Source: Bdellovibrio sp. ZAP7
GTDB taxonomy: Bacteria > Bdellovibrionota > FAC87 > UBA2466
Reading direction: 5' to 3'
DNA: 48,974 nt
Assembly (NCBI GenBank): GCA_945878405.1
Contig: CAMCTJ010000014.1
Coordinates: forward strand, 1 to 48,974
Shown here: positions 1 to 48,974 of the stretch, piece by piece
Layout: each line of letters opens with the position of its first letter
How positions within the stretch are numbered: the stretch's first letter is position 1
Notes under the pieces: model-generated
What the model saw: only the letters and a program-made list of their open reading frames with translations
The model's database searches: none
What the model was told of the DNA's origin: nothing
Made by a program: the position numbers and the translations under genes

Positions 1-2
1 TG

Positions 3-116
3 ACATCACAAACTCTCAAGAGTGTGGGATTTAAGCCCTTTCTCATGGGAGTCGTTTTGTGGATTACCGTTGCGAGCACTGTTTTATTTGCGATTCTCCA
101 AGGATTTATCGCTTAG
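3..116 (+). CDS. C-terminal fragment of a YeiH-like (putative sulfate exporter family) membrane protein
   Basis: This open frame enters from the left edge and stops at TAG 114-116, leaving 37 residues. They begin TSQTLKSVGFKPFLMGVVLW and continue as one hydrophobic transmembrane segment ending ILQGFIA. The pattern of a short amphipathic stretch with VGFKPF followed by a final membrane helix resembles the C terminus of YeiH/UPF0324 permeases, which are annotated as putative sulfate exporters. The identification rests on this short tail only. The protein is upstream of the pyrimidine catabolic genes in the same direction, with about 95 bp between them. Confidence 0.5.
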   Translation, partial: TSQTLKSVGFKPFLMGVVLWITVASTVLFAILQGFIA

Positions 117-210
117 ACCCACCGCGTAAAAAACATCAAAATGCTTCAAAACGCCTGATTTCGTGCTACTTTCGTGAGTCCTTTTAATCGTCTCATCTAG
201 GGAGCTCGAA

Positions 211-1656
211 GTGAAAAATTATATCAATGGCCAATGGATTCCATCTTTAGGAACTGACACCGTGGATGTCATCAATCCCGCCAACGAGGCGTTATTAGGA
301 AAGTGTCCTTTGGGAACTTCTGAAGACGTGAATGCCGCAGTGGCTGCTGCCAAAGAGGCTTTTAAAGAATGGCGCAAAACTCCCGCAATGGATCGAGTCC
401 AGCATCTTTTTAAATTAAAGACGCTTTTAGAAGAAAATTTTGATGAGTTAGTTCAACTGTGCACGAAAGAGCATGGAAAAACCATTGCTGAATCCAAAGG
501 AGATGTTCGTCGAGGAATTCAGATGGTGGAAACAGCTTGTGGCATTCCTACTTTGATGATGGGGCAGAGCTTTGAAGACATTGCAGCTGGTATTGATTGC
601 CAAGCCATTCGACAACCGATGGGCGTTTTTGCTGCCATTACGCCGTTCAATTTTCCAGCTATGGTTCCGTTCTGGTTTTGGCCCTTTGCTGTTGCTGCTG
701 GAAACACCTTTGTTTTGAAACCCAGCGAACGGGTTCCTTTATCCCAGATGAAAATTTTTGAACTGATTGAAAAAGCGGGCTTTCCCAAAGGGGTCATGAA
801 TTTGGTCTTGGGAGGCAAAGAAGTTGTGAATGCTCTTTGCTCCCATCCCGACGTTAAAGGTATTTCTTTTGTAGGATCTACTCCCGTTGCAAAACATGTT
901 TATCAATTGGGATCTAGTCATGGAAAGCGTGTACAAGCTCTTGGGGGGGCCAAGAACTTCATGGTGATTCTGCCCGATGCAACCCTGGACGCCACAGTGA
1001 GAACTTGTTTGGAATCCATTGTGGGGTGTGCGGGCCAGAGATGCTTGGCAGGCTCAGTCATATTATCAGTTGGAAAAGCTCACGAAGAAGTCAAAGAACG
1101 CATCGTACGAGCTGCTAGCGATATGATCGTTGGGGACGGAGCCGATCCTAAAACTCAGATGGGTCCTCTGATATCCAAGGCAGCAGTTGATCGAGTGAAG
1201 GGACTGATTCAGTCAGCTGTTGATGAAGGAGCTAAAATTCTTCTCGATGGGCGAAATGTTGATGGCAAAGGTTACTTTCTGAAACCCACCGTGATTGATG
1301 GCATCAAACCTCATATGAGAATTGCAAAAGAAGAAGTATTCGGCCCTGTGGTCTGTTTGGCTGAGGTCAAAGGACTCGATGAAGCGATTTCCTGGATCAA
1401 CAGTTCAAACTTCGCCAATACGGCTTCTCTTTTTACTTCTTCTGGTGCTGCCGCCCGACAATTTAGTTATGAAGCTGCTCCTGCGATGCTTGGACTCAAC
1501 ATTGGCGTTCCCGCACCGATGGCATTCTTTTCTTTCGGCGGAGCTAAAGACTCCTTCTTTGGAGATGTAAAAGCACATGGGACAGCCTCAATGATGTTTT
1601 TCACGGACACTAAAGTTACGATCAGTCGGTGGAATAAGAATTCAAACATTTGGTAA
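211..1656 (+). CDS. mmsA: CoA-acylating methylmalonate/malonate-semialdehyde dehydrogenase
   Basis: 481 residues with the aldehyde dehydrogenase fold of the MmsA/IolA type. The catalytic cysteine is C278 in the motif CAGQRC. The cofactor-binding lysine lies in FVLKPSERVP, and FVGSTPVAKHVY precedes GKRVQALGGAKN. As is normal for MmsA, the Glu that deacylates ordinary aldehyde dehydrogenases is not found at that position, which fits transfer of the acyl group to CoA. Known members turn malonate or methylmalonate semialdehyde into acetyl- or propionyl-CoA using NAD+. The next four genes make beta-alanine and malonate semialdehyde, so the inferred job here is the last step of uracil breakdown. 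The start is GTG 211 with GGGAG upstream. The next gene starts 5 bp after the stop. Confidence 0.9.
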   Translation: MKNYINGQWIPSLGTDTVDVINPANEALLGKCPLGTSEDVNAAVAAAKEAFKEWRKTPAMDRVQHLFKLKTLLEENFDELVQLCTKEHGKTIAESKGDVRRGIQMVETACGIPTLMMGQSFEDIAAGIDCQAIRQPMGVFAAITPFNFPAMVPFWFWPFAVAAGNTFVLKPSERVPLSQMKIFELIEKAGFPKGVMNLVLGGKEVVNALCSHPDVKGISFVGSTPVAKHVYQLGSSHGKRVQALGGAKNFMVILPDATLDATVRTCLESIVGCAGQRCLAGSVILSVGKAHEEVKERIVRAASDMIVGDGADPKTQMGPLISKAAVDRVKGLIQSAVDEGAKILLDGRNVDGKGYFLKPTVIDGIKPHMRIAKEEVFGPVVCLAEVKGLDEAISWINSSNFANTASLFTSSGAAARQFSYEAAPAMLGLNIGVPAPMAFFSFGGAKDSFFGDVKAHGTASMMFFTDTKVTISRWNKNSNIW

Positions 1657-1661
1657 ATAAA

Positions 1662-3047
1662 ATGAGCAAAGTAATCATCCGAAATGGGACCGTAGTTACT
1701 GCAACGGACGTCTTCAAAGCAGACATTTTAGTTGAGGGGGAAAAGGTCACTGCCATTTCCCAGCATCTTTCCGAATCGGCCCCAAAGGAAATCGATGCTT
1801 CTGGTTGCTACGTACTTCCCGGGGGCATAGATGCCCATACTCACTTGGATTTACCTTTCATGGGCACTTTCTCGAGCGATGATTTTGAGACGGGAACTCT
1901 CGCAGCCCTCCATGGAGGGACTACAACCATTATTGATTTTGCTTTTCAAACTCCTGGCAAATCTTTGAAAGAAGGGCTCGAGGAGTGGCACCAGAAGGCC
2001 AAAGGAAAAGCAGCAGCCGACTATGCTTTTCATGTGGCCGTTGTGGACTTCAACGAAAAGACCCGCTCCGAGATTCGAGATCTGATTGAAAAAGAAGGTG
2101 TGACGTCGTTCAAAACCTTCATGGCCTATAAAGGGGCCCTCATGATTGATGATCGACAAATGATCGGTCTCATGAATGAAGTAAAAAAATGGGGTGGTCT
2201 TGTTACCGTTCATGCTGAAAACGGAGACTTGGCAGATTCTCTGATTCAAATCAATCGAGATAAGGGAAACAAAGCTCCCAAATACCACGCGCTCTCTCGT
2301 CCCGAAATTGTAGAAGCAGAAGCCACGGGGCGAGCTATCGACATTGCCTATGCGGGCAATCACCCGGTCTATATTGTCCACATGACGTGTGAAGGAGCTC
2401 TCAACCGAGTCAAAGACGCTGCGAAACGCAATCAGCGAGTTCTAGTTGAAACCTGTATTCAATACCTCTTATTAGACGACAGTGTTTACGAACGACCGGG
2501 CTTTGAAGGAGCAAAATGGGTGATGAGCCCACCGCTTCGCAAACCCAAAGATCAAGAGGCTCTTTGGAAAAGTTTGGAGCAGGGATTGGTCCACGTGGTC
2601 GCGACTGATCATTGTCCCTTCTGCATGAATCAGAAGGAAATGGGGAAAGACGATTTTTCTAAAATTCCTAATGGAGCTCCGGGAATCGAAAACCGCATGG
2701 AACTTCTTTACTCGGAAGGGGTTGAGAAAGGCAGAATCAGCCTCACCAAGTTTGTAGAAGTGAATTGCACTAATCCCGCTAAGATTTTTGGCCTCTATCC
2801 TGAGAAGGGGACGATTGCTGTGGGTTCAGATGCCGATCTTGTGATTTTAGATCCGAGAGTAGAGCACACGCTATCCCAAGAAACACAACACATGAATTGC
2901 GACTATTCCTCCTATGAAGGGTGGAAAGTGAAGGGCAAAGTAAAAACAGTGCTTCTTCGAGGCACAGTCGCCATTGAAAACGGAAAAGCACACGTGGGAA
3001 AAGGTTTTGGAAAATATTTAAGGAGAAAGAAATGGCAAGAAAAGTAA
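1662..3047 (+). CDS. hydA: Dihydropyrimidinase (D-hydantoinase family)
   Basis: 461 residues from ATG 1662. A TTG 12 bases earlier, overlapping the mmsA stop, is less likely because the family N terminus begins at MSKVIIRNG. This is a cyclic amidohydrolase of the dihydropyrimidinase/hydantoinase family. Visible metal ligands are the HxH pair in GGIDAHTHLD, the lysine that becomes carbamylated in SFKTFMAYKG, histidines in VTVHAEN and YIVHMTCEG, and the Asp of VVATDHCPF. It opens the ring of dihydrouracil to give N-carbamoyl-beta-alanine. Its 3' end overlaps the ATG of the nitrilase gene by 16 bp, so the two are probably translationally coupled. Substrate preference (dihydrouracil rather than another hydantoin) is inferred from the neighbours. 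Confidence 0.93.
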   Translation: MSKVIIRNGTVVTATDVFKADILVEGEKVTAISQHLSESAPKEIDASGCYVLPGGIDAHTHLDLPFMGTFSSDDFETGTLAALHGGTTTIIDFAFQTPGKSLKEGLEEWHQKAKGKAAADYAFHVAVVDFNEKTRSEIRDLIEKEGVTSFKTFMAYKGALMIDDRQMIGLMNEVKKWGGLVTVHAENGDLADSLIQINRDKGNKAPKYHALSRPEIVEAEATGRAIDIAYAGNHPVYIVHMTCEGALNRVKDAAKRNQRVLVETCIQYLLLDDSVYERPGFEGAKWVMSPPLRKPKDQEALWKSLEQGLVHVVATDHCPFCMNQKEMGKDDFSKIPNGAPGIENRMELLYSEGVEKGRISLTKFVEVNCTNPAKIFGLYPEKGTIAVGSDADLVILDPRVEHTLSQETQHMNCDYSSYEGWKVKGKVKTVLLRGTVAIENGKAHVGKGFGKYLRRKKWQEK

Positions 3048-3898
3048 AAGTTGGACTCATTCAGATGGCAACCAAGGCGCCTGCCGAAGCTTCTTGCGAA
3101 GAGCACAGAGAAGCGATGTTAGAAGCACATGCTAAGTACATCGACGAAGCAGGAAAACAGGGCGTGAATATGTTGTGCATGCAGGAAGTTTTTACTGGAC
3201 CCTATTTTTGTCCCTCCCAAGATGCAAAGTGGTATGGACTAACAGAAAAAATCCCCGACGGCCCCACGACAAAGCTCATGCAAGAGTACGCTAAAAAGCA
3301 TGGCATGGTGATTGTTGTGCCCATCTATGAAGAACACATTACTGGCGTTTATTACAACACTGCTGCTGTTATTGATGCCGATGGGAAGTATCTTGGAAAA
3401 TACAGAAAGAACCATATTCCCCAAGTAAAAGGCTTTTGGGAGAAGTTTTTCTTTAAGCCAGGAAATCTTGGTTACCCAGTTTTCAAAACTGCCTTTGGCA
3501 ATGTCGGTGTTTATATTTGCTATGATCGCCACTTTCCTGATGGTGCTCGATGCCTGGGATTAAATGGTGCTGAAATTGTTTTTAATCCCTCTGCTACTGT
3601 GGCTGGTTTATCCGAATATCTATGGCAGTTGGAACAACCAGCGCACGCTGTTGCAAATGGCTATTTCGTAGCCGCCATTAATCGGGTGGGTACGGAAGCT
3701 CCTTGGAATATCGGAGAGTTTTACGGTCAATCCTATGTCGTGAGTCCCCGAGGAAAAGTTTTAGCCAAAGCTTCTCGAGACAAAGACGAACTACTTGTGA
3801 CTGAAATTGATCTCGACGAAGTGAAAGAAGTTCGAGATCTCTGGCAGTTTTTTAGAGACAGAAGACCAGAAACTTACGGTCCTTTAACGGAGCTATGA
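3032..3898 (+). CDS. Nitrilase-superfamily beta-ureidopropionase (N-carbamoyl-beta-alanine amidohydrolase)
   Basis: 288 residues with the Glu-Lys-Cys triad of carbon-nitrogen hydrolases: E in CMQEVFTGPYF, K in GKYRKNHIP and C in VYICYDRHFP. Length and motifs fit the beta-ureidopropionase / N-carbamoylputrescine amidase branch. In this context it should hydrolyse N-carbamoyl-beta-alanine to beta-alanine, CO2 and ammonia. The start codon lies inside the end of the dihydropyrimidinase gene, preceded by an AAGGAG Shine-Dalgarno near 3019. N-carbamoylputrescine amidase (AguB) is the main alternative, made less likely by the neighbours. Confidence 0.88.
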   Translation: MARKVKVGLIQMATKAPAEASCEEHREAMLEAHAKYIDEAGKQGVNMLCMQEVFTGPYFCPSQDAKWYGLTEKIPDGPTTKLMQEYAKKHGMVIVVPIYEEHITGVYYNTAAVIDADGKYLGKYRKNHIPQVKGFWEKFFFKPGNLGYPVFKTAFGNVGVYICYDRHFPDGARCLGLNGAEIVFNPSATVAGLSEYLWQLEQPAHAVANGYFVAAINRVGTEAPWNIGEFYGQSYVVSPRGKVLAKASRDKDELLVTEIDLDEVKEVRDLWQFFRDRRPETYGPLTEL

Positions 3899-3899
3899 A

Positions 3900-5210
3900 A
3901 TGGCAATGACAACGGATGAGATTTTAGCGTTTCGAAAAAAACATTTTCTGGCGACTTCGGTATTCTATTACAAAAATCCCCTTCACCTGGTGAAAGCGCG
4001 AGGGGAATATGTCTATGATTTAGAAGGGCGAGAATATTTAGACTGCATCGGTGGAATTGTTTGCATCAGTGCGGGTCATAATCATCCCAAGATTAAAGAA
4101 CAGATTCTGAAAATGCTTAAGGAGGATGAAATTCAACATACCTCTTTGCTGTATTTGAATTCTCATCCCGTTGAATTAGCGAAAGAGCTTCTGAAAGAGG
4201 CACCGGAGGGAGTTGATCGGGTCTTTTTTACCAACTCTGGAAGCGAAGCGAATGAGCTTGCTTTTTTAGCTGCGAGGCAAGCAACAGGGGAGACGATAGT
4301 TATTAATCTTCGCCACAGCTATCACGGGGGCACCTCAGCTACTTTAGCTCAATGTGGACACGGCACTTGGAAGTTTCGGGCTCAGCCTTCTGCCTTGAAT
4401 GTCTCTGCCATGGAGCCTTACTGCTACCGATGTCCTTTTGGAAAGAAACCCGATAGTTGTTCTCTGGAGTGTGCAAAGAACGTTGAGACAACGATTCAAA
4501 CAAGTACGCATGGAAAAATTGCAGCTTTTATTGCGGAACCCGTGATGGGAGTAGGAGGCTTTATTGCTCCGCCCAAAGAATATTTTGAAGAGGTAGTTCA
4601 GATAGTGCACCGCTATGGCGGAAAATACATCAGTGATGAAGTGCAAACAGGAGCGGGAAGAACCGGGGAATCATTTTTGTTCACAAAGGCTCTCGGAATC
4701 AAAGCAGACATGGTAACCATGGCCAAGGGCCTTGGAAATGGAGCTGCCATAGGCGCAACCCTGATGAAAACGGAAAGTTCTGACAGCATGGCAGGGAAAC
4801 TCTTCTTTAATACGTTTGGCAGCGACCCCTATCAAACAATGCAAGCGAAAGTGACATTAGAAGTTATCCGTGAAGAAAAGCTCATGGAAAATGCGAAAGC
4901 CATGGGAACCTATCTTCAAGAGGGAATAAAGAACCTCATGAAAAACCATTCCCTTATCGGCGAGGTTCGGGGACGCGGACTTTTGATGGGCTTTGAACTC
5001 GTCAAAGACAGAGAATCCAAAGAGTATGCCATTGCTGAAACAGTGAACCTAATGGAGAAGTGCCGAGAAAAAGGAGTCCTCGTTGGGAAAGGGGGCCTGT
5101 TTGGAAATGTGATTCGAATTGCTCCGCCTCTGAGCATTAACCAGAAACAATGCGATCGAGTTTTAAAAGTGATTGATGAATGCCTCACAGAAATGAAGAA
5201 AGAAGTATGA
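3900..5210 (+). CDS. Class III PLP-dependent aminotransferase, probably beta-alanine aminotransferase
   Basis: 436 residues. The PLP lysine is in VTMAKGLGNG and the cofactor-binding Asp in ISDEVQTGAGRTGE. The glycine-rich FTNSGSEANE and RHSYHGGT segments are typical of class III (subgroup II) enzymes. A cysteine-rich insert (YCYRCPFGKKPDSC) is characteristic of the AGXT2/4-aminobutyrate-like branch. Within this cluster the expected reaction is transfer of the amino group of beta-alanine to pyruvate or 2-oxoglutarate, making the malonate semialdehyde used by the MmsA-type enzyme. The gene starts one base after the nitrilase stop, and its own stop overlaps the preA start (ATGA). The exact amino acceptor cannot be read from the sequence. 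Confidence 0.88.
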   Translation: MAMTTDEILAFRKKHFLATSVFYYKNPLHLVKARGEYVYDLEGREYLDCIGGIVCISAGHNHPKIKEQILKMLKEDEIQHTSLLYLNSHPVELAKELLKEAPEGVDRVFFTNSGSEANELAFLAARQATGETIVINLRHSYHGGTSATLAQCGHGTWKFRAQPSALNVSAMEPYCYRCPFGKKPDSCSLECAKNVETTIQTSTHGKIAAFIAEPVMGVGGFIAPPKEYFEEVVQIVHRYGGKYISDEVQTGAGRTGESFLFTKALGIKADMVTMAKGLGNGAAIGATLMKTESSDSMAGKLFFNTFGSDPYQTMQAKVTLEVIREEKLMENAKAMGTYLQEGIKNLMKNHSLIGEVRGRGLLMGFELVKDRESKEYAIAETVNLMEKCREKGVLVGKGGLFGNVIRIAPPLSINQKQCDRVLKVIDECLTEMKKEV

Positions 5211-6490
5211 ACCAGCGTCTTAAAACTGACTTCTTAGGGTTTGAAATGGAAAATCCATGGTGCGTGGCTTCTGCACCACCGACCGCTACTGGTCGACTCA
5301 TGGCAGATGCTTTCGAGGCTGGCTGGGGAGCGGCCATTATGAAAACCGTGGGGCCTGTGGAAGAGCCTATCATCAATGTCGCGCCTCGAATCCAAACCAT
5401 GAAAAAATGGAATCGAGAAATAGCGATGCAAAACATTGAGCTCATTACAGACAGGCGACTGTCAGTGTGGCTCGATGAATTAAAGACTCTTAGAAAGCGT
5501 TACCCTAAAAAAATGATCATTGGTTCTATCATGGCTCCTGGCCATGATATGGATGCCTGGGCAAAACTCATTGAGTCGATGAATCAAGTGGGATGCGACG
5601 CTGTAGAATTAAATTTAGGTTGTCCTCATGGAATGCCGGAAAGAGATATGGGGGCTGTGTGTTCCCAGGACGCCGATATAGTTTACAACATCGTCAGCAC
5701 TGCAAAGGCAGCTTCAAAAGTTCCCATCCTGACGAAGCTAACCCCAAACGTAACGAACATTAAAGTCATGGCCCAAGCAGCGAAGAGGGGCGGAAGCGAT
5801 GCCATTACTGTTATAAATACCGTGAATGGGATCATCGGGATTGATATTTATAAAAGAAAACCCCACCTTTCGGTAAATGGGTATACGGCAGTAGGCGGAA
5901 TCTCAGGAAATGCCGTAAAACCAATGGGGTTAAAGTGTGTTGCCGAATGTAAACAGCAAACAGGCCTTCCTGTTTCGGCAACGGGGGGAATTGCGAATTG
6001 GTCGGATGGCGTTGAGTACTTATTAATGGGTGCCGATCAGCTTCAAGTTTGCACCGAAATCATGATTCGAGGTTTTAAAATAGTTGCAGGCATGAACAAG
6101 GGGTTGGAATCGTACCTGGATCAAATGGGATTTGATTCCATTTCTGAGGCAAAGGGCGACCTATATAAGAGCGTAACTAGCTTTGAGACTCTCTTGAAGC
6201 ATTCATCCAGTGAAAAAGTACAAGTAAATGAAGACACCTGCACAGGATGTAATCTCTGTGTCGTTGCTTGTGATAATGCTGGATACGATGCCCTCCTTCT
6301 GAAGGAAATTGCAGATACGAAGCGTACCCAAGGAACGAGAAAAGTTGCTGAGGTCATTGTGGATAAGTGCACTGGCTGCAATCTGTGTGTTGCTGTTTGT
6401 CCAGTTCCAGAATGTATGAGTTTGTACGACTCGAAAAAAGCTTTCCCTTATCAGCTAGACCCGAGCTATTCGGAAAATACTCTTCGATAA
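5207..6490 (+). CDS. preA: NAD-dependent dihydropyrimidine dehydrogenase subunit PreA
   Basis: 427 residues from ATG 5207, which overlaps the previous stop. The frame extends 27 bases upstream, but the family N terminus starts at MNQRLKTDFLG. Residues 1 to about 320 form the FMN-binding TIM barrel. NLGCPHGMPERDMG followed by AVCSQD matches the active-site loop carrying the proton-donating cysteine. The last 80 residues hold two [4Fe-4S] motifs, CTGCNLCVVAC and CTGCNLCVAVCPVPEC. The enzyme reduces uracil or thymine to the dihydro form. In E. coli it works with PreT, the FAD/NAD(P)H subunit, which is not present here. The 3' end overlaps the convergent glycosyltransferase gene by 25 bp. Confidence 0.93.
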   Translation: MNQRLKTDFLGFEMENPWCVASAPPTATGRLMADAFEAGWGAAIMKTVGPVEEPIINVAPRIQTMKKWNREIAMQNIELITDRRLSVWLDELKTLRKRYPKKMIIGSIMAPGHDMDAWAKLIESMNQVGCDAVELNLGCPHGMPERDMGAVCSQDADIVYNIVSTAKAASKVPILTKLTPNVTNIKVMAQAAKRGGSDAITVINTVNGIIGIDIYKRKPHLSVNGYTAVGGISGNAVKPMGLKCVAECKQQTGLPVSATGGIANWSDGVEYLLMGADQLQVCTEIMIRGFKIVAGMNKGLESYLDQMGFDSISEAKGDLYKSVTSFETLLKHSSSEKVQVNEDTCTGCNLCVVACDNAGYDALLLKEIADTKRTQGTRKVAEVIVDKCTGCNLCVAVCPVPECMSLYDSKKAFPYQLDPSYSENTLR

Positions 6491-7596
6491 CACGCAACTG
6501 TTTGCTCAGCTGCCAGGTCCCAGGAGAATCGTTTTACGTTCTCAAATCCTTTTTGTTTGAGTAACGCTGCGAGATCTTTCTTAGTAAGTTCTAAGAGTGT
6601 CTTTGCCATATCTGAAGGGTCTCTGGGATCAAAGTATAAAGCGGCATCTCCGGCAATTTCAGGAATAGAACCACTATTTTTGGAGGTGGCTACAGGAGCC
6701 CCACAGGCCATCGCTTCTACTAAAGGAAAACCGAACCCCTCATACAGCGACGGATAAACCAGCATCTCGGCTTGTTGATAAAGCTCTCTTAACTTTTGAG
6801 TCGTCGGGGTCTCCACTAATACCACACTGTTTTTGAGGTTCCACTTTTGAATGAGATCAGTTTCCTCTGATGACCAAGGTTCTCCAGCACAAACTAACAT
6901 AAAATCTTTTTGAAAGCCCCCGAGTGCGAAAGCCTCTAATAGACGGATGAAGTTGCGGTGATGCATTCTCCCTCCGACTTGAAGAAAGTAGGGCTTTTGA
7001 AAAAGGGAGGGGGCAGAGGAGTGAGCAGGGAAAAACTCTAAACCCACGGAGTGGTAAACGCAGTCAATTCGACTGATTGAAATATCATAAACCTTGGCGA
7101 TATCCTGTCGAGTACACTCGGAAACTGCAATAATTCTTTTGGCTCTTTGCAAACTCTCCTTTTTTGTCTTTAGGTGCTTTTCAAAATGATGAGTAAGATT
7201 CAATTCGGAAGCTAAAATTTCAACAGTTGCGTCATGGGCCATTGAGACTAAGGGAATGCTCGTTGACGGAGGTAGAGTGTAAAAGAAGCTATGAAAGAGT
7301 GTTTGTTCATCTGGTCGAGTAAAAGCCTTCTTTTGTCGGCTTTGCTCGACAGTTTTTTTTAAGCGCGAGAGAGCGTTGCGGATTCTACCCTGCGGAAACC
7401 AAGGAGCACGAGGTAAGAGCGGTTCGTAAGATTGCTGAGGGGAATACCAAGAGTCCGGAAGTTTCATGTAAGGGGAAGGAACCAGGTCAAGGGCTAAGCC
7501 CGGAATGGTTTTTAGATTCGGTATCAGCCCAGAAAAATAACGGAAACTACTCTGACCCTCACCTAATACAACACTTGTATCTAGAATAATTCTCAT
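6466..7596 (-). CDS. Glycosyltransferase family 4 (GT-B fold)
   Basis: 376 residues. The C-terminal half has the GT4 donor-binding signature, with YEGFGFPLVEAMACGAPV giving the E-x7-E motif, followed by the typical SGSIPEIAGDAALYFDP stretch. The middle contains IIAVSECTRQDIAKVY and FLQVGGRMHHRNFIRLLEAF, as in mannosyl- or rhamnosyltransferases of the WbdA/MtfB kind. It should transfer a sugar from a nucleotide donor to a glycan or lipid at the cytoplasmic face of the membrane. Donor and acceptor cannot be deduced. It is the last gene of the minus-strand run, starting 6 bp after the amidohydrolase stop, and it converges on preA. Confidence 0.85.
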   Translation of the reverse strand: MRIILDTSVVLGEGQSSFRYFSGLIPNLKTIPGLALDLVPSPYMKLPDSWYSPQQSYEPLLPRAPWFPQGRIRNALSRLKKTVEQSRQKKAFTRPDEQTLFHSFFYTLPPSTSIPLVSMAHDATVEILASELNLTHHFEKHLKTKKESLQRAKRIIAVSECTRQDIAKVYDISISRIDCVYHSVGLEFFPAHSSAPSLFQKPYFLQVGGRMHHRNFIRLLEAFALGGFQKDFMLVCAGEPWSSEETDLIQKWNLKNSVVLVETPTTQKLRELYQQAEMLVYPSLYEGFGFPLVEAMACGAPVATSKNSGSIPEIAGDAALYFDPRDPSDMAKTLLELTKKDLAALLKQKGFENVKRFSWDLAAEQTVACYRRVFSE

Positions 7597-7602
7597 TGTT
7601 TT

Positions 7603-8877
7603 TTAATTGGCTGGAAGCAATCCCTCTACCATCACTGTCATCGCTTCGATTCCAGTCGCTAAGGTTTCTTCAGTATCCGGATAGTAAAAAGGAGAGTGGA
7701 GGGAAGGAAGTTTTCCCGAAGCTTGAAGTTTCTTTAGGCGTTTTTCAGAAACGGAACCCAGAAACAGTAAAACTGACGGTACCCCGGCTTCTCCATAGTG
7801 GCTGAAGTCCTCACTGACTGTCGCCGGTGTCCCTTTGACAATCATTTCCTTACCGACACCTTTTTCCAAAAAGGTGACAACCTGGGAAGTCAGGGCGGGA
7901 TCATTCACAGTAGAAGGGGTTCCTTCGTCCGCGACTTCTACTAGGGGAGTGGGAGCTCCAGAGCTCAGAGCATTCGCCTCAGCTTTGCGTTTGATACCTT
8001 CCAAAAGGCGCGTTCTTTCCTTCTTCGTAAAACTCCTAACGGTCAGCTCTAAATTGCAGGTCTCCGGGGTTATATTGTGCTTGGACCCGCAGTGAATACT
8101 TCCGACCGATATTACAGAGGGTTCGACGGGATCTCTTTCTCGAGAAATAAGAGTTTGTAGATCGAGAACAAAGCGAGAAGCAATCACAATAGGATCAATA
8201 TTTTCCTGGGGAAGAGCTCCATGTCCTCCCTTTCCTTTGAAAGTGATATTTACAGAGTCGGCTGCCGCCATTGCTGGACCGGAAACATAGGCGATTTTTC
8301 CCGAAGGCAAGTGAGAATCAACATGAAATGCAAGAGCGTAGTCAGGCTTTGGAAATTTTTTAAACAAACCGGCTGAAAGGAGGTTCTCAGCCCCTTTGCC
8401 AATTTCCTCGGCAGGCTGACCAATGACCATGAGGGTGCCTTTCCAGCGATTCTTGTTCTTAATTAAGTTTCGAACAGTGCCCAAGAGATTCGTCATATGG
8501 ATGTCATGGCCACAAGCATGCATCACCCCGACTTCTGACCCAGACTTTGAAAGCGCTTTGCGTTTCGAGGCATAGGGAAGGCCTGTATTTTCAGTCAAGG
8601 GAAGAGCATCGAGATCCGCTCGAAGAAGAACGGTCTTTCCCCGACCATTCTGAAAAATACCAACCACTCCGGTGCCACCGAAGGGAAAAGTCACTTTCAT
8701 TCCTTCTTTTTCAAGCGCTTTTGCCAGGGTTGATGCTGTTTTGTCTTCTTTAAGCGAGAGTTCCGGATTTTGATGGAGGTTTTTATAAAACTCTAAAAGA
8801 TCCTGATCGACTTTTACAGTTGCCGAACCAAAGGAAGTAAAAAGATAAAGAGATAAAAGGAGTTTATATTTTGTCAT
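7603..8877 (-). CDS. Exported M20-family (M20D) amidohydrolase
   Basis: 424 residues from ATG 8877, five bases after the stop of the Cys-repeat gene. A TTG at 8889 would overlap that stop. The N terminus MTKYKLLLSLYLFTSFGSA looks like a signal peptide, so the enzyme is probably periplasmic or outer-membrane associated, unlike most cytoplasmic members. Family motifs are present: VMHACGHDIHM, GQPAEEIGKGAENLL, AFHVDSHLPSGKI and the late SEDFSHYGEAGVPS. These supply the Cys/His/Glu/His metal ligands of the hippuricase / IAA-amino acid hydrolase (AmhX, HipO) group. Such enzymes deacylate N-acyl amino acids or cleave small peptides. The natural substrate is not evident. Confidence 0.88.
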   Translation of the reverse strand: MTKYKLLLSLYLFTSFGSATVKVDQDLLEFYKNLHQNPELSLKEDKTASTLAKALEKEGMKVTFPFGGTGVVGIFQNGRGKTVLLRADLDALPLTENTGLPYASKRKALSKSGSEVGVMHACGHDIHMTNLLGTVRNLIKNKNRWKGTLMVIGQPAEEIGKGAENLLSAGLFKKFPKPDYALAFHVDSHLPSGKIAYVSGPAMAAADSVNITFKGKGGHGALPQENIDPIVIASRFVLDLQTLISRERDPVEPSVISVGSIHCGSKHNITPETCNLELTVRSFTKKERTRLLEGIKRKAEANALSSGAPTPLVEVADEGTPSTVNDPALTSQVVTFLEKGVGKEMIVKGTPATVSEDFSHYGEAGVPSVLLFLGSVSEKRLKKLQASGKLPSLHSPFYYPDTEETLATGIEAMTVMVEGLLPAN

Positions 8878-8882
8878 AGGGG

Positions 8883-9425
8883 TTACCAACGAGGGCTACA
8901 AGCTATTTCGTAGCCATTAGGGATATATTCATTTACGCAATTAATTCTATTGCACAAAAAAGCATGATTCATGGGAACGTAAGCCTCCTGACAATAGCTC
9001 GAAGTACAACCTAGCTGGTTTCCCGGTCTTATATAGTAAAGTGAACACTCATAATCGGTGCACCCGAGCCGGTACCCTTTACGCAGGTAAAAGTACTGGC
9101 AAGAGTTGAGAGTGCATCCGACTACATATCCTGCTCGGTAAGGGATGCTCTGACAAAAAGTGCTAGTGCAAGCTAAAGTATTTCCCGGTGCGACGTAATA
9201 TTGCTGGCAACCAGACGCAGTACACCCGACTTGATAATTCAAATAATAAGGGAGAACCTGACAGGAGGCTCGATTGCAGGCTAGCTGATAGCCCTGGGGA
9301 ACGTAGTAACGATTGCAACTAGAGGCAGTACATCCCATCTCATAACCATTGGGGACATAGATTTTCTCACAAACATCTGCAGAGGCTAGGATACTTAAAA
9401 AAAGTAAAATAAAGTGAACTCGCAT
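8883..9425 (-). CDS. Exported Cys-rich protein made of 18-residue repeats
   Basis: 180 residues; no known family recognised. A signal peptide (MRVHFILLFLSILASA) is followed by eight full copies and one partial copy of an 18-residue unit. The consensus is roughly x-Y-Y-(V/I/L)-x-x-G-Y-x-(L/V/M)-x-C-T-x-x-x-C-x, for example RYYVPQGYQLACNRASCQ and LYYIRPGNQLGCTSSYCQ. Every full repeat has the C-x4-C pair, giving 16 repeat cysteines plus the extra one at the mature N terminus. The last repeat ends at IACSPRW. The regular Cys pairs and the aromatic YYV strand suggest a disulfide-stapled beta-solenoid-like rod outside the cytoplasm. That is inference only. It is immediately upstream of, and coupled to, the exported amidohydrolase. 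Confidence 0.8.
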   Translation of the reverse strand: MRVHFILLFLSILASADVCEKIYVPNGYEMGCTASSCNRYYVPQGYQLACNRASCQVLPYYLNYQVGCTASGCQQYYVAPGNTLACTSTFCQSIPYRAGYVVGCTLNSCQYFYLRKGYRLGCTDYECSLYYIRPGNQLGCTSSYCQEAYVPMNHAFLCNRINCVNEYIPNGYEIACSPRW

Positions 9426-9452
9426 ATGAGTTCGACTTTAACAAAAGCCTCA

Positions 9453-9734
9453 CTAAAAGCAAGATTCGACGGATCTGACCATTTCAGACAGAGTCGTAGA
9501 GTCAGATTTTCTGCTGTCTAGGGTAATAGTCATGAGAATGCGGGATTGGGAATGAGCTAACTTTTCGTAACACTTTCTGAGTGCCAGAAAGACCTGATCG
9601 GGACTTCCTTCCAGGGTCGTACCCATCGGGCCCAACTGATAATGGACCTGACATTTCTTCACTTCTTCTAGAGCTTCAGCAACTGCTCCAGTTAAATGAT
9701 TTTGAGTAAGGGGAACTACGGCAAATTCGGCCAT
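9453..9734 (-). CDS. Thiamine-binding protein of the MTH1187/YkoF family (DUF77)
   Basis: 93 residues from MAEFAVVPLT. The start is one of two adjacent ATGs (9737 or 9734), both well placed behind an AGGAGA Shine-Dalgarno at 9742-9748. A longer reading of the frame would run into the intron and is rejected. The small alpha/beta ferredoxin-like protein has the family pattern of an N-terminal strand MAEFAVVPL, a central VHYQLGPMGTTLEG and a C-terminal MTITLDSRKS strand. Members bind thiamine or thiamine-like ligands. Catalysis is not known. The gene lies directly downstream of the group II intron, so its ribosome-binding site is in the 3' exon. Confidence 0.8.
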   Translation of the reverse strand: MAEFAVVPLTQNHLTGAVAEALEEVKKCQVHYQLGPMGTTLEGSPDQVFLALRKCYEKLAHSQSRILMTITLDSRKSDSTTLSEMVRSVESCF

Positions 9735-9758
9735 CATAAAACATCTCCTAACCCTCAG

Positions 9759-10555
9759 GTGAGGGGGTGGAGCGTCGGTAGTACTCGGAGCGAACCAAAT
9801 ACTATCGGCACCCACCACTTACCTGCTCAACCGTACGTTGGGTTTTCCCCAATACGGCTAGAAAGGCTGGCTCATCAACAAGAAGCATTCCTCAGTTTGA
9901 TTTCAGATTAAGCCCACTTCCGGCATGCTCAGAAATCCAACTTTGTTGGCTTCTTATTTCACACTTCCCGTACATCAGAAGTGATGCCACACGATCAGCT
10001 TTCGCTGATTTACCTCTGAGACCCTCACTCGACCTAGCTTTTATTTCTAGGCTTCTCGGCTTATCGATCTCATCTGTCCTACTCTTGGCCCCGGGTAGGT
10101 AACCCCACTCGTTTTTTTCCTACATAAGTATCGGAAAAAAACCAAGAGCAGTTCCGCGCTTTCGTAACTCCTTCTGTATTAACCTATCACCCTCTCATTC
10201 AAAACCTGAGTCTGGGGCACCATCCAGTTGCCATGGTTCCCAGTGATAGTCTTCGCCCGGCTTGATCAGGCTCGACACTCCCAAGTCTCCACCGACTTCG
10301 ATCGGCAAAGATCTTGCTGCTTTGAAATCACCGAGGTTCGCTCTCGCTGCAATCGGTTAACTTGCTATCCACCAGTTCGAAGTTTCTTCCTGGGCATTTG
10401 ATTGCCCAAGAAGATGGTGGCTTTTACAGTCAGCTTCCGCAGAGAATATCACTATTCCCCACGCTAACTATTGCTACAGCCGTATCTGGACAATTCGGCT
10501 GGTGAGACTTTCACTCACTAGAAGGTGCTACTTGCGTCGCTGCCTTCAAGCACAC
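9759..10555 (-). mobile_element. ORF-less group II intron (about 0.8 kb)
   Basis: On the minus strand the element begins at GTGTG (10555-10551), matching the GUGYG 5' splice-site consensus, followed by CTTGAAGGCAGCGACGC. Several compact GC-rich hairpins follow, including a GTGAG-TGAAAGT-CTCAC stem-loop. Near the 3' end is a clear domain V (9828-9860), followed by a long hairpin suited to domain VI (about 9766-9816). The 3' boundary is uncertain: intron ends in AY fit either 9767 or 9759. No reverse transcriptase or maturase frame exists in either strand, so any splicing or mobility would need a protein from elsewhere. It sits between cardiolipin synthase and the thiamine-binding gene, in the sense orientation. 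Splicing activity is not shown by sequence. Confidence 0.82.
9828..9860 (-). ncRNA. Group II intron domain V
   Basis: Minus strand: AGCCGTATTGG at the 5' side pairs with ACGTACGGTT at the 3' side. The stem starts with the AGC catalytic triad region, has the two-base CG bulge between CCCAA and TACGG, and a GAAAA loop. A four-base GNRA loop is usual, so the five-base loop is slightly unusual. The 8-bp proximal stem, the bulge and the 5-bp distal stem follow the family consensus closely. This is the main evidence for calling the surrounding 0.8 kb a group II intron. Confidence 0.88.
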
Positions 10556-10664
10556 TTATTAACAATTGCATTTGGAGTGCCAAGACATTTCTGCGTAAGG
10601 GTAGAAAAGCCAAAGAGGTTAAATTGGGTTTTGCAAAAACAGAATTGAATTGTGCAAGTGTCTG

Positions 10665-12080
10665 CTAAAGAAGAGGGGCTACCAGCCTGAAAAGCCCGTC
10701 TCGAATCCTGTAAACAAAACTTTGATGACTAAAATGTTCTAGCAAAAGCTCCTGGGCTTGGACCAATCGATGAGCGAAACCTTCTTCCAGTAAACCAACT
10801 TTTGTTTCATCAAATATCAAAGAAGAACACTCAAAATTAAGCCGAAAGCTTCTTTCATCCATATTAGCTGATCCAATTAAAGCGACACTGCCATCTATCG
10901 TAACCTGCTTAGCGTGAATAAAAGACTCAGTTGTCTCACAAATTTTAATCCCCCCTTGAAGAAGATCCCAATACCAGCTCTTTGAAGCTGCATCGACCAA
11001 CCAATGATCAGATTTTCTGGGGACTAGAATTTCCACGCGAACGCCTCTTCGAGAAGCGGCTTCCAGTGAAAGCACGATAGATTCAGTGGGCATGAAATAG
11101 GGAGTTAAAAGAGTAATTCTCTTTCTGGCAGCATGGATGAGCGCCATCAAAATCTTTTCCAGGGAATGGGGCAATTCGTCAGGACCAGTGGGCAACAATT
11201 GGATGATGGAATTTCCAGAAATTTCTGAAGGTAAATAGGGATCTGTCGGTGAGATAACCTTTCCGGTAGTGAAAGCCCAATCCTCTAAGAAAACAGTCTC
11301 AAGTTGATTGGCCCCAGCCCCTTGAATGAAAACCTGATTGTCTATCCAATCTAATTTCTGAATTCGCCATTTTCGATAATCCGAGCAAATATTTTGACTA
11401 CCCGTAAAAGCTTTATTGCCATCGATAACAGCCAATTTGCGGTGGTTCCTCAGCTGAAAATTCCAAGGGTGGTTCCAGGCAAGCTTCCCGAAAAAAGCAA
11501 ACTCTGCTCCAGCGGCCTTGAGGGGTGTGACAAACTCCTTGTTGAGAGGGAAGGAACCGACATGATCGACCAGCAATTTTACTTCAACTCCTTCTTTTGC
11601 TTTTTTGATTAAAAGATCTCGAAAATGGATACCCACTGAATCTGATCTGAAAATATAATATTCCAAATAAATACGCTTTTCGGCTCTTTCAATTGTCTGA
11701 GTGAGGGATTGGTAGATACTTTCTTGCCCTTCAAAAAACTCGAGTTCATTTCCTGAAACAGGTGGAAAACCAGATAAATGCTCAGCAAGTTGTGAGACTG
11801 GGACGAATAAAGTATCCAATTCACTCAGGTTTGATTTTATGAGAAATCCGGTGTCCGGCAGTCTTTTCTGAGGCTCAGGTTTAGGACGGGCTCTTCTTTT
11901 TAAATTTGAGTAACCGACTAATAAATAACTCAAAGGACCGATGAACGGGAGGACAAAAAATGTAAGAATCCAAGCCCAGGTTGCAGGAATAGAACGTTTT
12001 CTCCGGCTTAAGACAAGTAAGGTGAAAAAGACCCCTATCACTAATCCCAAATAATTAAATGCAGTCCAAAGTGATTTCAT
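10665..12080 (-). CDS. cls: Cardiolipin synthase (ClsA-type phospholipase D family)
   Basis: 471 residues. Two N-terminal membrane segments (YLGLVIGVFFTLLVLS and TWAWILTFFVLPFIGPLSYL) anchor it in the inner membrane. Two HKD catalytic motifs follow: HRKLAVIDGNKAFTGS near residue 212 and HAKQVTIDGSVALIGSAN near residue 390. This arrangement and length match ClsA. The enzyme joins two phosphatidylglycerols, or PG with another phospholipid, to form cardiolipin. The start ATG is 4 bp after the metH stop. The group II intron begins about 110 bp after its stop codon. Confidence 0.92.
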   Translation of the reverse strand: MKSLWTAFNYLGLVIGVFFTLLVLSRRKRSIPATWAWILTFFVLPFIGPLSYLLVGYSNLKRRARPKPEPQKRLPDTGFLIKSNLSELDTLFVPVSQLAEHLSGFPPVSGNELEFFEGQESIYQSLTQTIERAEKRIYLEYYIFRSDSVGIHFRDLLIKKAKEGVEVKLLVDHVGSFPLNKEFVTPLKAAGAEFAFFGKLAWNHPWNFQLRNHRKLAVIDGNKAFTGSQNICSDYRKWRIQKLDWIDNQVFIQGAGANQLETVFLEDWAFTTGKVISPTDPYLPSEISGNSIIQLLPTGPDELPHSLEKILMALIHAARKRITLLTPYFMPTESIVLSLEAASRRGVRVEILVPRKSDHWLVDAASKSWYWDLLQGGIKICETTESFIHAKQVTIDGSVALIGSANMDERSFRLNFECSSLIFDETKVGLLEEGFAHRLVQAQELLLEHFSHQSFVYRIRDGLFRLVAPLL

Positions 12081-12084
12081 AATT

Positions 12085-15000
12085 TTATGAAGATACGTTG
12101 GTCGTCAGTGAAAAATAAGATGCCTGAGGGTGATGAAAAACTAGAGCGGAAACACTGGCCTCAGGATCCATCATAAAGCCGTCTGTTAGTTGAACCCCGA
12201 TTTGTTGCGGGGATAACAGGTCAAAAAGTATTGTTTGATCATCCAAACGAGGGCAGGCTGGGTAGCCAAAAGAGAAGCGCTTTCCATGGTACTTCGCTTG
12301 AAACCGCTCTAACATAGTGGTGTTGATGGGATCTGGAAAGCCCCACATGGCTCTTATCTGAGAATGGATGAGTTCAGCATAGGCCTCAGAAGATTCGAGT
12401 GCCAACACTTGAATGATATGGGATTTTAAATACTGGCCCTGGTTTTTAAACTCCTCTGCTAAATCTCGAATTCCGGTCCCTACAGTGGTGACGAAAGCGC
12501 CTATATTATCTTTGAGATCTGACGGTTGTGGCTCCGCAATCGTTGGCAACACATAATCCGAAAGACAAAGCCCGTCTTTTCGAGGCTGTCTTGGAAAGTC
12601 AAAAGAAAGCATCTTGCTGGGATTTTGATCATCACCTGAGACAAAAAGTTTATTACCAAATGATCCCGCTCTAAAAAATCCATAGACGGCCGTTGCCTTC
12701 ATTACTTTTGTATTTCGGTAGGTGTCTTTAAGTTCCTGCACTGCTCGGAAAACCTGGGCTGCTTTTGGATCTTTTCGCTCAATTTCATTCAGTCGACGGG
12801 GATCCAGTTCAACTTTTTCGAGCTCTCTGGCAACAGGTCCCTTTAGCCCCAGATGTCTTCCATAAATCATCATGGGATTAACAAATCTCCAAACATGGTC
12901 AATAGGGGTATCGCGCAGAATTCGGGATCCCCAGTGCGGGGGCTCAGGGATTTTACCTAAAATGGCGATCTGATTCGATCTCTCCAAACCGGGTGCTTCA
13001 CTCACCTGAATTCTAGGCGCTTCCTGTACCAATTCCTCTTTTCGCTTGGATAGTTCAGTTTTCAATTCTTCAAACATGTGAGGGTCAGCCACTTTTTTTG
13101 CTATATCCAATCCGTCCATGGCATCCGAAGCATAAATGACAGTCCCCTGATAGGCTGGGGCGATTTGTTTCATGACAAAATTTTCAGAGAGAGCAGCTCC
13201 GCCTACCAGAATGGGTAAGCTAATACCCGCTTGGGATAAATCCCCGACCGTCACGACCATTTGTTGCGCCGACTTAACGAGAAGGCCCGAAAGACCGACC
13301 ATATCTGGTTGATGTGCCTTGATGGCAGAGATCAGTTGCTCAGGGGGAATTTTGATCCCTAAGTTTACTACTTGGAACCCGTTGTTACTCAAAATGATGT
13401 CGACAAGATTTTTTCCGATATCGTGAACATCTCCTTTTACAGTGGCGAGAATCATTTTTCCTCTACCAGCCATCTGGTTTTTATCCATAAAAGGCTCTAA
13501 GTGACTCACAGCTGCCTTCATTGCCTCAGCTGACTGGAGAACCTCAGCGACGATGAGTTTGTTCGCATTAAACAAACGTCCTACCTCATCCATTCCCTTC
13601 ATGAGAGGGCCGTTGATAACGTCGAGTGGCTTTTGATCTTTTAGGGCGAGTTCCAAATCCGCTGTTAGCCCGTCTTTTGAGCCCTCGATGATATACCGAG
13701 CGAGCCTTTCCGGAAGAGGCAACGAAATAGGGGCCTTTTTTGTTATGCCCTTTTTCTTCCTAAAGTGTGAAACAAAAGCCCCAACAGGATCGCTGCCTTT
13801 ATTATAAAGAAGATCTTCGGCCAGTTTTCTTTCATCTTCCGGGATGCTTGCATAGCGTTCAAGCTTTTCGGAGTTCACAATAGCGAGATCTAGCCCTGCT
13901 TGAACACATAAGTAGAGAAAAACCGAATTCAAAACTTCTCGTCCAGCATTTGGCAAACCAAAACTCACATTAGAAATGCCCAAAATCGTCTTGGTTTCTG
14001 GGAATCGATTTTTCAACAGCCGAATTCCTTCAATCGTCTCAACAGCCGATCCTTCATACTGCTTATCGCCAGTCGCACACGGAAAAACGAGAGGATCCCA
14101 GATGATATCCTGGGGAGGGATTCCATACTTCTTTGTCAGGAGTGTGTACTCTCGGTGGGCGATATCACATTTTCGATCTCGACTAATCCCCATGCCCTGG
14201 ATTGGGTCGTCATCGATTGTTCCGACAACCACTGCAGCCCCAAACTGTTTTACCATTGGAATAATCTTTTCAAAGCGTTCTTCGCCATCTTCAAGATTAA
14301 TAGAATTGATGATTGTCTTTCCCTGACAGTAGGTGAGGGCTTTAGCAATCACTCTTTCGTCTGTCGAATCAATCATCAGGGGAGACCGAACCTTTTTGAT
14401 GGCAAGCTCAAGAAAAGATTCCATGTCCGTCAACTCATCGCGATCGGGATTCGCTAAACAGATATCAATCACATGGGCGCCTCCCTTTATTTGGGAGCGC
14501 GCAATATCAGAAGCTTCATCAAATTGTTCAGAGCAAATGAGAGTTTTAAATTTCTTACTTCCAATCACATTGGTTCTTTCACCGACAATGATGGGTCTCT
14601 GTGAATCGGAAAGTTCTAGAAAATCGATTCCCGAAACAGCTGAAACGGATTTTTGATTTGTAAGGCGAGGAGATAGGTTTTCTGCAATTTTGGCCAAGGC
14701 TTCAATGTGTTTTGCCGTTGTCCCGCAACACCCTCCGATTAGGTTAAGCCAACCTTTTTCAAGAAACGTTGATAAAACCCGTCCGAGCATTTCTGGAGTT
14801 TCAAGATACTGTCCATTTTCATCCGGTAATCCCGCATTGGGGACACAGGCTACTGGAAAGGGAGATAAATCAGAGAGGGTGCGGATATGGTCCGTCATAA
14901 ACTCTGGTCCAGTCGCACAGTTGAGTCCCAAGTAAAGGAGATCTCGATGAGAAAGGGCCGTTAAAAGTGCCTCTACACTTTGGCCCGCTAACATAGTTCC

Positions 15001-15609
15001 CATGGGTTCAATCGTAGCGGAAATCGCAATCGGGATAGTTGAACGAGTTTCCAGAAAAAGTTCATCTATTGCCACTAAAGCTGCTTTTATGTTTCGAGTA
15101 TCTTGACACGTTTCCAGGAGGAAATAATCTACCCCTCCATTGAGCAATGCTTTAGCTTGAGAGAAAAAAGTAGAAACCAAATCTTTAAAAGTAATTCCCC
15201 CAGTAACGGATATGGCCTTAGTTGTTGGACCAATAGAACCCGCCACAAAACGGGGCTTAGTGGGTGAGCAGTAGGTATCTGCAATTTTTCGAGCTATTTG
15301 GGCAGCTGCAAAGTTTATTTCTGAGCTTTTAGACCCCAAGCCATATTCGTCTAAGACCAGTGGAGTTGCTCCAAAGGTATTGGTCTCAATAATGTCAGCG
15401 CCAGCCTGGAGGTAGTCATCATAAATGTTTCTAATGACTTCGGGCCTTGTGAGTACGAGATTTTCGTTACACCCTTCAAACTGTGTCCCACCAAAATCAG
15501 ATGCCCTTAAATTGAGATTCTGAATGGCAGTACCCATGGCACCATCTAAAACTAGGAGATGAGTTTTCAGGCGGTTATTCAGAAGTAAAATACGTTCTTG
15601 GGTGTCCAA
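12085..15609 (-). CDS. metH: Cobalamin-dependent methionine synthase
   Basis: 1174 residues, close to the usual length of about 1200. Domains in order: homocysteine-binding barrel (1 to about 320) with zinc cysteines in GLNCATGP and IGGCCGTTAKH; pterin-binding barrel (about 340-610, starting near PIIVGERTNVIGSKKF); B12 cap and B12-binding domain, with the cobalt-ligand motif DVHDIGKN near 722 and VGGAALSENF; and the C-terminal AdoMet reactivation domain (about 900-1174) with FGYPACPRLDDQ. It transfers a methyl group from methyltetrahydrofolate to homocysteine. The best start appears to be TTG 15609, since no ATG lies nearby; an AGAGG lies about 11 bases upstream. It follows prfC by 54 bp, which leaves no room for a riboswitch. 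Confidence 0.95.
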   Translation of the reverse strand: MDTQERILLLNNRLKTHLLVLDGAMGTAIQNLNLRASDFGGTQFEGCNENLVLTRPEVIRNIYDDYLQAGADIIETNTFGATPLVLDEYGLGSKSSEINFAAAQIARKIADTYCSPTKPRFVAGSIGPTTKAISVTGGITFKDLVSTFFSQAKALLNGGVDYFLLETCQDTRNIKAALVAIDELFLETRSTIPIAISATIEPMGTMLAGQSVEALLTALSHRDLLYLGLNCATGPEFMTDHIRTLSDLSPFPVACVPNAGLPDENGQYLETPEMLGRVLSTFLEKGWLNLIGGCCGTTAKHIEALAKIAENLSPRLTNQKSVSAVSGIDFLELSDSQRPIIVGERTNVIGSKKFKTLICSEQFDEASDIARSQIKGGAHVIDICLANPDRDELTDMESFLELAIKKVRSPLMIDSTDERVIAKALTYCQGKTIINSINLEDGEERFEKIIPMVKQFGAAVVVGTIDDDPIQGMGISRDRKCDIAHREYTLLTKKYGIPPQDIIWDPLVFPCATGDKQYEGSAVETIEGIRLLKNRFPETKTILGISNVSFGLPNAGREVLNSVFLYLCVQAGLDLAIVNSEKLERYASIPEDERKLAEDLLYNKGSDPVGAFVSHFRKKKGITKKAPISLPLPERLARYIIEGSKDGLTADLELALKDQKPLDVINGPLMKGMDEVGRLFNANKLIVAEVLQSAEAMKAAVSHLEPFMDKNQMAGRGKMILATVKGDVHDIGKNLVDIILSNNGFQVVNLGIKIPPEQLISAIKAHQPDMVGLSGLLVKSAQQMVVTVGDLSQAGISLPILVGGAALSENFVMKQIAPAYQGTVIYASDAMDGLDIAKKVADPHMFEELKTELSKRKEELVQEAPRIQVSEAPGLERSNQIAILGKIPEPPHWGSRILRDTPIDHVWRFVNPMMIYGRHLGLKGPVARELEKVELDPRRLNEIERKDPKAAQVFRAVQELKDTYRNTKVMKATAVYGFFRAGSFGNKLFVSGDDQNPSKMLSFDFPRQPRKDGLCLSDYVLPTIAEPQPSDLKDNIGAFVTTVGTGIRDLAEEFKNQGQYLKSHIIQVLALESSEAYAELIHSQIRAMWGFPDPINTTMLERFQAKYHGKRFSFGYPACPRLDDQTILFDLLSPQQIGVQLTDGFMMDPEASVSALVFHHPQASYFSLTTNVSS

Positions 15610-15663
15610 TGGTTTTTTAGCCTCTTGAATGAAACTTTAACCGGCAAAGAGGGGATCGGGAAG

Positions 15664-17343
15664 TCAATTTTGAGCTGAAATCAGTGCTAAAGGGGCCGAT
15701 GTTAGAAATTTCAAATTGGGGTATTTCCCAACTGCCCAGTTCATGCTCCAGTCTGTTTTGAAAAGAATTACGGGAAGAGAATCGCGGTCTTTTACGACTA
15801 AACAATCTGCATAGGAAGAGAACTCCAGGAGTTCCTTAGAAATATCCTTTCCAGACTCTTGCGGAGCTAACCAGCGAGCTCGGGAATAACCCAATCTTTC
15901 AAGACGCATATCGACTGAATATTCAGTTTTTATTCGGTGTTGAAGAACATCGAATTGGAGTGCTCCTACCACCCCTAGGATGGGTTGGGCATCGCCGCGT
16001 GTTTCGGATCTGAAGATCTGTACAACGCCCTCTTCTGAAAGTTGGTCCAACCCCTTTTTTAGTTGTTTTCTTTTTAAGGGATCTGCGAGGGATACACCGG
16101 CAAAGTTTTCAGGAGAAAAACGAGGAACTCCCTCATATTCAAAAATCTTATCAGAACAAAGAGTATCACCTATTCTAAAATCTCCTGTGGTGTCGAGAAA
16201 CCCGACGATGTCGCCGGGCCAGGCTTCTTCAATGAGATTTCTCTCTTGAGCAAAAAAGTGAAAAGCTTTGTTCAATTTGAAGTTCTGCTTAAGTCGACCG
16301 TGAGTCGCTTCCATTCCTCGAGAAAATTTTCCCGAGCAGACTCTAAAAAACGAAACACGATCTCGGTGTTGAGGATCGATGTTAGCTTGGATTTTAAAAA
16401 ACACTCCAGAAAAACTGGCACTCGGTTCAATAGTGCCTTGATTGGACTGTCTTCCCGTGGGAGCGGGGGCCATTTCTAAAAACTTATCCAAAAAGTGTTG
16501 GACTCCAAAGTTGTTCATGGCGCTTCCAAAAAAAACAGGAGTAAGTTCTCCTTTGAGAACTCTTTGAGAATCATAAGGGTCACCCGCAATTTCGAGCAGC
16601 TCTAACTGGGATTGAACTTCCTGCTGGAGCTCCAGGAGTTCAGCTTTTTTATTTTCTGGTGGGTTTAAAGCGGAAACTAGATCAGCTTGGGCAATATGCC
16701 CCACTTTTAGAGTGGGTGTCTGTTTTGAGGCATGTGCTTTATCCTCCGCTTGAAACAGAAGAACTTCCTCTTTTTGTCTGTCGTAGACGCCTTTAAATCG
16801 ATCTCCCATACCAATAGGCCAACTAATAGGGGAGGACCGAATACCCAAAACTTTTTCTAGTTCATCAATGAGCTCGAGGGGATCTCTCGCAGGACGATCC
16901 ATTTTGTTAATAAAGGTAAAAATAGGTAAACCTCTCATGCGACAGACTTCAAAAAGCTTGAGAGTTTGTGGCTCTACTCCTTTGGCCGCATCAATTAACA
17001 TGACGGCGGCATCTGCCGCTACGAGTGTACGATAAGTGTCTTCAGAAAAGTCTTTGTGACCAGGAGTGTCCAGGAGATTAATTTGAAAATTGTTATATTC
17101 GAATCGTAAAACCGTCGTGCTAATGGAAATCCCGCGCTGCTTTTCAATTTCCATCCAGTCAGAAGTTGTTTTTCGGCTGTTGGATTTAGCTTTTACAGCG
17201 CCAGCTAAATGAATAGCCCCACCATAAAGAAGGAGTTTCTCCGTGAGAGTCGTCTTCCCGGCATCAGGGTGAGAAATAATTGCAAAGGTTCTGCGTCTTT
17301 GAATTTCTCGTTCAAGTTGTTTTCCGGGGATCAGGGGTTCCAT
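15664..17343 (-). CDS. prfC: Peptide chain release factor 3 (translational GTPase)
   Basis: 559 residues, slightly longer than the usual 530. The G1 motif SHPDAGKTTLTEK is near residue 25, the switch region has QRGISISTTV, G3 is LDTPGHKDFSED and G4 is FINKMDRPARDP. FSEDTYRTLVAADAAVMLID and the later FKIQANIDPQHRDR stretch separate RF3 from EF-G, LepA and TypA. RF3 uses GTP to recycle RF1/RF2 from the ribosome after peptide release. Its ATG is two bases after the stop of the serine protease gene, so the two are probably cotranscribed. Confidence 0.95.
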   Translation of the reverse strand: MEPLIPGKQLEREIQRRRTFAIISHPDAGKTTLTEKLLLYGGAIHLAGAVKAKSNSRKTTSDWMEIEKQRGISISTTVLRFEYNNFQINLLDTPGHKDFSEDTYRTLVAADAAVMLIDAAKGVEPQTLKLFEVCRMRGLPIFTFINKMDRPARDPLELIDELEKVLGIRSSPISWPIGMGDRFKGVYDRQKEEVLLFQAEDKAHASKQTPTLKVGHIAQADLVSALNPPENKKAELLELQQEVQSQLELLEIAGDPYDSQRVLKGELTPVFFGSAMNNFGVQHFLDKFLEMAPAPTGRQSNQGTIEPSASFSGVFFKIQANIDPQHRDRVSFFRVCSGKFSRGMEATHGRLKQNFKLNKAFHFFAQERNLIEEAWPGDIVGFLDTTGDFRIGDTLCSDKIFEYEGVPRFSPENFAGVSLADPLKRKQLKKGLDQLSEEGVVQIFRSETRGDAQPILGVVGALQFDVLQHRIKTEYSVDMRLERLGYSRARWLAPQESGKDISKELLEFSSYADCLVVKDRDSLPVILFKTDWSMNWAVGKYPNLKFLTSAPLALISAQN

Positions 17344-17345
17344 AG

Positions 17346-18080
17346 TTATCTTACGTATTGGGATACAAATCTTCGATTGTTGGAATCATTTAAATTAACA
17401 AACTGAGAAACTTGTCCAGGGCCATCGTTGTAAGCCCCATGAACTACTCCAATGACCATCCAACGATTTCCAACTTGTTTTAACAAGGGGCCTCCCGAAT
17501 CGCCAAAGCAAACGCCAGCGCGGTTTTCTGGACCGGCAACAGCTTTAATCTGAATTCCAGGAGTCGATACTTCGATAAACTCATTCACATCAGAAACCAT
17601 ATTACTTCCTAATCTCTTTGTTCCGACTGAATTGGGAGCTTCAGAAGAGGCACAACCATAACCCACTACGAGCACGTTATCACCAGGATTTACTCCGGAG
17701 GCCATCGAAAGAACTTCCTGGTCAGACAAAACGGGAGAGGGGAGGTAAACCAAAGCTAAATCGTAGGGATCGCCCTCAATGCCACTTCCTAAAAGTAAAA
17801 TATCAGACGACTGCTGAATGCCTCGAGGAGTTCGTATAGAGATGGGTCCTGCTGCCTGATTCACGCAATGGGCTGCTGTTAAAAGAGTGTAACGACCGAT
17901 CAGAGTTGCAGTACAGATTTTGGGACTGGTGATCATCATGATGCCTGGAAAACTTTGGTTGGCACTTACGAGCCGAGAGGAGGGGCTCGGTAATTGATCT
18001 TCACCCAATTTCTTACCGCATCCCAGAAGCGAAGAAATTGCAAAGACGACGGAAAGCCAGACACCTAAAAAGTGTTTCAT
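17346..18080 (-). CDS. Trypsin-like (S1) serine protease lipoprotein
   Basis: 244 residues from ATG 18080. The signal peptide ends in a lipobox (SSLLGCGKK), so the protein is predicted to be lipid-anchored. The S1 catalytic triad is visible: His in LLTAAHCVNQ, Asp in DPYDLALVYL and Ser in CFGDSGGPLL. AAHC and GDSGGP are family signatures. The protease probably faces the periplasm or the cell surface. It heads a tightly spaced minus-strand run leading into prfC. Any functional link with translation termination is doubtful. Its substrate is unknown. Confidence 0.88.
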   Translation of the reverse strand: MKHFLGVWLSVVFAISSLLGCGKKLGEDQLPSPSSRLVSANQSFPGIMMITSPKICTATLIGRYTLLTAAHCVNQAAGPISIRTPRGIQQSSDILLLGSGIEGDPYDLALVYLPSPVLSDQEVLSMASGVNPGDNVLVVGYGCASSEAPNSVGTKRLGSNMVSDVNEFIEVSTPGIQIKAVAGPENRAGVCFGDSGGPLLKQVGNRWMVIGVVHGAYNDGPGQVSQFVNLNDSNNRRFVSQYVR

Positions 18081-18267
18081 TCCCACCCCCAATTACCCTG
18101 AACTTTAAGAAAGCTTGGACCTTTTACAGGAAATCAAAATCGGGAACAAGATGCAAATTTCGACACCTGGCTTAAGTATTTGTTTCTAAAGGCAAAAGAA
18201 CCGGCATATTCCTATCATAATCGTCTGATACTCTGGATTGAAAGTGGCACGTAACAGGAGGTATCAC

Positions 18268-18288
18268 ATGTCCTACACTCCCGAGTAG
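18268..18288 (+). CDS. Possible six-codon leader peptide (MSYTPE)
   Basis: ATG TCC TAC ACT CCC GAG TAG, preceded by a near-perfect Shine-Dalgarno AGGAGGT five bases upstream. The coding stretch itself can form a CCTAC/GTAGG hairpin. Strong ribosome-binding sites in front of tiny ORFs, followed by structured RNA, are typical of attenuation leaders. No run of a single regulatory amino acid is present. The main gene begins about 250 bases later. Confidence 0.4.
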   Translation: MSYTPE

Positions 18289-18472
18289 GGAATCCTAAAA
18301 CAATTTAGACTGGCTTGGAGAGCGAGGAAAATACTCCTTCTTGGAGCTCTCTTTCCCGAGGACGCAGGTAAGTCCTTTGAAGCTCGCAGGCTGGAATCGG
18401 CGGCAAGGGTCTGGAGGTGAGCCCCTGGAGGGTTTCCCGAGACGCGTCGCGATGGTTTTGTGGGGCGGGCAA

Positions 18473-18497
18473 GAATTCTTGTCCGCCTCGCTTATTT
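18473..18497 (+). terminator. Stem-loop resembling a terminator in the HD-GYP leader
   Basis: GGCGGGCAAG, loop AATT, then CTTGTCCGCC: a ten-base-pair stem with one G-U pair. It is followed by CTCGCTTATTTCTA, which is only moderately T-rich. It could end a small RNA or act as an attenuator ahead of the HD-GYP gene. Confidence 0.4.
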
Positions 18498-18541
18498 CTA
18501 GAGGTAAAGAAAGTTCAGAAAAATTCCGAACTTAACTAACC

Positions 18542-20443
18542 ATGCGCCAACCACTTTTTGTGTTTTATGAAACGTCTGGATTGAGGGTTCCCGAGCTTTC
18601 GGAGGATACCCATTTTGTTACTGCGAAAAGTCCTGACCAAATTCTTTCGGCCGTTCAAAAAGCCCAGCAGGAAAATCAGATGATTGTTTTTTTGGTCACG
18701 GAATTTGAGTGTTATCGGCTTTCTAAGCTGATGGAGGCTCGAGCTGCACGAGAAAAGTGTCCTCCCTTTTCCTGGGTAGTGGTTTGCGAAAAAACAGAAT
18801 TGTTCTTAAAAAGCCCACATATTCCCCGCGGGCTTCTCGACGTTATTTCTCAACAGCAATTAACGTCTGAGACTCGGTACTTATTTTCAAAATTCAAAGC
18901 ATTGATGAGAGATTTTTCCCCTCCTGAATTAAGTAGAATTAGCTCCCAGACTCTGCAAAAGCTGAATGAAATTCTTGTTAAGCTAACTGCTGAGCGAGAC
19001 CCTAAAAATCTTCTCATCGGTACTCTCTCAGAGGCGATAGAACTTCTGAATGCCCAGGGAGGAACACTTCTGGTGGTTGCTGAGGAAGAAAGTGAATTGG
19101 TTTTCAAATACCATGTTCAAGACACAGGTGAAAACCGCATCGTCCTTAATGAAATTAATCAACTCGTCCAGGAAAACAGTGTTTGTGGTTATGTAGTTCT
19201 GACGGGAAAGACCACCAATCTGTCATTTAGTGACAGTCGGAGTATTCCCCATCCTGTAGTCAATCGACAGATTGATCACCAGCAGGGTTCGCAAATGATA
19301 TCGCTTCTCTCGATTCCATTAAAAGACAGTCGGGGAGATTGCAGGGCGGTGTTGCAACTTTGCAATAAAATGAGTGATGGAAAAATAATTTCTTTTGATG
19401 AGGATGACGAGAGCATTCTCAGATCATTTGCAACTCAAGCGGCCATCTGTCTTGAGAGCAGTGACATCTATATTGAAGTGCAAAAATTGTTCGAAGGTTT
19501 TGTTCGGGCATCGATCACTGCAATTGAGTCTCGAGATCCTAGCACGGGCGGGCATTCGGAGCGGGTGGCATCGATGTCTATCGCGTTGGCCCGAGCAACC
19601 ACGGAAGTAAATACGGGAATTTATCGGTCGGTTAAATTTAAAGAACAGGAAATTAAAGAACTGGAGTACGCAGCTCTACTTCATGATTTTGGAAAAATAG
19701 GGATTCGAGAAGAAGTTCTTGTGAAATCTAAAAAGCTTTATTCCCATCAATTGGACGGAATTCGAGACCGCCTTCAAACTTTCAAGGCAGCTGCAAAAAT
19801 ACAATATCTGGAGCAAGTAATCCAGTCTGGTGGACCCTCAAAAGTAAAGTTAGAACAAGAATACCAGCAGCAAGTGCAGAAAATAGAACAGTACTGGAAT
19901 TTGATCCTGTCAGCTAACGAACCCAATATTCTTCATAAAGAGAATGAAAAACTTTTGGATCAGATTCGAGATGAGAAGCTAGCTCTGCCAGATGGTAGTC
20001 AGCTTTCACTCCTAAACGATGAAGAATACCTAGCTCTTTCAGTAACTCAAGGGTCGCTGACTGAACTCGAGCGTTTAGAAATTGAATCTCACGTGAGACA
20101 TACTTATCAGTTTTTGAAAATGATACCGTGGACGAGAGACTTTAGAGGGCTAACGGAAATTGCCTACTGCCATCATGAAAAACTCGATGGGAGTGGATAT
20201 CCTCGAGGCTTAACGAATCATGAAATTCCGCTCCAATCAAAGATCATGACTATCGCAGATATCTTTGACGCACTGACTGCTGCTGATCGTTGGTATAAAG
20301 AAGCAGTTCCTGTTGAAAAGGCGCTTGAGATATTGGCCCAAGAAGTCAAAGAGGGAAAGATAGATCCCGTTCTCTTTGATATCTTTAAGGAACGTAAGAT
20401 TTACACCGCGTCAGTTGTGAACTCTTTGGGCAAAGTAGCTTGA
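18542..20443 (+). CDS. GAF and HD-GYP domain protein, probable cyclic-di-GMP phosphodiesterase
   Basis: 633 residues. The first 120 form an alpha/beta region of unknown type, possibly a degenerate receiver. A GAF sensor domain covers about 140-300 (LLIGTLSEAIELLNAQGGTLLVV to FATQAAICLES). The HD-GYP domain covers about 310-630, with HSERVASMSIALA, LHDFGKIG (the HD pair) near 380, HHEKLDGSGYPRGL near 544 and DIFDALTAADR. About 85 charged residues, likely coiled coil (around 410-500), are inserted between the HD pair and the GYP segment. Known members hydrolyse c-di-GMP and thereby favour motility. The gene lies just before a flagellar-type sigma-54 activator, consistent with such a role. The leader is described separately. 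Confidence 0.87.
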   Translation: MRQPLFVFYETSGLRVPELSEDTHFVTAKSPDQILSAVQKAQQENQMIVFLVTEFECYRLSKLMEARAAREKCPPFSWVVVCEKTELFLKSPHIPRGLLDVISQQQLTSETRYLFSKFKALMRDFSPPELSRISSQTLQKLNEILVKLTAERDPKNLLIGTLSEAIELLNAQGGTLLVVAEEESELVFKYHVQDTGENRIVLNEINQLVQENSVCGYVVLTGKTTNLSFSDSRSIPHPVVNRQIDHQQGSQMISLLSIPLKDSRGDCRAVLQLCNKMSDGKIISFDEDDESILRSFATQAAICLESSDIYIEVQKLFEGFVRASITAIESRDPSTGGHSERVASMSIALARATTEVNTGIYRSVKFKEQEIKELEYAALLHDFGKIGIREEVLVKSKKLYSHQLDGIRDRLQTFKAAAKIQYLEQVIQSGGPSKVKLEQEYQQQVQKIEQYWNLILSANEPNILHKENEKLLDQIRDEKLALPDGSQLSLLNDEEYLALSVTQGSLTELERLEIESHVRHTYQFLKMIPWTRDFRGLTEIAYCHHEKLDGSGYPRGLTNHEIPLQSKIMTIADIFDALTAADRWYKEAVPVEKALEILAQEVKEGKIDPVLFDIFKERKIYTASVVNSLGKVA

Positions 20444-20494
20444 TGCAAAATGGAAAAAATTTCCTCCTTTAGGAAATAACTTCCCGTCAATCCA

Positions 20495-20523
20495 TTGACA
20501 AAAAATTCAAACTTCCATAAAAT
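20495..20523 (+). promoter_or_regulatory. Sigma-70-type promoter upstream of the sigma-54 activator
   Basis: TTGACA at 20495-20500 and TAAAAT at 20518-20523 are separated by exactly 17 bp. The first is a perfect -35 and the second a five-of-six -10. Transcription would start near 20530, giving a leader of about 107 bases before GTG 20637. This would let the activator be made before sigma-54-dependent genes are on. Confidence 0.65.
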
Positions 20524-20636
20524 TAAAAGTGTTCAGATTCAATTTCAAATTTTACACACTGATAGTTTCTCCAAGACGAAATTGAAGGTCACTGAACAAT
20601 CTCTCAATTATTTTCAAGTAAAAACTGGAGAAGATA

Positions 20637-22004
20637 GTGTCCATTCGTCGGATCTTGATTTGTGAGAGTGATTCTTATCTTTCACAAGATTTTAGGGAGT
20701 GTCTTCAGCGAAAAGGATATTGGGTGGATTCTGCTTCCGATCCTTCCAGTGCAGCAAACATTCTTAAGAAACAAACTATTCACCTTTGTCTTTGGGGCTT
20801 CTCCGATGCTGAGGCGCTCCAACACCTGAGCCAAGTGCGATCCGAACGGCCAGCATGCTCGGTGATCATGCTAAGCACAGATTCGAAACCAAGCTCTATT
20901 GTTCAATACATGCGATCGGGTGCCACCGATTTTTGGGATAGCAGCAAGGGGACCGATGGTCTGGATAGCCTCGTCGACGCGCATTTGAACAAAGTAGTTG
21001 GGGATGATTCCCAGGTGGCGCAGATTGATTTTCCGTTGGCAAACTTTGTTGGCCGTCACCCCAAAATGATAGAAATTTTTCAACTGATCATGAGCATCAA
21101 AGACACCGATTCCAATGTGCTCATCACGGGGGAGAGCGGAACAGGTAAAGAAGTAGTGGCTCGGGCTATTCATGATCTGTCGCCAAGAAAAAAACTTCCT
21201 TGGGTGGCCGTTAACTGCGGGGCTATTCCGGCAACTCTTTTAGAGAGTGAGTTGTTTGGCCATATGAAAGGGGCCTTCACTGGGGCTACTCAAAACCGTA
21301 TGGGACGATTTCAGCTAGCTGCCAATGGAACCCTTTTTCTTGATGAAATCAGTGATCTTTCACCGGATTTACAAGCGAAAATTTTAAGAGCCATTCAGCA
21401 ACGTGTTTATGAGCCTGTCGGTAGTGCTCATAGTCTCTATCTCAATGCTCGCGTCATTGCTGCGACTAACCAAAACCTCGAGCAAGCAGTCAAGGAAAGA
21501 AAGTTTCGCGAAGATTTATTTTATCGCCTTAACGTGATCCCGATTAATTTGCCACCCTTGCGAGAGCGAAAATCGGACATCCCTCTTTTGGTAAAAGCTT
21601 TTGTTACGAAGTTTAGTGAACAACACAAAAGGGATGTAACCGGAATTTCGGAAGAGTCCATGCGAGTTCTCATGCAGTATCAGTGGCCCGGAAATATTCG
21701 GGAGCTTGAGAACCTGATTGAAAGAGTCGTTATTTTGAAACGAGAGCCTGGAATCATTGAACTTAAGGATTTGCCAGTCCAGCACTTTAAAAGTGTTTCA
21801 TTGGATAGATATATCAGCAGTGTTTCTTTCCCTGAGGGAGGGCTTGATCTTAACGAAGCGATGAACGATTTTGAGAACGAACTCATTCTTCAGGCGTTAA
21901 GAAAAACTCAAGGTAACAAAAACAAAGCTGCAAATTTGCTCAACTTGAACCGAACGACTTTGGTAGAAAAGCTAAAGCGGAAGGGTCTCAAAATAGCAGT
22001 TTAA
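20637..22004 (+). CDS. NtrC-family sigma-54 activator with pseudo-receiver domain (FlgR/FlrC-like)
   Basis: 455 residues from GTG 20637, behind GGAG. Residues 1-120 have the receiver fold pattern: acidic pocket CESD at 9-12, and ST and K near strands 4 and 5. The phosphoacceptor position at the end of strand 3 is Gly54 (HLCLWGFSD), not Asp. The AAA+ domain (about 145-370) has Walker A GESGTGKE, the sigma-54-contacting loop GAFTGA, and Walker B TLFLDEISD. The C terminus is a Fis-type helix-turn-helix (NKNKAANLLNLNRTTLVEKL). It should remodel sigma-54 polymerase at enhancer-dependent promoters. Its position near the flagellar operon suggests flagellar regulation. The missing Asp suggests control other than by phosphorylation. 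Confidence 0.88.
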   Translation: MSIRRILICESDSYLSQDFRECLQRKGYWVDSASDPSSAANILKKQTIHLCLWGFSDAEALQHLSQVRSERPACSVIMLSTDSKPSSIVQYMRSGATDFWDSSKGTDGLDSLVDAHLNKVVGDDSQVAQIDFPLANFVGRHPKMIEIFQLIMSIKDTDSNVLITGESGTGKEVVARAIHDLSPRKKLPWVAVNCGAIPATLLESELFGHMKGAFTGATQNRMGRFQLAANGTLFLDEISDLSPDLQAKILRAIQQRVYEPVGSAHSLYLNARVIAATNQNLEQAVKERKFREDLFYRLNVIPINLPPLRERKSDIPLLVKAFVTKFSEQHKRDVTGISEESMRVLMQYQWPGNIRELENLIERVVILKREPGIIELKDLPVQHFKSVSLDRYISSVSFPEGGLDLNEAMNDFENELILQALRKTQGNKNKAANLLNLNRTTLVEKLKRKGLKIAV

Positions 22005-22005
22005 G

Positions 22006-22842
22006 CTATTTCTTTTTAATATTTTCTTTTTCTGAATCTTCTTTCTCTTTTTCCTTCTCTTTTTCACTTGTTTCAATGAATTGTCGCATGAAGTATTTCA
22101 GGATGCTGCTTCGCTTTGCCCCACCCAAAACGGATTTTACGTCTTCGTAAACGGTAGGATCATTTACGAAGGAACCCAAAGTGCCGTCACCTCCATCAAT
22201 CTTTGTGAGAATCGAATCTAAATGAGAAAGAGCTTCATTTAAATTCTTTCCACTGGTGCCGTAGAAGAGTTCATTCAAAATACTTTTCTCTTTTTTGACC
22301 TGTTGGCTTAACTGAACCAAATTGTCTGTGAAGCGAGCGAGATTCTTTACTAAGGAATCAACATCTCCTCCTTCCTTTAAATACCGAGAAAGGCCTTCGA
22401 CTAAGTTGCCACTCTTTGAAAAAATATCTGCTGACTCGGAACTTTTGAGGGTATCTCCTGACTTCAGAGGTTGTTCACTATTTGAACCGATAGTTAATTC
22501 GATATACTTGTCCCCCAGCACCCCTTGAGTCTTTAGGGTAGCAGTGGAGTCCGTACGAATGCGATCCTTCGTGCTGGAAGTGATCTGAAGAACTGCAATC
22601 ATTTGCTTAGAGTCATCTTCTGCAACCCTAATTTCTTTGACTACCCCAACTCGTAATCCAGACAAGGAGACTTCCGAACCCGGGTGCAATCCTTTTACGT
22701 CTTTGAAGTGCGCATTCAAAACATAAGTGGATCGAAAGAAGCCGGTTTTGCTACCCATGAGAAAAACCAGGTAGACTCCGATTGTGAGACCGAGAACAAC
22801 AAAGATCCCAACCAGGAGTTGATTCATTTTTTGCCGTTCCAT
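22006..22842 (-). CDS. mlaD: MlaD-type MCE-domain lipid transport protein
   Basis: 278 residues. One N-terminal membrane helix (LLVGIFVVLGLTIGVYLVFL) is followed by the MCE domain (about 38-120), with VKGLHPGSEVSLSGLRVG and the TATLKTQGVLGDKYIELT segment. The long C-terminal part is helical and ends in a low-complexity, highly charged EKEKEKED tail. MCE proteins form hexameric rings in the periplasm that pass phospholipids between the membranes. It is the last gene of an operon with the ABC ATPase and permease, its ATG overlapping the ATPase stop (TAATG). It meets the plus-strand activator gene end to end with one base between them. Confidence 0.9.
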   Translation of the reverse strand: MERQKMNQLLVGIFVVLGLTIGVYLVFLMGSKTGFFRSTYVLNAHFKDVKGLHPGSEVSLSGLRVGVVKEIRVAEDDSKQMIAVLQITSSTKDRIRTDSTATLKTQGVLGDKYIELTIGSNSEQPLKSGDTLKSSESADIFSKSGNLVEGLSRYLKEGGDVDSLVKNLARFTDNLVQLSQQVKKEKSILNELFYGTSGKNLNEALSHLDSILTKIDGGDGTLGSFVNDPTVYEDVKSVLGGAKRSSILKYFMRQFIETSEKEKEKEKEDSEKENIKKK

Positions 22843-23594
22843 TACCAGCTCTCCCCTTGAATGAACCCCTGAATGACCGGGTCCTTCGTTGAATTTATTT
22901 CTTGGGCGGTGCCCAAAGCTCTTATCTTTCCATCCTTAAGAAAGGCCACTCGATCAGTGACTGTGAAAATCGCATGCATGTCGTGAGTCACCAAAACTGT
23001 TGTAGCCCCTTGTTTTTTCAATTGGAGGATTATATTTAAAATCTGCTTAGTATTGTAGGGATCAAGGCCAGTAGTGGGCTCATCGTATAGGATCACTTCA
23101 GGTTCAAGAATAATACTTCTGGCCACACCCACTCGGCGTTGCATTCCGCCGCTTAAATCTGAGGGCAAGAGGTTGAGACTGTGCTCGAGGCCCACTTTCT
23201 TCAGTGTATCGAATACACGCTTTTGTATTTCTTCCTCCGATAATTTCGTGTGAGCTCGAAGTGGATAGGCTAGGTTTTCTCTGACCGTTAAGCTGTCGAA
23301 GAGGGCACCGTACTGAAATACATAGGCGATTCTCTTTCGGACCTCGACTAAATTCTCCTCAGATAGACCAACAATGTCATTTCCTCGGAAGTAGATATGG
23401 CCAGCATCTGGTTTTTCAAGACCAATGAGGGAACGTAGCAAAACACTTTTTCCAGAACCGCTACCACCCATTAAAGTGAGAATTTCACCTTGATACACAT
23501 CCAGATCAATTCCATCGTGGACGATTTTGTCCCCAAAGAGTTTTGTGACCCCACGTATTTGAATAACAGCCTGATTGTTAGATTCTTTTGTCAT
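22842..23594 (-). CDS. mlaF: MlaF-type ABC transporter ATPase for phospholipid transport
   Basis: 250 residues, a single ABC domain. Walker A is GGSGSGKSVLLRSL, the signature is LSGGMQRRVGVARSI, and Walker B is VILYDEPTTGLDP, followed by the switch His in VLVTHDM. Full length for the family. It powers the MlaE permease, removing or delivering phospholipids at the outer membrane and so maintaining its asymmetry. The start is 3 bp after the permease stop. Confidence 0.92.
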   Translation of the reverse strand: MTKESNNQAVIQIRGVTKLFGDKIVHDGIDLDVYQGEILTLMGGSGSGKSVLLRSLIGLEKPDAGHIYFRGNDIVGLSEENLVEVRKRIAYVFQYGALFDSLTVRENLAYPLRAHTKLSEEEIQKRVFDTLKKVGLEHSLNLLPSDLSGGMQRRVGVARSIILEPEVILYDEPTTGLDPYNTKQILNIILQLKKQGATTVLVTHDMHAIFTVTDRVAFLKDGKIRALGTAQEINSTKDPVIQGFIQGESW

Positions 23595-23597
23595 CGT

Positions 23598-24404
23598 TCA
23601 CGATTTCTCAAAGATCCAAAAAAGTTTTGTAAGCACAAAATCCGAAATGACGATCAATATGGAAGAGGTCACTACTGCATGGTTAGTAGATTTACCTACC
23701 CCTTGGGTTCCCCCTTTGGTGTTGAGCCCGTAATAGCAGCCAGTGAGGCTTATCAAGAGTCCAAACAAGACCGTTTTGGTAATTCCGAGTGAAAAGTCAG
23801 TCAGCTTTAAAGAACTTACCCCCTCATAAAAGTAAAAATCAGGGGTGATGTCGAGTTCGGTGACCGCAATGATCATTCCCCCGAAGATGCCTACTAAATC
23901 TGAAAAGATAGTGAGCAAAGGAGCCATCAGAAGCATTGCTAAAATTCTGGGAATCACTATTCGCTTCAGGGGATCAGTTCCTAAGGCTCGAATGGCATCG
24001 ATTTGTTGAGTAACATTCATGGAGCCAATTTCTGCTGCAATGCCAGAACCTACTCGACCGGCGAGCATCAAACAGGTTAAAACCGGGCCCAACTCCCGCA
24101 TAATAGACATGCCGACAATCTTAGGAACATATAATTTACCGCCGAAGCGTTCAAGGCCATAGCCAAATTGGAGTGCCATCACGAATCCGGTCGAAAGCGC
24201 AGTGAGGAATACGAGTGATGAAGAACGAATTCCTAACTGATAGCACTGGTCGACAAATAAATCGAAGTGGAAAGGGGGGCGGAGGAGAGAGCGGAAAGTG
24301 GATTGGAGAAGAGCCAAAGCTCCCCCAACAAATCCAAAAAGGTGGAGGAATCCTCTCCACGTTCTAACAATTAAATGACTAACAAATGATCTAGTGAGTT
24401 CCAT
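23598..24404 (-). CDS. mlaE: MlaE-type ABC transporter permease for phospholipid transport
   Basis: 268 residues with about five to six hydrophobic helices. Family hallmarks include GYGLERFGGKLYVPKIVGMS, MRELGPVLTCLMLAGRVGSG and AAEIGSMNVTQQIDAIRALG, the last being the permease motif that contacts the ATPase. It forms the inner-membrane channel of the Mla complex. It overlaps the preceding lipoprotein gene by 14 bp and is followed directly by mlaF. Confidence 0.92.
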   Translation of the reverse strand: MELTRSFVSHLIVRTWRGFLHLFGFVGGALALLQSTFRSLLRPPFHFDLFVDQCYQLGIRSSSLVFLTALSTGFVMALQFGYGLERFGGKLYVPKIVGMSIMRELGPVLTCLMLAGRVGSGIAAEIGSMNVTQQIDAIRALGTDPLKRIVIPRILAMLLMAPLLTIFSDLVGIFGGMIIAVTELDITPDFYFYEGVSSLKLTDFSLGITKTVLFGLLISLTGCYYGLNTKGGTQGVGKSTNHAVVTSSILIVISDFVLTKLFWIFEKS

Positions 24405-24897
24405 ATTGGATTGATTTCACAAATCTTAAAAAGTCCTTTTGTTCTTCTTTATTCATTGGTTTTTGACTGACCAATGAAAAATCAAAAACACAGTCTAGTT
24501 TTTTAACCACTGCAATTCCCAAATAAAAGGGAGTGCCCTCGGAGCTGGCTTTGATTGAAGTAAAAAGACCCGAGCCTTCAGGGATCAATAGGTCTTGCTC
24601 CTCAATAACTTTTACATTTCTGGTTCCAATGAGAATTTGGCGAGTTAATACTTTGAGACTTGCATCTTTGGTGCGATCACAAACCGATGTAACGGAAACA
24701 GTATTTCCTGAAGGAAGTTGGTAAGCTCTGTCACTGTCACCTTTGGCGCTTTTTTGTTTCCATTGAGCTGGTGCAGATAAATCATATGACTCTGCTCTTT
24801 GAATTTTGCTTTCTCCACCGCCGAACAGGGAACAACCCAAACAGCAGAGAATTGCGAAGTTAAACAAAAATAAGGTTTTGAGAAGCCATGACTTCAT
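24391..24897 (-). CDS. Putative lipoprotein heading the mla operon
   Basis: 168 residues; no family recognised. A hydrophobic N terminus ending LCCLGCSLFGGG contains a lipobox, so it is probably lipid-modified. The mature part is a small mixed alpha/beta domain with strands such as NTVSVTSVCDRT and GTPFYLGIAVVKK. It is the first gene of a lipoprotein-mlaE-mlaF-mlaD run and overlaps mlaE, so a role as an accessory component of the phospholipid transporter is plausible. It does not resemble MlaA, MlaB or MlaC in what I can see. Confidence 0.6.
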   Translation of the reverse strand: MKSWLLKTLFLFNFAILCCLGCSLFGGGESKIQRAESYDLSAPAQWKQKSAKGDSDRAYQLPSGNTVSVTSVCDRTKDASLKVLTRQILIGTRNVKVIEEQDLLIPEGSGLFTSIKASSEGTPFYLGIAVVKKLDCVFDFSLVSQKPMNKEEQKDFLRFVKSIQYGTH

Positions 24898-25035
24898 AAA
24901 AAAGCGTCCTTTTGCTCTAAGTCCTTATCGGATAATTGCGTGGGAATATTCAGGGTTTCCAGCCAAAAGGTTGACGGGCTGACAGAATAACGATGAGCAC
25001 GTGGCAATACCCCTGTTCAAATTTTTTAGATAAGT

Positions 25036-25052
25036 TCGGCATGCACTTTGCT
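25036..25052 (+). promoter_or_regulatory. Candidate sigma-54 promoter before the TPR gene
   Basis: TTCGGCATGCACTTTGCTC contains GG (25038-25039) and GC (25050-25051) separated by exactly 10 bases. It also matches the extended GGCA-N6-TTGC consensus at all eight bases. Transcription would start near 25063, only about four bases before GTG 25067. Either the message is almost leaderless, the start codon lies further downstream, or this is a chance match. It could make the TPR gene and the following activator sigma-54 dependent. Confidence 0.45.
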
Positions 25053-25066
25053 CTACCTTGCTTATC

Positions 25067-27424
25067 GTGAACAAGATTCAATGTGTCATATTTTGTATGG
25101 TTGCAACTCTGCGCGTCTGTGGCGCTGCAGCGCAGGAGCCCTTAGCAAAATTCACATCACTACGCGTCTTGGATTTCCCAATGCCCTTTTGCGAAGCAAG
25201 TGTGCGGTTAGAAGTTGCCGGAGATCATTTTGTGGAAATCGAGAACGATCTTCCCGGAAGAACTGAGTACAACAGCTTGATTCGTCTTTACCAGAAAAAG
25301 AACTGGTTTGATTTCAGTTCGGCTCTAGCAGGGTTTCATGCTCAGTTTGAGTCGTCTCCTCTTGTTGAGGCGGTTGAGTTTTTAGATCTTCAGTCTGAGG
25401 TGGAACGTAATTCTGAAAAAAATGAAACAGGTCTCAGAAAAATTGAAAATAAATTTCGAGATCTTCTGGTGCTCTACCCGCGTTCATCGCTTGGGCCTGT
25501 TCTCCATGCTTCGCTGGCAAACTACTATCTAAAGACCGGTGCTTATGCGAAGGCACTCGCGCTCTACCGTTCGGCTAGGGAAGAATATCCTTTTCATTCA
25601 ACCGCCTGTATTCATCATTTTGGCGAGGGTGAAGCTAACTTTCTTTTGGGGAACTTCGACGAAGCGAAACTTACTTTCAATGCTGTTCTTCAAAAGTGCC
25701 AGTCCAATAGGTTGCAAATAGCGGCTAAAGTCCGTTTAGTGGACATTCAGAGAGAGGGCGCTCAAAACCTAGCAAAAGTTGAGAAGGAATATGAGAAAAT
25801 CAGAACAGAGAATCCCAATCTGGTTTCTCGATTCCATCCCGAGCTTCTTTATAACTTGGGTGAAATGAAATACCGAGGTCAGAACTTTCCGAGCAGCACC
25901 TTTTATTTCAATGACTTTGCAAGAAGTGTTTCTGATTTACATGTGTGCCAGCCTCAACTTCAAAAGAGACAAGCGGACCTTGCTCGACACGATAAAAAGA
26001 AGAATGCCGAAGTAATTGGACATTACTTGAGTGTCTTTGAAAAGTATCCAAAATCAGATGTGGGGCGTTTTTCAAGAGTTCATGCCCTTCTGCTGGATTT
26101 CTCATCAATCAACGAAGGCGAAGCTAAGAGACGGATTGACATCCTAGAATCAGAAATACAATCGATGAGAGAAACAAATCTGAAGAATTTTGCCAAAATT
26201 GAAGAGGGATTAGCCCTTCTTGAAAGAAAAGATGAATCGGGATTAGAAGTGCTTAAGCCCTTGAAGGAGCGGTTGGAGGGGGTCTTTCGAGGTGAACTTG
26301 ACACCTTTATTCGTCAGGCCCTTTTGAAGCAGATGCAAGAGCCCGTGCCGGAAATTGCGAATGTGAGTGACAAAGTAAAAGATAAGGAGATTCTTGAGCC
26401 CCTGGAAAAAATTTATACGGGATGGTTTTATAAGACACCCGATGCTGAAAAGGCCGAGTCGATTTATCGTTCCCTTATTTTGGACCGATTCACTGATGCA
26501 ATTAAGTCGGGAAATGTTAAATCGGCTATCTATAAATTAGAGCGCTGGAAGGGTTCTGATCTTTTTCAAAAGAAATGGGTGGATCAGAAAGTGAGACTCC
26601 AGATTGGCAGCCAAATCGCATTTTGGTGGGTTCGACAACCGATGGGAGAAACTCAAGCTTTTGCAAAGTTCTTTATTGAAAGATCAGATTCGTTATCAAG
26701 CTTCTTGAGACCCGAAGGTGAGCCCCTCTGGGTTCAAGCGGCTATGGAAATGAACGATGGTGCGGGAATTGAAAAATCGCTAAAAGTTTTTCAGAAAGAG
26801 CGTGCTTTAGCCAAAAACCGGGATCGACAGGAGACTCTTGCGAAATCTGCCTATTCTCTCATCCTCGGCAGAGCCTTTCGATTAACTAAAGATTTAAAGC
26901 AGAGTGAGTTCTATCTCAATCAAGTGGCTGCTCCGGAACTAGAGCTTGATGCAAAGATGGAAAAAATTAGAACATTCAATTCCGCAGGAAAGTCTAAAGA
27001 CGCCGTTGAATTAGGTTTGAAAATGTTGGAACGAAAGCTGAGCAGTAATGGAAAAGAACTTCTGCCTCTCCTGAGAGAATCGATCGTGGATGGAAAACAG
27101 TGGAAATATTCAGACAGGGTGTTTAAGGTAGCCCAAAAAACATTCGGAAACGACAATTCGATCGTCCCTTACCTGACCATGGAGGGGAAGTCTCTTCTGG
27201 AACGGGGGAAAATAAAGGAATCTCACGAATTATTTGCTCAAGCTATCAAGAGAGAACCAGCCGCAAAAGACGTCGCGGAAACACGGTTTAATATGGCTAA
27301 ATGCCTGCTCCGAATGAAGGATGTAGAAGGAGCTAAGAGGGAATGGCAAGAGGTTGCTTCTCTGAAAGATGAGTTTTGGAGTCCTTTGGCAGCGAACGAA
27401 TTAAAACTTTTGGAGAAACCATGA
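25067..27424 (+). CDS. Large exported protein with TPR-like helical repeats
   Basis: About 785 residues from GTG 25067; TTG 25058 and ATG 25097 are alternatives. With GTG, the N terminus [20 protein letters not shown] followed by AAQEP looks like a signal peptide. The body is almost entirely helical, with TPR-like segments such as [20 protein letters not shown] with [10 protein letters not shown], then [17 protein letters not shown] and, near the end, [20 protein letters not shown]. Its stop overlaps the ATG of the following sigma-54 activator, so they share one transcript next to the flagellar operon. A periplasmic scaffold for envelope or flagellar assembly is possible. The sequence gives no specific function. 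Confidence 0.7.
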
Positions 27425-28371
27425 ATACCATCAGCTTCCACGAGCGAGTGATGCTAGTTGGCGATGACCTCATGAGCCAGCTATTACATATAGCTCGAAA
27501 GGCAGCAGCATCAGATGCCACGGTTTTGGTCTGCGGAGAGAGCGGAACGGGCAAAGAGTTGATTGCTCGATATATTCATGAAATGGGTAATCGTAAAGAT
27601 AAGGCCTTTCTCAGTATCAACTGTGCTGCGATTCCCGAAGGCCTGATGGAAGCTGAATTATTTGGTTATGAAAAAGGGGCCTTCACCGGAGCTTGGGTTC
27701 AGCGTATTGGAAAATTTGAGCGCGCAGTTGGGGGGACACTTTTATTAGATGAAGTTACCGAAATGCCCTTGGCTCTCCAGGCCAAACTACTCAGGGTGAT
27801 TCAAGAGGGTGAAATAGATAGATTGGGTGGTAAAGAAACAATCCGAATCAACACCCGGTTGATTGCGACCTCAAACAAAGAGCCCTTGCAACTGATTCAA
27901 GCGGGTCGTTTCCGCGAGGACTTATTTTATCGATTGAATGTTTTAAGAATTGATTGTCCTCCTCTTCGTGGCAGAAAAGAGGCCATTCAAAACTTAGCAA
28001 GCTTCTTTGTTGGGACCCTTCAGGAAAAATATTCAAAGAACAAAGTCAGACTCAGTAGAAGTGCTCAAGAATTATTAACCAACCATAGTTGGCCAGGAAA
28101 TATTCGAGAGCTCGGTAATGTCATTGAAAGAGCAGTTCTTCTTTCAGAAAGCGAAGAGATTCAGAGCGATGAAATCGCCCAGTTATTGATTTCACCAAAA
28201 AGATTTGATGACGTGATTCAGTGCGATCAATCACTTGCTGGCATTGAGCAAAACCATATCGAGCGCACTCTGCAATTAACACAAGGAAATAAAACTGAAG
28301 CCGCCCGAAAATTGGGAATTAGCGTTAGAACTTTACGAAACAAACTGAAGCAGTATCAGGATGTAGCCTGA
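27421..28371 (+). CDS. Receiver-less sigma-54 activator (AAA+ plus Fis HTH)
   Basis: 316 residues from ATG 27421, overlapping the TPR stop as ATGA. A longer frame reading back into that gene is unlikely. There is no N-terminal sensory domain: the AAA+ module begins within 20 residues. It contains Walker [15 protein letters not shown] loop, [10 protein letters not shown] (Walker B), and the arginine-finger region [15 protein letters not shown] Fis-type HTH follows ([20 protein letters not shown]). It is probably active when made, so control would be through its own expression. It lies immediately upstream of the sigma-54 promoter for flgB, making it the prime candidate activator of the flagellar operon. 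Confidence 0.88.
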
Positions 28372-28443
28372 ATAAAATTTCCGTTGAGCAGGAAAAAAAT
28401 TCCCTGTTTTTGGGGGGAAGAGAGATTTTTGTGCGGAAAAAGG

Positions 28444-28460
28444 TTGGCCTGTAGATTGCT
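28444..28460 (+). promoter_or_regulatory. Sigma-54 promoter of the flagellar operon
   Basis: TTGGCCTGTAGATTGCT has GG at 28446-28447 and GC at 28458-28459 with exactly 10 bases between. It matches seven of the eight core bases GGCA-N6-TTGC. Transcription would start near 28471, about 36 bases before the flgB ATG. The position, in the gap between a sigma-54 activator gene and flgB, supports function. Confidence 0.75.
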
Positions 28461-28506
28461 TATCTAAAGTTATCGGCATTTCCATAAAAAAACTTTAAGA
28501 CTTTTT

Positions 28507-28884
28507 ATGACACTATTCGACAAAACCATCGATACGTTATCAAAGTCACTTGATCTCCATCTGCTCCGCCAGTCAGTGATCAGCGATAACATTGCAAATG
28601 CTGAAACTCCTGGTTTCAAAGCTCGAAAAGTAGAGTTTGAATCTGAGCTGCAAAGAGCAGTCGAAGCCAATGAAACGGGTGCTATGGGGCCTGAAGTTCT
28701 TGGCGTCGAGGCAAATGTCGTTCAAGACCCGCATTCCGAAATGGGACAAGATTTAAATACTGTGGATATGGATAGAGAAATGGCCGCAATGACCAAGAAT
28801 GAAGTCCAATATTCGGCCAATACCCAAATGATTAATAAAAAGTTCTTCTTCCTAAAATATGCCATTGGGGAGGGTCGTAACTAA
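28507..28884 (+). CDS. flgB: Flagellar basal-body proximal rod protein FlgB
   Basis: 125 residues, usual length. The N terminus carries the rod signature (LHLLRQSVISDNIANAETPGFKAR), with the conserved ANAETPG turn, and the C terminus NTVDMDREMAAMTKNEVQYS is equally typical. FlgB forms part of the proximal rod crossing the periplasm and is exported by the flagellar type III system. First gene of the operon. No good Shine-Dalgarno is seen. The stop overlaps the flgC start by one base. Confidence 0.95.
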   Translation: MTLFDKTIDTLSKSLDLHLLRQSVISDNIANAETPGFKARKVEFESELQRAVEANETGAMGPEVLGVEANVVQDPHSEMGQDLNTVDMDREMAAMTKNEVQYSANTQMINKKFFFLKYAIGEGRN

Positions 28885-29327
28885 TGTCTGATTTTTTCAA
28901 ATCGATTGATGTAAATGCTTCTGCTCTGAGCGCCGAGCGAATGCGAATGAATACTACCTCGAGCAATTTGGCCAACGCCCAGACGACTCGTACTCCCGAA
29001 GGGGGGCCCTATCGTCGGAAAGACGTAGTCTTCGAAGCTGAAACAACTCGAGATTTTGCTTCTGAGTTAGCGGGTCAAATGAAAGAAGTTCCCTTACATC
29101 GAGTGAAAGTTTCAGATGTGGTATCAGATCCGAATCCTCCTAAGCTGGTTTATCAACCGGGACACCCAGATGCAAACCCTGAAGGGTTTGTCGCTTATCC
29201 AAATATCAACACCATGGAAGAAATGGTGAATCTGATCACAGCTAGTCGAACTTACGAGGCCAATGTGACCTCCATAAATGTAGCGAAAGGCATGATGAAT
29301 AAGGCACTTGAAATCGGGAGAAAATAA
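28884..29327 (+). CDS. flgC: Flagellar basal-body rod protein FlgC
   Basis: 147 residues. The N-terminal rod motif is ALSAERMRMNTTSSNLANAQ, and the C-terminal motif is MVNLITASRTYEANVTSINV. GHPDANPEGFVAYPNIN is a FlgC hallmark. It is a proximal rod subunit together with FlgB. The start overlaps the flgB stop. Confidence 0.96.
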   Translation: MSDFFKSIDVNASALSAERMRMNTTSSNLANAQTTRTPEGGPYRRKDVVFEAETTRDFASELAGQMKEVPLHRVKVSDVVSDPNPPKLVYQPGHPDANPEGFVAYPNINTMEEMVNLITASRTYEANVTSINVAKGMMNKALEIGRK

Positions 29328-29330
29328 TCC

Positions 29331-29642
29331 ATGAATATTTCATCTATTAGTCCACAACTCATTCCCAATGAACCAGCGATAAATACTGCTGCCTCAGCTC
29401 TTCAGTCATCTGATAACAAAGCTGAGGGCTTCTCCGAATTTCTCAGTCGGTCTCTGGATGAAGTAAATCAACTGCTCGGTTCTGCTGACAAAAGTGCTAA
29501 AGATTTAGCAGTTGGAAAATCAGAAAATCTTCATGACGCTATGATCACGATGGAAAAAGCTGAGACGGCATTTAAGCTCTTGGTCCAAGTACGAAATAAA
29601 GTGATAGATGCCTATCAAGAAGTGATGAGAATGCAGGTCTGA
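29331..29642 (+). CDS. fliE: Flagellar hook-basal body protein FliE
   Basis: 103 residues, typical for FliE. The C terminus has the conserved pattern LHDAMITMEKAETAFKLLVQ followed by VRNKVIDAYQEVMRMQV. FliE links the MS ring (FliF) to the proximal rod and is needed early in export. It lies between flgC and fliF as in many flagellar operons. Confidence 0.94.
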   Translation: MNISSISPQLIPNEPAINTAASALQSSDNKAEGFSEFLSRSLDEVNQLLGSADKSAKDLAVGKSENLHDAMITMEKAETAFKLLVQVRNKVIDAYQEVMRMQV

Positions 29643-29664
29643 TAATTTTCGCTTTGGATAATTT

Positions 29665-31422
29665 ATGAACGAAACCCTTACTCGATTATTTGAGTCGGCA
29701 AAGACATACTTCAATGGTCTGCCGAAACAAAAAAAGATTCTTTACATAGCCTCTGCCGCCTTTGTTGTGGTTGGGCTAACCACGATGGTGAGTCTTTTGA
29801 AACGAGATCCTCTGCAGGTCTTGTATTCGGACCTGCGTCCAGAAGAGTCTAAAAATGTTGCTAAGAGACTGAGCGAGCAAAATATCAGCTATCAAGTAAA
29901 TGAGGATAATTCGACGGTCCTTGTTCCTGCGAGCCAGGTTTATAAGGCCCGAATGGAACTCGCCAAAGAAGGACTACCGGGACAGGATCTTGTGGGATTT
30001 GAGAAGTTTGATAACTCCACGATCGGAATGTCTAGTTACGTTCAGAGAATTCAATATGTCAGAGCTGTTCAAGGCGAACTGACTCGCTCGATACAACGAC
30101 TCGCCTCAGTGAAAACGGCGCGGGTTCACATCAGCGTCCCCCCCAAGAAGACCTTTCTCGAAGAAGAAGATCCCCCAAAGGCTTCCGTAGTTCTTGAATT
30201 GAGAAACGGGATGACCCCATCGAAACAAGAGACGACTGGTATCGCGCACTTGGTTGCTAGTGCCGTTGAAGGACTCAAAGTTAACCAGATTACGATAGTA
30301 GACACCAAGGGAAATTTCCTGCATCGGCCAGAAGACACAAGTACTCCTGCGATACCTACTGCTCTTCTCGAAATGCAGCGTTCAATTGAATCTGAGTACG
30401 AAAGACGCGTGGAGGAAATGTTAACTCCAGTGGTTGGCTTTGGAAAAGTGAGAGCTAAAGTAACAGCTGAAATCGATCCTTCTCGAGTAAACACCACCGA
30501 AGAAACCTTTGACCCAGAAAAAGTGGTTGCACGAACCATTACCAAAACCGACGAAAGCAACGTTGGGTCTAGACCCAATCCCATGGGCATCCCCGGAAGT
30601 CGCTCTAATCTGCCAGGGACAGAGACCAATAATCCGCAAGTCCCCATGGCCACAAGCACCAATGAAAAGAACACAAGTAACGCTAACTATGCTGTTCCCA
30701 GAAAAATTCAAGTTGTAGATAAGCCCAGTGGTTCTATCAAGAGAATGACGGTCGCTGTGGTAGTTGATGGCTACTATACAAAAGCGCCTAACGCGACGAC
30801 AGAGACTTTTGCCCCAAGGACCGAGGACGAGCTTCGCCGAATACAGGACCTAGTTGCCAATGCTGTGGGTTTTGATGCCCAAAGGCGAGATAGTATCACA
30901 GTTAGTTCAATGCCCTTTAACAACACAGAGTTAAATGTGCCCGAGGCGGAACCGGCTCCCGGAATTAGTCTGCAAAACTTAAAAATGCCTTTGATTCGTA
31001 ATGGTCTGATAGCTCTTGTACTCATGAGCTTCATGTTCATGGTCCTAAGACCCTTCTTGAAGTGGATAACCGGCGCAGATGAGAAGAGAAAGCTAGCAGA
31101 AGAAGAACTAACAACCATTCCCAGAACTGTCGAGGAACTGGAAGCTGCGGTGCAAGCGTCCGCAGAAGGGTCTGTTTCAGCCAGCGAAGCTATCGAAGAT
31201 GCACTCAGCAATAGGGGTCTAGTCGCCCAAATGGAAAAGAACGATGAAGAAAACAATGTAATTCGAGATATTTTCTCTGAAACGGAATCCAAGAAAGAGG
31301 AAAAGCGTCTGAAGAATCTCATCATGGAACAGCTCGAGAAATCACCAAAGAAGGGTGTCCGTATCATTCAGGAATGGATCGAGGAAGATGCCGAGCGGAA
31401 AGCTGAAGGGATTGCAGCATGA
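29665..31422 (+). CDS. fliF: Flagellar MS-ring protein FliF
   Basis: 585 residues. The first membrane helix (ILYIASAAFVVVGLTTMVSL) is followed by ring-building motifs including LYSDLRPEES, GLPGQDLVGFEKFD, YVQRIQYVRAVQGELTRSI and RVHISVPP. A large periplasmic region with a Pro/Asn/Thr-rich loop ends in a second helix (LIALVLMSFMFMVLRPFLKW). The cytoplasmic C-terminal tail is the FliG-binding part. FliF makes the MS ring in the inner membrane, the base of the motor. Its stop overlaps the fliG start (ATGA). Confidence 0.96.
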   Translation: MNETLTRLFESAKTYFNGLPKQKKILYIASAAFVVVGLTTMVSLLKRDPLQVLYSDLRPEESKNVAKRLSEQNISYQVNEDNSTVLVPASQVYKARMELAKEGLPGQDLVGFEKFDNSTIGMSSYVQRIQYVRAVQGELTRSIQRLASVKTARVHISVPPKKTFLEEEDPPKASVVLELRNGMTPSKQETTGIAHLVASAVEGLKVNQITIVDTKGNFLHRPEDTSTPAIPTALLEMQRSIESEYERRVEEMLTPVVGFGKVRAKVTAEIDPSRVNTTEETFDPEKVVARTITKTDESNVGSRPNPMGIPGSRSNLPGTETNNPQVPMATSTNEKNTSNANYAVPRKIQVVDKPSGSIKRMTVAVVVDGYYTKAPNATTETFAPRTEDELRRIQDLVANAVGFDAQRRDSITVSSMPFNNTELNVPEAEPAPGISLQNLKMPLIRNGLIALVLMSFMFMVLRPFLKWITGADEKRKLAEEELTTIPRTVEELEAAVQASAEGSVSASEAIEDALSNRGLVAQMEKNDEENNVIRDIFSETESKKEEKRLKNLIMEQLEKSPKKGVRIIQEWIEEDAERKAEGIAA

Positions 31423-32444
31423 AGACAATTACCACAAGTCAACTTACCGGAATTGAAAAAATTGCGATCCTCATGAATGTACTTGGTAAAGATCGTTCTG
31501 GAGAACTTCTAAAAGAATTGAAAGACACGGAGGTTCGAAGGCTTCTGAAGGTTATGGGCAGTATGAAAAAGGCCCCAATCGCGCTCATCAATGAAGTTCT
31601 AAAAGAATATCTGTTTAAGCTCAATGAATCCGAAGAAATCATTTTCGAAGAAAACCTATCCGAACCGGAATTAATTTCGCAGCTTTTAGGTCCGGAACGT
31701 GCGAAATCAATTTTTGGTGCAGGGAGTTCGGCAGTTAACTTAGTAGAACGAAAAAGTCTGACTTGCCTGGAAAATATCGACTTAAAAACTCTCGCAGAAT
31801 TTCTGGTCGATGAGCACCCTCAAACGATTGCGTTAATTATCGCTCACATGGATACAGATAAGCAGATTCAAATGATTAAAACCCTGCCGGACAATCTTCG
31901 CCCTGAAATTATCACTCGTATGGCAACTTTGGAATATATCTCTCCAGAAAAAATTGATGAACTTGATGAAGTTCTCAAGCGAGACTTGGGTGGAAAAGCT
32001 GCAGGAAGCCGAAATCAATTTGGTGGGGTTCCGGTAATTGCAGAGCTTATTAATAACCTCGATAAAAGAACCATGACGTCGCTCATGACTCGACTAGAGG
32101 ACAAAGATCCCATTCTTGCAGTCGAAATCAAGCAGTATATTTTCAGCTTTACTGATCTTATTAAAATCGATCAAAGAGGTCTCCAGCAGATTTTGAGAGA
32201 TGTTCCCAACCAGACTCTTCTCTTGGCGTTAAAAAATGCCCCTGAAGAACTGAGGGAAAAACTCTATGAAGCGATGTCCGAACGAGCCTCTGCCATGTTG
32301 AAGGATGATTTGTCCGCACTGGGACCTCAAAAGGTTAGCGACGTAGAAAAAGCCCAGAAAGATATTGTGGCGGTGGTAAAACGCCTAGAAAAAGAAGGGA
32401 AAATAATCATTGGCGCTGGTGAAGAGTCAGATATGGTCGCCTGA
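31419..32444 (+). CDS. fliG: Flagellar motor switch protein FliG
   Basis: 341 residues. The middle domain includes EHPQTIALIIAHMDTDKQIQ (the EHPQ motif), and the C-terminal charged torque helix is near LLLALKNAPEELREKLYEAM. FliG binds the MS ring, FliM and the stator, turning ion flow into rotation. The start overlaps fliF, and the fliH frame begins inside its last codons. Confidence 0.96.
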   Translation: MKTITTSQLTGIEKIAILMNVLGKDRSGELLKELKDTEVRRLLKVMGSMKKAPIALINEVLKEYLFKLNESEEIIFEENLSEPELISQLLGPERAKSIFGAGSSAVNLVERKSLTCLENIDLKTLAEFLVDEHPQTIALIIAHMDTDKQIQMIKTLPDNLRPEIITRMATLEYISPEKIDELDEVLKRDLGGKAAGSRNQFGGVPVIAELINNLDKRTMTSLMTRLEDKDPILAVEIKQYIFSFTDLIKIDQRGLQQILRDVPNQTLLLALKNAPEELREKLYEAMSERASAMLKDDLSALGPQKVSDVEKAQKDIVAVVKRLEKEGKIIIGAGEESDMVA

Positions 32445-33189
32445 TCAGATTGATACGTGCGGTGGATTTCAGCTTTTCGGAAACTCCGATTTGCTTGGTC
32501 GCTCCCCCGATTCGGGATCAGGATTTCAGGTTTCTCCGGAATACCTGCGGGATTTGATGGTCGATCCTCACGTAAAGAAGCACGTGGAATCGATTGTTGA
32601 AGAACGTACGAAAAGGGCTTTGCTCAAAATATTACATAAATACGATTGGGTGGGGCAGATGACGATGGGCTCCGAAGAGCTTGAAACCTGTTCTCTGCCC
32701 GAGCTCGAGTCGCAATTGCAACGCTTGGAAGCTGGTTTAGCAGAACGCTGGAAAAAAGAGCTGGATGATACCGAAATGAGAAAGTCCGCAAGTGAAAAAG
32801 CTTGGGAAAAAATTCTCGATGAATGGACTTGTCGACGGGAGTCTTTGCTGAGAGCACACGAAAAAGAATGGTGCAAAACCCTGGGGTACATCATTCAGAA
32901 GGTTCATTTGAAGAACTCTCAAAAAACTCTTTCCGACATTGAGAGATGGTTGAATCAAAACATGTCTGAGTTCCTCGAAAAGGAACGAGTGATTATTTAT
33001 CTTAGTCACCAGGATTACGAATTATTGAAAACCGAAGGTGGCGAAAGTTCTTCGACTAGGAAGTGGTCCTTGATGGAGGACCCTCAGCTGGAGATTGGTC
33101 AAATTCGATTTGAGGTTGGCAATGCGGGAGTCATTTTTGATGAGAAGAAGAACTTGGAAAGAGTTCTTGGGTGGATTGAAACCGAATGA
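32410..33189 (+). CDS. fliH: Flagellar export apparatus protein FliH
   Basis: About 259 residues, identified partly by position between fliG and fliI. The central part is a long charged helix (ESQLQRLEAGLAERWKKELD and following). The C-terminal domain has the FliH/HrpE pattern, with RVIIYLSHQDYELL, MEDPQLEIGQIRFEV and GNAGVIFDEKKNLERVLGWI. FliH holds the FliI ATPase at the export gate. No ATG is available near the start: TTG 32410 has GAAGGGA about 9 bases upstream, and GTG 32419 is an alternative. Both lie inside fliG, so the genes overlap by 26 to 35 bases. Confidence 0.85.
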   Translation: MALVKSQIWSPDQIDTCGGFQLFGNSDLLGRSPDSGSGFQVSPEYLRDLMVDPHVKKHVESIVEERTKRALLKILHKYDWVGQMTMGSEELETCSLPELESQLQRLEAGLAERWKKELDDTEMRKSASEKAWEKILDEWTCRRESLLRAHEKEWCKTLGYIIQKVHLKNSQKTLSDIERWLNQNMSEFLEKERVIIYLSHQDYELLKTEGGESSSTRKWSLMEDPQLEIGQIRFEVGNAGVIFDEKKNLERVLGWIETE

Positions 33190-34490
33190 TGAACTTTGAT
33201 TCAATTTGTGAAGGGATTCGAAACGAGTCTTTCCTTCAGTATTGTGGGCGAGTCACTAAAGTGAGGCGTGACTCCATTCGTGTATTTATTCCGAATGCCA
33301 AAGTAGGGTCGATGTGCATTGCGCACAGTAGAAAACATCGAATTCCATTAGAAATTGTAAGCTTAGATCCGGCAGGCCACACGGCTATGCCACTCGACGA
33401 CCTCTCAGCCCTCCAATTAGGAGATCTTGTCACCTTAGAGGAGGACCAAGCGGTCATACCAGTAGGGCCACAACTTCTGGGGCAGGTGGTTGATTCCCTA
33501 TGTATGCCTCTGGAGGGCCAGAAACCGTTAAATTTGAGGGAACAAATCCCCCTGTATGGATCTTACTTAAATCCCATGGAGCGAACGATCATCCGGGAAC
33601 CCCTGGACTTGGGGATTCGAAGTGTCAATGCCTGTCTGAGTTGTGGACGTGGGCAAAGAGCTGGAATTTTTGCAGGCTCAGGCGTTGGAAAGAGCGTCTT
33701 GCTGGGAATGATGGCTCGCTATACCTCAGCCGATGTAGTTGTTGTGGGTCTCATTGGGGAACGCGGAAAAGAGGTTCGAGAGTTTATTGAGCACGATCTC
33801 GGTGAAGAGGGTCGAAGAAAGAGCGTCATTGTCGTCGAAACGGCCGAGAAATCCCCCATCCGCAGAGCTCGCGGTGCTTACGTCTCCACGGCTATCGCCG
33901 AATATTTTCGTAAACAGGGAAAGCAAGTCCTCTTGCTCATGGATTCCTTAACCCGATTTGCTATGGCTCAAAGAGAAATCGGTATGGCTGCTGGTGAACC
34001 TCCAACCAGTAAAGGTTACACCCCCAGTGTATTCTCTGGAATTTCCAGGTTGGTAGAGCGTGCCGGTAACTTTGGACCTCAGGGAAGTATTACAGGACTC
34101 TATACCGTTTTAGTTGAAGGAGACGATCTAGAGGATCCGGTTGCGGATAGTGCTCGCTCACTTTTGGATGGTCACTTGGTTCTTTCACGAAGGATTGCGA
34201 ATAAAGGACAGTACCCTGCGATTGATGTTCTACAAAGTGTAAGCCGAGTGATGGATCAGGTGACTGAGAAAAGTCATAGCCAAGAAGCTAGACGGCTAAA
34301 ACAAATCCTTTCTCGATATCAGGACAATGAAGATGCTATCAATCTGGGACTTTATATCCGTGGAAGCGATCTCGCAATTGACGAAGCCATTGAAAAAGAA
34401 CCACAAATTCGTGAGTTTTTGATGCAGTCAAGAGAAGAGAGCGCCTCTTTTTACGAGTCGAAAACTAAACTGCACGAGCTCTTAAAATGA
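33186..34490 (+). CDS. fliI: Flagellum-specific ATP synthase FliI
   Basis: 434 residues. Walker A is GIFAGSGVGKSVLLG near 164, and Walker B is VLLLMDSLTRFAMAQREIG. Other marks of the family are GERGKEVREFIEHDLG, AGEPPTSKGYTPSVFS and the type III-specific GSITGLYTVLVEGDD. It is the hexameric ATPase that helps unfold and feed rod, hook and filament proteins to the export gate. The start overlaps the fliH stop and the stop overlaps fliJ. Confidence 0.96.
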   Translation: MMNFDSICEGIRNESFLQYCGRVTKVRRDSIRVFIPNAKVGSMCIAHSRKHRIPLEIVSLDPAGHTAMPLDDLSALQLGDLVTLEEDQAVIPVGPQLLGQVVDSLCMPLEGQKPLNLREQIPLYGSYLNPMERTIIREPLDLGIRSVNACLSCGRGQRAGIFAGSGVGKSVLLGMMARYTSADVVVVGLIGERGKEVREFIEHDLGEEGRRKSVIVVETAEKSPIRRARGAYVSTAIAEYFRKQGKQVLLLMDSLTRFAMAQREIGMAAGEPPTSKGYTPSVFSGISRLVERAGNFGPQGSITGLYTVLVEGDDLEDPVADSARSLLDGHLVLSRRIANKGQYPAIDVLQSVSRVMDQVTEKSHSQEARRLKQILSRYQDNEDAINLGLYIRGSDLAIDEAIEKEPQIREFLMQSREESASFYESKTKLHELLK

Positions 34491-34921
34491 AGTTTAAATT
34501 TCGATTAGAGAAGGCATCACGATTTTTTGATCAGCGGGAAATGGCAAAAAAGCTTGAGCTGGCAAATGTGATGGCCCAACTGAATCGATTGAAAATGGAA
34601 CTGCAAAAATTCGAAAATGAAAATCGAGAAGTTTTTAACCAAAACAGTAGAGTCCAGACAGTAGCAGCTCCTTGGATCAAAGTGTGGATGGATCGCGTTG
34701 AAGCAAATTTAGCTGATATTAAACGGGTCCAAACGGAAATTGAATCGGTACTTGAAATAGTCGAAATTAAGAAAATGGAACTGTCAGCCATCTCAAAAAG
34801 GAAAAAGGCCTTAGAAAAAGTTAAGGATAAAAGATTGGCTGAGTTCAAAATTCAGAAATCAAGAGCCGAGCAAAAAAAGCTGGATGAGAATTATCAGATT
34901 TTGGAGCTAACAAAAGAATGA
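34487..34921 (+). CDS. fliJ: Flagellar export protein FliJ
   Basis: 144 residues, all helical coiled coil, beginning MKFKFRLEKASRFFDQREMA, the usual FliJ N terminus. FliJ sits in the centre of the FliI ring, like the gamma subunit of F1 ATPase, and couples ATP use with the export gate. The sequence is poorly conserved in general. Position after fliI and the N terminus carry the identification. Confidence 0.88.
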   Translation: MKFKFRLEKASRFFDQREMAKKLELANVMAQLNRLKMELQKFENENREVFNQNSRVQTVAAPWIKVWMDRVEANLADIKRVQTEIESVLEIVEIKKMELSAISKRKKALEKVKDKRLAEFKIQKSRAEQKKLDENYQILELTKE

Positions 34922-35517
34922 AGAGACATTCTTACAGAAAAGCATCAATGACGGCACTCTTTTTTGTGGCTCTGACTTGTGCTCAGATTGTGTTGGCTAC
35001 GGAATCAAAGATTACCAGTCTAGAAGATCGAGAGAAAAAGTTGCAAGAGCGCGAGCAAGCTGTTCAGGACCAGATGGCTCGGCACGAGAAGATGATTCAA
35101 GACTTAAAATCCTCACTCTCCAAGGAAAAAAGCTCCGGTGAAGAGAAAATGCGAAGTCAAGAAGCAGCTTGGAAGAAGAAACTTCAGGAAATGGAAAAGG
35201 AGCTCAAGCTGAAAAGCGAGGAGTTAGATGTCTCCAGAGAAAGACAATTAGCCAGTTTTCTCGGAATTTACGAGAAAATGGAGCCAAAACAGGCTGCTAA
35301 AGTTCTGGAAAGCATGGATTTGAAGCTAGCTACGCAGATCATTACTCAAATGAAGCCCCAAAAAGCAGCAGAAGTAATGGCTAAAATGAGCTCTGAACGG
35401 GCGAAACTGATTACAGAATCTGGCTTTGCAAAAGCCAAGAAAACGAATTCTCAGAAGGTCAATGAAGGTACGGAGAATAGTCCGATCGCTCCCATCGGAG
35501 AACCGGAAAAAAACTAA
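34918..35517 (+). CDS. motE: MotE-like flagellar motor protein (MgtE-N domain)
   Basis: 199 residues. An N-terminal hydrophobic segment (MTALFFVALTCAQIVLAT), signal or anchor, is followed by a long coiled coil (about 35-105). The C-terminal MgtE-N-like domain has FLGIYEKMEPKQAAKVLESM and TQIITQMKPQKAAEVMAKMS. This architecture is that of MotE-type proteins encoded in flagellar operons, which act in the periplasm on stator assembly (chaperone for MotC in Sinorhizobium). Overlaps fliJ by 4 bases. Confidence 0.8.
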   Translation: MKRHSYRKASMTALFFVALTCAQIVLATESKITSLEDREKKLQEREQAVQDQMARHEKMIQDLKSSLSKEKSSGEEKMRSQEAAWKKKLQEMEKELKLKSEELDVSRERQLASFLGIYEKMEPKQAAKVLESMDLKLATQIITQMKPQKAAEVMAKMSSERAKLITESGFAKAKKTNSQKVNEGTENSPIAPIGEPEKN

Positions 35518-35535
35518 AGAAAGGAGGTGTAAACA

Positions 35536-36792
35536 ATGATCAATCAGATCCCTATAGGACGAGTTAATTCCTCTTCCATTTCGCTGCTGGGTGGCGATTC
35601 ATTAGGAATGTCGGAGACAGGAGAGTTTGATTTTCTAAACTATCTCTTGGGCCTCCAGACCGATTCGACAGTCGCTGACATCGAAATGGAAAATGTGGAT
35701 TTGAACCAGCTAAATGGTTCAAAAAACCTCACGGACGCTGATCAAGCTCTTTTGGAGGTCTTTGATAAAAAGGATCAAGCCAAGAATTCTCTGCTTCAAA
35801 TGCAGGCATTTGCTGGTTCTCCTTTGATATCTCCTCAGCAGCCTCAAATTGAGGCGTCGCTTCCATTGGAAGGAAGTGGCCAAGCTGATTGGACCTCCGT
35901 ACAGAGCCTGAGAGGCAATCAGAACTCGAAAACTAAGCCTGACAGTGGTTTCCAGGATTTGGAAGATCCACTCGCAAAGGTAGCTTTCGAAGCTGCCATG
36001 AAAACTCAGACTCAACAGTCTGAGAAGAGCGAAGTTGGAAATTCCAAACTTGCCCAGCCAGGCATTCTCCAACAGCGGGGAAAACAGGTTCAGGCATTTA
36101 ATTTCCTGAACAAGGATGTTTCCCGCAGTTACGAGAGCGTTTCTACTACGGACAAGCTTCCGCTAGAGAAAGCTAGTTTCGAGTCTCTTCCGATTGAGGG
36201 GGCCGATAAGCCCAAAAAGAAATCCACAGAACCTCTGGAATTTGGGTTTGCTGATTCGGGTCTAGATACTTCAAATAAATTGGATTCAATCCAACCAAAA
36301 GAAGTTCAAAACAATCGAATTAGTCATGTACCCGTTCCAGAAGTATTTCACAAAGTGGAATCAATGGTACATCAAGGTGGCGGAAAAATGACTCTTGTGC
36401 TCTCTCCCCCAGAGTTGGGCCAAGTGGAGATCCACGTGAGCACGAAAGGCAAAAACGTCGAAGTTTCTGTGAAGTCAGATAATGATTTTGCAAAAATGGC
36501 GATCGAAAGCCAAGTAGCCGACTTACAGCAATCTCTGCAGAGTCAGGATTTGAACCTTGCTAAAATCGAGGTTCATGTCAGCCGCGAGATGGACCCCTCC
36601 TTTTTAGAGAACCAGTACGCTGGTTTTTCTAGACAAGGAAATTTCGACCAGCAATCGGAAGGCTATCGCCAGGAAGGTTCCTCAAGAGCCCCCTGGAAGA
36701 TGGAGACTACGGAAATAAGCCGACAGCCACTCATTAATACCAATCGAGCAAGTGCTCGTTGGAGTGACAGTCGTGTTGATATCCGTATCTAA
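35536..36792 (+). CDS. fliK: Flagellar hook-length control protein FliK
   Basis: 418 residues. The N-terminal two thirds are Ser/Gln/Lys-rich and not conserved, as usual. The C-terminal Flg_hook domain (about 265-355) is clear, with GKMTLVLSPPELGQVEIHVS and VADLQQSLQSQDLNLAKIEV. FliK acts as a ruler and switches export specificity once the hook is finished. Strong Shine-Dalgarno AAGGAGGTG at 35521-35529. Sits just before flgD and flgE. Confidence 0.9.
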   Translation: MINQIPIGRVNSSSISLLGGDSLGMSETGEFDFLNYLLGLQTDSTVADIEMENVDLNQLNGSKNLTDADQALLEVFDKKDQAKNSLLQMQAFAGSPLISPQQPQIEASLPLEGSGQADWTSVQSLRGNQNSKTKPDSGFQDLEDPLAKVAFEAAMKTQTQQSEKSEVGNSKLAQPGILQQRGKQVQAFNFLNKDVSRSYESVSTTDKLPLEKASFESLPIEGADKPKKKSTEPLEFGFADSGLDTSNKLDSIQPKEVQNNRISHVPVPEVFHKVESMVHQGGGKMTLVLSPPELGQVEIHVSTKGKNVEVSVKSDNDFAKMAIESQVADLQQSLQSQDLNLAKIEVHVSREMDPSFLENQYAGFSRQGNFDQQSEGYRQEGSSRAPWKMETTEISRQPLINTNRASARWSDSRVDIRI

Positions 36793-36801
36793 AGGAACTC
36801 T

Positions 36802-37683
36802 ATGAACGAAGTGAATGCTGCTTTGCCAAGTAAGTTGACTGATATCCCTCAGGAGAGAGTCAAACCCAAGAACACTTTGGGAAAAGATGATTTCCTGAAA
36901 TTACTCATGGCACAACTTAACAATCAGGATCCCTTAAAGCCAATGGAGCATCAGGAATTTTCTGCTCAATTGGCTCAATTTGGATCGTTAGAGCAATTGC
37001 AAAATATCCACAAGGGGATCGAAAGTCTCCAAGGGGGTATGGGCAATGAAGCTAAACTTTCAGCTCTAGGAATGATTGGTAAAAACGTAACTGCCAATGG
37101 GAATGAAGTCGAGCTGATGGAGGGACAGTCAGTGAACCTTTCTTTCGCTAAGAAAGATGGGGTGGTTCCGGTAAAAGCACAGATTTACTCCGATCAGGGG
37201 AAGCTCATTCGTGAGTTAGAAATGAATGCAAAAAACTCTGAAGCTGGTCTCTCTTGGGACGGAAAAGACCAAGATGGAAAAACACTGCCTTCAGGAAAAT
37301 ACACGTTTAGAGTGCAAGGGGTGAACCCTTCGGGGCAAGCCGAAGAATTGGGAGCCAAGCTCTCTGGACGTGTAACGGCAGTGGAAATGAATGGGAATAA
37401 TCCAGTTCTGGTTGTTCAAACTTCCTCAGGAAGTTCCAAATTGGAATTGGCAAAGGTTACTTCAGTAGGACAAGAAACAAAGGAAACAGCACCTGGTCCG
37501 GTGCCTAATCCAGTTTCAGTTCCGAAGGAGCAAAGTGTAAAAGCTCCAGTGAAAGAACCCGTTGCCATTCCGAGAATGGCGGAACCCACTGAGTCTGCCG
37601 AAAGTGAAGTGGACGGCCCAGATATGGAACAGCAATGGCGAGGATTCCCTCCCTTTGCTTCCTTTGAAAGTCTAAGACCATGA
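36802..37683 (+). CDS. flgD: Flagellar hook assembly scaffold protein FlgD
   Basis: 293 residues. The N terminus has the FlgD hallmark LGKDDFLKLLMAQLNNQDPL and EFSAQLAQFGSLEQLQNI. The middle holds the Tudor/Ig-like hook-cap domain, with LSWDGKDQDGKTLPSGKYTF. About 70 extra residues at the C terminus are Pro/Val/Glu-rich (APGPVPNPVSVPKEQ and after) and not part of the usual protein. FlgD caps the growing hook and is later discarded. Its stop overlaps the next start. Confidence 0.94.
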   Translation: MNEVNAALPSKLTDIPQERVKPKNTLGKDDFLKLLMAQLNNQDPLKPMEHQEFSAQLAQFGSLEQLQNIHKGIESLQGGMGNEAKLSALGMIGKNVTANGNEVELMEGQSVNLSFAKKDGVVPVKAQIYSDQGKLIRELEMNAKNSEAGLSWDGKDQDGKTLPSGKYTFRVQGVNPSGQAEELGAKLSGRVTAVEMNGNNPVLVVQTSSGSSKLELAKVTSVGQETKETAPGPVPNPVSVPKEQSVKAPVKEPVAIPRMAEPTESAESEVDGPDMEQQWRGFPPFASFESLRP

Positions 37684-38078
37684 GTATTCAAGACCTCTAC
37701 AGAGCGGGGAGTGCTTCAATAACTCCGTCAGGTGCGGGAGCACTGGGAGAGCGGCCAAGTATAGGCAAAGCAAACCAGAGCGCCGGTCCTGAAGAGTTCC
37801 AGAAAATTCTCCGCCAAGAAGAAAGTAAAGTCAGCATGTCGCAACACGCGGAAACACGCATTCGTTCTCGTGAAATTCCGTGGAGTCCGGCATTGGAAAA
37901 ACGTGTGATGGGTGGCATTGAAGCCCTTGAAGCAAAGGGCAGTCGGGAAGCGCTGATCCTGGCCGACGATGTCGCTTTCATTGCCAATATCCGTTCTAAA
38001 ACCATTGTAACGGCGATGGATAGAACGCAATTAAAAGAACGAGTTTTTACCAATATCGACAGTGCCGTTTTAGTCTAA
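37680..38078 (+). CDS. Flagellar operon protein of the Flg_new (TIGR02530) family
   Basis: 132 residues. The C-terminal 90 residues match the Flg_new family seen between flgD and flgE in many bacteria: SQHAETRIRSREIPW, GIEALEAKGSREALIL and VTAMDRTQLKERVFTNIDSA. The ending FTNIDSAVLV is nearly invariant. Biochemical function is not established. Gene position suggests hook assembly. Overlaps flgD by 4 bases. Followed by about 107 bp of leader before flgE. Confidence 0.85.
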   Translation: MSIQDLYRAGSASITPSGAGALGERPSIGKANQSAGPEEFQKILRQEESKVSMSQHAETRIRSREIPWSPALEKRVMGGIEALEAKGSREALILADDVAFIANIRSKTIVTAMDRTQLKERVFTNIDSAVLV

Positions 38079-38116
38079 CCGACCGGGGCTGCCACCTCAG
38101 TCGAAAACAAAAACAA

Positions 38117-38167
38117 CCAAAGCTGGCCCGTGTTTTCGGTGAATCCCACCTAAAACGGAAGCTTTGG
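38117..38167 (+). promoter_or_regulatory. Long hairpin in the flgE leader
   Basis: CCAAAGCT (38117-38124) and AGCTTTGG (38160-38167) are perfect inverted repeats. Inside them TGTTTT and AAAACGG can extend the stem. The structure ends about 18 bases before the flgE ATG and is followed by GGAGG, with no run of T, so it does not look like a terminator. It may be an RNA control element or processing site that sets flgE output. Confidence 0.5.
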
Positions 38168-38185
38168 ATTTCCTAGGAGGAAAAC

Positions 38186-39463
38186 ATGGGTGTTGTATCA
38201 TCAATGAGTACTGCTATTTCCGGGCTTGAAGCCAATGGCCAAGCTCTCGGAGTAATTACCGATAACATCGTTAACGCGAACACAACGGGATTCAAAGCTT
38301 CCCGTTCGGAATTCCAAAACATCCTTGCTGAGACAAGTGGGAGCGGAATCCAGATCGGCCGTGGAGCCGGTTTAGCTGGCGTAACGAACATTCTCAGTCA
38401 AGGCTCAGTCACTCACACCGACAGACCGACCGATCTCGCCATCAGCGGAAATGGATTTTTTATTCTAAAGGGCGATGCTCTCGGACAAACCTACACTCGA
38501 GATGGTAGTTTCCGTTTCGATAAAGATGGTTGGCTGGTTAACTTAAACGGCTACCGAGTGCAAGCTTATGAGGCAACTCCAACCGGTGCGATTTCTGGAA
38601 AGCTAACAGATATTCGAATTCCCTATAATACGATCGCTGCAAAACCAAGCGAACAAGTTCAGCTTCATGTGAACTTGGATGCGAGAGCTCCTATCGGAGG
38701 CCCTATCGATCTGACGAAACCAGAAGAAACATCGCAATTCAATACGGGGATTCAAGTGTTTGATTCCGTCGGTAATGCACGTCCTTTGACAATGTATTAC
38801 AACAAGACTGCAGAAAATACTTGGGAATTTCATGCGATGACTGACGGGGGAAATCTCTCAGATGGCGTTCCTGGAGAACAAACGGTAGTCGTTCAAGGAA
38901 CTCTGTCTTTTGATCAAAATGGTCGTCTAGAAAACGTTTCACAAAATATTGTGAATACGAATTTTGCTGGCGCAGTTGCCGATCAGAATATCCAGTTCAG
39001 CTTTGGTGATCCCACGGATCAGTTAGGAACTGGGGAAAAGGGAACAACCCAATACGGTTCTAAAAGCGCCATGTTCCGGAATGTCCAGGACGGATGGGCT
39101 TCTGGCGTGCTGACAGATACTAGTATCGATGCAGATGGTATGGTCCAGGGGGTTTATACCAACGGACAAAACCGGATGCTGGGTCAGTTAGGAGTCGCTC
39201 GATTTGAAGCTACTGAGCGTCTGTCAAAAATGGGGGACAATCAGTTCCGTGAAAGCGTTCTTTCGGGACAGCCTCTGATTGGAAAACCCAACACAAACGG
39301 ACGTGGAATCGTGATGACGAAGAGCCTTGAGCAGTCGAATGTCGATTTGGCTCATGAATTCGTTCAAATGATTAAAGCTCAACGTGGCTTCCAGGCGTCA
39401 GCCAAAGGTGTCACAACCGCTAACGAGATGTTAGATGAAGTTGTGAATCTTAAAAGCCGCTAA
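38186..39463 (+). CDS. flgE: Flagellar hook protein FlgE
   Basis: 425 residues, normal length. The N terminus has SMSTAISGLEANGQALGVIT followed by DNIVNANTTGFKASR, the FlgE/FlgF/FlgG rod-hook signature. DLAISGNGFFIL and the C terminus NVDLAHEFVQMIKAQRGFQA confirm it. The central D1/D2 region has QVQLHVNLDARA and TQYGSKSAMFRNVQDG. It polymerises into the hook joining rod to filament. Shine-Dalgarno AGGAGG at 38176-38181. Last gene of the flagellar run, followed by a terminator. Confidence 0.96.
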   Translation: MGVVSSMSTAISGLEANGQALGVITDNIVNANTTGFKASRSEFQNILAETSGSGIQIGRGAGLAGVTNILSQGSVTHTDRPTDLAISGNGFFILKGDALGQTYTRDGSFRFDKDGWLVNLNGYRVQAYEATPTGAISGKLTDIRIPYNTIAAKPSEQVQLHVNLDARAPIGGPIDLTKPEETSQFNTGIQVFDSVGNARPLTMYYNKTAENTWEFHAMTDGGNLSDGVPGEQTVVVQGTLSFDQNGRLENVSQNIVNTNFAGAVADQNIQFSFGDPTDQLGTGEKGTTQYGSKSAMFRNVQDGWASGVLTDTSIDADGMVQGVYTNGQNRMLGQLGVARFEATERLSKMGDNQFRESVLSGQPLIGKPNTNGRGIVMTKSLEQSNVDLAHEFVQMIKAQRGFQASAKGVTTANEMLDEVVNLKSR

Positions 39464-39490
39464 TAATTGGTAGCTAAAGGCACCTGAGTG

Positions 39491-39528
39491 GGGGCATAAT
39501 CTTCCGAAATGGGGATTATGCCCCTTAA
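39491..39528 (+). terminator. Rho-independent terminator after flgE
   Basis: GGGGCATAATC (39491-39501) pairs perfectly with GATTATGCCCC (39514-39524) across a 12-base loop, followed by TTAACTCTTT. It lies 28 bp after the flgE stop and ends the flagellar transcript. Weak T tract, strong stem. Confidence 0.75.
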
Positions 39529-39550
39529 CTCTTTCTGAGGAGGATAAAAA

Positions 39551-39916
39551 ATGAAACAGTTAATCTTAGTCGGTCTTCTTTTTAGTTTGGCTTCAATCGG
39601 AGCCGTTCGAGAAATCACGATTCAAACAGAGAAAAAAGATGATGGGGTTCACTGGATGCCTGAAAAAATTGAAGTGACTGCTGGGGAAGAAGTAAAGTTC
39701 CTCATTAAACACGATTTAGAAGGGGGATCTGATTTTCATGGTTTCTTCATCCCGCAATTAAAAATCCAAAAAGAAGTTCACCTCCACAAAGCAGAAGAAA
39801 TCACTGTTCAAATTCCCAAGGATTTAAAGCCTGGAGACTATACGATTGGGTGCCATTTACACCCAACGCACAAGCCAGCTATTTTAGAAGTAAAAGCAGC
39901 TGCTAAGAAGAACTAA
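39551..39916 (+). CDS. Exported cupredoxin-like protein
   Basis: 121 residues. A signal peptide (MKQLILVGLLFSLASIGA) is followed by a short beta-sandwich of cupredoxin type, with VTAGEEVKFLIKHDLEG, FHGFFIP and the late copper-site motif GCHLHPTHKP. The Cys and His residues there, with an earlier His, could bind copper. A Met ligand is not obvious. Similar to the EfeO/plastocyanin-like small domains. Likely periplasmic electron transfer or copper handling. Good Shine-Dalgarno GAGGAGG at 39537-39543. Its stop codon overlaps that of the convergent hpt gene. Confidence 0.75.
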   Translation: MKQLILVGLLFSLASIGAVREITIQTEKKDDGVHWMPEKIEVTAGEEVKFLIKHDLEGGSDFHGFFIPQLKIQKEVHLHKAEEITVQIPKDLKPGDYTIGCHLHPTHKPAILEVKAAAKKN

Positions 39917-40440
39917 TCTAAAATACAGATGTCGGGAAGATTCCGATATTTTTCGCCAAAGTCGAGCCCATAGCCGACAACGAATTTATCCTCGATTTCC
40001 GTTCCTAAATAATCGAGCTTAACTTCGACTTCTCTGCGACTGGGTTTTGAAAGTAACGAGCAAAGGCGAACCGATTTAGGTGAAAATGCTTTTAAGTGCT
40101 CATTTAAAAATGACAGGGTTCTTCCCGAATCTACAATTTCATCCAAGACCAAGATATGTCTTCCTTCTGGCGACGCTTCCATGTCTTTCAAAAAGCGAAC
40201 AGCCCCGCTGCTTTTAGTTCCGGATCCATAACTAGCAAGGCGTACGAAATCGAGTTCCATCGGAACTGTGATCTCTCTGATTAAATCACTTCCAAAAATC
40301 ATGGCTCCTTTGAGAGTGACGACTACCAAGAGGCTTTCGTTATCTCCCAAAAGCGCAGCATAATCTTTTGAAATTTGTTGTCCGAGTGTTCGGTTTAATT
40401 GAGCGATGTGATCTTTTGAAATAAAGGGACTTAAAGACAT
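39913..40440 (-). CDS. hpt: Hypoxanthine phosphoribosyltransferase
   Basis: 175 residues. The PRPP-binding loop is HILVLDEIVDSGRTLSFL. VVTLKGAMIFGSDLIREI is the N-terminal nucleotide-binding strand, and FVVGYGLDFGEKYRNLPDIC is the family C terminus. It salvages hypoxanthine or guanine to IMP or GMP with PRPP. Strong Shine-Dalgarno GGAGGT before ATG 40440. Follows the SCP2-like gene by 4 bp on the same strand. Confidence 0.93.
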   Translation of the reverse strand: MSLSPFISKDHIAQLNRTLGQQISKDYAALLGDNESLLVVVTLKGAMIFGSDLIREITVPMELDFVRLASYGSGTKSSGAVRFLKDMEASPEGRHILVLDEIVDSGRTLSFLNEHLKAFSPKSVRLCSLLSKPSRREVEVKLDYLGTEIEDKFVVGYGLDFGEKYRNLPDICILD

Positions 40441-40444
40441 CTCG

Positions 40445-40909
40445 TTACCTCCGCATTTTTGCTAAAGTACTCTTAAGCTTTCCTAAGTTGCCCAAGCCCT
40501 TGGTGGCCAGATACTGCATGACGGGTAATCCCCCTTGAGCCAGTACTCCAAAATAGCCTTTTCTCAGGATGGAAAAAGAATCCGCATGAACTTTTGCAGA
40601 AATCCGTTTGTTGTTATCTTTTTCCAGCATCCAATTAAAAATAGAAATACCCATTTCTGCGATCTCATTAGACCCCAACTGGTTGAGAAGGGTGGGGATC
40701 TCGCCTCCGAGTACAAAAGTCATATCTGGAGAAGTGGGGGCAGTCGGGACAAGTGTCAGCTGCCCTCGCTGTTTAAAAAGGGAGAAGGGGGCTTCATCGC
40801 CCACTTGGATAGCTAATTCCGCACCGTCTTTGAGGGGTTCAGCGGCCTTTTGACATACGGGCTTTTCAAAAAAACTTCTTAGTTGAAAAAAGGAGGTTTC
40901 AGAATTCAT
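40445..40909 (-). CDS. SCP2-like (sterol carrier) domain protein
   Basis: About 154 residues from ATG 40909. GTG 40927 or TTG 40933 cannot be excluded, as none has a clear ribosome-binding site. The pattern of an N-terminal helix, LAIQVGDEAPFSLFKQRGQL, PDMTFVLGGEIPTLLNQLGS and a C-terminal glycine-rich helix resembles SCP2-like lipid-binding domains. Such proteins bind hydrophobic ligands in the cytoplasm. The match is by overall pattern, not by diagnostic residues. It lies between an exported protein and hpt on one strand. Confidence 0.5.
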   Translation of the reverse strand: MNSETSFFQLRSFFEKPVCQKAAEPLKDGAELAIQVGDEAPFSLFKQRGQLTLVPTAPTSPDMTFVLGGEIPTLLNQLGSNEIAEMGISIFNWMLEKDNNKRISAKVHADSFSILRKGYFGVLAQGGLPVMQYLATKGLGNLGKLKSTLAKMRR

Positions 40910-40943
40910 CTGGGAAGGTTTATACACGCTCAAACGAGGGACA

Positions 40944-42425
40944 TCAAGGAGCGGGTGTGGAACCTGGATTTTGTTCCTGTAGCAGCTCAGAATAGTTCTT
41001 GGCCGCTGGGGCCGCAGTCGATTGGCCTCCCAGTTCCTCCATCATCTGGTCTGGGACTTTATTGATTTCAAGGATGTTTTGTTGGCCGACTTGAATTTTT
41101 TTGGCTTGAATGGCTTCTTCGTCTATTTGAAGGCCGGGGACGCCTGCCTTAAAAGCTTTCAGGCTTTCTAACGACTCATCGAGTGCAGCGTTATACTCTT
41201 CTATTTGCTGGGCATTCGACATCGGAGCGGTACTGATTTGTCCCGACTCATCCACACCGGTGACAAGTTCATTTTGAAATTCCTCCTCGCCATACTTCCA
41301 GTTAGATTTGAGTTTATCGGGGTTGATCCCCACTTTATCCATGACTTCGAGCTGGTTTCGTAAGTCTCTGGCATATTTGTCTTCGAAATTGGGACCATTT
41401 TCTTTGAGCTGAGCTCCTTTTCCGTTTGGATCTTGTTCAAGTTTGGGATCGACTGCACCCCAAGAAACTTGAGCCATTTGATTACATTTTTGAACTTTTT
41501 CTTTTAGAGCATCTAGCTTTGCCTTTTTCTCCTGAGGGTCTTTTATTTTATTTTCAATTTCCTGGCTTTCTCCTTGGGCCCAGGATTCACAGCTAGCTGC
41601 GGATTCGGCAAGTGATCCTTCCCCATTCTTAAAAATCCGTCTTTGAGAGAGATTAGAAAGGGTAGAGTCCCAGAGCGCCTTGGAGGCGCGGGCAACGGCT
41701 TCACGGTAGAAAGTTAAGTTCCCCATGGCCTTTGTATCGTTTTGGGCATCGGCATCTTTGGCAGAGCTTTCGACTGTCTTAAAAGCTTCTAGTCCCACTT
41801 GTTCTAATTGTTCCTGCACCTCAGGGCGTAAACTTACCCGAGTAACCGATTCTGGCTGATCCGGATTTTTGGGGTCTGGTTTAATCTCTTTTGTCTCTTG
41901 TTTAAAAATTGAAAAATATCGGATCCCTTTTTCCTTATCTCGTTTTTTTTGCTGTTCTGGATCTTCATCTTGTTTGGAATACTCCGTATGTTTTTCATAG
42001 ACAGCTCGTTCTAATTGAGACGATCCGCCACCTGCCGAGATTCCACCGTGAGAAGAAATAAACGGATATAACTGTCTGTTTTGAGCTTTGGGGTCATTCG
42101 GATTCTGTTGTTTTGCTTGTTCGTCGGGAGTTGCATAGGAGGCATCGTGATAGGTCAATGCACTTTGGAATGAGTTTCCATCGTCTCTATTAAATTGTGT
42201 CTTTTGGCCGCCTTGAATTACTTTTCCATTGGGATCTTTAGCTTTTCCTGAAACGTTTTGATCTTGAGTAAATTTGATAAATCGTTCGACGTATTTTTTG
42301 CGAGCCTTGTTGTTTTCCTGTTCCGCATTGTATTGAATGGCACCGGACTTCGGAGAGCTTTCAGCAAAAAGAAGGGCGCTGAAAATAAAAGCGCTTGAGA
42401 GAATCTGTAAGGAAAACCGATTCAC
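40944..42425 (-). CDS. Large exported hydrophilic protein of unknown function
   Basis: 493 residues from GTG 42425, with an excellent Shine-Dalgarno (AAGGAGGGG) five bases before. A signal peptide (LQILSSAFIFSALLFAES) is followed by a highly polar sequence rich in Lys, Glu, Gln, Asn and Pro. Segments include PNDPKAQNRQLYPFISSHGG and KWGYGEE-like helical stretches; a Pro-rich end finishes GSTPAP. One or two cysteines occur in ESAASCESWAQG and KVQKCNQMAQ. No domain recognised. It lies upstream of the SCP2-like gene on the minus strand and is divergent from the giant lipoprotein. Confidence 0.7.
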   Translation of the reverse strand: MNRFSLQILSSAFIFSALLFAESSPKSGAIQYNAEQENNKARKKYVERFIKFTQDQNVSGKAKDPNGKVIQGGQKTQFNRDDGNSFQSALTYHDASYATPDEQAKQQNPNDPKAQNRQLYPFISSHGGISAGGGSSQLERAVYEKHTEYSKQDEDPEQQKKRDKEKGIRYFSIFKQETKEIKPDPKNPDQPESVTRVSLRPEVQEQLEQVGLEAFKTVESSAKDADAQNDTKAMGNLTFYREAVARASKALWDSTLSNLSQRRIFKNGEGSLAESAASCESWAQGESQEIENKIKDPQEKKAKLDALKEKVQKCNQMAQVSWGAVDPKLEQDPNGKGAQLKENGPNFEDKYARDLRNQLEVMDKVGINPDKLKSNWKYGEEEFQNELVTGVDESGQISTAPMSNAQQIEEYNAALDESLESLKAFKAGVPGLQIDEEAIQAKKIQVGQQNILEINKVPDQMMEELGGQSTAAPAAKNYSELLQEQNPGSTPAP

Positions 42426-42756
42426 TTTTTACCCCTCCTTCAACTTTTATAAATTAGCAAACCGAATGCCTAAAAAAATGCTGAAAAACTCAATGATTTC
42501 AAGGGGCAAGAAGCGTCACTGTGCTGAGGTTTCGGCGTGTTCTTTCCGTATACATTCAGGTGTCTAACGCCTCGACAAATTTGTGAAGGAAATGTGAAGG
42601 AAATATGGCGATCTCTTCATTGGTTTAGCCCCCTCAACAGCCGAAAAGATAGTGGGTATCGGCGCGAAATTTGCGCCCGGGCGGAGTCCGCTTAAAGCGT
42701 ATATAATAAGGTAATAAACCGCGTGCGCTTTTTGTGGAACGTAAAAAAGGTTTTTG
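42426..42756 (+). promoter_or_regulatory. Intergenic region between divergent genes, with repeats and candidate promoter
   Basis: 331 bp without a gene. It holds an 11-bp tandem direct repeat TGTGAAGGAAA (42582-42603), a GGCGC/GCGCC stem (42661-42677) and a GCGGAGTCCGC palindrome (42681-42691). TATAAT (42702-42707) could be the -10 of the lipoprotein promoter, but no good -35 lies at the right distance. The tandem repeat and stems could be operator sites. AAAAAGG 6-8 bases before ATG 42757 is a fair ribosome-binding site. Confidence 0.35.
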
Positions 42757-45700
42757 ATGAAGTTTTTTTCACAAATTCTTTTCTGTCTTGCACTACTTTC
42801 TGCCTGTGCAGATGTCAGAGAGCCAGAAATAGGGGACGCGTCTCCCTCTGCTTCCACTCGTGCTGTAATCCCCGGTGCTCCCACCGGACTCACGACAATT
42901 CCTGGAAATGAACAAGTAGACCTGAGCTGGACTGCTCCGAGTGATACCGGAGGCTCTCCGATTACTGATTACACGATTCAGTACAGCAGCAATAGCGGCA
43001 CATCGTGGAACGATTTTGTTGACGAAGTAAGTCCTCAAACCTCTGCTACAGTGACTGGGCTCACCAATGGAACTGAGTACACATTTCAAGTCGCAGCAGT
43101 GAATGCTGCTGGAGCTGGGAGTTTTGCTACCACTGATGCTAGCGTTGTTCCGGCAACCATCGCCGGAGCACCGACTGGAGTCGTAGGCACTTCTGGAAAC
43201 ACGCAAGTGACACTCTCCTGGACTGCACCAGGAAGCACCGGCGGTAATGCGATTACGGATTATGTGGTTCAATATTCATCAAATAGTGGTTCATCGTGGA
43301 CTTCTTTCAGTGATGGCACTTCAACGAATACCACGGCAACCGTCACAGGCCTCATTAATGGCACGGCTTACGTTTTTAGAGTAGCAGCCGTGAATAGTGA
43401 CGGCACCGGAAACTACGCACAAACCAGTTCCAGTGTCACCCCCGCTACGACTCCAGGGACTTCGACCTCTGTTGCTGGAACTTCTGGAAACACGCAAGTG
43501 GCTCTCACGTGGACTGCACCTTCCAGTAACGGGGGTGCTTTTATTTCGGATTATGTCATTGAGGTCAGCAGCAATGGCGGAGGCACTTGGATTTCTTTCA
43601 CAGACGGCGAAAGTGCCGCGACTTCCGCAGTTGTTACAGGATTAGTGAATGGCACTGAATATATCTTTCAGGTAGCGGCTGTGAACAGTGCCGGCGCGGG
43701 AATGTTTAGTAGCTCATCTTTAGGGATCACGCCACTGGCCACTCCCGATCCTCCTACGGGCCTTTCCGCTATTGCAAGCGATGGTGGAGCATCACTCAGC
43801 TGGACTGCACCAACTAACAATGGTGGCAGTGCAATCACCGACTACGCCTATCAATATTCGACGGATGGCGGAACTACTTGGAGTGCAGCAACACTCACGG
43901 CCTCTACTTCTACAAGCAAAAATCTGACGGGCCTTGCTAATAATGTTCCCCATGTTTTCCGAGTGGCAGCTGTCAATACAGTGGGAACGGGAAATTTTAG
44001 TGAAAGCTCTTCGATGGTCACTCCCCAAGGTGCTTTTGTTTCCACCTGGAAGACCAATAATACGAGCACGGGTAGTTCCACTTCTACACAAGTGAAACTC
44101 CCACTCGAAAGCACCGGCACTTATAATTTCACTGTCGATTGGGGAGATGGTTTAAATAACACGATCACCGCTTGGAATGATGCAAATGTCACTCATACCT
44201 ATGCCGCAGCGGGAACTTATACTGTGACGATCAATGGGACGATCACCGGATTCCGATTTAACAATACCGGTGATCGACTTAAGCTCACTGATATTTCAAA
44301 GTGGGGCCCACTCAAGCTTGGCAATAATGGCAACTACTTTTACGGAGCAAGCAATCTCACTATTTCGTCAACCGAAGTGTTGGACCTGACCGGAACAACC
44401 AATCTCGCTGGAGCGTTTCGTTCCTGCACTTCACTCATCACGTCTCCCAGCATGGCCAATTGGAATACTTCCAATGTCACAGATATGAACTACATGTTTT
44501 CTGGAGCCAATAAATTTAATCAAGATATCGGAAACTGGAATACCTCGAATGTAACTAATATGGGCGCAATGTTTTATCTTTCCACGGTATTTAATCAGCC
44601 TATCGGTAACTGGAACACCAGTAATGTGACCAGTATGGGCTGGATGTTTCAAGGCGCTGCAGCTTTTGATCAAGACATTGGAAGCTGGAACACTGCCAAT
44701 GTCACGGATATGACCTATGTGTTTGCTTCTGCGAGCAACTTTAATCAAAACATTTCTAGTTGGAACACCAGTAATGTGACCGGCATGAACGGAATGTTCA
44801 ATGCTGCCAGTAATTTTAATCAGCCTATCGGTAACTGGAATACCAACAATCTGACGAACATGAGTTTCATGTTCGAGAATGCATCCATTTTTAATCAAGA
44901 CATCGGAAGTTGGAATACAGCAAAGGTAACAACCATGAATAGATTATTCAATGGTGCGAGTGCCTTTAATCAGAACATTGGAAACTGGAACACTTCTAAT
45001 GTGACAGTGATGAGCCAATTGTTTAGTTCAACGCCCTTCAACCAGCCGATTGGCAATTGGAATACGTCAAAAGTAACTGCTATGGATTATCTCTTTTCGG
45101 GTGCGACTGCATTTAATCAAGATATTGGTTCTTGGAATACTGCGAATGTGACGAACATGAACCAGATGTTTAATAGCGCCTCCGCGTTTAATCAGAATGT
45201 TTCGAACTGGAATACTTCTAACGTAACAAATATGTACGCCATGTTTCGGGGCGCCAATGCTTTCAATCAAGAGATTGGTAACTGGGATGTTTCAAAAGTG
45301 ACTGAGATGTCTGCCATGTTTACCTCGGCCGGGAACTTCAACCAGAATATTGGGAACTGGAACACTGCTAACGTTACAAGTGCGTGGGGTATGTTTCAAT
45401 GGGCGGGTGCGTTTAATCAAAATATTGGAAGCTGGAACACCTCAAAAATTACGAATTTTTATGTCATGTTTAATGGAGCGGCTTCGTTTAATCAGCCAAT
45501 CGGAAGTTGGAACACTGCCAATGCAACCAGAATGGACATGATGTTCCTGGGGGCTACTGCTTTTAATCAGCCAGTTGGAAACTGGAACACCGTCAATGTA
45601 ACCAACATGAGTCGCATGTTCGAAGCATCTCCTTTTAACCAAGACGTCAGTCTTTGGAATGTCACCAAAGTAACCACGATGTCGACTATGTTTCTAAGCT

Positions 45701-48700
45701 CTAGCTTAGATCGCACAAATTACGACTCTCTTCTCTTGAGTTGGAGCGCTCAAAATGTAAAAACTGGGGTCACCTTCAGTGCCGGCACCGCAAAATATTC
45801 CGCCACTGCAGCAGTCACCGCCGCTCGCTCCACACTCACCACTGCCACAGGCTCCGGCGGCAAAGGCTGGACCATCACCGACGGTGGAAGCCAAGTGGTT
45901 GCGCCGGATGCTCCCACCGCCGTCACTGGCACTACGGGTAACACCCAAGTTTCACTCTCCTGGACCGCGCCTTCTGAGACTGGTGGTGCTTCGATTACGG
46001 ATTACGTCGTTCAGTACAAGCTTTCGAGCAGCGGGACTTGGAGTACGTTTACTGACGGCACGTCGATAAATACCACAGCCACAGTCACAGAGCTTACGAA
46101 TGGCAGTGCGTATGATTTCCAAGTAGCAGCAGTGAACAGTGCGGGAACGGGAGGCTATGCTCAAGCAAGTTCCAGTGTGACTCCTGTTACGACTCCGGGA
46201 GCACCGACCTCTATTGCTGGTACCTCCGGCAACACGCAAGTTCTTCTTTCATGGACAGCTCCCGCAAGTAACGGTGGAGCACTCATCACCGACTACGCCA
46301 TTGAGTACAGCAGCAATGGCGGAAGCACATGGGTGCCTTTTACCGATGGAGAGAGTGCAACTGCATCTGCAGTGGTCGCAGGCCTTGCCAATGGCACCGA
46401 GTACGTTTTCCAAGTGGCTGCTATCAATGCAGCGGGGACGGGAAGCTTTAGCACGGCTTCACTGGGAGTGACTCCTTACACGACACCTGATGCTCCCACC
46501 AGTGTCACTGGTACTGCGGGTGACTCTCAAGTTTCACTGACGTGGACTGCACCCTCAAGTAATGGCGGAAGTGCAATCACCGATTATATTGTTCAGTTTT
46601 CTTCTGATGGAACGAACTTCACGACTTTCGGCGATGGTACCTCGACAAGTACGAGTGCGACGGTCACAGGCCTTGCGAATGGCACAGCTTACGTATTCCA
46701 AGTCGCTGCAGTGAACGCTGCTGGGAACGGCAGCTACGCGAAAACTAGTTCGAGCGTGACGCCGATAACCACTCCTGGCGCTCCGACAGGTGTTAGTGGC
46801 ACCGCAGACAATGCGCAAGTTTCGCTCACGTGGACTGCGCCAGCTAGCAATGACGCCGCTTCGATTACGGATTACGTGATCCAGTTTAAGCTCTCATCTG
46901 CCAGCGCTTGGAGCAACTTTAATGACGGCACTTCTACCAATACGACAGCCACAGTCACAGGCCTTACGAATGGCTCCGCTTATAATTTCCAAGTGGCAGC
47001 AGTGAATAGTGCCGGAAATAGCAGCTATGCCCAAACAAGTTCCAGCGTAACGCCGAGAACCACCCCAGGCGCTCCGACAGGCGTCAGCGGCACTTCCGGC
47101 AACATGCAAGTTTCACTTTCTTGGACTGCGCCTTCTGACAACGGTGGAAGTGCCATTACGGATTACGTGGTTCAGTACAAAGCTTCGAGCGCTGGAGAAG
47201 AAGCTTGGGCGACTTTCTCTGATGGTACCTCGACTTCCACGAGTGCTGCCGTCACAGATCTTACGAATGGCACTGCTTACGTGTTTAGAGTATCAGCCGT
47301 AAACGCAGCAGGTCCGGGCGATTACAGTAGTAGCAGCGCAAGTGTCACTCCTGCATTCACTTGCCCCACCAATTACGTCAAAGTTCAAGCCAATGACACT
47401 TTGGGTACGAGCGAATTTTGTGTGGCAAAGTATGAAATGAAAAACAGTGGTGGGAACATTGCAGTGAGTGAAGCTCAAGGCCTGCCTTGGGTGGATATCC
47501 CTAGGGATACATCGAATGGAGTTACGGGCGCAATTGCAAGGTGCCAGGAACTCAGCACTGCTAGCGCAAAATACGACCTCATTTCAAACGCCCAGTGGCA
47601 AGCACTTGCTCGTGAAATTGAAACTGCGCAAAGCTCACCTGGAGTTTATCTCAATTGGTCAAATAACAGCACGTCTGGAAGTAATTACATGAACCGAGGC
47701 CATTCGGATAATTCGCCAGGCAATGCTCTTGCCGCCAGTACCGATAACGACCCCTGCTCAGGCACAGGAAATACGAATTGCGCTACCAGTTCACACGCTG
47801 ATTTTAATCAAAAAAGAACGCATACTTTAAAGTCTGGCGAAATCATTTGGGACTTAGCTGGAAACGTGTACGAGTGGGTAAAGGATAATAACAACGCTTC
47901 TCAAGGGAGTGATAGCTATGTTTCAACTAACTCCTGGAGCTCTGAAGTCAGATTGAAATTTGGCCCCGAGGGTAATTACAGTACAAAAAATAGTGGTGAA
48001 TACGGCGGTCTTGGCTATGGCCGGCTCAACTCTTCTGCGGGCACCGTAGTTCGCGGCGGCGATTGGAACAACGACGCGTGGACCGGGGTGTTCACTGCTG
48101 GTCTGCACGTTGGGCCATCGTTAATTTGGTACGAGGTTGGGTTTCGCTGCGTCCTCTCTCCCACTGCTTCACCGCCCACAGCACTGCTGTCTCAGCCGGG
48201 TAACAATGAAGTCTCACTTTCATGGACTGCCCCGACAAACAACGGAGGGACTTCAATCACGGATCACATCATCCAGTATAAGCTTGCCAGTGCAGACACG
48301 TGGAGCACCTTCGCTGATGGAACTTCTACGAATACCGCTGCCACAGTCACAGGTCTTACGAATGGGACCGCTTACCATTTTCGGGTAGCCGCAGTGAATA
48401 GTTCCGGCACTGGTAGTTATGTGCAGACGAGTTCGAGTGTTACACCCACCACCACGCCCGGCGCTCCCACGAATGTTGCGGGCACTGCTGGCAACACCCA
48501 AGTCTCGCTCTCTTGGACTGCACCAGCTAGTAATGGCGGTGCTTCGATTACGGATTATATTGTTCAGTACAAGCTTTCAACCGACAGCAGTTGGTCGACA
48601 TTCTCAGACGGCACATCTACTAACACCAATGCCACAGTCACAGGGCTTACGAATGGCAGTGCGTATGATTTCCAAGTAGCAGCAGTGAATAGTGCAGGAA

Positions 48701-48974
48701 CCGGAAGTTATGCTCAAACAAGTTCCAGTATAACGCCTCAGCTTTCAGACACTACCCCTCCCGCAGTTACATTGAGCTCTTCATCTTCAAGCTCTACGAA
48801 TTCAGCCATTCCTGTAACAGTGACCTTCACAGAATCTGTGACAGGGTTTGACGCCAGCGATGTCACTGTGACTAATGGAAGTGCGGGGATTGTGAGCGGT
48901 AGCGGAAGTAGCTACAGCTTCACTGTCACACCTGATGCTGACGGCGCCGTCAGTGTGAGTGTTGCAGGAAGTAA
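42757..48974 (+). CDS. Giant mosaic surface lipoprotein, partial at the window edge
   Basis: At least 2072 residues; the frame is open to the last base. The N terminus MKFFSQILFCLALLSACADV is a lipoprotein signal with lipobox LSAC. Domains in order: FN3 domains 1-4 (to about 44025); a PKD-like stretch (YNFTVDWGDGLNN, HTYAAAGTYTVTI); BspA/DUF285 repeats (44290-45740); FN3 5-9 (45904-47350); an FGE-sulfatase / C-type-lectin-like domain (47356-48160); FN3 10-11 (48166-48735); and the start of a Big_12 Ig-like domain (TPPAVTLSSS, then VTVTFTESVTGFDASDVTVT). FN3 units share GNTQVSLSWTAP and LTNGTAYVFQVAAVN. This is a long surface rod carrying binding modules, most likely an adhesin. True length and C terminus lie outside the window. 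Confidence 0.85.
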   Translation, partial: MKFFSQILFCLALLSACADVREPEIGDASPSASTRAVIPGAPTGLTTIPGNEQVDLSWTAPSDTGGSPITDYTIQYSSNSGTSWNDFVDEVSPQTSATVTGLTNGTEYTFQVAAVNAAGAGSFATTDASVVPATIAGAPTGVVGTSGNTQVTLSWTAPGSTGGNAITDYVVQYSSNSGSSWTSFSDGTSTNTTATVTGLINGTAYVFRVAAVNSDGTGNYAQTSSSVTPATTPGTSTSVAGTSGNTQVALTWTAPSSNGGAFISDYVIEVSSNGGGTWISFTDGESAATSAVVTGLVNGTEYIFQVAAVNSAGAGMFSSSSLGITPLATPDPPTGLSAIASDGGASLSWTAPTNNGGSAITDYAYQYSTDGGTTWSAATLTASTSTSKNLTGLANNVPHVFRVAAVNTVGTGNFSESSSMVTPQGAFVSTWKTNNTSTGSSTSTQVKLPLESTGTYNFTVDWGDGLNNTITAWNDANVTHTYAAAGTYTVTINGTITGFRFNNTGDRLKLTDISKWGPLKLGNNGNYFYGASNLTISSTEVLDLTGTTNLAGAFRSCTSLITSPSMANWNTSNVTDMNYMFSGANKFNQDIGNWNTSNVTNMGAMFYLSTVFNQPIGNWNTSNVTSMGWMFQGAAAFDQDIGSWNTANVTDMTYVFASASNFNQNISSWNTSNVTGMNGMFNAASNFNQPIGNWNTNNLTNMSFMFENASIFNQDIGSWNTAKVTTMNRLFNGASAFNQNIGNWNTSNVTVMSQLFSSTPFNQPIGNWNTSKVTAMDYLFSGATAFNQDIGSWNTANVTNMNQMFNSASAFNQNVSNWNTSNVTNMYAMFRGANAFNQEIGNWDVSKVTEMSAMFTSAGNFNQNIGNWNTANVTSAWGMFQWAGAFNQNIGSWNTSKITNFYVMFNGAASFNQPIGSWNTANATRMDMMFLGATAFNQPVGNWNTVNVTNMSRMFEASPFNQDVSLWNVTKVTTMSTMFLSSSLDRTNYDSLLLSWSAQNVKTGVTFSAGTAKYSATAAVTAARSTLTTATGSGGKGWTITDGGSQVVAPDAPTAVTGTTGNTQVSLSWTAPSETGGASITDYVVQYKLSSSGTWSTFTDGTSINTTATVTELTNGSAYDFQVAAVNSAGTGGYAQASSSVTPVTTPGAPTSIAGTSGNTQVLLSWTAPASNGGALITDYAIEYSSNGGSTWVPFTDGESATASAVVAGLANGTEYVFQVAAINAAGTGSFSTASLGVTPYTTPDAPTSVTGTAGDSQVSLTWTAPSSNGGSAITDYIVQFSSDGTNFTTFGDGTSTSTSATVTGLANGTAYVFQVAAVNAAGNGSYAKTSSSVTPITTPGAPTGVSGTADNAQVSLTWTAPASNDAASITDYVIQFKLSSASAWSNFNDGTSTNTTATVTGLTNGSAYNFQVAAVNSAGNSSYAQTSSSVTPRTTPGAPTGVSGTSGNMQVSLSWTAPSDNGGSAITDYVVQYKASSAGEEAWATFSDGTSTSTSAAVTDLTNGTAYVFRVSAVNAAGPGDYSSSSASVTPAFTCPTNYVKVQANDTLGTSEFCVAKYEMKNSGGNIAVSEAQGLPWVDIPRDTSNGVTGAIARCQELSTASAKYDLISNAQWQALAREIETAQSSPGVYLNWSNNSTSGSNYMNRGHSDNSPGNALAASTDNDPCSGTGNTNCATSSHADFNQKRTHTLKSGEIIWDLAGNVYEWVKDNNNASQGSDSYVSTNSWSSEVRLKFGPEGNYSTKNSGEYGGLGYGRLNSSAGTVVRGGDWNNDAWTGVFTAGLHVGPSLIWYEVGFRCVLSPTASPPTALLSQPGNNEVSLSWTAPTNNGGTSITDHIIQYKLASADTWSTFADGTSTNTAATVTGLTNGTAYHFRVAAVNSSGTGSYVQTSSSVTPTTTPGAPTNVAGTAGNTQVSLSWTAPASNGGASITDYIVQYKLSTDSSWSTFSDGTSTNTNATVTGLTNGSAYDFQVAAVNSAGTGSYAQTSSSITPQLSDTTPPAVTLSSSSSSSTNSAIPVTVTFTESVTGFDASDVTVTNGSAGIVSGSGSSYSFTVTPDADGAVSVSVAGS
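44461..45740 (+). repeat. Seventeen BspA-type (DUF285) 25-residue repeats
   Basis: Inside the giant lipoprotein, 17 consecutive units of about 75 bp encode the pattern WNTSNVTxMxxMFxGAxxFNQxIGN. Examples are WNTSNVTDMNYMFSGANKFN followed by QDIGN. Units 8 and 16 lack one residue, and the last is diverged (WNVTKVTTMSTMFLSSSLD). They are the mycoplasma/BspA lipoprotein repeat (PF03382-like), which form leucine-rich-repeat-like solenoids on cell surfaces. Wobble positions differ freely between copies, so the array is old rather than a recent tandem expansion. Confidence 0.9.
46092..46136 (+). repeat. 45-bp exact duplicate inside FN3 domain 5
   Basis: GCTTACGAATGGCAGTGCGT and what follows, through GCAGCAGTGAA, is identical for 45 bp to 48645-48689 in FN3 domain 11. 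The flanking sequence is similar but diverged. It encodes LTNGSAYDFQVAAVN. Exact identity including third positions suggests recent copying or gene conversion between the two FN3 units. Confidence 0.8.
47356..48160 (+). other. FGE-sulfatase / C-type-lectin-like domain with possible DGR-type variable tail
   Basis: About 265 residues inside the giant lipoprotein. It starts at FTCPTNYVKVQANDTLGTSE, with FCVAKYEMKN as the first signature of FGE/SUMF1-like domains. It continues with PWVDIPRDT, RCQEL, YDLISNAQWQALAREIE, and ends with IIWDLAGNVYEWVKD, TVVRGGDWNNDAWTGVF and GFRCV. The tail between RGG and GFRCV has many hydrophobic and aromatic residues where the family often has Asn. Similar tails in DGR target proteins are the variable region. 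No reverse transcriptase or template repeat is visible in this window. Confidence 0.7.
48645..48689 (+). repeat. 45-bp exact duplicate inside FN3 domain 11
   Basis: Second copy of the 45-bp stretch at 46092-46136, in FN3 domain 11, encoding the same LTNGSAYDFQVAAVN strand pair. Downstream the two copies remain alike (AGTGC, GGAAC, TATGCTCAA, AAGTTCCAGT) with scattered changes. Confidence 0.8.

Follow-up and report, generated by a model that had tools for sequence, protein, structure and literature searches.

A group II-type RNA of the Bdellovibrionota that is very probably a free-standing gene and not an intron

Bacterial group II introns are regarded as selfish retroelements. The window analyzed here, a 48,974-nucleotide stretch of DNA from Bdellovibrio sp. 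ZAP7, harbors between two genes a group II-type RNA that carries no open reading frame (ORF) for a reverse transcriptase (RT), and the question that this locus raises is whether the RNA is an intron at all. The original prediction had described it as an ORF-less group II intron that is either inactive or helped in trans. On the basis of the sequence comparisons reported below, we conclude that the locus is very probably a free-standing RNA gene that descended from a group II intron, and the best reading is that of a domesticated, non-splicing, stress-linked RNA.

The RNA gene, comprising domains I to VI, spans positions 9763 to 10556 on the minus strand, as delimited by an Rfam match (RF02003), three covariance models (R1, R2, and R3) and a 17-sequence alignment with covariation (A4). 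Upstream of it lies cls, a gene for a cardiolipin synthase-like PLD protein (10665 to 12080, minus strand; Pfam PLDc_2, PLDc, and PLDc_N), which ends ~110 nt before the RNA. Downstream is a gene for a thiamine-binding protein of the MTH1187/UPF0045 type (9453 to 9737, minus strand; PF01910 Thiamine_BP, E 3e-19), which starts ~25 nt past domain VI on the same strand. The PLDc_2 and PF01910 matches bear out the neighbors named in the original prediction, and both genes are syntenic in G001 and G002, which together with the window genome (G000) form the three congeners compared. Neither of these immediate neighbors is a stress gene. The window also encodes, at 8886 to 9425 on the minus strand, a 180-amino-acid protein that looks secreted and contains repeated motifs with Cys residues (YVPxGYxxxCxxxxC), which had no Pfam match and is conserved in both congeners G001 and G002.

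RF02003 (group-II-D1D4-4) matched positions 10520 to 10342 on the minus strand with 61.1 bits (E 4.4e-11) and was the sole significant Rfam match. The Rfam model of domains V and VI, RF00029 (Intron_gpII), remained below threshold and, at a cutoff as lax as E<=5, still reported nothing in the window. Model R2, which was built on the domain V region, matched positions 9809 to 9931 at 121.3 bits, a score to be read with the fact that the window belongs to the training set of R2. Domain V has 33 nt (UAGCCGUAUUGGGGAAAACCCAACGUACGGUUG at 9860 to 9828, minus strand), and the letters AGCCGUAUUGGGGAAAACCCAACGUACGGUU at 9859 to 9829 contain the AGC triad (A9859-G9858-C9857), the CG bulge and a GAAAA pentaloop. 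The convincing domain V of the original prediction is thus confirmed by its sequence, by the R2 match and by the congener identity given below; no other domain V-like motif was found elsewhere in the window. The GAAAA loop had been considered unusual, an assessment that did not hold, as at least 118 stretches matching a 33-nt domain V with this loop were found in GTDB genomes, several of them in RT-bearing introns. Since such domains are common in ordinary introns, we dropped the pentaloop as a mark of a new class.

Folding of the 17 full-length homologues in A4 with RNAalifold resulted in six separate domains in the canonical order I to VI, all encoded on the minus strand. A short 5' hairpin of 3 pairs (helix 1; 10541 to 10552) precedes domain I (helices 2 to 20; 10155 to 10539), which includes the RF02003 match. 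Domain II (helices 21 to 25; 10076 to 10154) is followed by domain III (helices 26 and 27; 10018 to 10071), the closing stem of which, GAGAUC...GGUCUC, was paired in 100% of the alignment cells, and by domain IV (helices 28 to 35; 9862 to 10016), which contains no RT frame. Domain V (9828 to 9860) and the domain VI hairpin (helices 37 and 38; 9763 to 9818) complete the structure, the latter corresponding to the long domain VI-like hairpin noticed originally. A circularly permuted arrangement was rejected on account of the domain order I to VI. The consensus comprises 237 pairs that were scored on the same alignment that yielded them, which favors the structure: 89.0% of the cells were paired, compared with 72.0% in shuffled and at most 43.7% in slid alignments, and both sides had changed in 185 of the 237 pairs, compared with 122 after shuffling. 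The covariation score of 0.568 exceeded that of the shuffled alignments (0.252) and that of the slid ones (0.160 at most), and covariation was present in all domains. Despite the shared alignment, the both-sided changes are far beyond those of the shuffled and slid controls. Two features that define group II introns, namely, the six-domain structure and a domain V with an AGC or CGC triad and a 2-nt bulge, are therefore found in this RNA, and an ORF-less, group II-derived RNA on the minus strand between the two genes, as originally proposed, is well supported by the fold and the RF02003 match.

To define the class to which this RNA belongs, we searched covariance models against 369 genomes of a single phylum, the Bdellovibrionota, and retrieved 52 loci in 38 genomes, corresponding to 21 genera and 7 families. 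The assignment to this phylum is supported by two proteins of G071, another of its genomes, which along nearly their entire length are close to the PDB chains Bd3459 and Bd0816, names that denote loci of Bdellovibrio bacteriovorus. R1, built on 142 nt at the 5' end of the RNA, matched in 37 of the 369 genomes at E<=0.01. At 48 loci an R2 match followed 545 to 672 nt after the R1 start, and 41 of these loci were outside the R2 training set; this distance leaves no room for an RT. The R1 loci that had no R2 match were those of G001 and a fragment in G129, both cut by contig ends, and those of G113 and G326, which were dropped because the matches were weak and lacked a domain V. R3, built from 46 loci, added three loci outside its training set (G057, G116, and G126), with domain V at +677 to +719, and a further R3 match in G143 was set aside, since its RT-like frame marks it as an ordinary intron. 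Class members scored 51 to 145 bits with R1, whereas control introns of other phyla scored at most 58 bits; with 5' models, some real ORF-less introns of other phyla reached 57 to 58 bits and overlapped the weakest members, so that the boundary of the class is blurred when the 5' model is used by itself. Inspection by eye of the domain V triads at the 52 loci revealed AGC in 34, CGC in 5, UGC in 3, and AAC in 8, and domain V was missing in 2. The two copies in which it is entirely missing (G345, locus L210, contig C57; G318, locus L215, contig C106) have kept domain I and a terminator-like domain VI.

We then inspected the features by which a group II intron is excised. The GUGYG motif was observed at the expected start in only 1 of 49 loci, which is the window itself (GTGTG at 10555), and the two congeners carry GCGTG and ACGTG at this position. 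The GTGTG start that had been taken for an intron boundary is thus private to the window genome. When the six bases before the start were compared with domain I, a complement to IBS1 was detected at 30 of 49 loci, compared with 28.5 in shuffled sequences, so that EBS-IBS pairing did not exceed chance. No consistently bulged branch-point A was seen by eye in domain VI of A4.

Signs of an intron-encoded protein (IEP) were similarly scarce. The longest open stretches inside the RNA have 75 and 106 codons, neither of them RT-like, and the RT domain RVT_1 was absent at E<=1 from the whole 2.24-Mb window genome (95.75% complete), which extends the original claim of a missing RT frame to the genome. 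RVT_1 was also absent from the congeners G001 and G002 (~95% complete), and no RT or maturase domain was detectable in any of the three congener genomes. Across the class, RVT_1 was absent from 20 of the 37 genomes searched, and the group II maturase domain GIIM from 30 of 35 RNA-carrying genomes. The RNA is single-copy in its genome, and the search for other copies and for a maturase there was thus negative. Control introns from other phyla mostly had GUGYG-type starts, and about half contained RT-length frames (L102, L107, L113, L127, L131, and L134, as compared with the ORF-less controls L068, L070, L071, L080, L083, and L111). These six apparently ORF-less group II introns, with 640 to 810 nt to domain V, come from Gamma- and Deltaproteobacteria, Nitrospiria, Verrucomicrobia, and Flammeovirga, and such introns are perhaps commoner than the literature suggests.

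Upstream of the RNA, we found a promoter motif of the sigma-54 (-24/-12) type, TGGCACTCCAAATGC, at 10568 to 10582 on the minus strand (TGGCA-N7-TGC), which is conserved in the homologues. The transcript start predicted from it is at ~10556, one base before the supposed first base of the intron, leaving ~1 nt of exon. The motif [TC]GG[CT]A-N7-[TC]GC was present upstream of 32 of the 34 loci outside family f9, whereas 0.28 were expected from first-order Markov shuffles. Its spacing is fixed: the -12 GC precedes a conserved GCGA within the RNA by 25 to 27 nt at 18 loci (21 nt at one) and by 42 to 46 nt at 13 loci of family f13, which carry extra 5' sequence. TTTGGCA and TGCAAT are retained in all three congeners, rpoN was found in all 37 genomes searched, including that of the window, and the GG and GC elements are 12 bp apart, as in sigma-54 promoters, the sites being motif matches. 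The control introns from other phyla showed no TGGCA-N7-TGC motif at the class spacing. The 15 loci of family f9 lack the -24/-12 motif and by eye have other promoter-like upstream sequences in common, which suggests a promoter switch in this family; TTG...TAnnnT-like sequences are seen upstream of f9 copies (L225 to L235 and others). The domain V-less copy in G345 retains the sigma-54 motif. Elsewhere in the window, at 18542 to 22004 on the plus strand, the gene for a GAF/HD-GYP protein precedes that for a sigma-54-dependent response regulator of the NtrC type (20637 to 22004).

At the other end of the RNA, about 29 of 48 loci have, past domain VI, a T-rich tract that resembles an intrinsic terminator; the test output was 31, from which we discounted the window's own tract, located far downstream of domain VI, and another inside the hairpin. 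In the window's family and genus, domain VI is not followed by a T-run and is not terminator-like. By the boundary features tested, the class lies outside group II introns and is derived from them.

Within the genus, the RNA occupies the same site between cls and the thiamine-binding gene in G001 and G002, with an assembly break near domain V in G001. Mean pairwise identity among the three congeners amounted to 98.6% for domain V with margins, 72% for domain I, 75% for domains III and IV each, and 60% for domain VI, as compared with 42% for the spacer between cls and the promoter and 64% for the coding DNA of the thiamine-binding gene. The shared site and the difference between domain V and the spacer indicate that the RNA is vertically inherited under selection and that it is neither a recent nor a decaying insertion.

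Considering the possible role of the RNA, we examined its neighbors throughout the class. They vary by lineage, yet are often of one type, namely, stress genes. Among 101 neighbors, raw counts, which include syntenic orthologues and are hence not independent, were 9 for CBS proteins, 5 each for erythromycin esterase and HSP20, and 2 each for RtcB, archease, HSP70, and sigma-54 activators. Individual neighbors include FtsH, Lon, a ribosome-hibernation-type S30AE protein, and an archease-RtcB pair close downstream of the RNA, a set that we take to resemble a dormancy and stress set. In G128 (L234) and G129 (L229), archease follows the RNA copy directly (2962 to 3378 and 2288 to 2704, respectively) and the RNA ligase RtcB ~0.5 kb downstream (1511 to 2875 and 2729 to 4156); the CBS and DnaK genes upstream are divergently oriented. 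A functional link of the RNA to RNA repair is possible in view of these neighbors. G209 contains two tandem RNA copies ~1.5 kb apart (contig C9, 18102 to 19709; L214 and L221) on either side of an Hsp20 gene, and both copies have a sigma-54 motif of their own. In other parts of the class the RNA precedes unrelated genes, and the next gene is sometimes on the opposite strand.

These data allow the possible readings of the locus to be weighed. A true group II intron that lacks an ORF but is still spliced, alone or helped in trans, would account for the canonical domain order, the AGC triad, the CG bulge, and the GTGTG at 10555; it has a precedent in C.te.I1 of Clostridium tetani, which is ORF-less and resides in a genome without an IEP (PMC4424553), and read-through from cls could supply its 5' exon. 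Such an intron is nevertheless improbable, given that GUGYG is lost in both congeners and present in a single locus of 49, that IBS1-EBS pairing shows no excess and domain VI no consistent bulged A by eye, and that the genome yielded neither an RT nor a maturase domain. Furthermore, the predicted transcript start at the first base implies that there is no 5' exon, and the T-run that in many homologues immediately follows domain VI implies that there is no 3' exon. The term "intron" used in the original prediction is therefore unsupported. The alternative offered there, "inactive or helped in trans," fares no better, as the RNA has been kept by selection across the phylum, which makes inactivity unlikely, and as a helper with an RT or maturase domain was not found in the genome.

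The short distance of ~25 nt between the end of the RNA and the start codon on the same strand, the lack of a T-run in the genus and the gene order kept in three species would equally fit a cis-acting leader, resembling an attenuator or riboswitch, in which the group II fold merely controls the thiamine-binding gene. We consider this unlikely as an explanation of the RNA, because elsewhere the same RNA stands before unrelated genes or is followed by a gene on the opposite strand, and because terminator-like tracts close it at the majority of loci tested; in the genus of the window, transcription of the RNA may nevertheless continue into the thiamine-binding gene, or the RNA may form its leader, so that the effect on this gene suggested in the original prediction may exist there. 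The loss of the RT and the degenerate or missing domain V of some members could also be those of a functionless, decaying relic of a mobile intron, but domain V is nearly identical across genera, pairs have changed on both sides throughout the fold, and the promoter motif is kept at a fixed spacing, all of which render a relic exceedingly improbable.

The preferred reading, a free-standing RNA gene, may be envisaged as follows. The sequences show a group II fold that is conserved by covariation but has lost its IEP and the conserved 5' splice motif, a -24/-12 sigma-54 motif just upstream, from which transcription would start at the former first base of the intron, and, in many relatives, a T-run at the end of domain VI as in an intrinsic terminator. 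An enhancer-binding protein, together with sigma-54, would switch the RNA on under stress. The ~0.8-kb RNA would fold as a group II scaffold and probably acts in trans; as to its biochemical role, we infer that it is most likely a structured RNA or part of an RNA-protein particle in a response to RNA or protein damage or in dormancy. Group II chemistry on other RNAs is conceivable where the AGC or CGC triad is kept, that is, at 39 of the 52 loci, including the window. Catalysis as the shared function of the class is unlikely, since 11 loci have an altered triad and two have no domain V at all, provided that these two copies are functional. We propose only tentatively, and with considerable doubt, that an entire group II ribozyme has become a sigma-54-induced, trans-acting host RNA that cleaves or joins cellular RNAs where its triad is intact, or does so together with RtcB and archease.

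With bacterial group II introns (RF02003 and RF00029), the window RNA shares the six canonical domains, the RF02003 match and the 33-nt domain V with its AGC triad and CG bulge. It differs from them in the lack of an RT or maturase in cis or in trans, of a conserved GUGYG and of exon pairing, in a putative promoter of its own at the first base and in its fixed locus in the genus, and the class also differs in that domain VI is often terminator-like. The closest described relatives in kind are the circularly permuted (CP) ribozymes of the group II type (Roth et al. 2021, PMC8637638), which are likewise ORF-less bacterial group II-like RNAs of unknown role that are not ordinary introns; their domains V and VI are at the 5' end and their splice sites are inside, whereas the window RNA has the order I to VI. 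C.te.I1 is comparable in that it, too, is a group II RNA that has no ORF and whose host genome lacks an IEP, but it splices, also alternatively, between exons (PMC4424553), whereas in the window RNA the splice signals are unconserved and a putative promoter takes the place of the 5' exon. According to a 2015 review (PMC4424553), C.te.I1 is the only bacterial example of such an intron, ORF-less forms are rare, non-mobile derivatives seem to be short-lived, and few can have escaped notice. A paper on the transcriptome of Bdellovibrio bacteriovorus does not mention introns (PMC3627812).

In the open-licence literature searched, we found no description of a promoter-driven, non-splicing class of group II RNAs with the canonical domain order. 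The class described here has been kept across a phylum without an RT, with its own predicted promoter and often its own terminator, and adds a large structured RNA to the apparent sigma-54 stress response of predatory-type bacteria. It provides natural material for the step from a self-splicing intron to a host RNA gene, a step that usually comes up only in discussions of how the spliceosome arose, and proof that the RNA acts in trans without splicing would make the class categorically new. Spliceosomal snRNAs and organellar group II pieces such as tscA are group II-derived or group II-like RNAs that have their own genes and work in trans. They are fragments that serve splicing in eukaryotes and organelles, whereas the window RNA is a whole, six-domain bacterial RNA with no known role in splicing. 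If it acts in trans as a host ribozyme, it would be a bacterial parallel, of independent origin, to the path that led to the spliceosomal snRNAs.
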